Below, piece after piece: positions 1 to 64,000 of a DNA stretch of 64,000 nucleotides (positions are counted from its first letter, which is position 1; each line of letters starts with the position of its first letter). The notes below the pieces were generated by a model, which did not search any database, was not told the DNA's origin, and worked only from the letters and a program-made list of their open reading frames with translations. Source of the stretch: Gammaproteobacteria bacterium. Its GTDB lineage: Bacteria > Pseudomonadota > Gammaproteobacteria > Pseudomonadales > Azotimanducaceae. The stretch covers positions 124,001-188,000 of the forward strand of contig VXNM01000011.1 in assembly GCA_009840545.1 (NCBI GenBank), in the 5' to 3' direction. The position numbers and the translations under genes were made by a program.

Positions 1-3
1 CGA

Positions 4-1827
4 ATGACCAAATACAACGATTTCGTAATTCGATTTGCGAATGTCAATGGATCGGGTTCTGCTAGTGCGAACAGCATGTTTGCAAAAGCGCTCTTTCGCA
101 TGGGTGTGCCTGTGGCAACCCGCAACATTTTCCCTTCCAATATTCAAGGACTTCCAACTTGGTTCGAAGTCCGGGCGACCGAGAAGGGCTACTTCGGTCG
201 ACGTGAAGACGTGGACATCATGGTTGCCATGAATGCGGAAACCTACGAGGAAGATGTTGAGTGTCTGGCTAGCGGAGGCTACTTGGTATACGACAACACT
301 CGTCCACGCCCGCGGACACTCGAACGACAGGATGTTGTCGACGTCGGAATCCCTATCACTAAACTGATTTTGCCCGAATTCAGCGATCCGAAACAGCGGC
401 AACTATTTAAGAACATTGTGTACTTGGGTGCGTTGTCGGCACTATTGAACATAGACTTCAAAGTGCTTACAGGAATGGTGTCGATGCAATACAAGGGCAA
501 GGATGCACTCATTCAGCCCAATATTCATGCGATGGAGATTGGACGAAACTATGCGTTCAAGTATCTGGACTGTCCATTTGAGTTTCAAGTAAGGTACTCC
601 GAATTGGCCAAGGACAAAATCTTGGTTGACGGCAATGAATCAGCGGCCCTAGGCGCTATCTATGGGGGCGCAACGTTTTGCGCTTGGTATCCCATCACGC
701 CATCCACTTCGGTTGCAGAGGCCTTTGAGAAACACGCGCAAAAGCTTCGTGTTGATGAAGATACAGGCACCAAAAAGTATGCCGTGATCCAATCTGAGGA
801 CGAACTAGCCGCGCTCGGAATGGTGATTGGTGCGGGATGGAATGGTGCTCGTGCCTTTACTGCCACATCAGGACCCGGAATATCTCTCATGAACGAGTTC
901 TTGGGTTTGGCTTACTTTGCGGAAATACCTGCGGTGTTGTTCGACATTCAGAGAGTAGGACCTTCGACCGGTATGCCGACGCGAACGCAACAGTCCGACC
1001 TGTTGAGCGTTGCCTTCGCTTCCCACGGCGATACAAGGCATCCAATGCTTTTTCCGTCAACGCCCAAAGAGTGCTTCGACTTCGCCGCTGATGCCTTCGA
1101 CATCGCGGAACGCATTCAATCGCCAGTTGTAGTGATGAGCGACCTCGAACTGGGCATGAATGAATTGACATCGGATCAGTTCGAATGGGAAGACATTCGT
1201 AAGTACGATCGCGGAAAAGTCCTAACGGCTGATGACTTGGATCAAGTCGAGGACTATGGCAGATATGTCGACGTTGATTCGGATGGCATTGGGTATCGTA
1301 CGCTGCCTGGCACACATCCGAGTAAAGGTTCTTTCTTCACGCGAGGAACTTCGCGCGACGAGTATGCCGTATATACCGAAGCTCCGGATGCCTATAGCCA
1401 AAACATGGATCGTCTGAACCGGAAGTGGGAAACAATTCGAGCCCTGCTGCCTCGGAGCGAAGTCTCTTCAGCAAGCTATCGTGCTGGAATCATGTACTAC
1501 GGAACAACTGCAACGCCAATGAGTGAATCGTTGGCTTTGCTTGACGATTACGGTATTGAACTCGACACTTTGCGAATACGCGCATTTCCGATAGGTCACG
1601 AAGTCCGAGAGTTTATCGCCCAACACTCTATCGTTTTCCTTGTGGAACAGAATCGAGACGCACAGATGAAGACACTCATCGTCAATGATCTCGAACTAAA
1701 TGCCGATCAAATTTGCTCTATCTTGTACTACGGCGGCATGTCCATTTCAGCGGACTTCATCGTTAGCGAAGTACTGAACTACTACGAGCAAAACAAGGTG
1801 CCTCGGCTCAAAGAGGTTTCGTCATGA
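4..1827 (+). CDS. korA: 2-oxoacid:ferredoxin oxidoreductase, fused gamma/alpha subunit
   Basis: This is the large subunit of a two-subunit 2-oxoacid:acceptor oxidoreductase, which oxidises 2-oxoacids such as 2-oxoglutarate or pyruvate to the acyl-CoA and passes electrons to ferredoxin in the cytoplasm. Residues 1-190 form the gamma domain (GSGSASANSMFAKAL near the start). The alpha, pyrimidine-binding domain begins near residue 205 and carries YPITPSTSVAE at about residue 229, a signature of the family. The length of 607 residues is normal for the gamma-alpha fusion. The stop overlaps the next gene's ATG by 4 bp, so the two subunits are coupled. The ATG lies 3 bases from the window edge and the frame is open to the edge, so a few more residues upstream are possible. 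Substrate preference cannot be read from the sequence. Confidence 0.92.
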   Translation: MTKYNDFVIRFANVNGSGSASANSMFAKALFRMGVPVATRNIFPSNIQGLPTWFEVRATEKGYFGRREDVDIMVAMNAETYEEDVECLASGGYLVYDNTRPRPRTLERQDVVDVGIPITKLILPEFSDPKQRQLFKNIVYLGALSALLNIDFKVLTGMVSMQYKGKDALIQPNIHAMEIGRNYAFKYLDCPFEFQVRYSELAKDKILVDGNESAALGAIYGGATFCAWYPITPSTSVAEAFEKHAQKLRVDEDTGTKKYAVIQSEDELAALGMVIGAGWNGARAFTATSGPGISLMNEFLGLAYFAEIPAVLFDIQRVGPSTGMPTRTQQSDLLSVAFASHGDTRHPMLFPSTPKECFDFAADAFDIAERIQSPVVVMSDLELGMNELTSDQFEWEDIRKYDRGKVLTADDLDQVEDYGRYVDVDSDGIGYRTLPGTHPSKGSFFTRGTSRDEYAVYTEAPDAYSQNMDRLNRKWETIRALLPRSEVSSASYRAGIMYYGTTATPMSESLALLDDYGIELDTLRIRAFPIGHEVREFIAQHSIVFLVEQNRDAQMKTLIVNDLELNADQICSILYYGGMSISADFIVSEVLNYYEQNKVPRLKEVSS

Positions 1828-2879
1828 CCTTTGTCAAAAAGCCCGAAATTCATCATCCATTGTTGACCGTAAATGAATTGGGACTGAAACGTCGTGACTA
1901 CGAAGGACTGGTGTCTACGTTATGTGCAGGTTGTGGGCACGATTCCGTGAGTGCCGCAATAATCCAAGCGTGTAGTGAATTGTCACTCCCTCCACATCGT
2001 TTTGCAAAACTGTCCGGTATCGGATGTTCATCAAAGACTCCAAGCTATTTCTTGAGTAATTCTCATGGATTCAACTCGGTTCACGGACGAATGCCGTCGG
2101 TTGCGACCGGCGCAAATATTGCGAACCGCGATTTGATCTACATCGGTGTCTCTGGAGATGGAGACAGTGCATCCATTGGGTTGGGACAGTTTGCCCATGC
2201 AGTTCGGCGCAAGATCAACATGCTATATATCGTCGACAACAATGGAACCTACGGGCTAACAAAAGGGCAGTTTTCTGCAACCAACGATTACGGCTCTACA
2301 AGCAAGAGAGGTGTGCCAAACCTCTATTCACCAATTGATCTAGTCTGTATGGCACTTCAAATTGGCGCTAGCTTCGTCGCGAGAAGCTTTTCAGGCGACA
2401 AGAAGCAATTAGTTCCGTTAATTAAGGCGGCATTGCTTCACAACGGATTTTCTTTCATCGACATTATTTCTCCGTGTGTGATGTTCAACAATCATGATGG
2501 TTCTACCAAGAGTTATGGGCATGTACGTGATCATTCTGCGCCTATAGTCGATGCCGACTTCGTTGCACCTCACGAAGAGATCGAGGTTGATTACGCTCCA
2601 GGATCCACTGAAACTATAGATATGCCGGACGGTTCACGTTTGCGGCTTAGAAAACTCGAAGACTCCTACAACCCTAAAAATCGCGTAGATGCTTTGGCTT
2701 ACGTCCAACGAGCATTGGACGAGGGAGACGTAGTGACCGGCCTGCTTTACGTGGAGGAAGATCCCGCGGACCTTCACGAAGTATTAGAGACGCCGGAGGT
2801 TCCCCTGAGTGCTCTAACAGAGTCGGATCTCTGCCCTGGATCAGAAACTCTAGACTCAATCAATGCGAGTTTTAGATAA
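1824..2879 (+). CDS. korB: 2-oxoacid:ferredoxin oxidoreductase, beta subunit
   Basis: This is the thiamine-diphosphate-binding beta subunit that partners the preceding gene. The TPP/magnesium motif GDGDSASIGLGQ followed by DNNGTYGLTKGQ lies at about residues 111-140. The cysteines expected to hold the 4Fe-4S cluster are visible: CAGC near residue 35, GIGC near 66, and a later cysteine in ISPCVMFNNHDG. The start ATG overlaps the korA stop as ATGA. At 351 residues it is of normal length. It is followed by about 200 bp with no gene, so korAB looks like a two-gene operon, the upstream side being out of view. Confidence 0.92.
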   Translation: MTFVKKPEIHHPLLTVNELGLKRRDYEGLVSTLCAGCGHDSVSAAIIQACSELSLPPHRFAKLSGIGCSSKTPSYFLSNSHGFNSVHGRMPSVATGANIANRDLIYIGVSGDGDSASIGLGQFAHAVRRKINMLYIVDNNGTYGLTKGQFSATNDYGSTSKRGVPNLYSPIDLVCMALQIGASFVARSFSGDKKQLVPLIKAALLHNGFSFIDIISPCVMFNNHDGSTKSYGHVRDHSAPIVDADFVAPHEEIEVDYAPGSTETIDMPDGSRLRLRKLEDSYNPKNRVDALAYVQRALDEGDVVTGLLYVEEDPADLHEVLETPEVPLSALTESDLCPGSETLDSINASFR

Positions 2880-3087
2880 GAGTTTCACAAGCATCGCCTG
2901 AATAGCCTAGGTTGCATGTTTTGGGCAAGTCACGCTCAACAATACTCCCCGCGCGCTTGTTTATTTGACAATTGCTCATCAGTCCAAGATTTTGGGGTCT
3001 GAAGTCTGAGATCCGGCGTTTTTGCTTTACTAACAAGTTGTCTGAGAGTATCATTCTCCCTAGCTCCCCCCAACTCTGGATACCGAA

Positions 3088-4575
3088 TTGGCTCTAGAAC
3101 ATCTTGAAGACTACTTCCCGGATTGGAAGGAACGTGAATCGCTTGCAGAAGCGATGATTCCGATCATTGGAACGCTCTATCGGAAAAACGTAGTCACGTA
3201 TTGCTTTGGTCGCGCGTTGTACAACCAAAGTGTCACCGACATCATGCGTACACATCGATTTGTACGCCAAGTTGCCGAAAACGAACTGTCCGAGTTTGAG
3301 AGTTATCCAATTCTTAAAGCCGCATCTGAGTTGGACCTAGGCCCAGCTCATCTAGATCTTGGCCAATTGACTACAAAGCATATGGACTTAAGTGAGAATG
3401 GCAACGGCAAAGGAGCTCCAGACGTAGACAGGTTTGTGGCTTCCGAATGCTCACATGTTGTTGGGCGGCACATAAAGCCACTCTCGCAACCCCAAGATGT
3501 CGTTCTGTACGGATTTGGGCGGATAGGAAGACTGCTAGCACGTCTGTTGATCGAGAAAACTGGCGGTGGCGACCAGCTTCGGTTGCGTGCCATTGTGCTT
3601 CGTGAGGGACCTCCGGACGACTTAGAAAAGCGGGGAAGCCTCCTGCGCCGTGATTCGGTTCACGGTCCTTTCAAAGGAACCATTCGGATTGACGAAGAAA
3701 ATCAATGCCTAATCGCTAACGGGAACGTCATTCGCCTGATCTACTCGGATGATCCTGGCACCATTGACTACGAACAATACGGAATTCGCAACGCACTAAT
3801 CATTGACAATACCGGTGCTTGGAAAGATGAAGCCGGACTGTCAAGGCACCTTCAGTCGAAAGGGGCGGATCGAGTAATTGTGACTGCTGCTGGAAAAGGT
3901 TCGGTGCCCAATATCGTTTCAGGTATCAATTCTCACAGCCTGTCTCACAATCAGAAAATCCTATCGGCTTCGTCTTGTACTACAAATGCCATTGTTCCCG
4001 TATTGAAAGTGGTCGATTCAAAGTACGGAATCGCGCACGGCCATATGGAAACGGTACACGCATACACGCCCGACCAGAACTTGACGGACAACTTTCACAA
4101 AAAAGACAGGAGAGGCCGCGGGGCTCCATTAAACCTTGTAATTACCGAAACGGGCGCTTCAAAAGCTGTGGCTAACTTACTTCCTGAACTGGAAGGAAAG
4201 CTGACTGGAAACGCGATCAGAGTTCCTACACCAAACGTCTCTTTGGCTTGCCTCAACCTAACTCTTGAGACAGATACAAGCGAAGACGAACTAAATACAT
4301 TTCTCCGAGACGTTTCTTTATTCTCTCCCATGCAAAGGCAAATCGATTTCACTCAAGCAACAGAAGTGGTTTCATCAGACTTCGTCGGCAATCGACACGC
4401 CTGTGTAATTGACGGTAGAGCCACCATAGTCGACGGCGGAAATAGGGCTCAGATTTATGCATGGTACGACAACGAATTCGGCTATTGCTGTCAAGTAGTT
4501 CGTGTAGTTCAAAAGTGGGCGGGAATCAAATATCCGCTTGTACCCGTGGATATCGAAGAAATGGGGTTCGCCTAA
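3088..4575 (+). CDS. gap: glyceraldehyde-3-phosphate dehydrogenase, long form
   Basis: This is an NAD(P)-dependent glyceraldehyde-3-phosphate dehydrogenase of central carbon metabolism. About 135 N-terminal residues, absent from the standard 330-residue enzyme, precede the Rossmann motif LYGFGRIGRL near residue 140. The catalytic cysteine sits in SASSCTTNAIVP near residue 297 and the paired histidine region HAYTPDQNL follows. The C-terminal WYDNEFGYCCQVV is typical of the family. The long form of about 480-500 residues is known from Gammaproteobacteria. No ATG fits the N-terminus: TTG at 3088 gives MALEHLEDYFPDW, an in-frame CTG lies 12 bp upstream, and a stop at 3061 rules out more. No strong ribosome binding site is visible. 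The gene stands alone. Confidence 0.9.
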   Translation: MALEHLEDYFPDWKERESLAEAMIPIIGTLYRKNVVTYCFGRALYNQSVTDIMRTHRFVRQVAENELSEFESYPILKAASELDLGPAHLDLGQLTTKHMDLSENGNGKGAPDVDRFVASECSHVVGRHIKPLSQPQDVVLYGFGRIGRLLARLLIEKTGGGDQLRLRAIVLREGPPDDLEKRGSLLRRDSVHGPFKGTIRIDEENQCLIANGNVIRLIYSDDPGTIDYEQYGIRNALIIDNTGAWKDEAGLSRHLQSKGADRVIVTAAGKGSVPNIVSGINSHSLSHNQKILSASSCTTNAIVPVLKVVDSKYGIAHGHMETVHAYTPDQNLTDNFHKKDRRGRGAPLNLVITETGASKAVANLLPELEGKLTGNAIRVPTPNVSLACLNLTLETDTSEDELNTFLRDVSLFSPMQRQIDFTQATEVVSSDFVGNRHACVIDGRATIVDGGNRAQIYAWYDNEFGYCCQVVRVVQKWAGIKYPLVPVDIEEMGFA

Positions 4576-4733
4576 TTGGGCGCGTAGAAAGAGTTGCCTC
4601 AGTAGAAGTTACTGTGGTCGGCTGGTCCCCATTTCTTGTCGATTCGAATTTTGATTAAAGATAAGATCAATTGCTATGATTACGACAATGCTCCGCAATC
4701 GCCGAGATCAACACTCTTGAGGGTAGCACTACG

Positions 4734-5132
4734 ATGATGCTCCTTGCGGTCGCTCTGTTCCTCGTTATTGTTGTCGTAGCAGTGTGGACCAAACACACGC
4801 GAGACGCTCGAATCCAGTGGATTAAGGACCTCGACCTCATGGGGACTTGGGAACTGGATACTTCAAAGTCCGATGATCCCCCTACGAGCATTCGATTCAC
4901 TGGAAATTTAGACTCAGGTGACTTTCGCCTGGAGTCCGCGGGAGAAGAGGTCAGCGGCACGTGGAGACTCTCAGGAACTTCGTTGGTCATGAACAATGAA
5001 GAATCCGGAGACCTCGAGTATGAAATCCGTTTGTTTGAACATGGCTCGATCGGTATTCACGGGTCTGGTCGAGAACGACAAGTGTTCAAGAAACGTATCG
5101 AAAACATAGTGCCTTTACGGCGTCGCTCTTAA
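4734..5132 (+). CDS. small membrane-anchored protein of unknown function
   Basis: I do not recognise this 132-residue protein. It has one N-terminal membrane segment (residues 3-19, MLLAVALFLVIVVVAV), and the rest is soluble with alternating polar and hydrophobic stretches (GTWELDTSKSD, GTWRLSGTSLVMN) that resemble repeated beta strands of a small lipocalin-like barrel. The second half, on either side of the membrane, would be predicted to face the periplasm if the N-in topology is right. The 3' end overlaps the convergent putP gene by 18 bp. The open frame, the composition and the clear anchor support a real gene; function is not inferable. Confidence 0.6.
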   Translation: MMLLAVALFLVIVVVAVWTKHTRDARIQWIKDLDLMGTWELDTSKSDDPPTSIRFTGNLDSGDFRLESAGEEVSGTWRLSGTSLVMNNEESGDLEYEIRLFEHGSIGIHGSGRERQVFKKRIENIVPLRRRS

Positions 5133-6554
5133 CCCCAATCGATCTTCGAGCCGCTCAAACAAGTCGTTAGCAGCTGGTTCTGGAAACATCCGAGCGACGA
5201 CATAGAGGGCAAGACTTGCCAATCCAAACGCTGGAAGTAACTCGTAGATATCGAATATGCCTCCCTTGAGGTAGTGCCAGGTAATTGTGACGACCATTCC
5301 GGTGACTATTGCTGCGATGAGTGACTTGCTCGTTGTTCCTCGGTAGAACAAGCTGAAAATCACACAAGAACCAAAGCTCGATCCTATACCCGCCCACGCT
5401 AGGCTCACAATATCGAAAATGCGGCTGTTTGGATCCAATGCGAACGACGCTGCCACCAGCGCTACAGCAATGACGCAGCCCCGACTCAGAAGTAGTTGCT
5501 TCGCTTGAGGATTTACAACGTCGTTGACGAGAACCGTGGATACAACCATAAGTTGGGAATCAACCGTGCTCATCACAGCAGCAAGAATTGCGGCAACCAC
5601 AATTCCGGCAATCCAGGGACTCAGCACGACTTCACTTAGAACTATTAGTGCTAGTTCTCCATCGGGAAGGACCGGAAACAGGACTATGGCTGCATAGCCA
5701 ACAGCGACAGCCCCGACACTCGACAATACCATCCACGACATTCCGATTGCTCGAGCTGAGTGCATCGCATTGGCTTCGCGTATCGCCATGAATCGCGCAA
5801 GAATGTGAGGTTGGCCGAAGTACCCCAATCCCCATGCTAGGAGACCGATTACTCCCAGGATTGAATAGGCTCCCCAATTCCATGTGTTTTGAGTAGCCTC
5901 GACTGTAGCTTCGCCAAGACTTGGGTCCACGTTGAAGTCGAAGGATAGTGCTATGGTGGGTACAGCGACTAGGACGACCATCATCAGCAAGGCTTGAAAG
6001 GTATCGGTCCAACTGACTGCAAGAAAACCTCCTATCGCTGTATAGGTCATAACAACAGCAACGCCCACCAACAGTCCCCACATGTACTCGATTCCTAGAA
6101 CTGATTCGAACAGTTTTGCGCTTGCAACAAATCCAGCCGACACATATACCGTGAAGAAGACTATTAGCGCAATGCTGGCAACAATTGCCAATGACTTCGA
6201 TGTCGCGCCGGTACGCAAGGCGAGGAATTGCGGAATCGTAATGGCATCGCCATACAACGTGCTCGCAACACGCAATCGATTTGCAACATAGGTCCAGTTG
6301 ATCCACGCGCCGACTACTAGTCCGACGAGAATCCAGCTTTCCACCAAACCGGCCACGTAGATGGCTCCGGGCAATCCAAGAAGCAGCCATCCGGACATGT
6401 CACTGGCTCCAGCCGATAGTGCCGTAACGGAGCTAGACAAAGATCTCCCTCCGATCGAATAGTCGTTCATGTTGGAGGTTCGAGTGCCCGCGTAGATGGC
6501 GATCATCACTAAGACTAGGAGATATCCGATAAAGGACGGCAGCAGTTCGTACAT
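5115..6554 (-). CDS. putP: sodium/proline symporter
   Basis: This is an inner-membrane sodium:solute symporter of the SSS family that imports proline as osmolyte or carbon and nitrogen source. The start (MYELLPSFIGYLLVLVMIAI) is the first of about 13 predicted helices. Family signatures are visible: DYSIGGRSLSSSVTALSAGASDMSGWLLLGLPGA near residues 30-65 (read in two adjoining halves), and GYFGQPHILARFMAI in the middle of the protein. The length of 479 residues is close to the usual 490-500. It is a monocistronic gene convergent with the small membrane protein; no PutA is nearby, so proline specificity rests on similarity only. Confidence 0.88.
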   Translation of the reverse strand: MYELLPSFIGYLLVLVMIAIYAGTRTSNMNDYSIGGRSLSSSVTALSAGASDMSGWLLLGLPGAIYVAGLVESWILVGLVVGAWINWTYVANRLRVASTLYGDAITIPQFLALRTGATSKSLAIVASIALIVFFTVYVSAGFVASAKLFESVLGIEYMWGLLVGVAVVMTYTAIGGFLAVSWTDTFQALLMMVVLVAVPTIALSFDFNVDPSLGEATVEATQNTWNWGAYSILGVIGLLAWGLGYFGQPHILARFMAIREANAMHSARAIGMSWMVLSSVGAVAVGYAAIVLFPVLPDGELALIVLSEVVLSPWIAGIVVAAILAAVMSTVDSQLMVVSTVLVNDVVNPQAKQLLLSRGCVIAVALVAASFALDPNSRIFDIVSLAWAGIGSSFGSCVIFSLFYRGTTSKSLIAAIVTGMVVTITWHYLKGGIFDIYELLPAFGLASLALYVVARMFPEPAANDLFERLEDRLGLRATP

Positions 6555-6665
6555 GGTCAGATCCTAAAGTGCAAAAACACTACTTCAAGAGATTCTAATG
6601 CCGATGAATGGTGCGAGCGCTCTTATTCATTCCTATTCGGAGTAGCTTCGTAAAATGTCAGTCGT

Positions 6666-7568
6666 ATGGAAGGGAAGCTATCAGACCTGCTCGGCAGGGC
6701 GGAACGGGTGCTGGAACGACTGGAGAGGTTGTTTCCGCAACACAATGCCGTCGATTGGAAAACTACCATTGCCGCCACTTGGATTCATCGCTCTAGGAAC
6801 ACTGCATTTCACGCCGTCACAGATCTTGATCCGATCCGATTAGATGATTTGCTGGAGATTGATCGCCAACGCGAGGCTGTTGTCCAGAACACCGCACAGT
6901 TCTGCGCTGGTCTCCCAGCTAACAATGTCCTTCTATGGGGTGCCAGGGGAACGGGCAAGTCTTCCTTGATCCATGCGGTCGTAAACGAATTTGCTGACAA
7001 GGGACTACGCCTTGTTGAAGTCGACAAGAGATCGCTATCGGACATCGCGTTGCTTGCCGAAGGGCTGCAGAACAAACCTTTTCGCTTCCTCGTAGTGTGC
7101 GACGACCTATCTTTCGACGCAAACGACTCGGGATTCAAAGAACTCAAGAGCTCGCTAGAAGGCACGATCTTTGCAACGGTTAGCAATGTCTTGATCTACA
7201 TTACGTCCAATAGAAGGCACTTAGTCACTGAGCTTGCAAAAGAAAACCAACAATTGCAAGAGCAGGATCTGCACGGTGCCGAAGCGGTTGAGGAAAAGAT
7301 CTCACTATCGGATCGTTTTGGTTTGTGGCTATCTTTTCATCCGTTTGACCAAGATCAGTACTTGCGAGTAGTTCAGCATTGGCTTGGGTTCTTCTCAAAG
7401 CAATGCGACTTTTCCTGTGTATTTGATGACGAAGTTCGAACTAACGCACTCCGCTGGGCTCTAAACCGAGGAACGAGAAGCGGACGTACCGCTAATCACT
7501 TCGCACGAGCATGGATTAGTGCGAAGAGTCTTGAACGCTTGACTCAATCGGAATCTTTGAATACATGA
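6666..7568 (+). CDS. DUF815-family P-loop ATPase
   Basis: This is a soluble ATPase of the DUF815 (AAA-like) family, of unknown cellular role. The Walker A motif GARGTGKSSL is at about residue 97 and a Walker B-like FLVVCDDLSF at about 142. TSNRRHLV is the sensor-like arginine stretch that follows an asparagine, as in related AAA proteins. The 300-residue length matches the family. The last 4 bp overlap the ATG of the following beta-barrel gene, so the two are translated together; a shared function is suggested but not shown. The chosen ATG has no strong ribosome binding site. Confidence 0.8.
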   Translation: MEGKLSDLLGRAERVLERLERLFPQHNAVDWKTTIAATWIHRSRNTAFHAVTDLDPIRLDDLLEIDRQREAVVQNTAQFCAGLPANNVLLWGARGTGKSSLIHAVVNEFADKGLRLVEVDKRSLSDIALLAEGLQNKPFRFLVVCDDLSFDANDSGFKELKSSLEGTIFATVSNVLIYITSNRRHLVTELAKENQQLQEQDLHGAEAVEEKISLSDRFGLWLSFHPFDQDQYLRVVQHWLGFFSKQCDFSCVFDDEVRTNALRWALNRGTRSGRTANHFARAWISAKSLERLTQSESLNT

Positions 7569-8530
7569 GAAATCTCTCTTTCGCCATTGCGCTGTTTGCT
7601 CTCGCAAACTTCGGTATAGCAAGGGCGGACGAAATCGTTTTGCACAACGATGATCGTGTGTCGGGCGAATTGCGTGGAATTGCGGCGAACACTGTCTCTA
7701 TTCAGACGGCATATGCAGGTTTGTTGTTCTTGAGGCAAGAGAATGTTGCATTCATTGTTACGGAACAGCCATTTGTGGTAGTGATGAAGGATGGTCAGGA
7801 GAAAATTGTTTCGTTTGATGAATCGATTGATGTCTCGTCTGTTGTTCAGGCCCGTACATCCAACAACGTTTTGTCTCATCTGGGAACTTCCTGGTCAAAA
7901 CAGGTCACATTTTCTCTTGCAGGTACTAGAGGGAATAGCCAGACACAGAATTACGCCATAAATGGACAATCTCGACTGATCAGGCCCCGAAATGAGCATC
8001 TAGTAAGCCTTGCATATCTGCGGGAACACGTGGCAGACGAAACTCGCAAGGACACATTGGATCTAAAGTACGGTATCAGGTGGATTCGGGGAGGAAAATG
8101 GTTTAACACCGCAAATGTGGATTATTTTCGCGATCCGCTCAAAGAAGTGACTTGGCGAGCGGTTATCGGACTAGGCGGTGGCGCAAAGTTAGTAGATCAC
8201 TCGCAAGAGATGTTCTCTTTCGACGTTGCCGCTAGTGGAGTCTATGAAACCCTCGAAAATTTGCGTGAGGTATCGCCGGCAGTGAGAATTGGTACCGATT
8301 ACCAGAAATGGATGTTCGGGGGGCGAGTAGAGGCTTATCAGAACAATCGACTGCTTTGGATAACTCAAAAGAGCAATGGAGTACTTGATAGCGTAAACGG
8401 GATTAGGTTAGCTATTTCTGCACAGTTCAATTTCGACTTTCGGGCAACTGTTCAATACGAGACAGAACCAGCGGCGGATGTGAGTAATGCTGACTTTACG
8501 TACTCATTCGGTGTTGGCGTAATTTTCTAG
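7565..8530 (+). CDS. DUF481-family outer-membrane beta-barrel protein
   Basis: This is a secreted protein with a cleavable signal peptide (residues 1-21, ending FGIARA before DEIVLHNDDRVSG). The first 90 residues look like a small beta domain, with VLHNDDRVSGELRG as found at the N-terminus of many DUF481 proteins. From about residue 110 on there are regular alternating strands, with a final GVGVIF ending in an aromatic residue, the usual outer-membrane insertion signal. It is therefore predicted to be an outer-membrane barrel. The ATG overlaps the upstream ATPase stop (ATGA). No ligand can be inferred. Confidence 0.78.
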   Translation: MRNLSFAIALFALANFGIARADEIVLHNDDRVSGELRGIAANTVSIQTAYAGLLFLRQENVAFIVTEQPFVVVMKDGQEKIVSFDESIDVSSVVQARTSNNVLSHLGTSWSKQVTFSLAGTRGNSQTQNYAINGQSRLIRPRNEHLVSLAYLREHVADETRKDTLDLKYGIRWIRGGKWFNTANVDYFRDPLKEVTWRAVIGLGGGAKLVDHSQEMFSFDVAASGVYETLENLREVSPAVRIGTDYQKWMFGGRVEAYQNNRLLWITQKSNGVLDSVNGIRLAISAQFNFDFRATVQYETEPAADVSNADFTYSFGVGVIF

Positions 8531-8541
8531 CCGACATCCCG

Positions 8542-8569
8542 TTGAACTCACAACGCAAAACCGTAAAAT
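8542..8569 (+). promoter_or_regulatory. sigma-70 promoter of tRNA-Glu
   Basis: TTGAAC at 8542-8547 and TAAAAT at 8564-8569 are separated by 16 bp, close to the sigma-70 consensus. The tRNA 5' end lies 11 bp after the -10 box, so transcription would begin just before or at the mature tRNA. Confidence 0.65.
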
Positions 8570-8580
8570 GCACGCCCAAC

Positions 8581-8656
8581 GTCCCCTTCGTCTAGTGGCC
8601 CAGGACACTGGGTTTTCATCCCAGCAACAGGGGTTCGACTCCCCTAGGGGACGCCA
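8581..8656 (+). tRNA. tRNA-Glu (anticodon UUC)
   Basis: A complete cloverleaf is visible. The acceptor arms GTCCCCT and AGGGGAC pair fully. The anticodon stem CTGGG/CCCAG encloses TTTTCAT with anticodon TTC, which reads GAA and GAG. The T arm contains GGTTCGACTCC. The discriminator G and the CCA end are encoded. No other tRNA is adjacent and I see no terminator hairpin after it. Confidence 0.95.
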
Positions 8657-8779
8657 CTTCCTCCGAACCTAGACTAATAGGGCGTTCATGAACTGCAAGA
8701 GTTCGAATGTCTCTGTGCGTAAACTCTCAGTGGTTGACCGCACAACAAATACTAGACTCAAACTTTTCTGAACTTGTCG

Positions 8780-11700
8780 ATGAAGTTACGACTGCTCATT
8801 CTGCTCATCCTAACGATTGGTTTTCTTGCGACCGGATGCAATAGCCGCATTTCTCATGCCGAAATTGAACGCAACGACTTGGGTGTTGCACAGATGGGTC
8901 AATACAACTACAAGATCGCTCACGCCACTTTTCAAGAGCTGGTCAAAGATCGTCCGGATTGGATTGAAGCACGCGTTAACTATGCAATTGCGACGCTTAA
9001 TAGACAAGACGAAGGCGACGAACATCAAGCACTTGAGATACTAAGTTCCGTGCTCGACGAGCAACCGGAAAATGTTCGAGCACTATATACCTCCGGAGTG
9101 ATCACCTTTCATCTGGGCAAAACTGAGGAGGCTCTACGATTCTTCAGCAAGACGGTCGAGATCGATCCTAACGACGCGTACGCCGTGTATTTCCTGGGCC
9201 AAACGCATCTGCAGCTCCAGCAGTTTGAACAAGCTCAAAAATGGCTCTTGCAATCCATCGATCTGGATCCCTATCTAACAAGCGGATATTGGGCAGGCAG
9301 TCAAACCGCTCGGCGTTTGGGAGATACAGATTTGGCCGAAGAGCTAGTCTCTTCCTACAACCGACTTAAGGCCAATCCTGCATCCCGAACGGCATCTATT
9401 AACTACTTACAGATGGGGCCGAAAGCGGAAGCGGTAGCGCTAGGACAGGTGGAAGTATTGCCGGCAGCGAAACCTGCAGGCAGTGTGTTTGGAGAGGTCA
9501 CGTCCTTGTTGGAGTCAACGAAGAACCATCGGAGTATCGCATTCAATGTGCGAACAAACTCACCTATAACGGACGTCTTTCTTCCGTCAAGGAACGATAT
9601 CGACTGGTATTTCTTGGATAGAGATTCACTAGCTCTTGTGCTACATCAGTCGATCTCGATTGGTGGAGTCGAGAGCGTTGCGCTAGGAGACGTTGACAAC
9701 AATGGATCTACCGACTTGGTGGCTTGTGGAAAAGAGGGTGTTCATTGGATACGGCTAAGTGAGGTGGCATCCAACACCGACGATGGACTCACGTTGATTT
9801 CCTCGCGAAGCTGCTTTGCTTCGGCACTTGTCGATTCTGACCATGATGGTGATCTCGACGTGGTATTTGCACGCGAGCGAGGGGTGTCGCAGCTCACAAA
9901 TCTTCGCGACGAACAAATGCGTTTTGAAGAGCTCATTATTGTCGATGCAAGCAAACCTGAAACCGTTATTGCAATCGTCGCTTCTGACCTCGATTCGGAC
10001 CGAGATCTCGATATCTTGATTCGCTACGAAGGATCTTCCACAACGGTGCTTCAAAACGATAGAACGTGGAAATATGTTCCATTTCCAGGTGCAGATGGAC
10101 TTGAGGATGCTGGCATCGGTCCCTTTGTTGCTGCCGACATAGATAGCGATGGTTTTCCTGATATCGTTGGGGTGGCCAATGACAACCGTCTTGTCGCGTT
10201 CTCCTTTGACGGCTCTGTTCTAACCCAAAAAAATCATCAATATCTAAAAGAGGGCAATTCGGAAGACATCGTGGGCCTTGCCGCCGTAGATGTTGTTGGA
10301 GACGGGAACTTGGACCTGTTAGTTCATACTTCACATAAAGTGTTTGTATTGTTCGGCAATGGCCAATCCGAAAGTCTAGACGGATTACAAGATTCCGCAT
10401 TGAAATCGGCAGTCCCGACTTATGTAAACGCTAGCGAAGGACCGGGAATGCTCTTGCTGAACGAATCCGGTATTAGCTTTGTTGCGCCGGGAATAGGGAG
10501 GTTCGAGTTCTTGGCGGCTAATCCTGTTGGAGAACGAGACGCAAGCCAGATGCGTTCCAATGCTTCCGGTATTGGTACACGAGCCAAGCTAAGAGTGGCA
10601 GGTGAGTGGTCCATTCAAGATCGTATCAACAATCACTCGGGTCCCAATCAGAGCCTTATGCCCTTGATGTTTGGACTAAGAGGGCACGAATCCGCAAATC
10701 ACCTTGTATTGGAGTGGCCGGATGGAGTATTGCAAACAGAGATAGGGCTCAACGCCAAAAAGCTTCACCTTGTTCAGGAAACCGAACGACAATTGGCGAG
10801 TTGTCCGGTTGTATTTGCTTGGGACGGGAAGAAGTATGAGTTTGTCAGTGATGTCTTGGGAGTTGCAGCTCTCGGATTTCTGGTTGAGCCAGGAAAGTAC
10901 GCAAGTCCCCGATCAAAGGAACGTTTTCGAGTCGATGAAGAAATGTTGCAACCCAAGGACGGCAACTATGTCGTAAAGATTGGCGAACCCATGGAGGAAA
11001 CGCTGTTTCTCGACGCTGCCTATATTGAAGTTATTGATGTACCAGAGGGATGGGGAGTTGTTCTGGACGAGCGACTTGCTACTTCGCCGCCAGACGCAAC
11101 TGGAAGAATCATTACTTTTCAAGAGGAGACCTTGCCGGACAGGGCTACCAACGGATCTGGTGCAGACATCTCTGCGGAGATCAGGCTTCAAGACCACGAC
11201 GCGCCGGACCCAGGTCCCGTTGACTCTCGATTTATTGGACGTCTCGAGAGTGATTTTGAAATCACTCTTTGGTTCGAAGAGAGTCTCCCTGTAGCGAATC
11301 AAGTGTTGGTAGCAGATGGGTGGATGGAGTACCCGTACTCCCAAACATCCTTTAGTGCTTGGCAAGCCAAGGCTGAATATAGTCCCCCCACTCTTGAAGC
11401 CTTAACCGCTGATGGCAGCTGGACGTTGTTGCTAGAGAGTTTTGGTTACCCCGCTGGGATGCCCCGAGAAATGGCCGTTCCACTTCCTGAACTGCCCCGA
11501 AATACCATTGCGCTGCGACTGAGATCTAATCTTGAAATCTATTGGGATCGAATCAGGTTGGTTACTGAGGCAATTCCCCCGCCATCAATGCAAGTGGGAC
11601 GCCTAGAACCTGTAATAGCGGTTGTGAGACGATCAGGATTTGCAAAAAGAACAACAGGCGAACACCGCTTGCCGTATTACGACTACGACGACCGGAGTCC

Positions 11701-12028
11701 TTATTGGGATGCCAAGTACCAAGAGGGTTCTTACACGGCATATGGCAATGCCATCGAGTTAGTAGCCGAGCCTGACGGTGCAGTGGCCATCGTAGGAAGC
11801 GGAGAAGAAGTTCATCTAGAGTTCGAAGCGATGAGTTCCACAGAGCATGGAATGAACCGTCACTTTGTGCTTGAGTTCAATGGTTGGGCTCGAGATTTGG
11901 ATTTGTACACCCGACATGCTGAGACTGTTCAACCCCTTTCGTGGCTACGTGATCTGCCTCCCGAGAAACGTAAACAAGCGGAACGCTTGCACGAGAGTCA
12001 CAATGTTCGATTCGAACGGGGCTACTAA
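8780..12028 (+). CDS. giant lipoprotein with TPR, beta-propeller and ASPIC/UnbV domains
   Basis: This 1082-residue exported protein has a lipoprotein signal (MKLRLLILLILTIGFLATGC, cysteine at residue 20). Residues 30-210 hold tetratricopeptide repeats (ARVNYAIATLNRQ, ALRFFSKTVEIDPNDAYAVYFLG). From about 265 to 560 there are FG-GAP/VCBS-type propeller blades with calcium-like loops such as DSDHDGDLD and DSDRDLD. An ASPIC/UnbV-like segment follows (SGIGTRAKLRVAG, VLEWPDGV, about 580-660). The last 400 residues form a domain beginning CPVVFAWDGKKYEFVSDVLG that I associate with other TPR-propeller proteins but cannot name. A TTG lies 6 bp upstream in frame; ATG at 8780 is preferred. The gene stands alone after the tRNA. 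A cell-surface or periplasmic binding role is inferred only. Confidence 0.82.
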   Translation: MKLRLLILLILTIGFLATGCNSRISHAEIERNDLGVAQMGQYNYKIAHATFQELVKDRPDWIEARVNYAIATLNRQDEGDEHQALEILSSVLDEQPENVRALYTSGVITFHLGKTEEALRFFSKTVEIDPNDAYAVYFLGQTHLQLQQFEQAQKWLLQSIDLDPYLTSGYWAGSQTARRLGDTDLAEELVSSYNRLKANPASRTASINYLQMGPKAEAVALGQVEVLPAAKPAGSVFGEVTSLLESTKNHRSIAFNVRTNSPITDVFLPSRNDIDWYFLDRDSLALVLHQSISIGGVESVALGDVDNNGSTDLVACGKEGVHWIRLSEVASNTDDGLTLISSRSCFASALVDSDHDGDLDVVFARERGVSQLTNLRDEQMRFEELIIVDASKPETVIAIVASDLDSDRDLDILIRYEGSSTTVLQNDRTWKYVPFPGADGLEDAGIGPFVAADIDSDGFPDIVGVANDNRLVAFSFDGSVLTQKNHQYLKEGNSEDIVGLAAVDVVGDGNLDLLVHTSHKVFVLFGNGQSESLDGLQDSALKSAVPTYVNASEGPGMLLLNESGISFVAPGIGRFEFLAANPVGERDASQMRSNASGIGTRAKLRVAGEWSIQDRINNHSGPNQSLMPLMFGLRGHESANHLVLEWPDGVLQTEIGLNAKKLHLVQETERQLASCPVVFAWDGKKYEFVSDVLGVAALGFLVEPGKYASPRSKERFRVDEEMLQPKDGNYVVKIGEPMEETLFLDAAYIEVIDVPEGWGVVLDERLATSPPDATGRIITFQEETLPDRATNGSGADISAEIRLQDHDAPDPGPVDSRFIGRLESDFEITLWFEESLPVANQVLVADGWMEYPYSQTSFSAWQAKAEYSPPTLEALTADGSWTLLLESFGYPAGMPREMAVPLPELPRNTIALRLRSNLEIYWDRIRLVTEAIPPPSMQVGRLEPVIAVVRRSGFAKRTTGEHRLPYYDYDDRSPYWDAKYQEGSYTAYGNAIELVAEPDGAVAIVGSGEEVHLEFEAMSSTEHGMNRHFVLEFNGWARDLDLYTRHAETVQPLSWLRDLPPEKRKQAERLHESHNVRFERGY

Positions 12029-12231
12029 CGTTATTGGAAGTAGGATTCGCGGTCAGAGTCTTCCGGAACAAGAAAACTATTGAATTCTTCGGGGGACAAT
12101 GCATCATCTCTGTTGGATTCTCGCCTCCAAAAGCACGTCTTAGCAATACGCTTTTTCTTGTTTCCATTCTTGCAGCCTTCCTACCAGTCAAGGACATACC
12201 ATCCTGACTCCATCGAAGCTTCGATTCTCAG

Positions 12232-12435
12232 CTACAACTCGGCTTTCTTTAAGAAGGGTTCTACATGCTCGTATCGCGAGACTTTCGCGTCGTTATCGCT
12301 GTCTACGAGATTAAATTCTTCCTCTGTCGGAACCATATGTATTCCCGTGTAAACCGTGTGAGACACTTCGTGTACATACGATAGGAGATCCACGAGAGCA
12401 AACAGTCTTCCAAGTACTGATAAGGCTGAGTTCAA
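12232..12435 (-). pseudogene. EF-hand remnant
   Basis: The last 34 codons of this 67-codon frame read like the first EF-hand of the neighbouring EF-hand protein: TEEEFNLVDSDNDAKVSRYE, with calcium-loop positions D, D, D, K, S and E in the right places (alanine instead of glycine at position 6). The 33 codons before it look non-coding and no signal peptide is present. It is best read as the surviving end of a lost paralogue on the same strand as the intact gene. The rest of 12029-12528 shows no other gene. Confidence 0.4.
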
Positions 12436-12528
12436 ACGGGTTAGGGGATATTCGGTACCCTACACGACAATTTAATACGGAATGCGATCTCAGATTAACA
12501 ACTACTCCAAGCGCCTGTTCCAACTTGC

Positions 12529-13644
12529 CTACTCACCTCTGGTCTGTCGTTGGGCATCTTCCATTTCAGATCGAGTCACTTGTCCGTCGTCATCTGAATC
12601 CAATCGTTCAAATCTATTGGAGAGCCCTTCCTGCAACTTGTCAATGGCTTCTTGGCGTTCACCTTCTGATTCAATTTGATTCATCGATGCGACTCTACGG
12701 CTCAGTCGTCTCTTCATGGCCGAAATGTACTCGTCTTGGCTAATCGATTTGTTGTCGTCTAAGTCCATTCTGTCGAATTCTGATTGCGAAGCCTCCCGAG
12801 TTGGGGCTTCTCTGGACCGTCGTGCGGAATTTAGGTATTCCTCTATGGTCAGCACCGAGTTTCGATCAGTATCCATATAGTCAAATCTCTGTGCGATCCC
12901 TTCTTCGAGTCTTGCTGCGGATTTCAGTGAGCTTGAAGCGGCACGGTCATTGCCACTTGCGGCAGTTCGAGCGGAGAGTCTTCGTTTCATCGCACTGTTA
13001 AACTCATCGAAGCTCATTGCTCCGTTCTGATCCCGGTCGAGTCTCGAGAATACGCCTTCCTGCTGGTCGTGGTTCGAAGCATCTTTCGCTGTATGAGCGC
13101 TCACGTATTCCGTTTGCGACACGGAACCATCCTCATCGGAATCCATTCGATCAAACCGCTGTCTGAGTCCTTCTTCCAACCGACGTTCTTCATTTCTTGA
13201 GGACGAGAGTCTTCGTTTCATTGCGTTTCCGAACTCCTCAAAACTCATGGATCCATCTTGATCTTGATCGAGTCTCAAAAATACCCCTTCTTGCCGGGCT
13301 TGGTCAGAGCCATCTTCCGATGCCATTACACTTACAAACTCCACCTGGGATAATTGTCCGTCTTCGTCCGAATCCATTCGTCCAAATCGTTGCCTAAGTC
13401 CCGATTCCAGCTCCACAAGGCGTCTTGCTGATTCTTCACTCTCGTTCATTGCAGCTTCCAGTTCCTGTAGTCTGATGAACGTACCCACGAATTCATCTCG
13501 AGAAACTAGGTTGTCGTCATTTTGGTCCAATCTATCGAACGACTCTTCCGAGACTTTCCGAATGTCGTTTTCAGCAAAGGCACTAACTGCAGACAAGCAA
13601 GCAGTCAGCGCAATGAGAGTCGCGAGTTTTTCTAACATTTGCAC
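12529..13644 (-). CDS. secreted protein with eight EF-hands
   Basis: This 371-residue protein has a signal peptide (about residues 1-25, ending SAVSAFA). I count eight 12-residue EF-hand calcium loops: DQNDDNLVSRDE, DSDEDGQLSQVE, DQDQDGSMSFEE, DSDEDGSVSQTE, DRDQNGAMSFDE, DTDRNSVLTIEE, DLDDNKSISQDE and DSDDDGQVTRSE. Loops 2-7 fall into three tandem units of about 90 residues, each unit a regular loop followed by one ending in an AMKRRLS-type helix (NAMKRRLS, SAMKRRLS, SAMKRRLS). It is predicted to bind several calcium ions in the periplasm or outside the cell; loops 6 and 7 lack the central glycine and may bind weakly. Function beyond calcium binding is unknown. Confidence 0.85.
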   Translation of the reverse strand: MQMLEKLATLIALTACLSAVSAFAENDIRKVSEESFDRLDQNDDNLVSRDEFVGTFIRLQELEAAMNESEESARRLVELESGLRQRFGRMDSDEDGQLSQVEFVSVMASEDGSDQARQEGVFLRLDQDQDGSMSFEEFGNAMKRRLSSSRNEERRLEEGLRQRFDRMDSDEDGSVSQTEYVSAHTAKDASNHDQQEGVFSRLDRDQNGAMSFDEFNSAMKRRLSARTAASGNDRAASSSLKSAARLEEGIAQRFDYMDTDRNSVLTIEEYLNSARRSREAPTREASQSEFDRMDLDDNKSISQDEYISAMKRRLSRRVASMNQIESEGERQEAIDKLQEGLSNRFERLDSDDDGQVTRSEMEDAQRQTRGE

Positions 13645-13886
13645 GGTTGTGCTCCCAAGAGTGAGTGATACGATGTCTCTTATACGCCCAGCTTGATGAA
13701 AGCTGTCGTAGGAACTGACAATTCTATGTTACAAGGAGTTGTGCTTGCGATTACTTACTCTCGAGTACCACAATGGTCGCGTTTGTTGCGCTCAAACAGA
13801 AGGGAGAGAATTGATCAGGATTAACTCGCTACGAAAACATATTAAAGAGACAGCTGGCATAGCGCACAAAGTAGACCTGAATTGAA

Positions 13887-14843
13887 ATGAACAAAGACTC
13901 TCTTAATCAGCCACTTTCTGGTAATGAAATGCCGCGGTTTGGCGGCCCCGCAACTTTTATGCGTCTTCCAGTCGGAACGACTTTCGAGAATACAGATGTC
14001 GCGATTGTGGGCGTTCCATTTGACATCGCAACGTCGAATCGGCCTGGTGCTCGGCTTGCTCCTCGCGAAATACGAGATGAGTCAAGGTTGCTGCGGCCTT
14101 ACAACATGGCTACGCGTGCGATGCCGTTTGACTCAATTCAGATTGCTGATTTCGGAGACGTTCCGATAAACACATACAGCATCGACAAGAGTCTAAAAAT
14201 AATTAAAACCTTTTACAAACAAATATTTAACAATGATTGCTGTCCTGTTACGTTAGGTGGAGACCATTCAATTGTTCTCCCCATATTACGCGCCGCCAAG
14301 GAGCGATTTGGACCGGTTGCCTTGGTCCATGTGGACGCTCATGCCGATTGCAACGACGCCATGTTCGGAGAACAGTTCACACACGGCACGCCATTTCGAC
14401 GTGCAGTTGAAGAAGCTCTACTTGACTGCACGAAGGTCACCCAAATTGGATTGCGAGGTACTGGCTATAGCCCGCTTGACTTCGATTGGGCTCGTTCCCA
14501 AGGCTTTCATGTTGTGCAAGCGGAAGAGTGTTGGAATCAGTCCCTGAACCATCTAATGGACGAAGTTAGAGAACGAGTCGGCGACACACCGGTTTATGTC
14601 AGTTTAGACATCGATGGGCTCGATCCTTCCTGTGCCCCAGGTACTGGGACTCCCGAACCTGGAGGTCTCACGACAGCACAAGCGCTCGAGATAATTCGCG
14701 GTTGCACAGGCCTAAGCGTCATTGGGGGAGACATCGTGGAAGTCTCGCCTCCATTCGACACAACTGGAAATACTTCGTTACTCGCCGCAAATCTGGCTTT
14801 TGAGATGATTTGTGTGCATCCGAGAGTGGAACATAGTCCATGA
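13887..14843 (+). CDS. gbuA: guanidinobutyrase / agmatinase-family ureohydrolase
   Basis: This is a manganese-dependent ureohydrolase that splits a guanidino compound into urea and an amine. The metal ligands are intact: GGDHS near residue 126, DAHAD near 152, and DIDGLDPS near 243 followed by the substrate loop APGTGTPEPGG. The N-terminus (LNQPLSGNEMPRFGG) and the internal VVQAEECW are, from memory, closest to guanidinobutyrases of Pseudomonas, which act on 4-guanidinobutyrate in arginine degradation, so that is the first guess; agmatinase or guanidinopropionase cannot be excluded. The length of 318 residues is normal. It is a single gene, with no transporter or regulator beside it and a convergent ABC operon 28 bp downstream. 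Confidence 0.82.
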   Translation: MNKDSLNQPLSGNEMPRFGGPATFMRLPVGTTFENTDVAIVGVPFDIATSNRPGARLAPREIRDESRLLRPYNMATRAMPFDSIQIADFGDVPINTYSIDKSLKIIKTFYKQIFNNDCCPVTLGGDHSIVLPILRAAKERFGPVALVHVDAHADCNDAMFGEQFTHGTPFRRAVEEALLDCTKVTQIGLRGTGYSPLDFDWARSQGFHVVQAEECWNQSLNHLMDEVRERVGDTPVYVSLDIDGLDPSCAPGTGTPEPGGLTTAQALEIIRGCTGLSVIGGDIVEVSPPFDTTGNTSLLAANLAFEMICVHPRVEHSP

Positions 14844-14871
14844 GACTAAGCACAAGGGCTCGACACAACGA

Positions 14872-16275
14872 CTAGAGATGCGAGACTTCCAGTTTCCTCG
14901 CTGTCGCATTAGCATGGAAGAGAAGTAGCGCAGACAAGACAAGAAGTACTGCAATCGCACTGAGGACGGTGGAAGTGGCTACTGATTCTCTGTAGTTGAA
15001 TGTTCCGATCTCTTCTGCCTCATCCAATGTGAGGCGTCGGCCTTGGAGTGTTGCAACACCAACGAGTTCAAAGTAATGGCGAAAGAACGAACGAACTTGG
15101 TGCTCAAAGTTGGAAGCACGCAAGTATCCAGCTCCTGAAGACTCTTGTAAAGCACGAAATGCAGCAGTGGCTGGGCTGAAGGCTTGAACTATGTCCAGCC
15201 TTAGGTGGTTGGTTTTGACTTTCTGTGCGTGGGCGTCAAGCAAACCTCCAACTCTATCGTTGATGCTCGCATTGGCCACATATGCCGAGCGATAGTATGT
15301 GGGGGCTTCGATTTTCAAATGCGAAATCTCTGTACTGTGTTGTGCCATGAGTGCTTCGGCTCTTTGGTCGACCGAACCTAGCGCGTCTGCTTCGGCAGAA
15401 CGTGCCAAAGCTAGGAGGTGTACTTTCGAAGCAGACTCTGTGAATCTGTCCATGCCAAATTGGAGACCCGATGGAAGTATCACCACAATAAGAATCCACA
15501 CGGATACCGAGGCCAGTGCAGCATTGATCGAATTTGCGCATTTCGTTGCGACTAAAGAGCAGATTGCCACCCAGAAGCACCAGTACGCAAAGATAACAGT
15601 GCACCAAAGAATGAATCGAACCAATGTCGAAAGGTCAGTGGGACCAGATAGGACTGTTCCCACAACACTGGCAAAAACGAGAATGACAAGCAAGGGAGTT
15701 GAGCACTGAAGCGTACGAGAAAACAAGATCCCTGCAGGTCGAGCACCTTGAATCACCAACACACTTAATCTACCTTGCTCCCGTTCAGAAGCGAGATGGT
15801 TGTAATTTAGTAGGCAGAGCGCAAGTGGCATCACAACGAGTACCACGAGCAAGAGATCGAGTCCTCCATGTAAAAGTGATACCGGGCTTTCAAGTTCGTA
15901 ACGTCGAAAAATCAAAGCTTCATTACTGAACCCATTGACAACTCCTGCAGATGGGTGCAGGTCCTCCCGCCGATGTGAGAATTGACCCAAGGGACCTGGA
16001 GGTTTGAGAACGAGAACCGGTAAGTTCATTGGGTGGGCCAGTGCTGGAGACACTGAGGTTCCTGTTGCAGATAGTTCGAGCGATTCGAACCAGGCAGCTC
16101 GTGACTCGGCGACCTCTTGGGAAGGTTGCGCTTGTTCCTCTAGAACGCCGGTTTTCCACTGCACACCACCTATCACAGCAAAACAAACTAGCAAGGCAAA
16201 CGCCCCGAACACTAAGAGTTGACCTACGCTAAAGCTCGCTACATAGACAACCATGCGTCGCAAAACTGACTTCAC
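14872..16275 (-). CDS. ABC-2 permease (DUF3526-like), second subunit
   Basis: This is an integral membrane permease of an ABC-2 exporter, 467 residues from a GTG at 16275. That GTG overlaps the TGA of the upstream permease as GTGA, so translation is coupled. A longer in-frame start at 16341 would overlap the upstream gene by 70 bp and is unlikely. A first helix lies near residue 15, then a 130-residue extracytoplasmic loop, then a helix cluster (GGLDLLLVVLVVMPLALCLL). LASEREQGRLSVLVIQG is the permease motif seen in the family, and a final helix ends near SHL. It is the last gene of the operon ATPase, permease 1, permease 2. Confidence 0.78.
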   Translation of the reverse strand: MKSVLRRMVVYVASFSVGQLLVFGAFALLVCFAVIGGVQWKTGVLEEQAQPSQEVAESRAAWFESLELSATGTSVSPALAHPMNLPVLVLKPPGPLGQFSHRREDLHPSAGVVNGFSNEALIFRRYELESPVSLLHGGLDLLLVVLVVMPLALCLLNYNHLASEREQGRLSVLVIQGARPAGILFSRTLQCSTPLLVILVFASVVGTVLSGPTDLSTLVRFILWCTVIFAYWCFWVAICSLVATKCANSINAALASVSVWILIVVILPSGLQFGMDRFTESASKVHLLALARSAEADALGSVDQRAEALMAQHSTEISHLKIEAPTYYRSAYVANASINDRVGGLLDAHAQKVKTNHLRLDIVQAFSPATAAFRALQESSGAGYLRASNFEHQVRSFFRHYFELVGVATLQGRRLTLDEAEEIGTFNYRESVATSTVLSAIAVLLVLSALLLFHANATARKLEVSHL

Positions 16276-17690
16276 TTGACTTCGGCTCTGGATCGTAGTT
16301 GCAGTGCGACTGCTGCAAGAATAAAGCTCAGCAATGTCCATAGCACGAGCGACGTTAACTCTAGCCGGTAACGTTTTAGGACTTCGTTCAACGGGGGCGA
16401 CTCATACTCAAAATCATCAACGGTTTGCCATAGATCTCGATCGGCTACATAGCGAAACGACTCCTCTCCTGCGTTGTACATCATGTCTTCGTTCAGTTGC
16501 TCGATGATGTCTCTCCGATGCTGTTCCGCACTCTCGGCAAAGTGGATTTGCGCACTTGTGTCGGTTCGAGCGATTCCACGCGAAATTCTTTGCAGAGCGA
16601 AGATTGGAGAGAAGAGTGAAGCACTACGTAAGACAGACTCTTGCTGAACATGGGTGTTGTACAGTTCCCCATACAGCCTGTCGTAGACGCGGTTAGCAAA
16701 TCGCTCGTGAGCCTGCAGTACAAGGGCGTCTCGATTGAGTCCTAGTTCCTTTGCGTCCAAAGCACGATGTCGAGTCATGACCTCGGCCTCGTAAATGGCA
16801 ACTTCTTCGTATTGTGCTGCTCCTAACCAAAACGGAGCTTGTGCTTCTTGTTGTATTGCAGCGCCAAAATCCCGGTCCCGTGGAACAGGATGCAGTTCTT
16901 TTGCGGCTTGCGCGACAAGCAATGGCCCGAAGACTGTCGTGACCCAAAATAGGGCGGCGAGCCAAAATGCCGTGTGGGACGTGCGTACAACGCTTGAAAT
17001 CAGAGTGATTACGCCGCAGATGCAGACGTATGCGATGAAGTAACAGACAGCTAAAGCGAGCACGCTCAACCAATCAATTGTCACATCCTGGTAAAACACG
17101 ATGGGCATGCAACTCAGCGAGACGAAAAGCGCTGCTAGCAGAGCGGCAATAATCAATGCTGAAGAGAACTTTCCCAAGATCAATTGAACCGGGCGTGCGT
17201 TTTGTACCCACAAGAAACGCAGTGTTCCTCTTTCGCGTTCCGCAACAACTGTCCCAAACAACAGGATCACTAGAACCAGAGGAACGATCACAGAAAGTAG
17301 CCACGCTGGTGTAACGCTAGCAAGTGGGTAGGAATCTATCCGATTCTCCGCGCGACGGTTCGATGCTGGATTTTGAAAGTGTGCCTCCAGCCAAACGGAG
17401 GCGCCCGAATAATCGAGAATTCCTGGATCAAAAGCGCTCAATGCGGGAATTTCTCGTAATGCGTAGCGACCGAAGTGAGCTGCATCGTGTGGATTTGCCT
17501 CACCTTGATTAAGCCAAGTTTCGCGTTCGATACGTGATGCTTCGCTTCGAAGAGAGGCGTCTTGCGCCAGTCGCTGCCAGCCCTCCATTGCTGCAATTAC
17601 TGTGAGCAAGAAAGCTACCGCGAAAAGTATCCGGAACTTCCGATCTGCTAGAAGTTCATGCAGTTCTTTGCGGAGTATTGCCAAAATCAA
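16272..17690 (-). CDS. ABC-2 permease (DUF3526-like), first subunit
   Basis: This is the membrane subunit of the same exporter, 472 residues. A first helix lies at about residues 20-38, a large loop follows, then six clustered helices. VAERERGTLRFLWVQNARP corresponds to the LASEREQGRLSVLVIQGARP of the other permease, showing that the two are paralogues. It starts 23 bp after the ATPase gene and its stop overlaps the next gene. The substrate is unknown; related systems export peptides or lipids or act with TonB-dependent receptors, but no such partner is nearby. Confidence 0.78.
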   Translation of the reverse strand: MILAILRKELHELLADRKFRILFAVAFLLTVIAAMEGWQRLAQDASLRSEASRIERETWLNQGEANPHDAAHFGRYALREIPALSAFDPGILDYSGASVWLEAHFQNPASNRRAENRIDSYPLASVTPAWLLSVIVPLVLVILLFGTVVAERERGTLRFLWVQNARPVQLILGKFSSALIIAALLAALFVSLSCMPIVFYQDVTIDWLSVLALAVCYFIAYVCICGVITLISSVVRTSHTAFWLAALFWVTTVFGPLLVAQAAKELHPVPRDRDFGAAIQQEAQAPFWLGAAQYEEVAIYEAEVMTRHRALDAKELGLNRDALVLQAHERFANRVYDRLYGELYNTHVQQESVLRSASLFSPIFALQRISRGIARTDTSAQIHFAESAEQHRRDIIEQLNEDMMYNAGEESFRYVADRDLWQTVDDFEYESPPLNEVLKRYRLELTSLVLWTLLSFILAAVALQLRSRAEVK

Positions 17691-17713
17691 GACATTGCCT
17701 TCCTGAATTGAAC

Positions 17714-18427
17714 TTAGTCGCTTTGGCGCATGTGATCTAAGTACAGTTGCTCTAATTCTTTCGCATCTAACTCGTGTGACGAAACGAGATTCGATAGTCG
17801 GCCATTTCGAAGCAATCCGATGTGGCTAGCAAGCCCGCTCAAGTGAAAGAGATCGTGAGTTGCAAGCAAGATGGTCGTACCACGATTTCGAGTGGTTCGA
17901 ATCTGATCACTAAACTCGCTGGCGGATTCCGGGTCGAGCCCAGTCCATGGCTCGTCCATAAAGATTACCCGTGCGTTCTTTGCGAGAGCAATTGCCAATC
18001 CCACTTTTTGGCACATTCCCTTGGAGAGAGTCTTGGTCTTGTTGTGGTGAAATTTTTCATTAAGTCGAACGTCAAACAAGCACTGCCTGAGTTCGTCATT
18101 GCTGCAAGGATCTTCGTTGAAAGAATTGAAGAACTCCAGATTCTGTAGTGCTGTAAGTTCGGGATAGAGAGCTACTAATTCTGGAACATACGAAATGTCG
18201 TTACGGACGTCGCGGGGATCCTCGATGGGGTTCTTGCCGAGTACGAGAACTCGGCCTGTGTCTGGTTTGACGAGTCCAAGAAAGACGTTTATGAGTGTAG
18301 TCTTGCCAGCGCCGTTGGGACCCAGCAACCCGAGGACATCGCCATTGTCTACCTGCAGACTGACATTGTCGAGCGCATTGACGTTGTCAAAGCTCTTACT
18401 GACATCGCTAGCTTGGAGTGCAATCAT
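17714..18427 (-). CDS. ABC transporter ATP-binding protein
   Basis: This is the ATPase that powers the two following permeases. Walker A GLLGPNGAGKTTLI is near residue 36 and Walker B RVIFMDEPWTGLD near 155. The signature loop is LSKGM rather than the usual LSGGQ, as in several ABC-2 exporter ATPases. The start ATG at 18427 gives MIALQASDVSKSF, the normal beginning; an in-frame ATG 21 bp upstream is less likely. The length is 237 residues. It is the first gene of the three-gene operon and diverges from the S9 peptidase gene. Confidence 0.88.
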   Translation of the reverse strand: MIALQASDVSKSFDNVNALDNVSLQVDNGDVLGLLGPNGAGKTTLINVFLGLVKPDTGRVLVLGKNPIEDPRDVRNDISYVPELVALYPELTALQNLEFFNSFNEDPCSNDELRQCLFDVRLNEKFHHNKTKTLSKGMCQKVGLAIALAKNARVIFMDEPWTGLDPESASEFSDQIRTTRNRGTTILLATHDLFHLSGLASHIGLLRNGRLSNLVSSHELDAKELEQLYLDHMRQSD

Positions 18428-18494
18428 GCTCAAAATAACTGCGTACACACACTATTTGGGAGCTCAGCTGGCGCCTGAAAGATAGAAAGCGTGT

Positions 18495-18522
18495 TTGACA
18501 AATCCACTCCAAAGAATATAGA
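18495..18522 (+). promoter_or_regulatory. candidate sigma-70 promoter for the S9 peptidase
   Basis: A perfect TTGACA at 18495-18500 is followed after 16 bp by TATAGA at 18517-18522. It points toward the S9 peptidase gene whose ATG is about 115 bp downstream, and lies in the divergent gap with the ABC operon. Confidence 0.5.
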
Positions 18523-18638
18523 TTAAGGCAGGGTTTGATAATAACGGTTGAATACAGCCTGCAACGTTGAGTATGTTTGCGCGACGCTTGTCTCTGCAGC
18601 ATCTCCTTCGTTGGGGCACGATTGACCGAGGAGTTCTG

Positions 18639-20582
18639 ATGAATTCAAAAATTCTATCGTGCGTCTTTAGCTTCATTTTTGTTGCTGTGATGGTTGCATG
18701 TCCGCAAGCCGCTACGCTTGAGGACATTTTTGCTGAACCCGTGTTAGAGGATATGCAGTTGTCGCCTGACGGTAAACATCTCGTCGGCGTGGGGCCGTAC
18801 GCGTTTCAGTTCATGGACAGCGGCAATCTCCAAATGATCTCTCCACGAGTATCGGTGAATATGCGCGCTCGCGAGAGCATCATGGATCTATTGTGGGCTA
18901 ACGACGAACGAGTCTTTTACACAGTTGACATGATTGTTGGACCGTCCCCGTTTCCTTGGTGGCCGAACAACTTTTACTCAGTTAACACCAAAGGAACCCA
19001 GCATTCGAACCCGTTCAACAGAGGCCAAGACGAGCCTGAGAAACAACTGAGATTTCGAAGCCTTAATAGCGGGAATAAACGCACCGTGTTGATGCAGGAA
19101 AAGGACTTTCGAAATTTTCGCGAAATATATGAGAGCACTCCATCGATCATCGAAATGGATATTTACTCCAAGAAAAAAGGCCGACGAACAAATCGGCAAA
19201 AGGGTCCGCTGTCGTTTGGAGACCTGTACGTAGGAAATGAAGGCGTCGCTCGGATTGCGTACGGAGTAAGGTCCGGTATTCCGGTAATGCACTACCGAGA
19301 GAATGCCACTAGTGAATGGACGAATATCTCTGAAGCAACTGGAATAGGAACCTTTGGAGCTGAGATTACATTTCTCGGATTTGCTGGTGACAACAAAAGC
19401 TTTTACGTCCTCGGCAATCACGAGAACGGTTTGACAAACCTTTACCTCTACTCGCCTTCAGCAAACGAGTACAAGAAAGTTTACGGAAGCAACGAGTTTG
19501 ACATTCGAAGAGATGGAGTAGTGTGGACTCCAGAGCGAGACCAAGTTCTGGGAGTTACACTGATGGATCCATTTTCCAGTTTTGTTCCTTTGGCTTCGCA
19601 GGAGTTAGCGGCCCGTTATTGGCTAACTCTCGCTCAGATGGATGCCTTTGCGAATCATAGGTTATCGATTTCTGGATTGTCCCGCGACGGAGAGGTGATG
19701 TTGCTACTAGCTGACAGCATGGCTAATCCTGGGATTTACTATCGATTTAATTCAAAATCAAAAGCGGTTGACATGGTAGCTTCCAAGAAGCCCGGCTTGC
19801 TACCTTCAGAAATGTCGGATACGGTGACACATCGTGTCAAGGCGCACGATGGATTGAGTCTGTACGTAAACCTAACTTTCCCCAAGAACTCAGAAGGTGC
19901 TGCTCCTTTAATCGTCTTACCGCATGCTGGACCGCATGCAATTTACGACGAGTTTGGTTTCAATCCGGAAGTTCAGGCATATGCACTCAATGGCTACGCT
20001 GTTGTACAAGTGAACTATAGAGGTAGCGCTGGCAGAGGAGTCGAATTTGCCACAGCAGGCTTTGGTGAGTGGACCGGGGCCATCATCGAAGATGTTCTGA
20101 CTGCGACCCGTTACGCAGCAGGCCAGGAAACGATAGATGGCCAGAGGATTTGCATTGCCGGTTCTCACTATGGTGCGTTTGTTGCGCTTACCGCGGCTGT
20201 CAAAGAGCCTGATCTCTTCAAATGCGCAATTGGCAACCAAGGACTCTACGACTTGTCGCTTCTTTGGAATGGGCAAGTTCCAGCGTGGCCCATAGATCCG
20301 TGGCTACTCAATGCGGCGATAGGTAGCGACACCGAAGCCTTGGCTGCTGCATCGCCAACGAACAATATCGAAAAGCTCAAGGCACCCGTTTTTCTGTCAC
20401 ATGGCGGAAAGGATGGGTTCGCACCACCTAGACATCACAGAAATATGGTGTCAGCCCTCAGACGCGGAGGGGTTGAATTTGTCAATGTCGATGAAATCGA
20501 TGGAGCTCATGGGTTTCGAGACCCAGAGAGCAAGACTCGACTCTACGAACAAATTATGGAGTTCGTCAAAGAGCACATTTAG
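18639..20582 (+). CDS. S9-family prolyl oligopeptidase-like secreted peptidase
   Basis: This is an exported serine peptidase of the prolyl oligopeptidase/dipeptidyl aminopeptidase group, 647 residues. A signal peptide of about 24 residues (MNSKILSCVFSFIFVAVMVAC) precedes a beta-propeller of about 370 residues and an alpha/beta-hydrolase domain. The nucleophile serine lies in AGSHYGAFVAL, where many relatives have GGSYGG; the aspartate is in SHGGKDGFAPP and the histidine in DGAHGF. ATG at 18639 is chosen because a good AGGAG box lies 6 bp before it and the signal peptide follows at once; an upstream ATG at 18567 would hide the signal. It probably degrades proline-rich peptides in the periplasm. 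Confidence 0.85.
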   Translation: MNSKILSCVFSFIFVAVMVACPQAATLEDIFAEPVLEDMQLSPDGKHLVGVGPYAFQFMDSGNLQMISPRVSVNMRARESIMDLLWANDERVFYTVDMIVGPSPFPWWPNNFYSVNTKGTQHSNPFNRGQDEPEKQLRFRSLNSGNKRTVLMQEKDFRNFREIYESTPSIIEMDIYSKKKGRRTNRQKGPLSFGDLYVGNEGVARIAYGVRSGIPVMHYRENATSEWTNISEATGIGTFGAEITFLGFAGDNKSFYVLGNHENGLTNLYLYSPSANEYKKVYGSNEFDIRRDGVVWTPERDQVLGVTLMDPFSSFVPLASQELAARYWLTLAQMDAFANHRLSISGLSRDGEVMLLLADSMANPGIYYRFNSKSKAVDMVASKKPGLLPSEMSDTVTHRVKAHDGLSLYVNLTFPKNSEGAAPLIVLPHAGPHAIYDEFGFNPEVQAYALNGYAVVQVNYRGSAGRGVEFATAGFGEWTGAIIEDVLTATRYAAGQETIDGQRICIAGSHYGAFVALTAAVKEPDLFKCAIGNQGLYDLSLLWNGQVPAWPIDPWLLNAAIGSDTEALAAASPTNNIEKLKAPVFLSHGGKDGFAPPRHHRNMVSALRRGGVEFVNVDEIDGAHGFRDPESKTRLYEQIMEFVKEHI

Positions 20583-20585
20583 TTA

Positions 20586-20616
20586 GCATAGTTCGCAAGT
20601 CTTCTTTGCGAATGCT
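20586..20616 (+). terminator. hairpin after the S9 peptidase gene
   Basis: TTCGCAA at 20592-20598 pairs with TTGCGAA at 20606-20612, and AGCA/TGCT can extend the stem after a small bulge. There is no T-run, so it may be a stabilising or processing hairpin rather than a classical terminator. Confidence 0.35.
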
Positions 20617-20644
20617 CTAGTCGTTAAGGGCACCATTTGCTTCG

Positions 20645-23401
20645 TTGTTTAGCGCTGTGAACGAACAACGTTCACACACCATCGTTGTTACACCAAGGAT
20701 GCGAGTGCTCCTTCGTGTCGTACTGGCAGTGGTTTCCGTGTTGATCATTAATTCGATCTACCTCGTCAGTATTTCCTTACTTCAATGGTGGAACGATGAA
20801 CCCCTCGAGAATGCGTTCTATCAATCAATGTTTCTTGTTCACTTGTTGCTGGGAATTGGCGTACTTCTTCCCGCACTTGTGTTCATTGGGCTTCATCTTC
20901 GCAGAGCCCATGGCAGGTCCAATCGGATAGCCGTCCGACTAGGACTTGCGACGTTCATATCGGTTCTGGCAGTTTTCGTGTCGGGTATCGCTCTCACACG
21001 AGGACTTCCGCTTCTTGAGATTCGCGAGCCTAGTGCTAGACAAGTCGTTTATTGGATTCATGTCATCGCTCCAATTGCTGCGGTTTGGCTCTTTGTGTTG
21101 CACCGACTAGTAGGACCAAAGATTCGATGGCAGGGAGGACTTGCGGTTGGTCTGACAGCTGTCCTGATAGCCGTTGTAGGCATACATCTACTTTCGCCTC
21201 GATCACCGCAAGCCGAACAAAATGTAGATTTCTTTCCTGCGTTAGTAAGCACTGACACCGGAAACTACCTTTCAGCGTCATCACTCATGATGGATGATTA
21301 CTGCAGATCGTGTCATGCAGACGTACATTCGCAGTGGTCTGTAAGTGCTCATCGCTTTGCGTCATTCAATAATCCCGCCTACGCCTTTGCGGTGAACAAT
21401 ACAAGAGCGAAAGTGTTGGAACGAGATGGAAACGTACATGCCGCACGATTCTGTGCTGGATGTCACGATCCCGTTCCGTTATTCACGGGAGCGTTCGACG
21501 ATCCAGACTTCGATGTCGTCAATGATGTCACGGCGCATGCAGGTATCACATGTATTAGCTGTCACGCAATAGCGGACATAACGGGGCAGCACGGAAACGC
21601 TTCGTATCTTATTGGCGAACCCCAACACTACCCATTTGCACGATCGAGCAACCCATTGTTGCGTTGGGTAAATGGAGTCTTGATCAAGGGCAAGCCATCA
21701 TTCCACAAGAGGACGTTTCTTAAACCGCTACACAAGACACCGGAATTTTGCGGTACTTGCCATAAAGTTCACTTGCCAGAGGAGCTCAATGCGTACAAGT
21801 GGCTTCGAGGACAGAATCATTACGACTCCTTCCTGCTTAGCGGAGTTTCGGGACACGGCGTCGCCAGCTTCTACTATCCCAGCAAAGCAGAGGTAAATTG
21901 CAATGGCTGCCACATGCAATTGGTGGCTTCCGACGACTTTGGCGCAAAGGCGTACGAGGGGTTTTCCGGTCTAGCAGTGAGAGATCACCAATTTCCCTCA
22001 GCGAATACAGCTCTGCCATACATGGTGGGAATACCAATTGACAAACTCGAAGCTCATAGAGACTTTCTCAGAGACTCGTTGAGGGTTGATATCTTCGCTA
22101 TCCGAGAAGGAGACAAATTGGAGGAAGAACTTATTGCACCTCTAAGTGACTACAGAGTAGTTCTCGCGTCGGGAGAAACCTATGTTTTCGATGTCGTACT
22201 GAGAACATTGACATTAGGGCACAAGTTCACAGAGGGCACGTCGGACTCCAACCAAGTGTGGCTGGAAATCAAGGTAGTACACAAGGAAACTCCAATTCTT
22301 TCTAGTGGAGCAATGGATTCAGACGGAGTAGTTGATCCGAACACGCACTTCGTAAATGCATATGTACTCGATCGGTTTGGCAATCGCATCGCGGAACGAA
22401 ATGCAGAGGACATCTTCACCAAACTCTACGATCATCAAATCAATCCGGGAAGTGCTAGTGTCGTTCACTATCGATTGAACATCCCACCGGATCTATCGGG
22501 AGAGTTTGAGATAACAGCGACTCTGAACTACAGAAAATTCGACACAACCTTCCTAAGGGCGTTTAGTGACGATGCCTCTCTGCGCAACGACTTGCCCATA
22601 ACAGTCATCGCAACAGACAATCTGAATGTCACAATTGGATCTACTTTTGAGGCCTCGGCTCGCGCAAACACCGCAGATCAACGAATCGAGACTGAAGTCC
22701 CTGAATGGATGCGTTGGAATGACTATGGAATTGGTTGGTTGACGAAACCGAACAATAGTGCGCTTCGACAGGCTGAGTATGCGTTCACTAAAGTATCGGA
22801 CTTTGGGCGAGGCGAGGGCCATCTCAATGCCGCACGCACCTACCTCAAAGAAGGAAGAGTGGACGAGGCGGCGTTGGAGTTGCAACTCGCGCAACAACTT
22901 GGAGCTTATCCTTGGTCGATAGCGTGGTTCGGAGGCTTGATCGATCTGCAGTCTGGACAATTGGATGAAGCCATTCGCAAATTTGTCGCACTGGTTCAGA
23001 CGGAATTTGGTGAGGCTCGCTCTCGAGGGTTCGACTTTTCCTTGGACTATCGTCTTCGAAACACTCTTGCTAGAACTTACTTTGAACGATCAAAACTCGA
23101 AAATGCTGACTCGAGTCGAATGGAGTGGCTAAATTTGGCAATCGCTGAGTATCAAGCTGCCTTGGAAGTTGATCCTGAGAATGTCGCTGCCCATTACGGA
23201 TTGGCGACAATTTACTCACAACTTGAAGATTCTGAACTTGAGGCTCATCATCGTGCATTGCACGATAAATATCGCGTGGACGACAACGCTCGGGATAGAG
23301 CACTAGCAGAAGCCCGGCGCAATGATCCCGTAGCTGATCACGCTGCAGACGATGTCGTAATTTACGATCTGCAAATAGTTCCAGGATACTCCGAGAATTG
23401 A
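20645..23401 (+). CDS. membrane multiheme cytochrome with TPR tail
   Basis: This is a 918-residue redox protein. About five N-terminal helices span residues 21-182; helix 2 holds His66 and His84 and helix 4 holds His139 and His153, spacings that would suit b-type haem. A periplasmic domain then has five CxxCH c-haem motifs at about residues 220, 270, 303, 369 and 419 (CRSCH, CAGCH, CISCH, CGTCH, CNGCH), resembling cytochrome c-554-like proteins. A beta-rich region follows, then TPR-like repeats near 710-890. The start is uncertain: TTG at 20645, GTG at 20657 or ATG at 20699. Its stop overlaps the next gene. It probably takes quinol electrons across the membrane; the electron acceptor is unknown. 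Confidence 0.82.
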   Translation: MFSAVNEQRSHTIVVTPRMRVLLRVVLAVVSVLIINSIYLVSISLLQWWNDEPLENAFYQSMFLVHLLLGIGVLLPALVFIGLHLRRAHGRSNRIAVRLGLATFISVLAVFVSGIALTRGLPLLEIREPSARQVVYWIHVIAPIAAVWLFVLHRLVGPKIRWQGGLAVGLTAVLIAVVGIHLLSPRSPQAEQNVDFFPALVSTDTGNYLSASSLMMDDYCRSCHADVHSQWSVSAHRFASFNNPAYAFAVNNTRAKVLERDGNVHAARFCAGCHDPVPLFTGAFDDPDFDVVNDVTAHAGITCISCHAIADITGQHGNASYLIGEPQHYPFARSSNPLLRWVNGVLIKGKPSFHKRTFLKPLHKTPEFCGTCHKVHLPEELNAYKWLRGQNHYDSFLLSGVSGHGVASFYYPSKAEVNCNGCHMQLVASDDFGAKAYEGFSGLAVRDHQFPSANTALPYMVGIPIDKLEAHRDFLRDSLRVDIFAIREGDKLEEELIAPLSDYRVVLASGETYVFDVVLRTLTLGHKFTEGTSDSNQVWLEIKVVHKETPILSSGAMDSDGVVDPNTHFVNAYVLDRFGNRIAERNAEDIFTKLYDHQINPGSASVVHYRLNIPPDLSGEFEITATLNYRKFDTTFLRAFSDDASLRNDLPITVIATDNLNVTIGSTFEASARANTADQRIETEVPEWMRWNDYGIGWLTKPNNSALRQAEYAFTKVSDFGRGEGHLNAARTYLKEGRVDEAALELQLAQQLGAYPWSIAWFGGLIDLQSGQLDEAIRKFVALVQTEFGEARSRGFDFSLDYRLRNTLARTYFERSKLENADSSRMEWLNLAIAEYQAALEVDPENVAAHYGLATIYSQLEDSELEAHHRALHDKYRVDDNARDRALAEARRNDPVADHAADDVVIYDLQIVPGYSEN

Positions 23402-25227
23402 CATCCTCGTCGCCTGAGTTACGCCTAAAGCGAGCACTTTGGTTTTCTCTTGCAGTCCTGATTGCAATCGGGATTGTGGTAGTCGCCGCAATAGTATTTC
23501 TGAATCAGGAGAAGTCGGAAGACTTTGGCTTGGAGGCTCAAGACACTGCACCTGTATTGATTGATCAGGGCTTTTCAGCACCTGTCCCGCAGTTTGAAGA
23601 CATAACAGAACAAGCAGGAATTGACTTCGTTCATGTCAATGGGGCCACCGGAGAACGATTGCTTCCTGAAACAATGGGAGGTGGGGTTGCCTTTTTGGAC
23701 TTCGACAACGACGGCGATCAGGACATCATCTTTGTTAATTCCAAGACTTGGGATTGGGATGCTTCTTCGCGAATCGATGCTCGGTCCGCATTGTTTATCA
23801 ACGATGGAGATGGATCGTTTGAGAGAACGGAGAGTGCAGTAATTGAATATCCAATCTATGGAATGGGCATAGCAGTTGGAGACTACGACGGCGATGGTTT
23901 CATCGACGTGTTTATCACTGCAGTTGGAAGAAATCGTCTTCTAAGAAATGTCAATGGGGAGCACTTTGAAGATGTCACGGAGACGATGGGCGTGGCCGGT
24001 CAGCAAGACGCATGGAGTACGTGCGCCTCGTTCTTCGACTATGACAACGACGAAGATTTGGACTTATTCGTGTGCAATTACGTGGAGTGGTCTAGAGACA
24101 GGGATATTGCAGTCGACTACAGATTGGCAGGAATCGGAAGAGCCTATGGACCTCCAACAGATTTCGGAGGAACCAACTCGTACTTGTATCGGAATGATGG
24201 AGACTCATTTACTGACGTCTCAAGTGAGTCGGGCATCCAAGTATTCAACGATGCGACAGGTCAAGCAGCGGGCAAAGCGCTTGCCGTAGTCAATGTCGAC
24301 ATTAACGGAGATGGATCTGAGGATCTAGTCGTCGCAAACGACACGGTTCGAAACTTCGCATTCTTGAATCAGGGCGATGGAACCTTCGTCGAATCAGGAA
24401 TGGAGCTCGGCTTGGCATTCGATACTTCGGGCGCAGCAACTGGCGCAATGGGCATTGATAGTGCCTACTTTTCGAACAGAAATGATCTCGCCCTCGCCAT
24501 TGGCAACTTTGCAAATGAAATGTCGTCGTTCTACGTACGACGTGGCAACCAATCCTTGTTTAGTGACGACGCGATTGTTTCGGGCGTCGGGGCGGCAAGC
24601 CGCAGGGCGTTGACCTTTGGTCTTGTGTTTGTTGACTATGACTTGGATGGAAGACTGGACCTGTTTGCCGCAAATGGTCACGTTGAACCCGAAATCAACC
24701 GCGTTCAATCTAGCCAACACTATGCACAGTCCTCGCAGTTCTGGTGGAATTGCGGCGGAGATTGTGAAAGGAGTTTCATTCTGGCAGATCATGTGGCCTT
24801 GGACTGGGGAAAACCCATCATCGGCCGCGGTACATCCTATGCCGACATTGACGGTGACGCCGACTTAGACCTGCTGGTTACTCAGGTTGGAGGAAAGCCA
24901 CTGCTGTTACGCAATAACACGCCGCAAGACAATTCGTGGTTACGCTTACATCTACATCAAGACTCCCTCAACACCAGTGCATTCGGTGCAACGGTTGTGG
25001 TTAATAGTCAAGGAATCGCTCAGAGACGAACTGTTTCACCAACTAGAAGCTATCTCTCGCAAGTTGAACTTCCTCTTACCTTTGGACTCGGGAAAGCCAT
25101 GAATCCTGTTTCAATTAGTGTGCATTGGCCAGACGGACAACTCTCTGAATGGACAGCCAAACTATCGTCGAAGTCGTACCGAGTACAGAGAAGCAAGACA
25201 TCAGTAGTACTGCAAACACTCGAATAG
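23398..25227 (+). CDS. membrane-anchored CRTAC1/UnbV beta-propeller protein
   Basis: This 609-residue protein has one N-terminal anchor (residues 15-35) and a periplasmic beta-propeller of FG-GAP/VCBS repeats with calcium-type loops (DFDNDGDQD near 100, DYDGDGFID near 162, DIDGDADLD near 483). It ends in an ASPIC/UnbV domain (SAFGATVVVNSQG, RTVSPTRSYLSQVE, VHWPDGQLSEW). It begins at TTG overlapping the cytochrome's TGA, so the two are coupled and should form a complex or act in one process. The large lipoprotein at 8.8 kb carries the same modules in one chain. No enzyme activity is known for this family. Confidence 0.82.
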   Translation: MTSSSPELRLKRALWFSLAVLIAIGIVVVAAIVFLNQEKSEDFGLEAQDTAPVLIDQGFSAPVPQFEDITEQAGIDFVHVNGATGERLLPETMGGGVAFLDFDNDGDQDIIFVNSKTWDWDASSRIDARSALFINDGDGSFERTESAVIEYPIYGMGIAVGDYDGDGFIDVFITAVGRNRLLRNVNGEHFEDVTETMGVAGQQDAWSTCASFFDYDNDEDLDLFVCNYVEWSRDRDIAVDYRLAGIGRAYGPPTDFGGTNSYLYRNDGDSFTDVSSESGIQVFNDATGQAAGKALAVVNVDINGDGSEDLVVANDTVRNFAFLNQGDGTFVESGMELGLAFDTSGAATGAMGIDSAYFSNRNDLALAIGNFANEMSSFYVRRGNQSLFSDDAIVSGVGAASRRALTFGLVFVDYDLDGRLDLFAANGHVEPEINRVQSSQHYAQSSQFWWNCGGDCERSFILADHVALDWGKPIIGRGTSYADIDGDADLDLLVTQVGGKPLLLRNNTPQDNSWLRLHLHQDSLNTSAFGATVVVNSQGIAQRRTVSPTRSYLSQVELPLTFGLGKAMNPVSISVHWPDGQLSEWTAKLSSKSYRVQRSKTSVVLQTLE

Positions 25228-25473
25228 TTTCTTGTTAGAGCGTTTCGATCCATGTCGTTCATATCGAATTGTCGCTCGATAAATAGGGCAGGGGATTCCG
25301 TAGAGATGTAGGTCGGGTACGGGCGTCAGAACAGATTGTCAAATCGAGCAAAATAGCGAATAATGTAAAATCTTTGACGAGTTCAGAACCCCGGTAGCGG
25401 TTCCGGCCCGGACGATACAGTCCAACCCCATTTTGCCGATTCACGTTGACCGAAAAATGTTTTGCCGAGTTAT

Positions 25474-27378
25474 ATGGGCGGTGGGTTCTCGCGGGGCGGA
25501 GGCGGCCACCGAGCCAGTTTCAGAGGAGCGCCAACTCGAGAACGATCTTCCTTTAAACACCTAGGACACCTAAAGAAGCTTCTTCCCTATTGCAAGCGCT
25601 ACGCTTGGGTGCTTGTGTTTTCCATTAGTGGACTGCTTCTTCAACGCTTCGGAATGATGTGGCTTCCGAAATTCATGCAGGTTGGCATTGACAGTCTTGC
25701 CAATCCTGAAATACCTCCCAATATCGTTCTACCGTGTCTCGGCATATTGGCCGTTACTGGGCTAAATTTCCTGATCTTTGTCTGGGCACGGCGCGCATTG
25801 AGAAGAGTCTCGATCGCTGTTACATACGATCTTCGAAAGCGGATCTTTGGCAATACTCAGATTCAGGGCCCCGGGTTCTTCAACAAATTCAGCACAGGTG
25901 ACTTAATGTCTCGTGCAGTGAACGACGTCAGCCAAGTTCGTATGTCCGTGTCGTTTGGGTGGGTTACTGTCGTGATGTTCTTTTTTACGATCACGATGGG
26001 CCTTGTGTTCATGTTCTCGATGTCACCAGGACTGGCAGCCATAACAATATTGCCACTTCCCTTTGTTGCACTGGTTGGCTTTTTTATGTCGAGAAGCATG
26101 TACCCGTACTTCATCGCTCGACAGGAAGCCATGGCCCGAGTTACATCCTTTACCCAAGAGAACTTGAATGGAATTCGCACGATTCAAGCTATGTCACAAG
26201 AAGCAAGTGAAATAGAACGTTTTCGAGAGGCGAGTACTCAATATATCAAGAAGGCGTATCGTGCAACGCGATTCATGCAATTCATGGGCATTTCCATGAG
26301 CGGACTGACGATGATTTCGCCATTAATCATTTTGGGTTATGGAGGATCGCTAGTTCTTGAGGGCAATTTGTCGCTTGGTACCTGGACCGCATTCTCTACC
26401 TATCTTGTGATGGTGACCTCTTCAGTCACCCAGATAGGGTGGTCACTGTCGATGTTCACGTCGGCTGCAGCGGGCACCGAGCGGATCTTCGACATCATTG
26501 ACCATGAACCTGAAGTTAAGGACGATTCTGGATCGGTGATTGACGAGGACTTCCCAGCTCAAATCGAGATTAGAGGTCTTACATATACCTATCCCGAGGC
26601 CCCTACACCCTCATTGAACAACATCGAACTGAATGTGGAACCTGGAAAGACTATTGCCCTGCTGGGACGGATGGGTTCGGGTAAGTCTACGGTCTTGAAG
26701 TCCATCGTTCGACTGAACGATGTGAAACCCGCCACGATTTTTCTCGGCGGACACGACATTTGCGACTTTCCCATCAAGAAACTTAGAGAGCAGATTGCTC
26801 TCGTTCCGCAGTATGCGTTCTTGTTCTCAGCAACGATTAAGGAAAACATTACTTACGATGATCCGGAACGCGAAGACGAAGCGGTATGGGACGCAATCGA
26901 TGCGGCCGGATTGAGTGACACCGTGTCGGAATTTGTGGATGGGATAGACACCATCGTGGGAGAACGGGGAGTAACGCTTTCTGGTGGGCAAAAGCAACGT
27001 GCAACCCTAGCTAGAGGACTAATTCGGGACTCGAAGGTGTTGCTCTTGGATGATGTCTTTTCGAGTGTGGACACTGAGACGGAGGAGCGCATTATCAGTG
27101 GCCTCAATCGTTTGCGAGCTGACAAGACAACGATTTTGATCTCGCATCGCGTATCGACAGCTCGGCATGCAGACTACATCTACGTTTTCGACAATGGACG
27201 TATCTTGGAGCAGGGAACGCACGAGGAACTGATCAGTACGGGTGGTTATTACGCAGACCTCGAAGGCGTTCAGAGCAATCAAGACGAAGATCAGTCCCGA
27301 CGTGAACGACTAATACGCACCTTGACCGAAAATCGAGACGATCCGGAAGACGACGTCACGTCCGTAGTTGCAAGCTAA
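25474..27378 (+). CDS. heterodimeric ABC exporter, degenerate-site half
   Basis: This is a fused membrane and ATP-binding half-transporter, 634 residues, with six helices and then an NBD. Walker A GRMGSGKSTVL and the signature LSGGQKQRATLARGL are normal, but Walker B reads VLLLDDVFSSVD, with aspartate in place of the catalytic glutamate. That is the pattern of the degenerate site in heterodimeric exporters such as TM287/288. A glycine-rich N-terminal tail (MGGGFSRGGGG) precedes the helices. ATG at 25474 has GAG just upstream; a TTG 12 bp earlier is an alternative. The stop overlaps the partner's ATG by one base. It exports drugs or lipids; the substrate is unknown. Confidence 0.88.
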   Translation: MGGGFSRGGGGHRASFRGAPTRERSSFKHLGHLKKLLPYCKRYAWVLVFSISGLLLQRFGMMWLPKFMQVGIDSLANPEIPPNIVLPCLGILAVTGLNFLIFVWARRALRRVSIAVTYDLRKRIFGNTQIQGPGFFNKFSTGDLMSRAVNDVSQVRMSVSFGWVTVVMFFFTITMGLVFMFSMSPGLAAITILPLPFVALVGFFMSRSMYPYFIARQEAMARVTSFTQENLNGIRTIQAMSQEASEIERFREASTQYIKKAYRATRFMQFMGISMSGLTMISPLIILGYGGSLVLEGNLSLGTWTAFSTYLVMVTSSVTQIGWSLSMFTSAAAGTERIFDIIDHEPEVKDDSGSVIDEDFPAQIEIRGLTYTYPEAPTPSLNNIELNVEPGKTIALLGRMGSGKSTVLKSIVRLNDVKPATIFLGGHDICDFPIKKLREQIALVPQYAFLFSATIKENITYDDPEREDEAVWDAIDAAGLSDTVSEFVDGIDTIVGERGVTLSGGQKQRATLARGLIRDSKVLLLDDVFSSVDTETEERIISGLNRLRADKTTILISHRVSTARHADYIYVFDNGRILEQGTHEELISTGGYYADLEGVQSNQDEDQSRRERLIRTLTENRDDPEDDVTSVVAS

Positions 27379-29414
27379 TGGCAGAATCCGCACAAACAGA
27401 GCAATCGACTCCGGGGCGAAACTACTCGGCCTTTGATGCTCAATTGACCCACCAGGCGTTGAACATCCAAATGTTCATGCGCTTGCTCAGGTGGACAAAA
27501 CCGTATCGATTGACACTGGCCGTGAGTGTTGTGCTGATCCTGATCTCGGTTGGGTTTACGGCGATCATGCCGGTCTTGCAGAACAAGGTTGTCGTCGACG
27601 AGATTCTTTCACCAACAACCAATTACGGCGATATGCCGGACTACGGTCTCGTTGCAGCCACCGAATGGATTTCCAACACATTCAGCATTCACATGTTGGC
27701 GGCTGCTGTCGTCCTGTATGTCCTGATGATTTTCTTTCAGTCGTTTATGGGTCTTGCCCAGCAGCTAACTCTCACCAGTGCTGCGCTAAAGACGCTTCGA
27801 GACCTACGAGTGGACCTTTTTGCCTCGTTAGAAATGAAGCCTTCATCTTTCTACGATCACGTAGCTGTAGGAAGAGTCATGACCCGTGTGACCAACGATG
27901 TTGAGAACCTCTACAACCTGATCACATCGTTCATTCAGTACTCCGCAGACTTTGTTCTTTTCTTTGTCGCTCTTGCAATCATGCTTGATTTCAGCGGACA
28001 ACTAACGCTTGTGGCATTAGCAATCATTCCGGTTGCTGCTTTCGCCACGTACATCTTCCGAATGGTAATGAGAGAGATCTTCCGTTTGATTCGAGACTCG
28101 GTGTCGGCACTCAACCAATACATGCAGGAAGACTTGATGGGCATCGAGGTGGTTCAGCTCTCGGGTCGTGAGAAACAAAATATCGACGAGTACAACGAGT
28201 TGAATCGCGAGAACAAAAAGCAGGAGTATCGGGCGATCAACTACGAGGTTGTCTTCGAGACGTTCAACACCAGCCTAACAAGTATCGCGATTGCTGCTGT
28301 TCTGTGGTTCGGAGGAGGACAGGTAATACAAGAATCTTTGTCCCTTGGAACGTTGATCATGTTCAATCAGTACATCAACATGATGATCATGCCCGTCTCC
28401 AGTGCGGGGCAACTTTTCAATACTCTCTTCAGATCGATGGCGTCTGGCGAACGCATTTTCCAAGCATTGGATTGGGACGAGCGGCTGCATGAACCTGAAG
28501 ATCCGATTCAGCTACCAGATAGACTTCGTGGAACCGTTGAATTCCGTAACGTAAACTTTGGTTACAACGTCGGTGAGCAAGTTCTTCACGGGGTTTCCTT
28601 CAAGATCGAACCTGGAGAGAAACTAGCTGTGGTGGGTCCCACAGGGTCGGGAAAGAGCACTCTCATTCGCCTGTTAGCTCGTTTTTATGATTTTGAAGAC
28701 GGCATGATTTATCTCGATGGCTTCGATGTAAATCACATTGCGAGTGGAGACTTGCGCAAGAGAATTGGTGTAGTTCTTCAGGACTTTCACATTTTCTCCG
28801 GCACGGTGTTGGACAATATTTCTCTCAACAATCCAGAGATCTCTCGCGAACGGGCCGAATGGGCTGCACGCGTAGTCAATGCGGACTATTTCATCCAGAA
28901 ACTGTCCGATAGCTACGACACAGAACTTGCTGAACGAGGGCACAATCTGTCCCAAGGGCAACAGCAGTTGCTTGCGTTTGCACGGGTCCTCGCTGCCAAT
29001 CCTGAAATCCTCGTGCTAGACGAAGCGACCTCAAGCATTGATACGGCGACCGAACTGATTATTCAGGACGGATTGCACAAGCTCACGGAAGGGCGGACTT
29101 CGATCATTATTGCGCACAGATTACAGACCATTCAAGAATGCGATCGAATTCTTGTCCTTCATCACGGAGTTGTTCGCGAGTTGGGGACTCACGAGGAACT
29201 TATTGAACAACGAGGCATCTACTACACTCTTCACGAGTTGCAGTTTCAAGATGTGGACAAGCCTGATGCTTTTGACACCGACATTGAGGAGCAACGTCGA
29301 CAAAATCGTAGGCGTTGGGTGGAATCCACGGACGATGATCCAATGGGTGGTCCTCCAGGTGGCCAGATGGGTGGTCTCGGAGGTTCAGGGCCCGGATTTC
29401 GCAATCCTGTCTAG
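27378..29414 (+). CDS. heterodimeric ABC exporter, catalytic half
   Basis: This is the partner half-transporter, 678 residues: six helices followed by an NBD with Walker A GPTGSGKSTLIRL, Walker B LVLDEATSSID with the catalytic glutamate present, and a signature LSQGQQQLLAFARV. The intact glutamate here and its loss in the upstream gene complement each other as expected of an asymmetric heterodimer. The C-terminus carries a glycine-proline-rich tail (GGPPGGQMGGLGGSGPG) beyond the NBD, mirroring the glycine-rich N-terminal tail of the partner. The start is linked to the upstream stop in TAATG. Confidence 0.88.
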   Translation: MAESAQTEQSTPGRNYSAFDAQLTHQALNIQMFMRLLRWTKPYRLTLAVSVVLILISVGFTAIMPVLQNKVVVDEILSPTTNYGDMPDYGLVAATEWISNTFSIHMLAAAVVLYVLMIFFQSFMGLAQQLTLTSAALKTLRDLRVDLFASLEMKPSSFYDHVAVGRVMTRVTNDVENLYNLITSFIQYSADFVLFFVALAIMLDFSGQLTLVALAIIPVAAFATYIFRMVMREIFRLIRDSVSALNQYMQEDLMGIEVVQLSGREKQNIDEYNELNRENKKQEYRAINYEVVFETFNTSLTSIAIAAVLWFGGGQVIQESLSLGTLIMFNQYINMMIMPVSSAGQLFNTLFRSMASGERIFQALDWDERLHEPEDPIQLPDRLRGTVEFRNVNFGYNVGEQVLHGVSFKIEPGEKLAVVGPTGSGKSTLIRLLARFYDFEDGMIYLDGFDVNHIASGDLRKRIGVVLQDFHIFSGTVLDNISLNNPEISRERAEWAARVVNADYFIQKLSDSYDTELAERGHNLSQGQQQLLAFARVLAANPEILVLDEATSSIDTATELIIQDGLHKLTEGRTSIIIAHRLQTIQECDRILVLHHGVVRELGTHEELIEQRGIYYTLHELQFQDVDKPDAFDTDIEEQRRQNRRRWVESTDDDPMGGPPGGQMGGLGGSGPGFRNPV

Positions 29415-29431
29415 CATTCGGCTAGTTCGAT

Positions 29432-29458
29432 GATTTCTCACTGAAGAGTGAGGAAATC
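29432..29458 (+). terminator. hairpin after the ABC exporter pair
   Basis: GATTTCTCACT at 29432-29442 pairs with AGTGAGGAAATC at 29447-29458 around a GAAG loop, with one bulged base. No T-run follows, so termination would be imperfect or Rho-assisted. It lies between the exporter and the MFS gene. Confidence 0.4.
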
Positions 29459-29574
29459 AACAAAGCCTTCCTACGAGCTTGTTAGAAACAGCTTGCTCGG
29501 TGTCTTTTCTAATGAAGACCTGCATAATTTCGTTCTATTTATTCAAATTCACCACCTAACAAGACACATTTGAT

Positions 29575-30777
29575 TTGTTAAGTCGTCGCCAAAGACCCAT
29601 ATTTTTCTATCTGCTTGGGTCTGGTACATGGTTTGCTTCGCACGGGATATCCGTTGTGATGTTCGCTTGGCTGGTGACGATTGTGCTTCAAGAGTCACCT
29701 GTCATGGTGGGCGTTGCACAGACAGCTCTACTTCTGCCCGCAATGCTGTTCATGCTAGTTGGCGGCAGCTTATCCGATCGCTTCGGGGCTCGACGAGTGG
29801 CAGTAGTTGCTCAGTCCTTGGCTGTTATTCCAATCCTAATGTTGGCCAGCATTTTGTTCCTTGAGAAATTGAGCTTCAACCTGATGCTGGTATATGCAGT
29901 CTGCATAGGAACATTACAGGCGTTTGTAACCCCATCGAGGGACGCCATTTTGAACTCGGTCGCTCGAGGCGATATCCAGCGGACCGTTGTGAAATTCACT
30001 TTGGTGCAGTTCTTGACCCAGATCTGTGGATTTTCCTTAGCTGGATTCGCACAGAGAATAGGGGGTGTTCCGATTGTTCTAGTGCAGGCTTGCATTATCG
30101 CGCTAGGGGCTTGGTCGCTAAGTCGTGTGCCTCAGGTTCATAGAAGACAGGAACAAGACTCGGTATCGATTGGTAGAGACGTTGCAACTTCAATTGTGGA
30201 TGGATGCAAGACGGTACTCAAGAATCCCGCTATGAGAGCTGTCGTACTACAGAACTTGTGTGTCGGTGTTTGCTTCATGGGTTCGTACATGGTCACGATT
30301 CCTCTGTTGATTCGTGATGTTTATATGGGATCTTCGGCTGATATAGCCCTAGTCAACTTAATTAACTCAATGGGGTTGGTCTTCACCATTTTCATGTTGT
30401 TAGTGTCTAGGCGTCTTCGCCGTCCCGGTCGAGCGCTTCTGATGGCTCACGGAATTGGAGCGCTATTCCTAGGGGCTGCTGGAACTGGAGTATCGTTTTT
30501 GTTCTTCGCAGTGTTGCTGTTTGGTTGGGGAACCTGCGGTGGCGTGGCGATGAGCATGGCCAGAACGGTGATGTTGGAGCACGCACCAGAGGGATTGCGT
30601 GGACGGGTAATGGGCTTTTATTCGTTCTCTTTCATGGGTTCTGGCCCGATAGGTGCAATGCTGTGGGGAGTGGTTTCATCGGGGTTGGGTCCAAAGACAG
30701 CCTTGATGATGGCGGCGTCTCTCATGTTCTTGGTTGTAGTTTCGTTTAGTGTCCGTTCTCGTTTATGGCGAATGTAG
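29575..30777 (+). CDS. MFS transporter
   Basis: This is a 400-residue major facilitator superfamily permease with 12 predicted helices. The loop between helices 2 and 3 contains GGSLSDRFGARRVAVVAQ, the MFS signature, and AFVTPSRDAILNSV is typical of the EntS/MFS_3-type efflux branch. It starts at TTG (MLSRRQRPIFFYLLG); no ATG or GTG fits before the first helix. It may belong with the ABC exporter 160 bp upstream, but a hairpin lies between. Export is more likely than import; the substrate is unknown. Confidence 0.82.
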   Translation: MLSRRQRPIFFYLLGSGTWFASHGISVVMFAWLVTIVLQESPVMVGVAQTALLLPAMLFMLVGGSLSDRFGARRVAVVAQSLAVIPILMLASILFLEKLSFNLMLVYAVCIGTLQAFVTPSRDAILNSVARGDIQRTVVKFTLVQFLTQICGFSLAGFAQRIGGVPIVLVQACIIALGAWSLSRVPQVHRRQEQDSVSIGRDVATSIVDGCKTVLKNPAMRAVVLQNLCVGVCFMGSYMVTIPLLIRDVYMGSSADIALVNLINSMGLVFTIFMLLVSRRLRRPGRALLMAHGIGALFLGAAGTGVSFLFFAVLLFGWGTCGGVAMSMARTVMLEHAPEGLRGRVMGFYSFSFMGSGPIGAMLWGVVSSGLGPKTALMMAASLMFLVVVSFSVRSRLWRM

Positions 30778-31327
30778 TGCGATTTTGGGACGGGCCAGCT
30801 TGCTTGAGTCAATACTTGATCCATTCGATGTATGGGAAAGCGATTTGGAAAGATCCTTTGAAACCACCTAACGGGATCTATACGTGTCTATTGTTAGGAA
30901 GGGGATCGAGTAGCATGAGTCGGCTTTAGTAGGCAATTCCGAACGCCTGCCGGCCACGAAAGCCAAGAACTCAATTGCGCATAATCTATATTACGTTAAA
31001 TCTTGCCGTCAATTCATTGGCAGATTCAGTACTGCATGACTCTTCCGTTGAATATAACTGAGGTAGATCTTGCAAACTTTTGATTTTACTGCGGGAAATT
31101 CGCTCTTAGATCGGCTACATACGCCAGATTTTCCTACTGGAGCGATTTCAAGAAGGTGGATGGAAGTGGGGTCGCCATATTTGCTATTTTTCTAAAATCA
31201 ACCCTCTTTTTTGCCTTGAAGGAGGTTTATAGCATTAATGAGATATTCACATTTGGCTCATTTGGGATATAGCTTCACTTGTAACATATATCCACCTTTT
31301 CGTACCTCTTGATTTAAGGATCCTCCC
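30778..31327. other. gene-poor gap with a possible 24-codon leader frame
   Basis: I see no supported gene in this 550-bp stretch. A frame of 24 codons (31238-31312, ATG to TGA) follows a GGAGG at 31221-31225, but the box is 12 bases from the ATG and so further away than usual. It ends 15 bp before the next gene, so it could be a leader peptide or chance. Confidence 0.25.
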
Positions 31328-32056
31328 ATGAGGAAATCAATCAGCATGGTTGCAAACGCAGTTTGTGTTGTCCTGCTTTGCATTCCAGCACATGCCGAAA
31401 AGAACGACGACACTTGCTGCGAAGGAGAAGCGATCGATCTGTCAACTCGGGGAATATTGCCCGACGGCCTTCTCGAACTCCTGAAGAATGCCCTGCCGGA
31501 TCTACACTTGACCGTGACGTCTCCAGGGTGGGAAACCACGGACGGTGTAGAACAGTTGCGTACCGTTGTCAAGCCGACTCTCGGTGCAGTGGGCATGAAG
31601 GTCGAGGACGTTGATGACCACTTGATCCGCATTGACCAGTATGTGTCAAACGTGCCAATTGGGTCTGAGTCAATGGATGACCTAAACATGACCTTCGGTC
31701 TAGTCGCGGACGCAATGCTCCTTCATTTCGCCAACCTCGAAGTGATGAGGGACGGGGCAGATGCATTTTTCGAGGCCTATTCGATAATCCACGAATCACA
31801 TCCAGAAGCTCTGGCAGGCTACAGAGAGTGTCTGGACACGTCCATCGCAAAAATGTACACAAAGACAAGACTCGTATTTGGCGAATGGATGGACCAAATC
31901 GAACAGGAGCCCAAAGACTCTGACATTCTCACGACAAATGTCATGGCTCACAATGAAATAGCGCAGAAACTTATTGCCATAGCCTTTGGAGACAAGGCAC
32001 CTTCCGACCAAAGTGTGTGCTACGCCGAACACCTGGAGGGTGCCAATGAAAGTTAA
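31328..32056 (+). CDS. secreted protein of unknown function
   Basis: This is a 242-residue protein with a signal peptide (about residues 1-23, ending IPAHA) preceded by a reasonable AAGGA box. The mature part begins EKNDDTCCEGE and contains four cysteines (CC near the N-terminus, REC and SVC later), so periplasmic disulphides are possible. It is acidic and mainly helical in appearance. No family was recognised. It stands at the left edge of the gene-poor accessory region. Confidence 0.65.
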   Translation: MRKSISMVANAVCVVLLCIPAHAEKNDDTCCEGEAIDLSTRGILPDGLLELLKNALPDLHLTVTSPGWETTDGVEQLRTVVKPTLGAVGMKVEDVDDHLIRIDQYVSNVPIGSESMDDLNMTFGLVADAMLLHFANLEVMRDGADAFFEAYSIIHESHPEALAGYRECLDTSIAKMYTKTRLVFGEWMDQIEQEPKDSDILTTNVMAHNEIAQKLIAIAFGDKAPSDQSVCYAEHLEGANES

Positions 32057-32099
32057 TTTCTGAGGACTTTCTTTTGCAGCGGCGATAACCGGCGGGGTA

Positions 32100-32329
32100 C
32101 TACTTGATGCCGTGACTGCACAAGCTACCTGCGCCACGCGCATGAATCGTGTCTTTTAGGCCGAAGTTTTCGGCTGCGTCCCACAAGGCGTGGCCTTCAG
32201 ACTGGATGAAGCACGGATAGTAAAGCGTATGCGCGACGCATTGATCCTATCGAGCCGAGCGTGGTAACCCGCATCCTCCATCGGCTGAAATAGTGCCTTT
32301 CGAGCCGATTCCGTATCGAAGAGCTCCAT
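32100..32329 (-). pseudogene. decayed or frameshifted reading frame
   Basis: From ATG at 32329 one frame reads 57 codons (MELFDTESARKALFQ, EDAGYHARLDR) before a stop. Near 32230 a neighbouring frame takes over with a more protein-like run (YYPCFIQSEGHALWDAAE, ENFGLKDTIHA) that stops at 32100. One indel would join them into about 76 residues. The family was not recognised; it could be a gene fragment or a chance pair. Confidence 0.25.
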
Positions 32330-32360
32330 TCGAAACTCACTCGAATGGTTCTCGACTTAA

Positions 32361-32798
32361 CTATAGATCGATCGGTTTGCTCGTTGACGACGCAAATCCC
32401 CTCCTTTGGGATTTTAGGTCAATGCCAAGTTTTGTGAATTGAATGAGCAGCTCCCGTTCGTCTGGCTCTCGACCGCTGCCGCAATAACTCCGGGCAACTG
32501 AGTTTATGTAGTGCACAGGTATCAATGCCATAGCGCAGGCAACACGCATCGCCTTGGCGATTTCTTGCAGCGCACAGCCTGATTTAATGTCAATCGTCCA
32601 TAGATCAAAGAACATCCAAGAGTCTACAAACTCCCCCAATGCTACTTGTTGGTGTGGTTTAAGTGTTTTGGGGTTCTTGACCCACTCTAAAAGAGCGTTT
32701 GGTGTCGGTATACGCGGATGTCCTTAACATAAGACCAATCATCGTTATCCGGGTGCGATTGGTGATTCAGCTGGTAGTAAAACGCCTTTAGCGGTCAT
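32361..32798 (-). pseudogene. apparent double-frameshift gene of unknown function
   Basis: The frame 32723 to 32361 is open for 120 codons and looks coding (NALLEWVKNPKTLKPHQQ, MFFDLWTIDIKSGC, YINSVARSYCGSGRE) but has no good start; TTG at 32639 would cut off its first part. An ATG at 32798 is in the same frame and gives MTAKGVLLPAESPIAP before stops. The piece between reads openly in the other frame as DNDDWSYVKDIRVY. One extra C in the run at 32751-32753 and one missing base near 32707 would restore a continuous protein of about 145 residues. No family was recognised. The left flank up to the next gene is empty. Confidence 0.4.
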
Positions 32799-32947
32799 AT
32801 TTTGCTGGGAATGGTAAAAGCATCTCCAGCGTCGGCTTTTCAGTGTCTAGTAATGCCGAAGTTCATCATTGTTTTCAATCCTGCACTTTGCTTGATGTTT
32901 GAGGTAAGAGGATTAGTCATGTGCCGGATTGCCTGCGTCAACCCGTT

Positions 32948-34729
32948 CTAGTGAGGGTTTTGCGAATCCGCATCGGCACCCAAGTGCGCAACGAGGAATT
33001 TCTCAAGAGTATCAGTAGAGAAAACTTCCGTCAAAATACATCCGTTGCTATCAACCAGATAGTTTCTTGGAGGGATGAAAACCCGTTGTGGATTTGCGTA
33101 TGCATAGGCAACGGCACCCTTGCTTCCTTCGTTTTCGCCGAGGTTGATCCAGGGCACTGCTCGTTGCTCGGAAGCTTCCACCCATGATTGATGACTATTG
33201 TCAATGGAAATAGAAATAATCTCGAATCCACGTAAACCGTATTCATCGTACAGGGATTTCATGATGGGAAGAGCCTCTTTACACCGTACACATCCACTCT
33301 TCCAGAAGGTCCAGAAGTCGATTAGTACAAAGTCGTTCTCTTCGAGTACTTCATAAATCTCTACTGCTTCGTGCTGCAAGTTGAAGAGCGTCGCATTCGG
33401 TACTTTCTGCCCTGGAAACAATTCCTTGTACGCTTTTTTTCGAGCAATTTGACGAACAAGATCTTCTTGAAGCGGAGTCACTCTTCTAGCTACCATTTCC
33501 TCATCAAGTTCGTTGGCGAGTCTGTCGTAGATGTCCAGCGCAATCTCTTGATTGATATCGTCATTGCTGAAAGCTCCCAATTCCATTGCAAGTAGCACAT
33601 TAATAGGATCTTCAGAATTCTCGGCTATATTCTGCAGCGCGTTGGTGCGAATGTCTTGCAGGCGTTGACTGTCTCGACTTAGCTTTGCATATTTGGAACT
33701 CTCTTCACGACTCATCTGCGCACCCGCTGAGACCAGCCTGTCAAATTCGACTTTGATGTCTGTACATCCCTCATCAGCGGTGGAGACAAATGTTTCCAAT
33801 GCCTTTTGAGCGTACTCGTCATTATTCTCTGTCTCTTCGCTTGTAAATAGGGGATTGGGAGACATCGCCCTTGAGACCTGCCAAGCATTTATTGCTTGTA
33901 AGTACTCTTTACTCTCTCGCCAGCTCTCAATAAGTTCTACGTGCCGCCCTTCTTTCGCCGTAACGAGCAGTTCCTTCTTATTCGAATACGATCGACCAAC
34001 CTTACGCCAAGAAACTGTTATTTCAGAATTGGGTTCGACTATCGCTTTCGTTATATCTACGTCGAGGGTGCCTCTATTAAGAAACAAAATATCTACGATT
34101 TGAGGCTCTTGGACATCGCCTTCGATCAGAAACTTGCCGTCGTCGAGAATTAGACTGATTGGTCTAACTACAGAACCGTCTCTAGAATCTTTCCATGGAA
34201 AAACGATTACAGTTACAGAGGGATCAAATCGATCTCCTCCTAAAGATCCGAGGTTGCCTTTGATCGTAAATCTGTTCTCCGTCGATTTGCTTCGTCGAAC
34301 AGCCCCGAATAGCGATAATTGATGAGTTTTTGAGTCTCTTCCTTTCCGTAGCACGAAGTTTACAAGCGCGCCATCAGGAACCAGTAGTGCATCTATCCAA
34401 AGAGGTTCCTCTTGTCCCATTTCGATTGAAATTCGCACATCGGTCGGTGTGTCAATTTCCCCTTCCAACAAGATTTTGCCTTTGTCAAATCTTCCTGAAG
34501 CGATTTCGACATTTTGGATTTCGCCTTCTTCGTTAGAGTAGTTTGCTGTGACAGTTACGGACGGTTGCTGGGAGCCCTGAGTCTCGTCGTCGACCTGCTG
34601 AAGGGTTTTCTGATCTTTTGTGATGAATTGACCCTCAATTGCCCACTTTTTTGGATGGTCCCCGTCGATTGCACCAACAGCATGCGTGATGAAAACAGTC
34701 GCTATGAGACTAATCCAAATTCTCATCAT
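32948..34729 (-). CDS. TlpA-like thioredoxin-fold protein with large N-terminal domain
   Basis: This 593-residue exported protein has a signal peptide (MMRIWISLIATVFITHAVGA) and begins at ATG 34729, which has a TAGGAG box 5 bp upstream; an ATG 27 bp further upstream lacks one. Residues 30-400 are beta-rich and then helical, of a type found before TlpA/AhpC domains (SVTVTANYSN, QEEPLWIDALLVPDGALV). The C-terminal 150 residues are a TlpA-like thioredoxin domain with DFWTFWKSGCVRC near residue 480 and WINLGENEG. The CxxC is CVRC, an unusual inner pair, so redox potential may differ from CPPC or CGPC enzymes. The same domain recurs in the lipoprotein at 43.1 kb. It acts on thiols in the periplasm. 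Confidence 0.78.
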   Translation of the reverse strand: MMRIWISLIATVFITHAVGAIDGDHPKKWAIEGQFITKDQKTLQQVDDETQGSQQPSVTVTANYSNEEGEIQNVEIASGRFDKGKILLEGEIDTPTDVRISIEMGQEEPLWIDALLVPDGALVNFVLRKGRDSKTHQLSLFGAVRRSKSTENRFTIKGNLGSLGGDRFDPSVTVIVFPWKDSRDGSVVRPISLILDDGKFLIEGDVQEPQIVDILFLNRGTLDVDITKAIVEPNSEITVSWRKVGRSYSNKKELLVTAKEGRHVELIESWRESKEYLQAINAWQVSRAMSPNPLFTSEETENNDEYAQKALETFVSTADEGCTDIKVEFDRLVSAGAQMSREESSKYAKLSRDSQRLQDIRTNALQNIAENSEDPINVLLAMELGAFSNDDINQEIALDIYDRLANELDEEMVARRVTPLQEDLVRQIARKKAYKELFPGQKVPNATLFNLQHEAVEIYEVLEENDFVLIDFWTFWKSGCVRCKEALPIMKSLYDEYGLRGFEIISISIDNSHQSWVEASEQRAVPWINLGENEGSKGAVAYAYANPQRVFIPPRNYLVDSNGCILTEVFSTDTLEKFLVAHLGADADSQNPH

Positions 34730-34986
34730 GTTTCTCCTATCCAATGTAATTCTCACCGCCCTTTGCCCTTCCCTCTACAGCAACGATTGATTGGACACGG
34801 CTAACAGCTAGATGTTTCACATTGCCAGGCAATGAGGGACGCTCCCCGTAAGTTTTCGAAGCTTGACATTCCTAAACTGAGCAAAAATGGCTTAATTGCC
34901 TATTGAGCTTACCGCAGCAGATGGCGTTTAAACGATCACAGCCAAAGCGCCGCATCTAATTGAACAACATGTCCAAAGAAAAATTT

Positions 34987-35724
34987 TTAGAGGGAATTGA
35001 GAGTATCGGAGTCGATGGTAATGTTGTCGTCTGGACTGGATGGCCAAGCTTCCAACTCTGGCGCTGACAGAATGTCTTCTATCAAGTTGGTCGTGCCGCC
35101 GATGTAGCTACTATGCAGTTCGATGCCCGCCGACATCCACCAACTACGGTCATTGGCCCAGACCAGTCCCGCGGTTTCGTGACCTAGATGGATGAAAGAG
35201 GTTCCCAGCATGCCCAATGGAGCGCGGTATAGATCCCATTCATGCCCTGTTCCGGTGTGGAACTCGATCGACTTGGTCTTGGGCACGTAGTCCTGGTAGA
35301 ACTGTCCGTAGCTGCTCCACATCCCAAACCAGCAGAGTTCCCAATCGGTGTGACCCGCCAAGATCGCGCGTAGAGGCCCTGATACCGGCCATGGCAATGT
35401 ACCTGCGTCGGGAGGCTCGATATCAACTCCAGAAATCATCGAACCGACAATCCTTGGCCACTGCATCAACGCATGACAGCGACGTCCGCTGCGAGCTGCG
35501 ACATCAGCCCACGTCAACGGAAATCGCTGCCAGCCCCCAGACTTCCAAGCCGGGTGAAGAATCCGCGCATACCGCTCGAATCCTCTCGGGACGAGGGAGG
35601 CAACGTTGTAGCTGTGGAAGGAATCCAGCCGACTTTTAGCCCAATGCCCCGCGTAAAGGTCGTTTACCGGGAGGAGCAAGGAACGTTCCTTGAACTCGGC
35701 TTCGACACTTCTAGGCTTGGACAT
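34987..35724 (-). CDS. conserved protein of unknown function, Actinobacteria-like
   Basis: This is a 245-residue soluble protein with no signal peptide. It contains VPRGFERYARILHPAWK, PLTWADVAARSGR, and, near the end, GGTTNLIEDILSAPELEAWP with DSDTLNSL. I recall this arrangement (a GFE-YARILHP segment early and an EAWP segment followed by DSDT-N at the end) from hypothetical proteins common in Actinobacteria. The coding region is visibly richer in G and C than its neighbours (for example 35341-35700), which fits recent transfer. It has no operon partner; its function is unknown. Confidence 0.7.
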   Translation of the reverse strand: MSKPRSVEAEFKERSLLLPVNDLYAGHWAKSRLDSFHSYNVASLVPRGFERYARILHPAWKSGGWQRFPLTWADVAARSGRRCHALMQWPRIVGSMISGVDIEPPDAGTLPWPVSGPLRAILAGHTDWELCWFGMWSSYGQFYQDYVPKTKSIEFHTGTGHEWDLYRAPLGMLGTSFIHLGHETAGLVWANDRSWWMSAGIELHSSYIGGTTNLIEDILSAPELEAWPSSPDDNITIDSDTLNSL

Positions 35725-36097
35725 GATCGTGGACTTCCTCCTCCACAGCTGGCTACACTAACGAACTGTCTCAGGAAGTTCCACGAACTCATTTGCTAAC
35801 TGCGTATAACACTAACCTATGCTAAATTATATCGCATAAAGAATGTGCGCCAGAGTATCGGTACAGTACAGAAGGACTACCTCAGACATCGAAGAGTAGC
35901 CGGCGGACATTTCAGTACTCATCTAGCAATAGCTAATTTCAAAGTATTAATACCTGCTCACTTTGAGATTGAGCATTGTTGCCCCAATAGCCTCTGGTAT
36001 TCAAGCGCAGTCAGACGCTGGATTTTTGTCTTCAAATCGACAATGCGTGTTGTCATTGATTTAACGATCTCACCTTACTTTTCAGCCCAAAATAGAC
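35725..36097. other. gap without a supported gene
   Basis: About 370 bp, AT-rich near 35800-35850. An open frame runs through part of it, but its predicted product shows no family features and it overlaps the next gene's 3' end. I see no gene here. Confidence 0.3.
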
Positions 36098-36409
36098 TCA
36101 GCCGCCCCCTGAACACATTGGTATAAGCCACATCACCACGATGATCGCAATGATTGTCACTCCAAGGGGCCTCCAGTCCGGTAACAAGTACCATCTAATG
36201 ACCGTCCAAAGACCAACATCGTTTGAACTCTTGCCGCCGTTGCTTGCCACCCGCCGCGGTTTAAAGTACATGAGCTCCAGGTTTGGATATTTCTCCTGTA
36301 TAAGTCGAATCGCCTCACGCTTACTCGTGGCGGATACCGTTACAGTCAGGACGTCATAACTGTCTTTGAGATGGATTTTTGTGTAGTACTCGCGTTCTGG
36401 CTTGCTCAT
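36098..36409 (-). CDS. small protein with one C-terminal membrane helix
   Basis: This is a 103-residue protein. The first 50 residues (YYTKIHLKDSYDVLTVTV, SKREAIRLIQEKYPNLEL) look like a small alpha/beta domain. A tryptophan-rich linker follows, and a hydrophobic helix at about residues 82-98 (LGVTIIAIIVVMWLIPM) forms a tail anchor. The family was not recognised. It lies alone with gaps on both sides. Confidence 0.55.
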   Translation of the reverse strand: MSKPEREYYTKIHLKDSYDVLTVTVSATSKREAIRLIQEKYPNLELMYFKPRRVASNGGKSSNDVGLWTVIRWYLLPDWRPLGVTIIAIIVVMWLIPMCSGGG

Positions 36410-36641
36410 TCCTATGTATTGCCACTCCTTGAATATCCGGGATTGCGTCTCTGGGAAGGACGTAATTCACCAGTTCCATGTGGACTCGTTGCCGTTCGAG
36501 ATGTCAGCGAGTCTTCCTCATTCTGAGTAAGTCTTGGTAGTTATCTATTTAAATCAATCGTTTACACAACCATTTGTCGAATCAGTTATGTAATTCCACG
36601 TGTGTCTTCAACGGAACTCTAACCTGTAGCCGATTCAGAAT

Positions 36642-37361
36642 CTATTGAAATAGATTTACTGCCGCAGCCACAATGGCGATGAAAATAAACACTGGAATAA
36701 CCAGAAGCAGAAAAGCAAACAGTGTCAGTCCTGCACAAGTGCCCCATCCTTTCGTCGTCCAACTTCTTAGACCTCCGACCGCAATGACAAACGACCATGC
36801 ATGCCAGATAAACAGTGTCGTTGCAATTACAGAAGATCCTCCTACGTTGAGCGAGAAGAGGATCCGATTCCTATCTGAAGCTGCCAATATCACATCCAAA
36901 ATAACTATCGGTATTACCGGCAGTTGTATCCACGAAGCAAAGCCAAACCATTGTCTCCATAAGATTGGGGACTTGATAGACCTTCCCACAATCCAGAAAC
37001 TTGTAGCTACAAAAGCGAACATCAAGAGACAACCAAGAACGGACGCCGGAACGTCCGTGAGAGATGCGCCAATTCGCGCAATCATAGGAAGGTCTTGTGG
37101 ACCGTATACTTCCTCAATCAATTCATTTCTACGCTCCCTCGCATATTCCCGATCCGGTTCTTCTTCTAAAAGTATTGCTTGTTTGCGGTAGTCTTCGACT
37201 TCTTCATATGAAGGCGTGGTCAATATTGCGATCACCAAAGTAGTGACTGCAACTATACCTATGATGGTCAGTACAGGCAGCCCTGTGTGTTGGTCTTCGC
37301 GGAGTTCTTCAAAGACTCTTCGAGGCGTATAGAGAATCCGCAACAGTTTGTTGTAGTGCAC
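36642..37361 (-). CDS. Yip1-family membrane protein
   Basis: This is a 239-residue integral membrane protein with five predicted helices and a hydrophilic loop after the first (EEVEDYRKQAILLEEEPDREY). The opening LRILYTPRRVFEELRED followed by a helix is the usual beginning of bacterial Yip1/YIF1-type proteins, whose role is not established. It starts at GTG (MHYNKLL); no ATG fits. It stands alone. Confidence 0.68.
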   Translation of the reverse strand: MHYNKLLRILYTPRRVFEELREDQHTGLPVLTIIGIVAVTTLVIAILTTPSYEEVEDYRKQAILLEEEPDREYARERRNELIEEVYGPQDLPMIARIGASLTDVPASVLGCLLMFAFVATSFWIVGRSIKSPILWRQWFGFASWIQLPVIPIVILDVILAASDRNRILFSLNVGGSSVIATTLFIWHAWSFVIAVGGLRSWTTKGWGTCAGLTLFAFLLLVIPVFIFIAIVAAAVNLFQ

Positions 37362-37425
37362 TCGCCGGACCGTTTCATGACGGTAGAGCTATTGTAGTTC
37401 TGAAAGTCCGTTGGACCGCTCAGTC

Positions 37426-37462
37426 GGGTTTGCGTACTGTCCCCCTAACAGTACGCAAACCC
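37426..37462. repeat. perfect 15-bp inverted repeat
   Basis: GGGTTTGCGTACTGT at 37426-37440 is followed after seven bases (CCCCCTA) by its exact reverse complement ACAGTACGCAAACCC at 37448-37462. There is no T-run. It lies in a 412-bp gene-free gap between convergence-free flanks. A second copy was not noticed elsewhere in the window by eye. It could be a strong hairpin, an operator or a mobile palindromic element. Confidence 0.8.
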
Positions 37463-37773
37463 AGGGCCTACCAGTGGTTGCCTCCTAGTGCCTCGACACT
37501 GAAGTGCACATAGTCCACATCGTGGAAAGTGGTCTCGTTCTTCCTTGATGCGCACGGTTTGACTGAGCTGGTTCATGGTTGTTTTGAGTACGTATTAGCT
37601 AGACTTTGGCTACTCAATCACATAGCATTGTGTCAACTCGTCCTACAGACTGAGCTCAAGTTAGGTACTGGATCGACTGGCCGAATCATTGCGCTACTCA
37701 GTCTTGCGTTCCTAGGTGGGATTGGCGCTACAAGTGCCGTCTATTGGCTTCTTATTGCCCCGGGGCACGGAGA

Positions 37774-39672
37774 TCAATTATCGGCAGCACGAGCACGATC
37801 CTCGAACTCTACACCTACCCTGCGTCCAGTGACGTGCGTGAACGCCTCAACTTTTTCGGCATCTTGTTCATTCAAGTAAGTTCGAGCTTGATTTACCTCA
37901 TCCTTATCCAAGTATCGAGACCACTCGTTGAATGAGATTAGCTTCAATGCCGCATATGACTTAATCTCATCCGATGGAAGACTGTCCAAAGACTCATAAA
38001 GTTCAGTCCCATCGCGTGCCGCCCACGAATCCACGACGGATTGATAGTAGTCTTGACGGTGTGATTCCGGAAGTTTTTGCGCCAACCCCCAGATTTCACT
38101 GATGTCGCCCATTCGTAACATTGCTCGTCCAACCGAACTGACTGCATAGTTCAAAGTTGGGCCTTCTCGGACCTGAGACAGCATCGCCAGCCCTTTTTCA
38201 ATGTCCTTAAAGGCAATATTGGCGAGCACCTGCCCTTCTAATCCGACTCCATTTTCTCCAAGTGGCTGTTGACGAGCGATGTCAAATGCGATTTGAGGGT
38301 CTTTATTGGCTACCTGGTAAAGGATGGAAGGAAGCAGAGTGGTTTTCAGGTCCTCAACTTCTGGATTGTTGAGAGTCCATTCAAGTGCTGCCGTTGGGTC
38401 CTTGTTAGCCCACACACTCAAGACCTCGAACGCTGTCCTTAGCCGTTGCTCTGAACTGTCCATGCTGGCCATGAGATTAGCTGCCTCTTCTGGAGCAGTG
38501 TGTGCAAGAGAGGAAATTGCAGAGCTCACTGCCATATCCTGAGCATTTTCTGGTAGAAGATCCAGATTTTCTAGCACGCTTCGAGGATTGGTGCTTCCCC
38601 AGGATGCCGCGATGCGATTTTCCAAAGACGTGCGCAGACTCTTCGATTCCACTGACTGTACCGCAGAGAGTGCCGCTTCCGGATCCAGTCGAGCCCATGC
38701 ATTCACAACATTCACGATCACATTGTTGCGAGCATCGTTTTCCATTGTTCGTGCAAAGTCAAAGACAGCTTGTGCATCAGCCTGTACAAGTTGGTGAATT
38801 AACGTGGTTAAGACTGAGGAATTGGTTGTCTTGTCCGTGAGCGTGTTATTGATTTTTCCCAAGACGGACATTCCGTCCATTGCGATCCACGCTTCAGCGA
38901 CTTGAATGAACGTTCCCGTTTGAGCCGTATCGACCACGTCGTCTCCGATTAGCGTGTCCCAAACTGAATTTGGGTCCTTGATCGCTTCGGAGAGATTCGA
39001 TTGAGTCAGTGTGTTCTGGGCGACGAGTTCATTGCCCAACTGTCGACCTATTTCGATGCGGATGGTATCGGAAAGGTCATCACGAGATTCCAAGATGCCG
39101 CGGAGTGCTGCGAGAGTTGCGAAACCGTCTAGCTCCTTTGCACTAGCTATGGCATTGTCCAAATGTGTGAGGGCCCATTCGCCGAAGACCGTTTTCAGAA
39201 GATCTTCGTGTTGGAGTTTCGGATCGATCAACACTTGCTTGACGGCACTCTTGGGGTCGAGCGAAGCGTACCTACGAAAGATCACTTCCTGTACGTGCAG
39301 TCTTCGGCTAGGATGCTCGATTAGATGCGTCTCTGCAAGGAAGCTCTGGAGTTGATTCTCGTTGACGTTTTTCAGTGCTATGTGCAGAGCTAAAGAAAGA
39401 TCAAAATTTCCTTGGTGCCTAAGGAGAGACCGCAAGTGTCCTTCGTCGCGTGATTCCTTGAATGGTGAGTTACCAAAACTATCGATGCTACTGGTTGTAT
39501 CCAAGGATTCTCCGCTGATGGCAATTGAGCGTTCATAGTCTGGAGAACCACCCTTTTCGCTTGTGAGCGTCAGCACTCCCAGAATGACTATTGCCGTGGC
39601 GACTCCGCCTATCGCTATCCCTAATAAGAGCTGAAACGGCAGACGGAATTGTTTAGCTTTTTGTGAATCCAT
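37774..39672 (-). CDS. membrane-anchored helical-repeat protein, family copy 1
   Basis: This is a 632-residue protein with one anchor at about residues 13-34 (LLLGIAIGGVATAIVILGV) and a long helical domain. Repeats of about 35-45 residues recur with a core W-x-x-x-D-P-x-x-A-L/A (NAWARLDPEAALSAVQ, SWGSTNPRSVLE, VWANKDPTAALEW), the look of an alpha-solenoid. It aligns along its whole length with the gene at 41.0 kb, and its N-terminal third with the pseudogene at 44.8 kb. I do not recognise a named family. It is predicted to display a periplasmic scaffold that binds another protein. The C-terminus ends in an acidic/arginine tail. Confidence 0.72.
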   Translation of the reverse strand: MDSQKAKQFRLPFQLLLGIAIGGVATAIVILGVLTLTSEKGGSPDYERSIAISGESLDTTSSIDSFGNSPFKESRDEGHLRSLLRHQGNFDLSLALHIALKNVNENQLQSFLAETHLIEHPSRRLHVQEVIFRRYASLDPKSAVKQVLIDPKLQHEDLLKTVFGEWALTHLDNAIASAKELDGFATLAALRGILESRDDLSDTIRIEIGRQLGNELVAQNTLTQSNLSEAIKDPNSVWDTLIGDDVVDTAQTGTFIQVAEAWIAMDGMSVLGKINNTLTDKTTNSSVLTTLIHQLVQADAQAVFDFARTMENDARNNVIVNVVNAWARLDPEAALSAVQSVESKSLRTSLENRIAASWGSTNPRSVLENLDLLPENAQDMAVSSAISSLAHTAPEEAANLMASMDSSEQRLRTAFEVLSVWANKDPTAALEWTLNNPEVEDLKTTLLPSILYQVANKDPQIAFDIARQQPLGENGVGLEGQVLANIAFKDIEKGLAMLSQVREGPTLNYAVSSVGRAMLRMGDISEIWGLAQKLPESHRQDYYQSVVDSWAARDGTELYESLDSLPSDEIKSYAALKLISFNEWSRYLDKDEVNQARTYLNEQDAEKVEAFTHVTGRRVGVEFEDRARAADN

Positions 39673-40210
39673 GTTTGTAAACTCTTCAGATTGGTCTATG
39701 GCATCCCGATGGACGCGCGGCGTAGAGAATGGGACCTGAGGATGTTCTGGGGATGAGTATACATTCAGATTCGCAATGTGCGTGATCGATTGCGTTTACC
39801 TTTGCCGCCTAGGTCAACTGGTTCACAACTCCAGAGATCCAAGTTTTCTTGGTTGGTGTCTGGTGTTTGGATCGAGTGTTCCGGGCGCATGTTCTTGACG
39901 CCTAGTTTAAGCTATCAATTGTCGGTGTAGCTGCTTCAGTAATCCGCTATCTCTGTATATGCATTTCATGAAACTCACTGAGTGTCGTGCCTGGCTCACA
40001 AACCCAAGTTATAGGAGGTACGTAACGCCATAGTCTGTAGATTGAACTATGGAAAGCGAACTCTGTCCGTTCTGCTATCTGTCACCGAATTGCAGTCGCC
40101 AAGGCCAGGTGTGAATTGAGTTTGGTGGTCGTCTTTTCTTTTCAGACTTCCTTTCAACATAGTTTTTGACCCTTATGACACGGAAGTTTCAACGACTGTT
40201 TGAACCGTGT
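39673..40210. other. gene-free gap
   Basis: About 540 bp with no open frame I can support. A weak palindrome (CCATAG and CTATGG around 40031-40055) is present; nothing else stands out. Confidence 0.3.
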
Positions 40211-40597
40211 TCACTTGCGGTTCATTAATCCAACCTTATTTCCGCTTGGATCGTGAACAAAAGCCAAATACTCGGATTGGCCCGCGTGTCCGAAAAGACC
40301 TGAATCGTCCTGGTATACGCGTCGAATATCCTCAACAATTTCGACCCCGGCCGCCTTTAATACCTGCATTTTCCGCTCTAAGTTATCGAAATATAGGTAG
40401 AACAGCGACTGAGAAGTCGTCTCGTTGCTCTCCTCGATCATGAGTCTCGGTCCCCCCATGTTAAAGAAAGCAAGACGCACCCCCGCAGTAAATCGATGTA
40501 TCAGTGGTAAACAAAGCAAATCTCTGTAGAAAGTTACTGCAGCATCCATGTCGCTAACGGCTATTCCTATTTGATGTAGCTGGCGATCCGTACTCAT
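40211..40597 (-). CDS. VOC-family (glyoxalase-like) protein
   Basis: This is a small cytosolic protein of the vicinal-oxygen-chelate fold, 128 residues from ATG 40597 (MSTDRQLHQIGIAVSDMDAAV). HQIGIAVSD gives the first metal-ligand histidine, RLMIEES the first-module end, and FVHDPSGNKVGLMNR the C-terminal module typical of methylmalonyl-CoA epimerase or glyoxalase-like members. A longer start at 40642 adds 15 residues of no obvious function. Substrate unknown. It stands alone. Confidence 0.75.
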   Translation of the reverse strand: MSTDRQLHQIGIAVSDMDAAVTFYRDLLCLPLIHRFTAGVRLAFFNMGGPRLMIEESNETTSQSLFYLYFDNLERKMQVLKAAGVEIVEDIRRVYQDDSGLFGHAGQSEYLAFVHDPSGNKVGLMNRK

Positions 40598-41034
40598 AGC
40601 ATTCTTGAACCCAATGGGAACCGAGTCGATTTTATGGAACATCTAGAACTGTTCTTTTCCTTTTGGTCCTAGAACAGTCTTGGTTCGATTCAAGAGACTC
40701 TCTAGATTCAACATGAATCCAGAATGACGTGCAAGAAGAGCTCGTTTTGGGTCGTAAATTTTGGCCGGAAATTGGATTGGCTCACACTTGCTTGCCAATA
40801 GATGTTGGCCGATTCTTTTGCTGGTCGAAGCAACTTTTGTCTATAGCTAGTTAGGACTTGCAACTTGCCTGTTAGACATTTCGTTTCGGTAGTCCTAGCT
40901 GATTGGATCAAAAATTATTGGGGGAACGGAACTAGAACACTTCTGTTCGATCCGATTTCCGCATTACTTCTGAAGAGGATTTGTAACTAACTCGTTGCTT
41001 GAGCAATCTACTGCTAGTGGGGTCAACTAGATCG
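40598..41034. other. gene-free gap before the second helical-repeat gene
   Basis: About 435 bp. A minus-strand open frame at 40708-40911 lacks family features. I see nothing functional here apart from uncertain promoter sequence for the following gene. Confidence 0.3.
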
Positions 41035-42933
41035 ATGGTCTACTCAATGGGTACTTTACAGATTAGTGGTCATTCAAATGGTAAGTTTCCTTGGCGTCGA
41101 GCATCTTCAAATCTTGATTCTCTGACAACTTCGCTTTTTGGGGGCGTTGCGACCTCACTTCTTGTATTTGGTTTGTGTGCTTGTGACCGTGGCGTCCAAA
41201 GTGAAGGGGAAGTTGCCAAAAAGACAGCAGATGGTCAGGTATCAAATGCTTCTCGATCAAGTGAGAACACAAATAGCTTGAACAAATTGATAGAAAGCCT
41301 TGAAATCAATGGAGACATTCACGACCTCGCACAAGTCACAGATGGATTTCTACGTAACACTGCACTTCACCTGCAACTGGCACAGTCTGATGAAAAGGAA
41401 TTGATTGGATTGCTAACGCAAGCGGCTGAAATTTCTCGAAAGAGCGTTCGCGAGGAAATTACCTACCTTATCGTGCACCGTATGTCCACGCTTAATCCAA
41501 TGGTTGCACTAAGACAGATTGATGAGCTGCAGTTGGACAATCGATCCGCCTTAATTGCCTTGACGTTCGGGGAATGGTCACGTGGCGATTTGGATGCAGC
41601 TATTGATCATGCGCAGACTCTTGAGTCAATGGACATATTGACCGCGTTGCATGGCATATTGAGTTTCAGAGACGAACTTTCCGATGACCAACATCGAGAC
41701 ATCACAACCCAAATGGGAATCAAACATTTCTCTATGGACATGCTTTCCCGCTTTAGCGGGCGCGAACCTGTCCAATCTCCAGATTCAATGTGGGACGAAA
41801 TTGCCAACGATGCCCAATCAGATCTATCTCAAGTGGGTACGCTCATCGGAGTCGCGGAAGATTGGATACAAAGAGACGGTCTGGATGCAATTGAACAAAT
41901 CTACTCGTCGATTACAGACTGGGCGATTCTGATGCCGGTACTGTCCTCTGCACTTCACAACGCAACGCTTGCAAATCCTCGGACAACGTTTGAACACGCC
42001 GTGCAATTGGACTTCGACACAGGCAATTTTCTCTTATCATCGATAGTGCAATCATGGGCAACGGCAGACCCTCAAGCAGCACTTGAGGCTGTAACCCTAG
42101 TAGAGTCAAACGCTCTCCAAACACAGTTACGGGATTCCATCGTCAGAACTTGGGGCGGCAAGGACCCCCATGGTCTGCTCGGTGCTATCGATTCCCTACC
42201 CTCGAACCTGCGTTCATCCGCAAGAGAACATGCCATTGTCTCAATGTCCCGCTCCGATCCCGTAACTGCGGCTCGGATGTTGACCGACCTGGATGTAGGG
42301 ACTAAGAAGCTCTCCATTGCCCACGAGGTTGCGAAGAATTGGTCAGATCGAGATGCACAATCCGCGCTCGATTGGGTTCTAATGAATCCCGAAGTAGCTG
42401 AAATACAACAGGAATTGCTAGGTGTTGTACTAGGTAATCTGGTCAAGCAAGATGCTGATCTAGCAATGGACATCGCTCTAGAACGTCCGATCGAGCGCAA
42501 TGAAAGAGGTCTGGAAGCCACTGTAGTTAGCTATCTATCGACAAGTGATCCGCAGCTTGCAGTTCAAATGTTGTCGAAGGTGCGAGGCGGCTCAACCAAG
42601 GATGCCGCCTATACCGCGGTTGGTTCTCAATTGCTTCGCACCGGCGATGTGGATCAAGCTCTTTCGCTTGCCGACGAATTGTCCACCATGGAACAAACGC
42701 GTTTCTTCAAATCTATAGTTCACACTTGGGCTTTGTCCGAACCGGATGATCTGTATGAAAGATTGGCTGATCTGCCGACTCTAGAAGTAAAGTCACGAGC
42801 GGCTTCTGCTCTCATTGCACTCAATCAGTTCCGAAAAGCACTGACTGATGATCAGATTAATGCGGCCAGAGAGTTCTTAACTGACGAAGATCTAGATAAC
42901 TTGGATAAGAACTCAGGAATCGTCGAGTATTGA
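41035..42933 (+). CDS. helical-repeat lipoprotein-like protein, family copy 2
   Basis: This is a 632-residue protein aligned end to end with the 37.8-39.7 kb gene (shared SWATADPQAALEAV, WVLMNPEVAEIQ, DPQLAVQMLSKVRGG patterns). A hydrophobic segment (TSLLVFGLCACDRG) ends in a lipobox-like cysteine, so it is probably a lipoprotein, whereas copy 1 has a plain anchor. The start is uncertain: ATG at 41035 or 41047, or TTG at 40999. It is on the opposite strand from copy 1, so the two are not a simple tandem pair. Function unknown; a periplasmic scaffold is inferred from the repeats. Confidence 0.72.
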   Translation: MVYSMGTLQISGHSNGKFPWRRASSNLDSLTTSLFGGVATSLLVFGLCACDRGVQSEGEVAKKTADGQVSNASRSSENTNSLNKLIESLEINGDIHDLAQVTDGFLRNTALHLQLAQSDEKELIGLLTQAAEISRKSVREEITYLIVHRMSTLNPMVALRQIDELQLDNRSALIALTFGEWSRGDLDAAIDHAQTLESMDILTALHGILSFRDELSDDQHRDITTQMGIKHFSMDMLSRFSGREPVQSPDSMWDEIANDAQSDLSQVGTLIGVAEDWIQRDGLDAIEQIYSSITDWAILMPVLSSALHNATLANPRTTFEHAVQLDFDTGNFLLSSIVQSWATADPQAALEAVTLVESNALQTQLRDSIVRTWGGKDPHGLLGAIDSLPSNLRSSAREHAIVSMSRSDPVTAARMLTDLDVGTKKLSIAHEVAKNWSDRDAQSALDWVLMNPEVAEIQQELLGVVLGNLVKQDADLAMDIALERPIERNERGLEATVVSYLSTSDPQLAVQMLSKVRGGSTKDAAYTAVGSQLLRTGDVDQALSLADELSTMEQTRFFKSIVHTWALSEPDDLYERLADLPTLEVKSRAASALIALNQFRKALTDDQINAAREFLTDEDLDNLDKNSGIVEY

Positions 42934-43059
42934 GCGACCGTGTCTATTGTCGTAGTTCCTGTGAGAATCGACACTCTGTGGGAACTGAAGACTCCGTAGT
43001 GTGATATCTCCAAAACCCTTGCTAATACTCAACAATCCCGACTTGGGAGCTAGTGGAAG

Positions 43060-43707
43060 TCATTTGTCATACTGGCTGATAAGCACCTCTTCCAGCAAAT
43101 CGGTTGTGAGGTCTTTCTGAAGCAAGCAACCTTCCTTGTCGATTAGATAACTCTTTGGAATGAACCGAACGCCGTACTCGGTTGCAACTTCTCCATAAAA
43201 AGATTCAAGCTCGCCAAGATTGATCCATGGCAGTTCATACTCCTCCGATCCACTGATCCAATCTTCTCTGACTAGATCTATGGATATTGAGACGACTTCA
43301 AACCCCTGTGGCTTGTACTTGGCACGCAACTCCTTCAACTTGGGGAAGCTCGCTATGCAAGGGCCACATGTAACCGTCCAAAAGTCGACAAGTACAGTGT
43401 CGTTTTCATCAAGTACATCGAATAACGACACATTGTTGCCTTCCAAATCAGCTAGAGTGAAATTGGGCGCCTTTTGTCCACGAATGAACTGCTTGTCGTT
43501 TCGATATTGCTCACGCCTGTATGGTTTTAGTGGAATATCGCTTCCGATACCGGGGAGGATCTCGTCGAGTGAAACATGATCGCAACCTGCAGCTTGTTCG
43601 GTCGGTATGACCATCTGATGCGTACAGGAACAGAGGAAAATAGCCAATCCAGCAAGAGCGATCGCAACGGATATGAGGCATCTAGACTTGGCTACCATGT
43701 ACTTCAT
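43060..43707 (-). CDS. TlpA-like thiol-disulfide oxidoreductase lipoprotein
   Basis: This is a 215-residue lipoprotein (signal ending IFLCSC, lipid cysteine near residue 28) with a thioredoxin-fold domain and active site DFWTVTCGPCIASFP. RGQKAPNFTLADLEGN precedes it in the usual way. It shares SISID and PWINLGE with the C-terminal domain of the 33.0-34.7 kb protein, so the two are paralogues. It faces the periplasm and would reduce or oxidise thiols there, perhaps for cytochrome c maturation or for a local partner. Confidence 0.82.
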   Translation of the reverse strand: MKYMVAKSRCLISVAIALAGLAIFLCSCTHQMVIPTEQAAGCDHVSLDEILPGIGSDIPLKPYRREQYRNDKQFIRGQKAPNFTLADLEGNNVSLFDVLDENDTVLVDFWTVTCGPCIASFPKLKELRAKYKPQGFEVVSISIDLVREDWISGSEEYELPWINLGELESFYGEVATEYGVRFIPKSYLIDKEGCLLQKDLTTDLLEEVLISQYDK

Positions 43708-44024
43708 CCGAGCATCGAGAGCTATTCTAAATGTCTTGTCATCGTAAGAACAAACATTACGAAACTTGAGATGAGCTGACTTGCCGAAATACCGTTTTTC
43801 TTGAACGCAATAGCCTACATCCTCATGTTAGATTGACCTGTTTGCTTTTGGAGCTTTGATTTTCTGGCACAACGAAGAGAACATTGCTCACGTCGTGCTA
43901 TCTTGCGTGGAGGAATGATGTCTTCAGTTGTGCGTCCCATTCCAACCATCCAGATTTTCTTCATTCAGATAGAACACACAAAGAAGACAATGTGAGCCCA
44001 ATTATTCGACATGGCACTCATATT
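43708..44024. other. gene-free gap
   Basis: About 320 bp with no supported gene, promoter or repeat that I can point to. Confidence 0.3.
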
Positions 44025-44648
44025 TCAGTCCGTAGTCTGTATCTCAGCCATATGCACTCCAGGAACTAGTCCCCGAGACGATCCTCTGTACCACAGACTG
44101 ATGTGCTCGAGCGACGGGACCTGCTTGAGTACACAATGCTCGAGTTTGCTGTCAATATCCCCAGTAATCCTCTGAATATTGTCCATTGGTTCACCAGTGA
44201 CTTGCTCGTAGCAACTTTCAATGGCCTCCTCCATTTCTAGTTTGTCGAAAGCTACTGTCCCAGTCTCGTCGTCGACATTGCCAATGAAGTCAATCTCTCC
44301 GTTGGAGCTAGTAGAAGCCTTGCCAATTAGCTCGCCGTCTTCAAATGTGCCTGTGAAAGTGAGGTGCTTTTCTCCATTAGACTCTGACAAGAAAAAACTG
44401 GCTTTAAAACCGCTCTCATCTACAACAATGTCTTCCGTGTACTGAAGTACATTCAAGCTATCGGTCAGTGTTGCCGAGTACCGGCCATCCTTATCGACGC
44501 TAATCTCCAATGTACTGTCTTGTACCTTTGAACTAGTAACGTCAGCCACTAAGACATAAATACCCTCTATTTTCGCGAACACTGCTAGCGAAACTAACAA
44601 TGCACCAATAGCAGCTAGGCATTGAACTGTGCGCAATGGTGGTTTCAT
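44025..44648 (-). CDS. secreted protein of unknown function
   Basis: This is a 207-residue protein with a signal peptide (about residues 1-25, ending SLAVFA). The mature part is beta-rich (STLEISVDKDGRYSATL, HLTFTGTFEDGELIGKA), suggesting a small barrel. Two cysteines (IESCYEQ, LEHCVLK) could form a disulphide. Family not recognised. It lies between the TlpA lipoprotein and the repeat-family pseudogene, on the same strand as both. Confidence 0.6.
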   Translation of the reverse strand: MKPPLRTVQCLAAIGALLVSLAVFAKIEGIYVLVADVTSSKVQDSTLEISVDKDGRYSATLTDSLNVLQYTEDIVVDESGFKASFFLSESNGEKHLTFTGTFEDGELIGKASTSSNGEIDFIGNVDDETGTVAFDKLEMEEAIESCYEQVTGEPMDNIQRITGDIDSKLEHCVLKQVPSLEHISLWYRGSSRGLVPGVHMAEIQTTD

Positions 44649-44820
44649 TCTTCAATCCTCAAGCAAGGCCTAGTAACTGAATCTTAACAGTAATCCCGTG
44701 GACTTCTACCTATTGGATGGCCCGATTTGTGTTCGAACCATCGAAGACTCAAATATTCAGTCGAAATCGATCAGACCTCCTATTTCAATAGATGCTTGAC
44801 TTTCCGGCGCGGTTACTTTG

Positions 44821-45309
44821 TGGTCCCGTGTTTGCACCGTCCAAATCGGACTGCGATTATTCTAGGAAGACAGAGATAACCGATGGGGCACGCTACAAAC
44901 TAGAAGACTAAAGAGCTCGATCAAGAGCGACTTGAGGAGCTATCTAGGAGACTTTTCGGGTTATTGCAACTTGGATCTCTTCTCGATAGCCATTGTGTTC
45001 TACTTCCTTCGATTGTTGCCACAACTCGAGAAGTTTGTTCTGTCCCGTGTCGGCAAGCATTCTGTAAAGTGCGATGCTCCGATTAAAACTATTTTCATAG
45101 CTGGACAGCGCATTCTGATTTGTTGCTCGCCGCGGGCCGGAATCCTGCTCATCTAAAGAGGAAGTACTCTGCGCAACATATCTCTGATCTGACTCCCGAA
45201 GTGCCGAGCCACCTGTTAGGTTGATACCCCAAGAAATTGCGAACATCACGATCATTCCCAATACAGCAGCAGAGAGCAGCCCAATCAATGAGAATCTTTT
45301 CTTTGTCAT
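44821..45309 (-). pseudogene. helical-repeat family copy 3, inactivated
   Basis: From ATG 45309 the frame starts with an anchor (LIGLLSAAVLGMIVMFAISW) and continues as the N-terminal domain of the two intact copies (FNRSIALYRMLADTGQ, YREEIQVAITRKVS). It stops at TAG, but homology continues in the same frame: IAPQVALDRAL, then SVISVFLE, stop, SQSDLDGAN. The last stretch lines up without gaps with VFGEWALTHLDNAI of copy 1, the stop replacing its tryptophan. I count four in-frame stops in this stretch. Beyond about 44820 similarity fades, so the gene is truncated and decayed. Confidence 0.75.
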
Positions 45310-45612
45310 GAAGTTCAAGTCTATCTTGACCTTGAAGAGTTACTCAGCAATGGTGCCAATGCTCATTGCTGAGGCCTAAGAGCTTGTTTCAGAACACAGA
45401 CCGCTGACAATAGCTCTTTTTCAGGGATTGATCATAATGCCGTGCGTAAACCCGTTACGCAGCACACGTAATCGAGGGTGTACAAAGAGCACTCTAACGG
45501 CTCTGTGTCCCCTATTTGGCAAGTCCTCGGAAGAGGTAACCGATACCGTGCGAGAAGAAAGGGTCCTGTAGTATCAATTCTCGTCTACGAGACGCTTTAG
45601 AAAGAAGCTTGC
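45310..45612. other. gene-free gap
   Basis: About 300 bp upstream of the pseudogene and downstream of the acidic secreted protein. No gene or repeat seen. Confidence 0.3.
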
Positions 45613-45978
45613 CTATTTAGATTTTTCGACGACTTCCTCTTCAGAGCTTGTCGGGGTACTCTTTTCCGTTTTCGAATCGGCTTCTTCCACGATTGGTACT
45701 TCAACGGATTTCTTTGAAAGTTCTATGTCTACAGCAAAATCCGTGACGACCGGTGTTTCCAGGCTTTCCTCAGAAATCGTGAGGGCGAGAGCTTCTTCTT
45801 TTACAACTGGAACTTCCAGAGCTTCAGACGTAGCTTCTGCTTTGGAATCTTCAGACGCATTCGCTTTCGCGGCAGCCTCTTTTGCCGCTGCCGCACATTG
45901 GGCTCCTCCCGCATTAGCAGAAATCCCGTAAAGCAGAAGGCCACTGAGTATGAGACAAATCCAAGTTTTTATTTTCAT
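45613..45978 (-). CDS. small acidic secreted protein
   Basis: This is a 121-residue protein with a signal peptide (about residues 1-23, ending GISANA), then a low-complexity mature part rich in Ala, Glu, Ser and Val. Two imperfect copies of E-A/S-L-E-V/T-P-V-V (EALEVPVV, ESLETPVV) and a third (KSVEVPIV) appear at 20-30 residue intervals. It is probably disordered in the periplasm. Function unknown. Confidence 0.5.
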   Translation of the reverse strand: MKIKTWICLILSGLLLYGISANAGGAQCAAAAKEAAAKANASEDSKAEATSEALEVPVVKEEALALTISEESLETPVVTDFAVDIELSKKSVEVPIVEEADSKTEKSTPTSSEEEVVEKSK

Positions 45979-46305
45979 AGGTATAGAGGGTTGGGTGTGA
46001 AAACCAATGGTAACACGGAAAGTCGTCTGATTCTTGAATTAGAGCTAGGGTCGATTTCATTGAATCTCAGGTCAGGACAGGTCCACAAAAATTTCTTGAA
46101 ACAGTTTCTGATAATGTCCGTCTGGATCAGAGTTCAGTCGATATAGGTTTCTTGTTCTCAGCGAAACCACGGTCAATCAAGGCACAGTTCTAGTTACGTG
46201 TGGGAGCGTCATTTTGAAGGAAACTGTGTCACTTTTTTTATTAGAAATCTAGGAGAATTGGGTTTGTAACTATCTGACAATCAGCAATCCAATTACTACT
46301 GTGCA
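45979..46305. other. gene-free gap
   Basis: About 325 bp, with AT-rich runs near 46220-46260. I see no supported gene. Confidence 0.3.
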
Positions 46306-46626
46306 GTGTTCAGTTGTTGGGCAAAGACCAATCCCGATAGCAAGTTTGAATCACTGGATCAGATGCCATCCTCTCCGGTGCAAGCACAGGCCGCCTACAA
46401 CCTGTTGGCGCAATGTAAAAACAGTGGTGTGTTGAACGTCAGCGAAGTAGACGACTTACGGGGTATGGTCAACGTAAACGCACAAAAAATTACGAGAGTC
46501 GATACTTACACAGATTCTTTTGATGGAGTTACCCAAGATCACGAAGCAGAATTACTACGGCGGGAGCTAGAGTCTAACTGGAGCAAGGATGGTGTAGAAC
46601 GAATTCTTGAGCTAAGTGAAAACTAA
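46306..46626 (+). CDS. possible small protein or 5'-truncated gene
   Basis: This 106-codon frame from GTG 46306 reads like coding sequence (AQAAYNLLAQCKNSGV, HEAELLRRELESNW), but the frame is open for another 14 codons upstream to a TAA and holds no better start. No ribosome binding site is evident. It may be a true small gene or the surviving 3' part of a larger one; no family was recognised. Confidence 0.35.
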   Translation: MFSCWAKTNPDSKFESLDQMPSSPVQAQAAYNLLAQCKNSGVLNVSEVDDLRGMVNVNAQKITRVDTYTDSFDGVTQDHEAELLRRELESNWSKDGVERILELSEN

Positions 46627-46674
46627 ACTGGTCTTTGGTTCACAGTGCAATCTTTGTATTCGTTCAGCTACGCT

Positions 46675-47085
46675 CTAATGGTCGCAGAGAACCATCCAGT
46701 TAATCCCAAATCGATCGCGACACATCCCAAAATACGCACCCCAGAAGGTTTTTTCAGCGGGCATGGTCACCTCCCCTCCGTCACTCGAAAGTTTCTGTAA
46801 CCAATCATCTGTTTGTTCGGGATTCTTCGTTTCAAGGCTTAGAGAGAAGTTTCCGCCAACGACCAAATCGGACGAATCCTGTGGAGTGTCACTTGCCATC
46901 AGAGTTCCGTTGTCAAACGTCATGGATGCGTGCATGATGCGTTCTCCTTCGATTTCTGAATTGGATTCTGGACCATCCGCAAACGTTTGCATGGATTCGA
47001 TGTTGGTGCCAAACACTGAGCTATAAAACTCCATTGCTTCGCGACAGTTTCCGTTGAACGTTAGATAGGTATTGATGGCGGGCAT
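46675..47085 (-). CDS. PhnB/VOC-family protein
   Basis: This is a 136-residue protein of the PhnB-like branch of the VOC fold. TYLTFNGNCREAMEFYSSVFG near the start, IMHASMTFDNGTLMASD in the middle and WGAYFGMCRDRFGINWMV near the end are typical. It is cytosolic, with no signal. Members of this branch usually lack a proven reaction. A possible small gene lies just upstream on the same strand. Confidence 0.8.
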   Translation of the reverse strand: MPAINTYLTFNGNCREAMEFYSSVFGTNIESMQTFADGPESNSEIEGERIMHASMTFDNGTLMASDTPQDSSDLVVGGNFSLSLETKNPEQTDDWLQKLSSDGGEVTMPAEKTFWGAYFGMCRDRFGINWMVLCDH

Positions 47086-47111
47086 GTCTTTAGTCCAGGA
47101 GAGAGAGCGCG

Positions 47112-47300
47112 TTATTGTAGGGGGATATCAAGCTCGAAACACCCTTTCAATCTGTCAACATTCTCCTGATAACAAAATTTTGCACTTGTTAGAGGTTCAC
47201 ATACGACTGAAAATGTATTACACTTACATGGGGTAGAGGGAATCGCTTCGTAAATCGTCTTGATTTCGCTTTTTTTGCGGGTCACAGCACCAGAACACAC
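47112..47300 (-). CDS. possible small cysteine-containing protein
   Basis: This is a 62-codon frame from GTG 47300 with a strong AAAGGA box 6 bases upstream; the frame also runs open further upstream. The product has five cysteines in 62 residues (CSGAV, PCKCNTF, VVCEP, KFCYQ, KGCFE as separate sites, one site holding two). It ends 26 bp before the PhnB-like gene, so the two could be an operon. No family recognised; it could equally be a chance frame. Confidence 0.3.
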   Translation of the reverse strand: MCSGAVTRKKSEIKTIYEAIPSTPCKCNTFSVVCEPLTSAKFCYQENVDRLKGCFELDIPLQ

Positions 47301-47509
47301 TCTCGTTCCTTTCTCCTTCTTCGCAATATCTAGTTTGAGCGACGATTATTGATCAACCACTAAGAAACAGACGCAATCGTCGAGACAATGCGCGGCGACA
47401 AGCTCAAGCTACAGATCGAAATATCGGCCAAACTGCTCGACGTACATTTCGACCAGGCGAAGAAGACTTCCGACAAGCACTCAAGGACGTCATCCTTGTA
47501 ATTCCTCGA

Positions 47510-49282
47510 GTGTTCAGGTTTCTGTGGGATACGTCACCGGTAATTTTCCTTGCGGTTGCATCGTTGATGCTGGCCTCTGCGCTCATAGCACCCGCCATCC
47601 TCTGGACGCAAAAACTGATTATCGACTCAGCGGAATTTGCACTTCTCGAAGAACTGCCTTGGACTGCCGCACTTACACCCTTGCTGGTGATGTTCGCACT
47701 GTGGACGGCACAAATGCTTACTGGAGCGGTGAACGGTGTACTTCAGACACTACTGCAGGAACGAGTCCGAATCAAGGGTCAAAGCTTGCTACTCGAGACT
47801 GCGGGAAACCTAGATTTGGCGTTTTTCGAGTCACCTCGGTTCTACGATCAACTCCATCATGCACGCGATCAGATGTATCAGTTGTACTCAAGCTGTATCG
47901 GTACCTTGACGTTGATTCAACAGTTCTTGCAACTATCTGTGACTATGGGCCTGCTACTCGTATTACACCCCTTAGCGATCGCTGTCTTAATCGTTACGAC
48001 CCTCCCTGATGTAGTTGTACAAGCCAAGTATGCCCGTCGCTATTACACCTTTGATGCGGACCTCATTCGAAACAGCAGAATGTCCTTCTATTTGTCAGAT
48101 ATCGTCACCAACAGATACAACGCCAAAGAGGTACGTGTTTTTAGCCTTAAGGACTACTTCATAGAGCAATTTCATTACTTTCGACATATCTACATCGAAG
48201 GCTATAGAGCGCTCATCATGTCCGAGATGAAAGTTCAATCTGTACTTAGCGTCTTAGCCTTGGTTGGTATCGCCGGAATTTGGACTTACGCCGTCATGCA
48301 ACTTGTGAACGGAGAAATTTCTACTGGAGACTTGGTACTGGTTTTTACATCGTCGCAGCAGAGTCGACAACAATTGGCCGGCTTGATACGCGGAGCTGGC
48401 CGTTTTTATCGGAATTCCCTGTTCGTTACTCGTTTCTTTCAGTTTATCGATCTCGATCCTCTATCAGTCGAAGGGGCTTTGGCTCCGCCACCATCTCCGA
48501 ATCCTTTGCCGTTCCCCTATAAGATTCGAAAAGGCATCGAATTTAAAGACGTCTGTTTCACCTATCCCTTAACCGACGCCCAAATCCTGAAGAAGGTATC
48601 TTTTTTCGTTCCGCCGAGAGGAAAAATCGCAATCGTCGGTCAGAACGGTGCAGGAAAAACAACCATTATTAAGTTGCTAACGCGCCTCTACGATCCAACT
48701 GAAGGAACTGTGCTAGTTGATGGAGTTGACCTTAAAGAGTACGACCTTAAACAGGTACGCCAGAATATCAGTGTCGTGTTTCAGGATTTCTCTCGCTACG
48801 ACTTATCAGCATCGCTCAATGTAGGTCTTGGTCATGTTTCTCAAATCGATGACATGGACAGAATTCGAGATGCAGCGATTCGGGGAGGAAGCCACGAGAC
48901 CATAGAAGAGCTTCCCGAAGGCTACGACACGATCTTGGGCAAGCGATTTGACGATGGCGTAGATCTCTCCGGTGGCGAATGGCAACACGTTGCCATTTCA
49001 CGTTCGTTCATGAGCCCAGCTCAGGTGCTCATTTTGGATGAACCAACCGCAGCACTAGATGCACTCAAAGAACACCAACTTTACGAGAAGTTCTCGGAAT
49101 TGACGAAAGATAAGACTGTGGTCTTTATCTCTCACCGTTTTTCCACGGTTCGAATGGCGGATGTAATCGTAGTAATCGAGGATGGAGAAGCCATCGAAGT
49201 GGGTCCTCACGAAGAACTGCTTGCACTCAATGGAAAATACGCAAAGATGTTCCTAACTCAAGCTGCGCGTTATGTGGACTAG
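47510..49282 (+). CDS. ABC exporter half-transporter, peptide-exporter-like
   Basis: This is a fused membrane and ATP-binding protein with six helices and an NBD: Walker A GQNGAGKTTII, signature LSGGEWQHVAISRSF, Walker B VLILDEPTAALD with catalytic glutamate. The EWQ-type signature and overall order resemble exporters found beside modified peptide clusters. GTG 47510 is the first usable start and gives a 590-residue protein, but coding-like sequence (GEEDFRQALKDVILVIPR) continues upstream in the same frame for about 54 codons with no ATG, GTG or TTG; ATT at 47345 or 47348 is the only near-start codon. It overlaps the next, convergent gene by 4 bp. Confidence 0.82.
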   Translation: MFRFLWDTSPVIFLAVASLMLASALIAPAILWTQKLIIDSAEFALLEELPWTAALTPLLVMFALWTAQMLTGAVNGVLQTLLQERVRIKGQSLLLETAGNLDLAFFESPRFYDQLHHARDQMYQLYSSCIGTLTLIQQFLQLSVTMGLLLVLHPLAIAVLIVTTLPDVVVQAKYARRYYTFDADLIRNSRMSFYLSDIVTNRYNAKEVRVFSLKDYFIEQFHYFRHIYIEGYRALIMSEMKVQSVLSVLALVGIAGIWTYAVMQLVNGEISTGDLVLVFTSSQQSRQQLAGLIRGAGRFYRNSLFVTRFFQFIDLDPLSVEGALAPPPSPNPLPFPYKIRKGIEFKDVCFTYPLTDAQILKKVSFFVPPRGKIAIVGQNGAGKTTIIKLLTRLYDPTEGTVLVDGVDLKEYDLKQVRQNISVVFQDFSRYDLSASLNVGLGHVSQIDDMDRIRDAAIRGGSHETIEELPEGYDTILGKRFDDGVDLSGGEWQHVAISRSFMSPAQVLILDEPTAALDALKEHQLYEKFSELTKDKTVVFISHRFSTVRMADVIVVIEDGEAIEVGPHEELLALNGKYAKMFLTQAARYVD

Positions 49283-50784
49283 GGACTGGCATTCAGCGTG
49301 ACGCGAGCAGCGCGGGCCAGCACTTCGACGCCCGTACTTCTAGCGTACTTGTTTGTCTCCGCACTCACTGCTTCTTCAATTCCTACGACTTGATCAAGCT
49401 CTAGTGTGTTGTGCGAATCCGCTGCAAAAGACAGGAGACTCAAATACACGAGCTGTCGATGTGCTCCGTCCTTGTTACTGTCTTTCAACACTTCGAACAA
49501 ACTTTCCACTATTTGGTTGTGTGAGTCTTCCGAAATAGGATGCTGTTGTCGTCGTTTGATCTTGCCCAACGCGATAATCGCAGCCCTGGACGCGTCGGCT
49601 TCTTCGTTCCGTGTCATATCAACAGCATTCGCGACCATCGAGTGCCCGATATCGCAACACTCACCAATGAGAAACATCGCACACTGTTGATCCAGAAAGG
49701 AATCTGAATTGAGAAGTCGAGGAATTGCCTTCTTTGCCAAACTTGGACGTGCAGCAAGAGCATAGACAGCAGACCTTCTCGTAGACTCGATTCCTGAACA
49801 TGCTTCGTCGATGAGACTCTCGTCTTGACGTCTTGCTTTCAAGTACCCACCGCACAACCGATTAGCTTCGCTCGCGTCTTGCAGACAATCTGGTGAAGTG
49901 TCTGATCCTCGCTCACCTCGAGACTTGCTAATAGGCAAGTTCATCCAAGAACCGATCTCCTTCACAATTGGTTGGCGTCGACTATCCTTCGGTTGATACG
50001 ATGCAGAGGTCTGTTCGCTAGCGGGCTCCGGCTCCGAGGTACGGGTATACCAGAATTTGAACATGTAGCGCTCGCCGCCGCATGTCATTCGAGTGCCTCG
50101 ATGAAACAGATCAAAGTGAACCAAGACTAGCGAATTGGCATTCACTTCGAGTCTCAATGGTTCTATGTACTCGTCCAAAGACTGTCTTTGTGTCTCGAGG
50201 TGCTTGTCGCGAAGTTCTAAATCTGGTGAAGATCCAACGTTTTCTCGTTCAAAGTCTAGTCCGAGCCTATCCTCTCCATACGTATTGCCACTTCCCAAAC
50301 GGTCCACGTTCCAATATTGGGAACCGGGCAAGATTTCTGTGGGTCCTAAGGCGAGCGTAGTGTCCTGCGGGTAGTAGAACGCCATAGTCCACTCGAGTTT
50401 ATGCGAACGAATACCACCTTTTGTTCCCCAAGGCAGCGGTGAATCTTTGTGAAACGATTGGTCGAACTGATCCGCGCGATGAATGAATGAGTGTCGATAA
50501 CGGTAGAAGTCATGCCCGAGTAGCGACGTGAGTGCACCATTAATTTCTGGGCTCGAATGCAATTGCTTCACTTCAGGTAAAGAGTCGACACCTTCATCAG
50601 CGATATGAGCTATTCGATTCTGATGATGTGATTCTAGGTCTGCTCTGCTGTAAGCCTCCCGTGCTCGCTCGAACATCCGAGCGGCAAAATCCTTTCCTAG
50701 CACTCCGTGTTGTAACTGAATCTTGAGATAGCCCAAGTCCAGAAATTCATAAATCTGATTTGGTGTCAGTCTTGGATTCTGCAC
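49279..50784 (-). CDS. phytanoyl-CoA dioxygenase-like protein fused to helical repeats
   Basis: This is a 501-residue protein. The first 270 residues look like an Fe(II)/2-oxoglutarate dioxygenase of the PhyH superfamily, with the iron motif H-x-D in SFHKDSP and the distal histidine in HFDLFHRGTR. From about residue 320 on there are HEAT-like helical repeats (STRRSAVYALAARPSLAKK, QCAMFLIGECC, SRAAIIALGKIKRR). The combination is unusual; the repeats may hold a protein substrate or partner. It starts 6 bp after a small gene on the same strand. Confidence 0.72.
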   Translation of the reverse strand: MQNPRLTPNQIYEFLDLGYLKIQLQHGVLGKDFAARMFERAREAYSRADLESHHQNRIAHIADEGVDSLPEVKQLHSSPEINGALTSLLGHDFYRYRHSFIHRADQFDQSFHKDSPLPWGTKGGIRSHKLEWTMAFYYPQDTTLALGPTEILPGSQYWNVDRLGSGNTYGEDRLGLDFERENVGSSPDLELRDKHLETQRQSLDEYIEPLRLEVNANSLVLVHFDLFHRGTRMTCGGERYMFKFWYTRTSEPEPASEQTSASYQPKDSRRQPIVKEIGSWMNLPISKSRGERGSDTSPDCLQDASEANRLCGGYLKARRQDESLIDEACSGIESTRRSAVYALAARPSLAKKAIPRLLNSDSFLDQQCAMFLIGECCDIGHSMVANAVDMTRNEEADASRAAIIALGKIKRRQQHPISEDSHNQIVESLFEVLKDSNKDGAHRQLVYLSLLSFAADSHNTLELDQVVGIEEAVSAETNKYARSTGVEVLARAARVTLNASP

Positions 50785-50790
50785 GAGAAC

Positions 50791-51048
50791 TTAGCTAGTA
50801 GCGACAAACCATTTGTCTAACTGAACTTCCCAGTTCGACATCACCTGTCGCGGAGTTCGATCTCCAGTGTCTACGACAATTGTGGCTGCTTTTGCACTAT
50901 CGCCAGTTCCAAAGAACAGCGTGTCTCCTTCTGCGTCCAATCCAGCCAAGACAATCTCAATGTGTTGTTTGCTTCTCTCTCTGATGTAGGAGATTTGAAG
51001 AGGATTTATAAGTACCTGCTTACCCTTTGTATCTTCAACTTTGAACAT
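50791..51048 (-). CDS. small soluble protein upstream of the dioxygenase
   Basis: This is an 85-residue protein with a good GGAGG box 6 bases before the ATG and a stop 6 bp before the dioxygenase start, so the two form a unit. It has a beta-alpha-beta feel (KVEDTKGKQVLINPLQIS, HIEIVLAGLDAEGDTLFFG, TIVVDTGDRT). No family recognised and no cysteine. Confidence 0.6.
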   Translation of the reverse strand: MFKVEDTKGKQVLINPLQISYIRERSKQHIEIVLAGLDAEGDTLFFGTGDSAKAATIVVDTGDRTPRQVMSNWEVQLDKWFVATS

Positions 51049-51198
51049 GGTTGCCTCCAGGAATCTAACAATCGGCTATCACATGCCGGCAGTTTATACC
51101 AGCCGTAGTACACGCCGACAAACGCTCAATGGGGATGTAAGAATCCTACGTTTAGTGTAACTAGTCTCTTGACGACGGGCCATGCGCCCATTGTGCAA

Positions 51199-54100
51199 CT
51201 ATAACGGAGTCCATCGAATCGCGTCGGCGACGCCATAGCCATCTAACACTTCGGTCAGAACTACATCAACCTTCGAGTTGCTCAATTCGTAGGTCCCTAG
51301 TTGGTTCCATCCAGGTAGAGCAGATCCGCCGTCAAACTCAATCTCCTCTTGGGTTTCACTACTCAATACATGAATCGTATGCGTACCTAAGTAGTCATAA
51401 CTGAAGGAGGTATAACCTGAGAGGAAAGGTGAACGCACAAAGTCGTAAGGAATTTCAGATCTGATGGAGATTGGAATGTGATATTCCAGCTTCCATATAC
51501 CTGCGGCTGGAAGTATTGTCGAGAATATCGCTTTGGATTGATCTAGCCCTCCCGATTTTCCGGCATAGGTCTTGCGATACTCCCCGAAGCTGGTTGGATC
51601 GTTGTCACGATGCCACATGCGTATGCGTTCCGATACCAGTCTTTGGGAAACCGCGCCGAACAGCGGATTCAATCGGTTCTCTAGCAGATTTACGCTATTT
51701 TTTTGAACAGGAAGACCTCGGTCAAATTCTTGGCTTGGAACGGCTGCAGCATGCACCAGCCATGTTGGCATAGTGAGTTTCTTGGTCTCCAAGGTCGGAA
51801 CCTCAACTGAGAATCCAACATCCAAGTCATCAACAATGATTCCGATGCGATCCGCAGGTTGCCAATCCACTTGAGTGACATAGGGCAGAATCGAGGAGTT
51901 CGACGGAGTGTTACTGTCCAATTCAGGCACATCCAAGCGAATCGGCTCGCGGTTTAGTGAGAGTCGTGGTTCCAACCAGATTCTCGTGGGTGGGTTGCCA
52001 CTTTGTAGTGCAACCAGAACCGCTGAGTTCCCTTCTACATGCACCGGATCCAAGAGAATTGGATCGCCCCACCAACTGTCTTTTTCTGCTGGTGCTTGAT
52101 AGGAAACCTCCACAACACCCGGAACGAGTTCACGATTGCCAAGTATGAATGTGGTCTGATGAACTGCCTCTCCATCAATGTTCGGAAGGCGTTCAGTTTT
52201 CAGGTCATTGACGACAAATCCTGCCAAGCCAAGCTCGTTAAGCCAATCGCCAACTGCTGCATCAATATCGATTCCGACATCCAGAGCAGTTTGCTGAAAG
52301 TTTTTTTCGGTATAAGAGCGTCCGCGATATCGTTCTACAAGTTGCGCAAGAAATTCAGTTACGAGTTCTTCGCCATAGGTATCTATGACAGCATCCGCAA
52401 CCCGTTCTATCTTTAACAATAGTGCATGAAACCCGTTCTGCGGATCCGATGGATAGTCAATGGAACTCAACGGAAACTGTTCCAAAAGCTCCCATGCAGA
52501 GGGGCGAGCCGCGTACTCACTTCGCCAGTCATTTACTCTATATGATCGTGCTACTCCGATATCGAATGTGTTTGAACTGGTGGTGTAGTGATAAGTTTCC
52601 ACACCAGTGCCCCTAGCGAGCGCGGTGTAAACCGAGAAGTACCCGAGACTCTTGGTAGTTAGTCTCAGTGCGAGTTCGTTAGCTAAGTATCTCAAAGCCG
52701 TTGCGCCATTTCCCGTGGGCGCTGTTTGATAATCGACGAAGTTTCTTGGAATTCCGACTAGCGGGTCGCCACCATGCAAGTCGTTTGCAAAGTAGGTGAT
52801 TACAGTATTGAGCATGGCCTTGTGGATGTCGATATTCTGCTCCTGTAGGTAGTCTGCGGAAGATCGGTAAAGGTCCGCAAACGATGCTACGGGGAAACCG
52901 GACTCTCGAATCATCTGCACCCCAGGCGAAGAGTACACACTGTCCATGCGCCAACCACCTCCATAGGTCCGGAGTGAAGTAGGAACTTCAACCAGCGACA
53001 ATCGAGTGTAGGGATATCGAAGTCCGGACGAGTGTATGAGACTGCTCCGTTCACTGATCCAGTCCTTTATTCGAGCCGTACTCTCCTCAAATGCATGCAG
53101 ATTCTTTGTATGTTTCCTACTAAACAATAGTTCGAATTCAACACCTTCGAATTCCATTGATCGTTGCTCAAAATTGGAGCTTATGAGAGTAAACTCTGGG
53201 ATGGGATTTTGGGTCGTGAACCTGTAACTAGACCTCCGAGTCGAGTCGACAATGTCGCGACTTCCCGGCGCTGCAATCAGCCATCCCTTGGGCACAGAAA
53301 CCGTGACATCCAGAAAATAGAAATCGCGGGGTCGTGATTCAAAATCACCTGCGCCAAAGGCAGATCCGGATGTTGGAATCCAACTGATTCCGGGCATGAG
53401 AGCTACATAATTAGGATGGAATATGTAATTCTCTTGTCCGAGGTAAAAGAGTCGTCTAGCCCCTATCGCGTTGAGTGACTTCCAATCTAGTGAACTATCC
53501 AAGTAAGCGAATCTCTTATTGGGTTTGCCTTTGGCAACAATTCTCACTTCGGGAGGGAGAATAGAATCATCGCGAGGAACCTGTAGTAGTCCGTTTTCGA
53601 ACCTGTAGCCGCTTGCCTGTTCTCCGTTCACGGCTATTTCCTTGATTCGATAGCCCGGATTCAGGGAGAATAACCAGTCATCTTCACTTGAGTCTCGCGG
53701 CGGTTCCATCGTAAGTGTCAGGTCGAGGCTTACTGAACGACCTGGTCGGATGTCTATTGCACCAGAGACTGTTTGAACATCTGTCCCGGAATGCGATTGG
53801 ACTTGTTTATGTATCGAAGTCCAATTCTGGACATTTGCCTCATTAAGACGCTCGTTTCCTATAAGAAGACTACTAGTCAGGCCAGAAACACCAAGCATCA
53901 AGCCCATACCCGATATGAGCAGCTGAGTAAACATCTTGGCAGACTGATTCCGAGATTGCAGCAACGCAGCGAGAGCGATGCATGCTGCCGCAATCGCAAG
54001 CATGATTCCGCGATTTACCAAGATGTTCAGATTTACGAAAGTGGGTGCCAATTCTGACGGATAGGTATTCACTCCCGTGTGCGTGGACAAGACGGAAGAC

Positions 54101-54780
54101 ACCGAAAACGGAAGCGTAATACTCAAGACGTGAAAGCTACCCAGTAGGACCAGCGCTACACAGAGAGCAAGGAATCTGAATCTCAAGAGATGCGATAGAA
54201 GTACGGTTACAGAACCCCATAGAACCAGATTGGGAATGATGTCCCATACGATAAATGCGAAGACACTAACGGGTTCCATCGGCGTTCCCAAAGCCAGACT
54301 GAACGCTTCAGCAATCATTCCATAGCAGAACATCAATAGCACCACGATACAAGCGGGAATGGCAAGCAATCCGACTATCCCTAGGAGTCGCCCAAGAATC
54401 ATTTCAATGTCTGATAGTGGCTGTTTGTCAAGGACTTCGGTCATGCGATCCCGAGTGTCGCGGAACCGCATATCGAAAGCAAGGAAAATTACTCCGACGC
54501 TGAACCAGAAGAGCATTGTTCCGCCCATTTCAGCTATCGTGAAACGCGGACCGATCAACCCGTAAACTGGAGACACAAAAGACTTGTAGTCGTAGAGGTC
54601 TGTTAGTACCACCCACTGCCATAGAGTGGCGATACAAGCAATTGCGATGAACTCCCAGGTACGGGTTAGTCGCCTACAAGTCCGGATTTCTGCGGTGCCA
54701 AGGAACCAAAGTTTCGATAGTCTTGCCAGGAAGTTGCTACCTAAACTCACTAGTTTGTTTGTGTTTGTCGGATTTCTCAA
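51199..54780 (-). CDS. ABC-2 permease / M1-peptidase-like fusion with dead zinc site
   Basis: This is a 1193-residue membrane protein. About eight helices in the first 320 residues resemble an ABC-2 permease. Residues 330-830 look like an M1 aminopeptidase, but where relatives have the zinc motif HExxH this protein has NELAL at about residues 701-705, so both histidines are lost and catalysis is unlikely. A beta-rich stretch follows, and the last 140 residues (AAGIWKLEYHIPIS, SGYTSFSYDYLGTHTI, DGYGVADAIRWTPL) resemble a golvesin-type C-terminal binding domain. It starts at TTG 54780; no ATG fits. It lies between two dioxygenase genes and lacks an adjacent ATPase. Confidence 0.68.
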   Translation of the reverse strand: MRNPTNTNKLVSLGSNFLARLSKLWFLGTAEIRTCRRLTRTWEFIAIACIATLWQWVVLTDLYDYKSFVSPVYGLIGPRFTIAEMGGTMLFWFSVGVIFLAFDMRFRDTRDRMTEVLDKQPLSDIEMILGRLLGIVGLLAIPACIVVLLMFCYGMIAEAFSLALGTPMEPVSVFAFIVWDIIPNLVLWGSVTVLLSHLLRFRFLALCVALVLLGSFHVLSITLPFSVSSVLSTHTGVNTYPSELAPTFVNLNILVNRGIMLAIAAACIALAALLQSRNQSAKMFTQLLISGMGLMLGVSGLTSSLLIGNERLNEANVQNWTSIHKQVQSHSGTDVQTVSGAIDIRPGRSVSLDLTLTMEPPRDSSEDDWLFSLNPGYRIKEIAVNGEQASGYRFENGLLQVPRDDSILPPEVRIVAKGKPNKRFAYLDSSLDWKSLNAIGARRLFYLGQENYIFHPNYVALMPGISWIPTSGSAFGAGDFESRPRDFYFLDVTVSVPKGWLIAAPGSRDIVDSTRRSSYRFTTQNPIPEFTLISSNFEQRSMEFEGVEFELLFSRKHTKNLHAFEESTARIKDWISERSSLIHSSGLRYPYTRLSLVEVPTSLRTYGGGWRMDSVYSSPGVQMIRESGFPVASFADLYRSSADYLQEQNIDIHKAMLNTVITYFANDLHGGDPLVGIPRNFVDYQTAPTGNGATALRYLANELALRLTTKSLGYFSVYTALARGTGVETYHYTTSSNTFDIGVARSYRVNDWRSEYAARPSAWELLEQFPLSSIDYPSDPQNGFHALLLKIERVADAVIDTYGEELVTEFLAQLVERYRGRSYTEKNFQQTALDVGIDIDAAVGDWLNELGLAGFVVNDLKTERLPNIDGEAVHQTTFILGNRELVPGVVEVSYQAPAEKDSWWGDPILLDPVHVEGNSAVLVALQSGNPPTRIWLEPRLSLNREPIRLDVPELDSNTPSNSSILPYVTQVDWQPADRIGIIVDDLDVGFSVEVPTLETKKLTMPTWLVHAAAVPSQEFDRGLPVQKNSVNLLENRLNPLFGAVSQRLVSERIRMWHRDNDPTSFGEYRKTYAGKSGGLDQSKAIFSTILPAAGIWKLEYHIPISIRSEIPYDFVRSPFLSGYTSFSYDYLGTHTIHVLSSETQEEIEFDGGSALPGWNQLGTYELSNSKVDVVLTEVLDGYGVADAIRWTPL

Positions 54781-54984
54781 CAGCTGTTAAGGGTCTAATG
54801 GATGGGCTTCTTCCACATTAATTTAGCATTGGAGCAACGAATCTAGTACGCTCGCAGCAAATGCGTTACCCAAAATTGGATTAGTAGAAAGCCAAGGGGT
54901 CTCAATCGCCTCCAAGGGTCAGGAACGAGTACGTACGCACCTCTTAACGTGCGATGTTGGATCTGCTCTCTTGTTGATGCTTAC

Positions 54985-56076
54985 TTATGCTCGGATAACC
55001 AGCTCTTCGATATCGGACTGTTCCGCTACAGTGTCAGCCATGCCCTCCCACTCGCTCCAGTGATCACACATTTTCTCGATCGATGTAGCAAATGGGTCAT
55101 AGTCGTCGGGGTAGTCAAGAAAATCTCCGTTAAGCGCTCTATCCGGGTGATCTGACACTCCCCATCCAATACGAGGATTGCCTTCGTGTGGATTTTGCGG
55201 ACGATAGCGTCGAATTCTGAAGAACACATTCATTCTCGGGTCTTCGCTCATGTTCGGAGTTGCGGTGTGAGGCAACGAATGCAGTGCTATCACTGCATCT
55301 CCCTCTTTCATTCTTACGGGAGTCAGCTCTGGCCACGGCCAACCCTCCATCTCGTAACGTGTCGCTGGATATGAGCTCACCATCATTGGCGGCATGATTC
55401 CCGCGTAGGCGTTTTCCTCGCCAATAGATTGAAGTCTTGGCCAATCTGGACCGCCTCCGCCGATTGGTCCACCTTGGGCTCGCTGGTGGCAAAAAAACTT
55501 CTCGACAGCTTCATGCGCACCTCGACGTACGGAAAACTGACCTTTCGCCGGCGCCATTTGATCGTTTAGACACACTCCAACAAGTGCTGTGTAGGTTCCA
55601 AGGGCTAAGGAGCGTTCCTGATCTTGCCAAAGAGGTGCACCTCCCGCTGGGCCCATGGATTTGGGATCACCTTCACTACCCCAAGTCTCCAGCGTCTGTC
55701 CGGATTCGAGTATCTCACTCTTCTTGTGGGGGCAAAGTCCAGCCCATCCACCATCGACGTGTGCTTGCGGATGAACAACTTCCGACGCTTTGCGTCGAAC
55801 GACAGCATCTGAGTATTTTGGAAGGGTTACAGCGACTTGCGCATTCACGGGTGGCGTGTGTTCACCCATAGACTCAAGCATGAGTTCACGCAGCCCGGAC
55901 TTGTTGTACAAATCGTTGATTTGAGACTGGTCGCCGTAAACGATGCGGGTCGGATCTTGGTTGATCAGTTCCTTAGCTCGCGAAGTAATGTCGGTTGATA
56001 CCGCTTCCCTCAGGATTACGAACCCGTCTCGTTTCAGATCCCGTTTTTGATCAATTGAGAGCGTATTGTCGGACAT
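54985..56076 (-). CDS. phytanoyl-CoA dioxygenase-family protein
   Basis: This is a 363-residue Fe(II)/2-oxoglutarate-dependent oxygenase of the PhyH superfamily. The start (KRDLKRDGFVILREAVS) is typical of the fold. The iron ligands are H-x-D in PQAHVDGGW near residue 124 and the distal histidine in SLPHTATPN near 277, followed by an arginine that can hold 2-oxoglutarate. It is soluble and cytosolic. Substrate unknown; it is only distantly similar to the dioxygenase at 49.3 kb. Confidence 0.78.
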   Translation of the reverse strand: MSDNTLSIDQKRDLKRDGFVILREAVSTDITSRAKELINQDPTRIVYGDQSQINDLYNKSGLRELMLESMGEHTPPVNAQVAVTLPKYSDAVVRRKASEVVHPQAHVDGGWAGLCPHKKSEILESGQTLETWGSEGDPKSMGPAGGAPLWQDQERSLALGTYTALVGVCLNDQMAPAKGQFSVRRGAHEAVEKFFCHQRAQGGPIGGGGPDWPRLQSIGEENAYAGIMPPMMVSSYPATRYEMEGWPWPELTPVRMKEGDAVIALHSLPHTATPNMSEDPRMNVFFRIRRYRPQNPHEGNPRIGWGVSDHPDRALNGDFLDYPDDYDPFATSIEKMCDHWSEWEGMADTVAEQSDIEELVIRA

Positions 56077-56174
56077 GGGAGTAGTGTGCTATTTACCCAT
56101 TGGCTCGATTATAGGACGTGATTCGTACTCAAGCTCCGATACACGGACTGTCCCAGATCGGAAAGTGTGGTTTG

Positions 56175-56672
56175 TTAGCGGACCACCACTCTGGCGTCAA
56201 CCAATCCCGATCCTTGGCGCATAATCCGAGCTTGTGAAATCGTTACTCCTTCATCATTTTGTAGAGAGAACAGCCATTTCAGCACACTGTCGAATTGCTG
56301 CCGGGTGATTTCGATATTGATACCGTCACTTACGGGCTGAATTCTCTGAAGATCCACATCGTGAAGGTCCGCGCTTCGAGATATTGTGGATAACTCGACG
56401 CTGCCACCATTACTTGTGCCCTGCCCTTGCTGGCTTGAAGAACGAGCGGTGGATTCATACGCCTTCATCCAGCTAAGATCAGCGGATGAAACTTTGAGCT
56501 TCGTTACGTTGGAGTGACGATAGTCGAGAGTCGAAGGCAGTGCATACCCAAGCAAGAAAAGTGCTACCAAGGCCACGCCTGTCCAGGAAACGAGTTTCTT
56601 CTCGCGAGACGAAAGCGCATTGAACCACTTTGCTATGGTCGAGTTTGTGATTTGATTGCTTATTGCGTTCAT
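56175..56672 (-). CDS. gspM: type II secretion system protein GspM
   Basis: This is the inner-membrane assembly protein of type II secretion, 165 residues, with one helix at about residues 30-50 (WTGVALVALFLLGYAL) after a short basic cytoplasmic tail (FNALSSREKKLVS) and a periplasmic ferredoxin-like domain. It dimerises with GspL. Its start overlaps the gspL stop by 4 bp, and it is the last gene of the operon. Confidence 0.85.
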   Translation of the reverse strand: MNAISNQITNSTIAKWFNALSSREKKLVSWTGVALVALFLLGYALPSTLDYRHSNVTKLKVSSADLSWMKAYESTARSSSQQGQGTSNGGSVELSTISRSADLHDVDLQRIQPVSDGINIEITRQQFDSVLKWLFSLQNDEGVTISQARIMRQGSGLVDARVVVR

Positions 56673-57928
56673 TGTTCCAAGGTCAAAGTGAGGTTGGCAC
56701 GGACGCCAAATCCAGATTGTTCTGCAGTGTTGATCTTTACCGAAATAGCCCCTTGACTTAGGGACTTTTCGAAGCGGTCCAAAGCTTCAAAAGATGAAAT
56801 CTCGAGTTCTGTTGTTAACGTATTTTGCGAGTCACGATAGTTGACGTTATGAATGGTGGTGTTTGCACCTGATCGATCAACGACCTTCGCAAATTCACTC
56901 AGCAGAGTCTCGAACGAACCCGCTTCCCCTTGCATGGAATTCAACCGTGCTCTCATCCGAGTGGCAGGATTTCGAACTCCGGGGCTTATTCCATAAATCG
57001 ATTCATAGAGATCCTTAGCTTCGGTAGCCAAGGCGTCAGCTCTGATGTCTGCCCAAATTCCCTGACCCGCCACAGCTGCCATGTAAATGAGAAGGCACGC
57101 CGCGGCGACCGATCCGGTTGTAATCCACCGTTTGGTATCGAGCGCCGATTGATCTCGGGTGGAATATTCACCCTGCAGAATGTTGATCGTGGAATCGGGA
57201 TCGAAATGTGTAGCGACGTACGCCAACAAACTAACCTCAATTTCATCTATGTCAATAAATGGCGATCTTCCCACTGAATCCAGTACTTCATGCGTGGAAG
57301 TGAAGTCTTTGATATGAACCTGTGGCTCGGCATCTTCTGACGGTTGTACAACCATGTCGATGACTTCTGAAAACGCATCGCGGTCCATTTCGGCGAGTTG
57401 GTCAGCCGTACGTACCCAAATTTTGTCTGAGTCTGCAAAAACACCGACGCCATCACCAGTGATGGAAATTTGCATTCCAATGGTTGTGCAAAACGAAAGC
57501 TCGATTCCGCACTGACTAAAGTTCTCCAAAATACATGACAGCGGGTTGCGTTCGGTCACTACACAATCGACGAGCGTACCGCGTTTGATTTGCCCTCGTG
57601 CGATGTGCATTTCCTCAATGTCGGTTGAGATATATGACTCAACCGTGAACGGCAACGCCTTGACCATCTGAGAACTGGACTTTCCAGGAACTTCTGTTCG
57701 AACAAATAGCGTCAAGGCATCGGAAATAAACAGGACGGTTCTGGAGAACGTATCGCTCTCCGTGCTCTCTCCCACTTCTTCGAGCAAATCTCCAATGTTT
57801 GAAGTTCCATCGCCAAGCAGTTCAAACTCCTCATTGAGTACGATCCAGTCGCAAATAAAGTCCTCTGGACCGATTTCTTCTGTGTCGACGATGGCTTCGT
57901 TGTGCAGTCTTAGATATAGAGAATTCAT
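56669..57928 (-). CDS. gspL: type II secretion system protein GspL
   Basis: This is the actin-like cytoplasmic plus periplasmic linker of type II secretion, 419 residues, which joins GspE to the inner membrane. The cytoplasmic domain (residues 1-260) contains SSQMVKALPFTVESYIS, a typical GspL stretch. One helix lies at about residues 268-285 (WITTGSVAAACLLIYMA), and the periplasmic domain follows. It is coupled to gspM by an overlap and starts 9 bp after gspK. Confidence 0.85.
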   Translation of the reverse strand: MNSLYLRLHNEAIVDTEEIGPEDFICDWIVLNEEFELLGDGTSNIGDLLEEVGESTESDTFSRTVLFISDALTLFVRTEVPGKSSSQMVKALPFTVESYISTDIEEMHIARGQIKRGTLVDCVVTERNPLSCILENFSQCGIELSFCTTIGMQISITGDGVGVFADSDKIWVRTADQLAEMDRDAFSEVIDMVVQPSEDAEPQVHIKDFTSTHEVLDSVGRSPFIDIDEIEVSLLAYVATHFDPDSTINILQGEYSTRDQSALDTKRWITTGSVAAACLLIYMAAVAGQGIWADIRADALATEAKDLYESIYGISPGVRNPATRMRARLNSMQGEAGSFETLLSEFAKVVDRSGANTTIHNVNYRDSQNTLTTELEISSFEALDRFEKSLSQGAISVKINTAEQSGFGVRANLTLTLEQ

Positions 57929-57937
57929 TCCTTCAGC

Positions 57938-58906
57938 CTAGAGCCACGACTCTGTCTCTTCTTCGGTTGTCCAATTGTGTCTACGCGATAGATCGCGCTT
58001 ATATACAGTTACGCTTCCATCTGCAGGTGAACGATACAGCGTGCTGGTGGTGTCGATTCGAGTTCGCTCCCCCATAAGAATTGTGACCTTGAGTTCGAAG
58101 AAGTCACTCTTGACTCTTAAGTACTCTTCAACTGCCGCCAGCGAGGGAAATGAGCTTGTTGCGGTTGAAATGTTGTCATACGAACGTTCTTCTTCACAGA
58201 ATTTTTCTGCAAATTGAACGTTTGCTTGATCGGGAATCAATGCAGTCAGCAATGGTTCTTGCACCGTATTGAGGTTTATCCCGAGAGTAGGTGTGGGCAG
58301 CACCGTGATGTGTTGCTCCAGTTCAATCATGGCTTCCTTGAGCAAAGGAGCGAAGAACGATACTTCACTGATGTCGGCCGCAAACTGGTTGGCGGTGCGA
58401 AATGGGGTGTCGAACAAAGCGTATTCCCAGTCTTCTCCACCATTCGGTAGAGTATTTGTATCCGGATCAATCCAGTCTTGCAGTTTCGCGGCAACACTCA
58501 CATCCAACCCAAGTTCGGAGCAGAGCATTTGCAATGTGTGCTGAGCGACTTTGTTTTCCGGGTCAATGAGGGAGTTTGCGTTAAACCGTGAAGTCAAGTC
58601 GATGACCTGCAAATAGACTTGTCCTTCCGGTACTTCGAACGGGGGAATCAGTGAAGCCCACTCTTCGACTTCAGAATCGAAACCGGATGTAGTTTCACCT
58701 CCAAAATCCTCGGTGAGTTTCTCCTTGACGTATTCCTCAATGCCTTTTGCGTATGACAGCGCATCTTCCTGATTGATCGTCAACCCTGAGTGGGAAACGG
58801 TCAACGCTTGCATTGTGACGATGTGATACGCCAAGATTCCCGTTATGCCCGCAATAGCCATGACGCTAAGCAGAGCCACTCCTGAGATTCGTCGCTTAGG
58901 TCTCAT
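57938..58906 (-). CDS. gspK: type II secretion minor pseudopilin GspK
   Basis: This is the large minor pseudopilin, 322 residues, that caps the pseudopilus with GspI and GspJ. The prepilin cleavage site is RISG before VALLSVMAIAGITG. The domain inserts expected of GspK are present (DFGGETTSGF; the acidic loop DWIDPDTNTLPNGGEDWEYAL). Its ATG overlaps the gspJ stop by 4 bp. Confidence 0.85.
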   Translation of the reverse strand: MRPKRRISGVALLSVMAIAGITGILAYHIVTMQALTVSHSGLTINQEDALSYAKGIEEYVKEKLTEDFGGETTSGFDSEVEEWASLIPPFEVPEGQVYLQVIDLTSRFNANSLIDPENKVAQHTLQMLCSELGLDVSVAAKLQDWIDPDTNTLPNGGEDWEYALFDTPFRTANQFAADISEVSFFAPLLKEAMIELEQHITVLPTPTLGINLNTVQEPLLTALIPDQANVQFAEKFCEEERSYDNISTATSSFPSLAAVEEYLRVKSDFFELKVTILMGERTRIDTTSTLYRSPADGSVTVYKRDLSRRHNWTTEEETESWL

Positions 58907-59613
58907 AGCTGACTCGGCGTTCGACTCTCGGTCCCAAGAACTCTAAAGGGAGGTCCTTCGAAGCCACCTCCCGGCCCTGTACCATCTGGACCCATTTCGT
59001 GAGTCTCGATGATGGTTGGATTTCGCGGAATCAGCCACATTCGGCTAATCTCACCAAAAGGCTCAATATTCATCTTGAGCTGAAAAGCAACTGCTTCCTG
59101 AGGAGTCCCGTCGAGCGATTCGCTCAACGGAGGCCATGCCACGTGCTCTAGACCAGTGGAATCGATAAGGAAAAACTCTAACTCGGTTATGTAGGTCAAC
59201 AATTCTTGGTCAATGGGTTCAGTTGTTTCTGACCGATCCAACACGGGCCAGTAGCGGCGAATAAAAACATCGTCGACGAACAAGTACTCCACGCGCTGCA
59301 GGTTCGATCGCGGTTTGTTCAGAAGATTGGACCAACCCAACCTGGAAAACTGAAAGCTGCCATGTGTGTCAATCAACAACGCTTCGACAGGATCGCCAAA
59401 CTCGTCCCGAATGCTTCGATTGATGACTTGCTCCAAGTCGCGTGACACAACGTTGAATGCTCTTTGGAGTTCCACAAGCCGATCACCTCGATTCGAGAGC
59501 ACGTCCGAAACTTCAATTGTTTGCCGAAGTAGCTGGCTCGCAATCACCCCAATGATTGCGAAGATTCCTAGCGCAACCAGGATTTCCATCAATGTGAATC
59601 CGCGACGACTCAT
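58903..59613 (-). CDS. gspJ: type II secretion minor pseudopilin GspJ
   Basis: This is a minor pseudopilin, 236 residues, with cleavage motif SRRG before FTLMEILVALGIFAI, then AFNVVSRDLEQVINRSIRD, which is typical of GspJ. A glycine-proline-rich tail (GPDGTGPGGGFEGPPF) precedes the stop. It overlaps both neighbours by 4 bp and acts with GspK and GspI at the tip of the pseudopilus. Confidence 0.87.
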   Translation of the reverse strand: MSRRGFTLMEILVALGIFAIIGVIASQLLRQTIEVSDVLSNRGDRLVELQRAFNVVSRDLEQVINRSIRDEFGDPVEALLIDTHGSFQFSRLGWSNLLNKPRSNLQRVEYLFVDDVFIRRYWPVLDRSETTEPIDQELLTYITELEFFLIDSTGLEHVAWPPLSESLDGTPQEAVAFQLKMNIEPFGEISRMWLIPRNPTIIETHEMGPDGTGPGGGFEGPPFRVLGTESRTPSQL

Positions 59614-60041
59614 TGATCGTCCGATATGGGCTGAAAAGTCAATGCGGATTTCAAGGGTCTATCTTGAGGATTTCCGTCAACGACAAGATAGACCGAAAAC
59701 TCGAGCATTTCGACATATCCGCTATCGAGGGTGATGGTGTCGATGTTTACTTCGTACTCCTGCCCCGCTTGATACACACGACTATCTCGCACCTTTTGTG
59801 CATTTGGATCGTCCACGATCTCGTCGAGATGATGCTTGGCTATTTGATCCATGAGGATCCAATGTCCCATTGTGACTTGCTCCAACGAAGCCTGTACTCT
59901 AAGTGCATTGCTATTGCTTTGGTAGACCGCAATTGCAGCGATTGCAACGACTGCGATCGCGACCATCATCTCGATGAGCGTGAAGCCCCGACGATGGTGT
60001 CCAGGTGCTCTCCTGAACCGTCTAACGTTGCGCCAATTCAT
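59610..60041 (-). CDS. gspI: type II secretion minor pseudopilin GspI
   Basis: This is a minor pseudopilin of 143 residues. HHRRG precedes the cleaved FTLIEMMVAIAVVAIA helix, and the rest has the GspI pattern (MGHWILMDQIAKHHLDEI). Its beginning overlaps the end of gspH by 20 bp in a different frame. It nucleates the pseudopilus tip with GspJ and GspK. Confidence 0.87.
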   Translation of the reverse strand: MNWRNVRRFRRAPGHHRRGFTLIEMMVAIAVVAIAAIAVYQSNSNALRVQASLEQVTMGHWILMDQIAKHHLDEIVDDPNAQKVRDSRVYQAGQEYEVNIDTITLDSGYVEMLEFSVYLVVDGNPQDRPLKSALTFQPISDDQ

Positions 60042-60546
60042 CGATCTTGTAGGTTACTTTTGACAATCCATCCGTTTCGAAACTTGACGTGACAAGACTA
60101 TCGATATGCCGAATGTCAATTTGAAACGGCGTGATTTCTCCCGTGGGCTCAATCACTATTCCGGGTACTTCGCCTTCTTCTCCAGAGGTCTCATTGGCAA
60201 CCTCTTCAGGTGTGTTAAAAACTAATTCCAAGTTTTTCTCTAGCGGCGATTCAATGTACGGTTTCCGATCCAACGGCAACCACTGACTCTGATCAAAGTC
60301 GTAATACACGAACTCATAAGTATCGTCTTCAAGCAGAACTCCCCAAAGTTCGTTGCGCAACATCGACTCTTTTCTTGCAAGTTCCAATGTTCGAATCATG
60401 CGATCCGCTTCATTTCGTACGATGCTGTGATGGTCGGATCCGACAAACGAGACCACAACAATCGTAGCCAAGATTCCAATTATGGATAGGACAACGAGCA
60501 GCTCCAATAATGTGAAACCACGCTCTCGGCGACGGGGTGCAGACAT
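60022..60546 (-). CDS. gspH: type II secretion minor pseudopilin GspH
   Basis: This is a minor pseudopilin of 174 residues from ATG 60546 (MSAPRRRERG before the cleaved FTLLELLVVLSIIGI). A longer start at 60600 is possible but the prepilin leader would be unusually long; an AGGCG-type box lies before 60546. The mature part has DRMIRTLELARKESMLRNELWG, as usual. It joins the pseudopilin fibre below GspI-J-K. Confidence 0.86.
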   Translation of the reverse strand: MSAPRRRERGFTLLELLVVLSIIGILATIVVVSFVGSDHHSIVRNEADRMIRTLELARKESMLRNELWGVLLEDDTYEFVYYDFDQSQWLPLDRKPYIESPLEKNLELVFNTPEEVANETSGEEGEVPGIVIEPTGEITPFQIDIRHIDSLVTSSFETDGLSKVTYKIDELAQR

Positions 60547-60615
60547 CTTGCGCCTACTGAATTCAACCAGATAGGTGCCTAGTAATCCTAGAGTTTGCAC
60601 GCTGAAACGCTAGTG

Positions 60616-61062
60616 TCAGACGTCGTTCGAAGAAATGTCCTCGGCAACACCGTCTCCGCCTTCCTCTCCATCGGACCCAAGGGAGTAAATGACAAACTCA
60701 TTATTTTCGTTCGTATAGACGTACTCGTTCCCCCATGGATCTAACGGAATTCGTTTCATGTAGGGTTGCGGACCCCAACTTTGAGGTTCCGGAAAGCCAC
60801 TCGGTCTCTCAACCAACGCGTCGAGCCCTTGGTCTGTTGAGGGGTAGTGCGAATTGTTGAGGTAGTACATTTGGAGCGCGGTGTCAAAACTACTCATTTG
60901 AGCACGCGCCATCTTGATTTTGGCTTGATCCGGTTGTCCGACTAGGTTGGGTACGACCAACGCAACTATGAGTCCAATAATCAGAACGACAATTAGGATC
61001 TCCAGAAGCGTAAAACCGCGTGTTCGACGCCGGCCCGGAATTTTTCTTGTTTTCATGCGCAT
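60616..61062 (-). CDS. gspG: type II secretion major pseudopilin GspG
   Basis: This is the major pseudopilin, 148 residues, that builds the pseudopilus. RRRTRG precedes the cleaved FTLLEILIVVLIIGLIVALV. YYLNNSHYPSTDQGLDALVERP and DPWGNEYVY are the calcium-site region and the family signature. Start: ATG at 61062, with another ATG two codons later. It is encoded 1 bp after gspF ends. Confidence 0.92.
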   Translation of the reverse strand: MRMKTRKIPGRRRTRGFTLLEILIVVLIIGLIVALVVPNLVGQPDQAKIKMARAQMSSFDTALQMYYLNNSHYPSTDQGLDALVERPSGFPEPQSWGPQPYMKRIPLDPWGNEYVYTNENNEFVIYSLGSDGEEGGDGVAEDISSNDV

Positions 61063-61063
61063 A

Positions 61064-62287
61064 TCACAATGCCAGTTGGTTCATATTGATGATGGGTAAC
61101 AGAATCGCGACCATGATTAGGAGGACGATTCCAGCCATGAATAGCAGCATCATCGGTCGAAACAGTTCAACCATCGTGCTGATAATTCGTTCGAGATCTT
61201 TTTGTTGGTACTCGGCTGACTTGTGCAACATCGAGTCCAAGGATCCACTCTGTTCGCCACTTGCGACCATGTGCACAAAAATGGGAGGAAACTGTTTGGT
61301 CGAGTCCAAAGCCCTATTGAGACTCGTACCCTCGCTAACCTGAGTCAAGGCGTCATCCAGTTTCTTCTTGATCCATAAATTGCTCACAACTGCAGAAGAG
61401 ATTTTCATTCCGTCCACCAATGGAACGCCGCTTGAGCCGAGAATCGCTAATGTATTGGCATACCGCGTAGCATTCATGCTTCTGGCAAACCAACCGATGA
61501 CTGGAAGGACGAGCTTGGCTCGATGCCAGGTAGTGCGTACACCGGGAATGGAAAGTGCGTACCGAACGACGATGACAAATACTACGAGCGACACAAGAAG
61601 CAGCCACGTCCATGTCCTCAGGAAGTCGCTCACCGTGATCAATAGCGATGTGACCATCGGTAGTTCCTCTCCCGATTTGTCGAATACGTCGACGATGGTG
61701 GGCACGACATTCGTCATGAGTCCACCAACGATCAATATTGCACAGATGAACAGAAGAATTGGGTAGTAAAGGGACGATTCAACGTTTCTTCGAGATTCGT
61801 AGCTCCGTTCCAGGAAGTTCGCGAGATTCTCCAAGACTACATCCAGTTTTCCAGACTGCTCGCCCGCTGCAACGGAAGATCGATAAAGCTCGTCGAATGT
61901 TGATGAGTGTTCCGCCATACTGGAGGTCAGAGTATGGCCTTCCATTACACGGCTCCTCACCGACATGAAGATGGAACGGGCTTTACGTCGATTGGTTTGC
62001 TGTGAAACCGCCGATAATGCCTGTTCGATCGGCAGTCCAGCGTTTACGAGTGTGGCTAATTGCCGGGTAAAGATAACCATGTCCATCGGACGAAGCTTTC
62101 CAAACCACCTATTGAAGGTGGATGGTTTGCCTGCCTTCGGTTCCGTGGACGTGGTCATTGCTACATCCATCGGGGAAAGTCCTGAATCTCGTAGCAATTG
62201 GCGGACGTGTCTTAGGCTGTCTCCTTCAAGAACACCTTTCTTGGTACGCCCCTTGTCGTCCAGAGCGACATATTCAAACGCAGGCAT
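61064..62287 (-). CDS. gspF: type II secretion inner-membrane protein GspF
   Basis: This is the inner-membrane platform protein, 407 residues, that links the ATPase to the pseudopilus. The start MPAFEYVALDDKGRTKKGVLEGDS is standard (shown here in full from residue 1). Two copies of the GspF domain are present, each with a GEQSGKLD or GEQSGSLD motif, and three membrane helices (near residues 170, 220 and 375). It starts 2 bp after gspE ends. Confidence 0.92.
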   Translation of the reverse strand: MPAFEYVALDDKGRTKKGVLEGDSLRHVRQLLRDSGLSPMDVAMTTSTEPKAGKPSTFNRWFGKLRPMDMVIFTRQLATLVNAGLPIEQALSAVSQQTNRRKARSIFMSVRSRVMEGHTLTSSMAEHSSTFDELYRSSVAAGEQSGKLDVVLENLANFLERSYESRRNVESSLYYPILLFICAILIVGGLMTNVVPTIVDVFDKSGEELPMVTSLLITVSDFLRTWTWLLLVSLVVFVIVVRYALSIPGVRTTWHRAKLVLPVIGWFARSMNATRYANTLAILGSSGVPLVDGMKISSAVVSNLWIKKKLDDALTQVSEGTSLNRALDSTKQFPPIFVHMVASGEQSGSLDSMLHKSAEYQQKDLERIISTMVELFRPMMLLFMAGIVLLIMVAILLPIINMNQLAL

Positions 62288-62289
62288 TT

Positions 62290-63807
62290 CTACTCGCTCA
62301 AAGTAACTCTCATTACTTCTTCGACTGTTGTAATTCCGGCTTGTACCTTTGCCTTGCCGTCCTCCTGAATTGTCGGGAATCGTTTGTGGGCCAGCTGTGC
62401 AAGTTCTTGCTCGGAGACGCGATCATGCACGCTTTGCTTAATTTCGTCGTCAAGCAAAAGGACCTCATAGATACCAGTTCGTCCGCGATATCCAGTGTTT
62501 CCACAGATTTCGCAGCCACTGGCGGAATAAAACGAAGAACTACCGTTTTGCATGAAGTCAAGCTCATATTTCTGAGGCTCTCGTTCATATCGACAGCTCT
62601 TGCACAGTACACGTACCAAACGTTGAGACAGCACTCCAATCAAACTTGTAGCAAGCAAATAAGGCGCAACTCCCATATCGACTAGTCGTACAACTGTACC
62701 CACGGCAGTATTTGTGTGAAGCGTGGACAAGACCAAATGGCCTGTGAGGCTCGCCTGAATCGCGATTTGTGCGGTTTCCAAGTCCCTGATCTCACCAACC
62801 ATCACAATGTTCGGATCCTGTCGCAACATTGCGCGCAATCCTCGCGCGAACGTCATGCCAGTCCTAGTGTTCACTTGGGTTTGTCCAATGCCTTGCAGGT
62901 TGTATTCGATCGGGTCCTCGACTGTCAGAATGTTTACGGACTCTGTATTGATCTCAGACAGAGAGGCGTACAGTGTCGTTGTCTTGCCCTCTCCCGTTGG
63001 CCCTGTCACGAGAAATATGCCATGTGGAGAAGCAATCACGTCGCGAATTCGATTGATATCTGTGTCATTCATTCCGAGCGCGGTCAGTTGCAGTCGACTT
63101 GCTTCTTTGTCCAGCAACCGAAGTACAACGCGCTCGCCACTGGCAGTCGGCATTACAGATACACGAACATCCAGCTCTCGCCCGGCTATGCGCAACGATG
63201 TACGTCCATCTTGTGGAACACGTTTCTCTGCAATATCCAGTCGTGCCATCACCTTGATGCGTGAAACCAATAGAGGAGACAACGACGGCTGCAACCGCAC
63301 GATCTCCCTCAATACTCCATCTATCCGAAATCGCACGACTACGGACTCCGGAAAAGTCTCAATGTGGATGTCTGATGCGAGTTCCCTGATTGCTTCAGTC
63401 AAAAGTGCGTTGATCAACCGTATGACCGGCGCATCGCCTTCTTGTTCAAGGAGATCCTCGGTCTTGGGAATGTTCTCTGCAAGGCTGGCAAGATTGATCG
63501 AGTCGTCAATATCCTGAACCATTTGGCGAGTTTCTGTCGAGTCTCGTTCATATGCTTTTTGCAATAACTCGTTGAAATCGTGTTCTTTTACTTTGATGAA
63601 CTTGGACGGGCAGCCTGTATACCTACGAACTTCCGCTACAGTTCTAAGTTCTGGCATGGTCATACAGTAGACAGGCATTTGCTCACCCGCTCCCACTTCC
63701 TCGCCAGTTATTAGGACTCCGTTTCGAATTGCGAAGGTGAACGGAAGCAGACGTCTGCCATTTCCATTGGAGACGTTTTCCGATGTAGTTGTAGTTGTTT
63801 CGCTCAC
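62290..63807 (-). CDS. gspE: type II secretion ATPase GspE
   Basis: This is the hexameric cytoplasmic ATPase that drives pseudopilus growth, 505 residues. Walker A is GPTGEGKTTT, with glutamate where most relatives have serine; an Asp box SDIHIE, Walker B IVMVGEIRDLETA and a His box (LSTLHTNTA) are present, and a zinc-binding CKSC and CEIC pair is near residue 430. The start is GTG at 63807 with AAGGG 7 bases upstream. It is the first gene of the operon in this window; gspC and gspD are not before it in the last 190 bp. Confidence 0.9.
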   Translation of the reverse strand: MSETTTTTSENVSNGNGRRLLPFTFAIRNGVLITGEEVGAGEQMPVYCMTMPELRTVAEVRRYTGCPSKFIKVKEHDFNELLQKAYERDSTETRQMVQDIDDSINLASLAENIPKTEDLLEQEGDAPVIRLINALLTEAIRELASDIHIETFPESVVVRFRIDGVLREIVRLQPSLSPLLVSRIKVMARLDIAEKRVPQDGRTSLRIAGRELDVRVSVMPTASGERVVLRLLDKEASRLQLTALGMNDTDINRIRDVIASPHGIFLVTGPTGEGKTTTLYASLSEINTESVNILTVEDPIEYNLQGIGQTQVNTRTGMTFARGLRAMLRQDPNIVMVGEIRDLETAQIAIQASLTGHLVLSTLHTNTAVGTVVRLVDMGVAPYLLATSLIGVLSQRLVRVLCKSCRYEREPQKYELDFMQNGSSSFYSASGCEICGNTGYRGRTGIYEVLLLDDEIKQSVHDRVSEQELAQLAHKRFPTIQEDGKAKVQAGITTVEEVMRVTLSE

Positions 63808-64000
63808 CCGTTTCCCTTATGCTTCAATGAATTAGATTCCTAGTGTTTTCGACTAGAACTGCTTGGCTTCGTTCCAGTTGAGACGATGCATCCAAAGCAC
63901 TCTAAAGCTCGTCTGCGCCTACAGATTTCGTCCACTCTAGTCGTTAGTATAGATGGTTCTTGAAGAATTTATTTGGGGTATAGATGATCCAGAGAGTCAG
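63808..64000. other. upstream region of the gsp operon
   Basis: The last 193 bp hold no open frame that I can support. Two similar GTATAGATG words (around 63946 and 63978) about 32 bp apart might belong to a regulator site; a clear promoter box was not seen. Confidence 0.25.

Follow-up and report, generated by a model that had tools for sequence, protein, structure and literature searches.

In CbcL, MtrH and MtoC, a single chain carries both a membrane domain of dihaem b type and a multihaem c domain on the periplasmic side (PMC9129911, PMC6295460). According to the sections of these papers that deal with CbcL, its nine c haems are N-terminal and its membrane part, of six helices, is C-terminal (PMC9129911, PMC6295460); ImcH, of the Geobacter group, is described there with three transmembrane helices, one CX3CH motif and six CX2CH motifs (PMC6295460). 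Propellers have also been placed next to multihaem genes, in hydrazine synthase (HZS)-like clusters in which an FG-GAP/CRTAC1 gene is flanked by hydrazine-synthase-like multihaem genes, some with cytochrome c554 domains (PMC12758564). These clusters differ from the locus described here in containing HZS subunits, and the passages of that paper concerning them do not mention a b-type membrane domain (PMC12758564). Our literature search, which covered few subscription papers, found no paper that pairs bacterial CRTAC1/UnbV propellers with a b/c cytochrome.

Here, we analyzed such a pair in a 64,000-nucleotide stretch of gammaproteobacterial DNA (the window; contig VXNM01000011.1). The features considered below are as follows.

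20645..23401, plus strand: b/c cytochrome, 918 aa (open reading frame (ORF), Pfam, hydropathy, AlphaFold2, alignment)
20675..21215, plus strand: four-histidine membrane domain of the cytochrome (DUF4405-like below the cut-off; best PDB fold FdnI, not significant)
21302..21913, plus strand: five-CxxCH stretch, residues 220–423 (motif scan; Pfam Cytochrome_C554 at residues 220–307)
22760..23401, plus strand: TPR tail, from about residue 706 to the end (Pfam, AlphaFold2, fold search)
23398..25227, plus strand: CRTAC1/UnbV FG-GAP propeller, 609 aa, TTG start (ORF, Pfam, structure match, hydropathy)
8774..12028, plus strand: TPR and FG-GAP protein, 1084 aa, lipoprotein-like, the third component (ORF, Pfam, synteny)

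Domain layout of the cytochrome

The length of 918 residues is counted from TTG, the first possible start in frame. From the N to the C terminus, the cytochrome consists of five transmembrane helices, all located before residue 185 by both hydropathy and AlphaFold2, five CxxCH motifs, a beta-rich, putatively Ig-like stretch, and a TPR tail (TPR_19, 29.9 bits against a cut-off of 25). Leaving aside the beta-rich stretch, this is the outline of the initial annotation, on which ORFs, Pfam and hydropathy agree. The full-length AlphaFold2 model reached a mean pLDDT of 73 and was poor in the c-haem region, which we count against the reading favored below; a fold search with the whole cytochrome returned TPR and similar helical repeats as its best 50 matches, none of them informative for the haem parts.

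Compared with the published descriptions of CbcL, the membrane part is N-terminal and has five helices, and there are five c haem sites, a TPR tail and a propeller partner. The layout of CbcL, MtrH and MtoC, with N-terminal c haems and a C-terminal membrane part of mostly six helices, is therefore not that of the window cytochrome, a distinction drawn from the published descriptions. Likewise, with five transmembrane helices, five CX2CH and no CX3CH or CX4CH motif, the protein departs from ImcH as described. The NapC/NirT profile gave no match to it at E≤1, and an NrfH model scored 12.1 bits where 134.2 are needed. The initial annotation had been aware of no system described with this architecture. 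That claim is too broad: CbcL and other fused b/c quinol oxidoreductases are known, and the window protein stands apart from them in the order of its domains, its five helices, its TPR tail and its propeller partner. Of the proteins described so far, CbcL comes closest to it in its proposed mode of action.

Four conserved histidines in the membrane domain

Hydropathy and AlphaFold2 place His66 and His84 in helix 2 and His139 and His153 in helix 4, as proposed initially. We aligned 38 sequences (28 orthologues, seven members of a second subfamily and three distant cousins). With gaps left uncounted, His66 was present in all 36 rows that fill its column, and His84, His139 and His153 each in all 37 that fill theirs. 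The four histidines thus were invariant wherever a residue was aligned, so that the proposal withstood the first of its two refutation tests, lack of conservation of these histidines among orthologues. They make up four of the nine invariant columns among 20 aligned membrane domains. Several sequences entered these counts in part or not at all: L036 and L030 are 5'-truncated, and L036 is absent from the 38-sequence alignment; L019 has no membrane domain; L034 is cut at a contig end; the frame of L035 is interrupted, and just its upstream piece was used in the CxxCH count and the 38-sequence alignment; and L169, whose frame sets in downstream of the membrane part, does not enter the histidine counts. 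The planctomycete regions L207–L225 are a chosen subset of the matches (20 regions fetched, including L206), from which eight orthologues and seven second-subfamily members were aligned; ORF calling gave no usable frame for the cytochrome in L206, L211 and L214, that of L224 is masked by a reverse frame, and L220 is a propeller region.

An AlphaFold2 model of the membrane domain, built with 15 aligned sequences, showed five helices with a mean pLDDT of 83. In helices 56–87 and 128–154 of the full-length model, His66 and His139, and likewise His84 and His153, sit at matching depths, as inferred from helix position. The best Foldseek match was FdnI of formate dehydrogenase N (1kqf_C; probability 0.99, query TM-score 0.45), at a nonsignificant E of 0.16, and no match reached E 0.001. 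STEAP2, a chain of a hydrogenase-1/cytochrome b entry and cytochrome b561 stood lower among the best 50, amid unrelated helical bundles; these bundles and the E-value weigh against the favored reading. In FdnI, paired histidines are spaced 14 residues apart in one helix, as in helix 4 of the window domain. With cytochromes b of the FdnI/HydC type, the window domain thus has in common this spacing and a best, though nonsignificant, fold match; it differs from them in the spacing of 18 residues in helix 2 and in its fusion to c haems.

The nearest Pfam family, DUF4405 (PF14358), scored 19.2 bits against a cut-off of 26.7, which also counts against the favored reading; five of 20 membrane domains matched it at E≤5, the best at 1.1e-5. 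Searching PDB sequences with a profile of the membrane domain returned nothing useful. In sum, the four paired intramembrane histidines expected of a dihaem cytochrome b are conserved in the sequence alignments, and the domain may well bind haem in this way.

The c-haem region

The CxxCH motifs begin at residues 220, 270, 303, 369 and 419, whereas 2000 composition shuffles of the cytochrome yielded a mean of 0.0035 and a maximum of one. The Cytochrome_C554 family (PF13435) matched with 26.4 bits against a cut-off of 20.8, and at E≤0.01 in all 17 homologues scanned. Five CxxCH motifs were present in 20/20 cytochrome sequences spanning the region (a 21st, L036, is truncated), in 7/7 members of the second subfamily and in all but one of the three distant cousins; the exception, L154, has four, with CX4CH at the first site. 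Candidate distal haem c ligands His236, His354, His448 and His526 occur in 38/38 aligned sequences, and His392 (28/38) and His363 (27/38) in orthologues only. For orthologues, this pattern fits c haems with bis-histidine ligation, the ligands being putative as assigned from the alignment. The c module is also found without the b domain, in Granulicella and in L170, so the two modules are not inseparable, a point that speaks against the favored reading.

The cytochrome gene is paired with a propeller gene

The downstream gene belongs to the CRTAC1/UnbV family (PF07593, PF13517), with UnbV_ASPIC at 55.2 bits against 23.4 and FG-GAP_3 at 109 against 26.9, and the human CRTAC1 structure 9etn matches its product at E 4e-14. 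Because the protein has a single N-terminal hydrophobic segment (residues 17–35), it is probably membrane-anchored. Probable anchoring and co-translation with a b/c cytochrome distinguish it from CRTAC1/UnbV propellers generally. Its TTG start overlaps the cytochrome stop by 4 nt (TTGA), as first annotated. In a survey of mechanical ORF tables with the earliest start taken, overlaps of 4 nt also occurred at L019, L020, L023, L024, L216 and L225 and one of 1 nt at L003, and the remaining pair loci had a gap or an ambiguous start.

The initial annotation called for a search for the adjacent pair in other genomes. At 20 loci (18 from a contig scan plus L002 and L003), the propeller lay directly downstream on the same strand in 14 (L002, L003, L019, L020, L023, L024, L026, L028–L033 and L036). 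At L027, it lies upstream of the cytochrome on the opposite strand and occupies two frames; no propeller was found within ~6 kb of the cytochrome at L021 and L035 or within the 1.3 kb available at L025; and the neighborhoods of L022 and L034 run into contig ends. A family member was nevertheless found at E≤1e-100 in all 20 host genomes. In those of L022, L025 and L035, a strong propeller (777–828 bits) is on another contig. Counted against the favored reading are the weaker family members, at 437 and 343 bits, that were all that was found for L021 (genome G523) and L034 (genome G535), and this separation of a strong propeller from the cytochrome contig in G527, G536 and G524, although in G524 the cytochrome contig ends 141 nt past the gene.

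The same association was seen in a planctomycete phylum, to which G528 belongs (a Planctomycetaceae record, host of L026) and of which 199 genomes were searched. Here, the cytochrome matched at E≤1e-100 in 51 genomes, comprising 28 loci above 1000 bits, taken as orthologues, and 24 at 400–520 bits, taken as a second subfamily. A propeller at E≤1e-140 was present in 27 of the 28 genomes with an orthologue, and in 23 of 28 it was directly downstream on the same strand, at a gap of 45–583 nt; in the second subfamily, it was downstream in 15 of 24 loci. Five of the 28 orthologous cytochromes have no adjoining propeller, and in one of these genomes, G715, no propeller was found at all, which is a count against. 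Conversely, a propeller scoring 680 bits or more was found in 28 genomes, of which 27 carry an orthologous cytochrome; the exception, also counted against, is G623, in which none was found. The second refutation test of the initial annotation, that the propeller might occur mostly without the cytochrome, is thus not borne out. Over all matches, 43 genomes had both genes, eight the cytochrome only, six the propeller only and 142 neither (Fisher p 7e-29, a value that ignores relatedness). The distant cousins L168, L171 and L154, which share 26–28% identity and have no TPR, adjoin FG-GAP proteins of 890–1270 aa, and Pfam confirmed UnbV in those of L171 and L154.

Distribution and descent

By their record labels, the 18 loci of the contig scan came from Gammaproteobacteria, Pseudomonadales, Chromatiales, Verrucomicrobia (including one Akkermansia), Planctomycetota groups and Acidobacteriota/Thermoanaerobaculia, two of them labelled uncultured bacterium only, and two further full-length cytochromes were found in the window's own genus and family. 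The two verrucomicrobial records L021 and L035 show a near-identical gene order around the cytochrome. Among 145 genomes of the window's order, 17 had some cytochrome match and three a full-length one; a propeller at E≤1e-100 (best eight candidates per genome scored) occurred in the same three. In a phylum-wide sample of 398 genomes, the cytochrome was matched at E≤1e-20 in two, that of the window and another that carries a distant cousin. Absences in these genome searches are not firm, because few candidates were scored per genome (the best two in the phylum-wide sample and four or six in the planctomycete phylum). In a quick midpoint-rooted tree without support values, the window group is nested among planctomycete sequences, and this placement suggests that the cytochrome may have been transferred into the window's lineage.

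A third component co-occurs with the cytochrome

A protein that was not part of the initial annotation combines a lipoprotein-like N terminus, TPRs, FG-GAP repeats and a subthreshold UnbV match. In the window, its gene is not adjacent to the cytochrome gene, and a homologue is directly upstream of the cytochrome at seven loci (L002, L020, L026, L028, L031, L032 and L034). It was matched at E≤1e-30 in 17 of the 20 cytochrome genomes (11 at E=0, one split into two pieces and five in the C-terminal part only) and, within the window's order, at E≤1e-20 in exactly the three of 145 genomes with a full-length cytochrome (best five candidates per genome scored). Its C-terminal region had no PDB sequence match at E≤1. 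Between this gene and an arginase-family gene, the window encodes a 371-aa EF-hand-rich protein (12529–13644, minus strand).

Proposed mechanism

We consider it likely that the cytochrome is an inner-membrane dihaem-b/pentahaem-c protein that transfers electrons between quinone and periplasm, and that the propeller and TPR parts, with the third component where present, dock a periplasmic partner. Haem c attachment is periplasmic; this and the odd number of helices place the C-terminal part of the cytochrome in the periplasm and the N terminus inside. The five-helix domain would most likely hold two b haems, one between His66 and His139 near the periplasmic side and one between His84 and His153 near the cytoplasmic side. 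Electrons would pass between the quinone pool and the five periplasmic c haems, in either direction, and the TPR tail, the co-translated, probably anchored propeller and, where present, the TPR/propeller third component would form a docking site for the partner. The initial annotation had proposed a single complex, docked to the propeller, carrying electrons from the quinone pool to periplasmic haems; the invariant histidines, the nonsignificant best fold match to FdnI and the conserved adjacency support it in part. The computation shows the domain layout, the conserved histidines, the gene pairing and the co-occurrence of the third component, from which haem binding and pairing, quinone as the substrate, complex formation and propeller anchoring go one step further and are inferred.

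Iron uptake and other alternatives

As for the terminal reaction, our best current guess is periplasmic iron redox chemistry. A possible but doubtful alternative goes further and specifies the reaction that the favored reading leaves open: the cytochrome would be a redox module for the uptake of iron or another metal, moving electrons between quinones and periplasmic iron, as split relatives in FTR1 operons may do, with the propeller and TPR proteins working with TonB receptors. Evidence for it comes from these relatives, in which the two modules are separate. In Shinella HZN7 and Nitratiruptor plasmids, genes for an imelysin, a four-histidine membrane protein, a pentahaem cytochrome and FTR1 follow one another; the same set occurs in Shinella PSBB067, and the Nitratiruptor copy is beside a ferritin gene. 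The four histidines of the Shinella protein, which is named DUF4405 in its record and likewise scores only 23.7 bits against that family, and of the 141-aa Nitratiruptor protein align with those of the window at the same 18/14 spacing. These operons thus share with the window the four-histidine and five-CxxCH modules in neighboring genes, and differ in keeping them separate, in having no TPR or, in the annotated stretch, CRTAC1, and in their iron-uptake context; it is possible that they represent an electron-linked iron-uptake system. We found no paper describing such a combination of imelysin, FTR1 and multihaem cytochrome among the literature that our search covered. The operons span L227 4206–9677, L228 4353–9857 and L229 4392–9342. 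In Aeromonas (L230 3339–7147), a 989-aa relative with six CxxCH motifs directly precedes an FTR1-like gene.

TonB receptors point in the same direction. Plug domains were confirmed beside CRTAC1 genes in G000 and, in G105, directly behind the cytochrome-propeller pair. Receptors also adjoin paralogous CRTAC1/TPR genes in both of these genomes and in Granulicella tundricola, in which a gene for a b-less pentahaem-TPR protein and a neighboring CRTAC1 gene share a cluster with a TonB receptor. Further CRTAC1 genes occur in G000, G105, G076 and the genome of L020, most of those inspected being paired with TPR proteins. Against the iron alternative, the c module of the window cytochrome shares only 22–25% identity with the split relatives, TonB receptors are a broad class, and tblastn with the Shinella and Nitratiruptor FTR1 and imelysin against 230 loci and the window found matches only in the plasmid loci L227–L230, so that no fused cytochrome among these loci has either gene as a neighbor. 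Their low identity notwithstanding, the split relatives are the most specific functional lead. More specific, and rather unlikely as a whole, is the idea that cytochrome, anchored propeller and TPR/propeller lipoprotein form an undescribed quinone-linked machine that reduces or oxidizes iron or another nutrient delivered by TonB receptors.

Other neighborhoods of these families were recorded in passing. CRTAC1 and TPR pairs are repeated at L102 (6269–17001, with a confirmed TonB plug beside them), L103–L105, L107, L108 and L113–L115. At L173 (4766–8204) and L174 (5549–8976), a small membrane protein with aligned histidines adjoins a large six-CxxCH cytochrome, and L173 also has a YNCE-type propeller by Pfam, another pairing of a propeller with b/c-like proteins. 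At the verrucomicrobial L116 (6646–10260) and L118 (3–3361), a CxxCH/copper-monooxygenase-like gene is directly followed by a strong propeller gene.

That the protein is a CbcL-like quinol oxidase of extracellular electron transfer, feeding outer-membrane cytochromes, appears improbable to us. The general design of dihaem b and multihaem c in one chain is the same as in the published accounts of CbcL (PMC9129911, PMC6295460), but ORF tables covering a few kb around the fused cytochromes contained no other ORF with more than two CxxCH motifs and few with any, and the partners are haem-free propellers. Still weaker, and very improbable, is a role as electron donor to periplasmic redoxin/haem/copper-monooxygenase-like proteins: the strong unlinked propellers of G536 and G527 are directly downstream of such a gene and a homologue at E≤1e-10 is present in 13 of the 20 cytochrome genomes, but none was found in the other seven, another query at E≤1e-20 hit nine of the 145 order genomes, seven of them without a full-length cytochrome, and the Cu2_monoox_C match is below the cut-off. 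Finally, the view that the four histidines are structural or metal sites without haem, in a simple membrane-anchored periplasmic cytochrome c, draws on b-less relatives with haems and TPRs such as that of Granulicella and is the least credible, given that the paired intramembrane histidines are invariant over all subfamilies and that the best fold match, at E 0.16, is a dihaem b protein.

Overall, a likely quinone-to-periplasm electron-transfer protein is thus encoded in a conserved operon with a propeller, and this operon makes the role of bacterial CRTAC1/UnbV propellers directly testable. It points to a quinone-linked periplasmic electron route, distinct in architecture from CbcL and ImcH, in Planctomycetota, Verrucomicrobiota, Acidobacteriota and some Gammaproteobacteria, and the split relatives in iron-uptake operons suggest a supply of electrons for FTR1-type transport. 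If the nutrient-redox machine outlined above were real, the CRTAC1/UnbV propellers of bacteria would thereby gain a defined biochemical partner.
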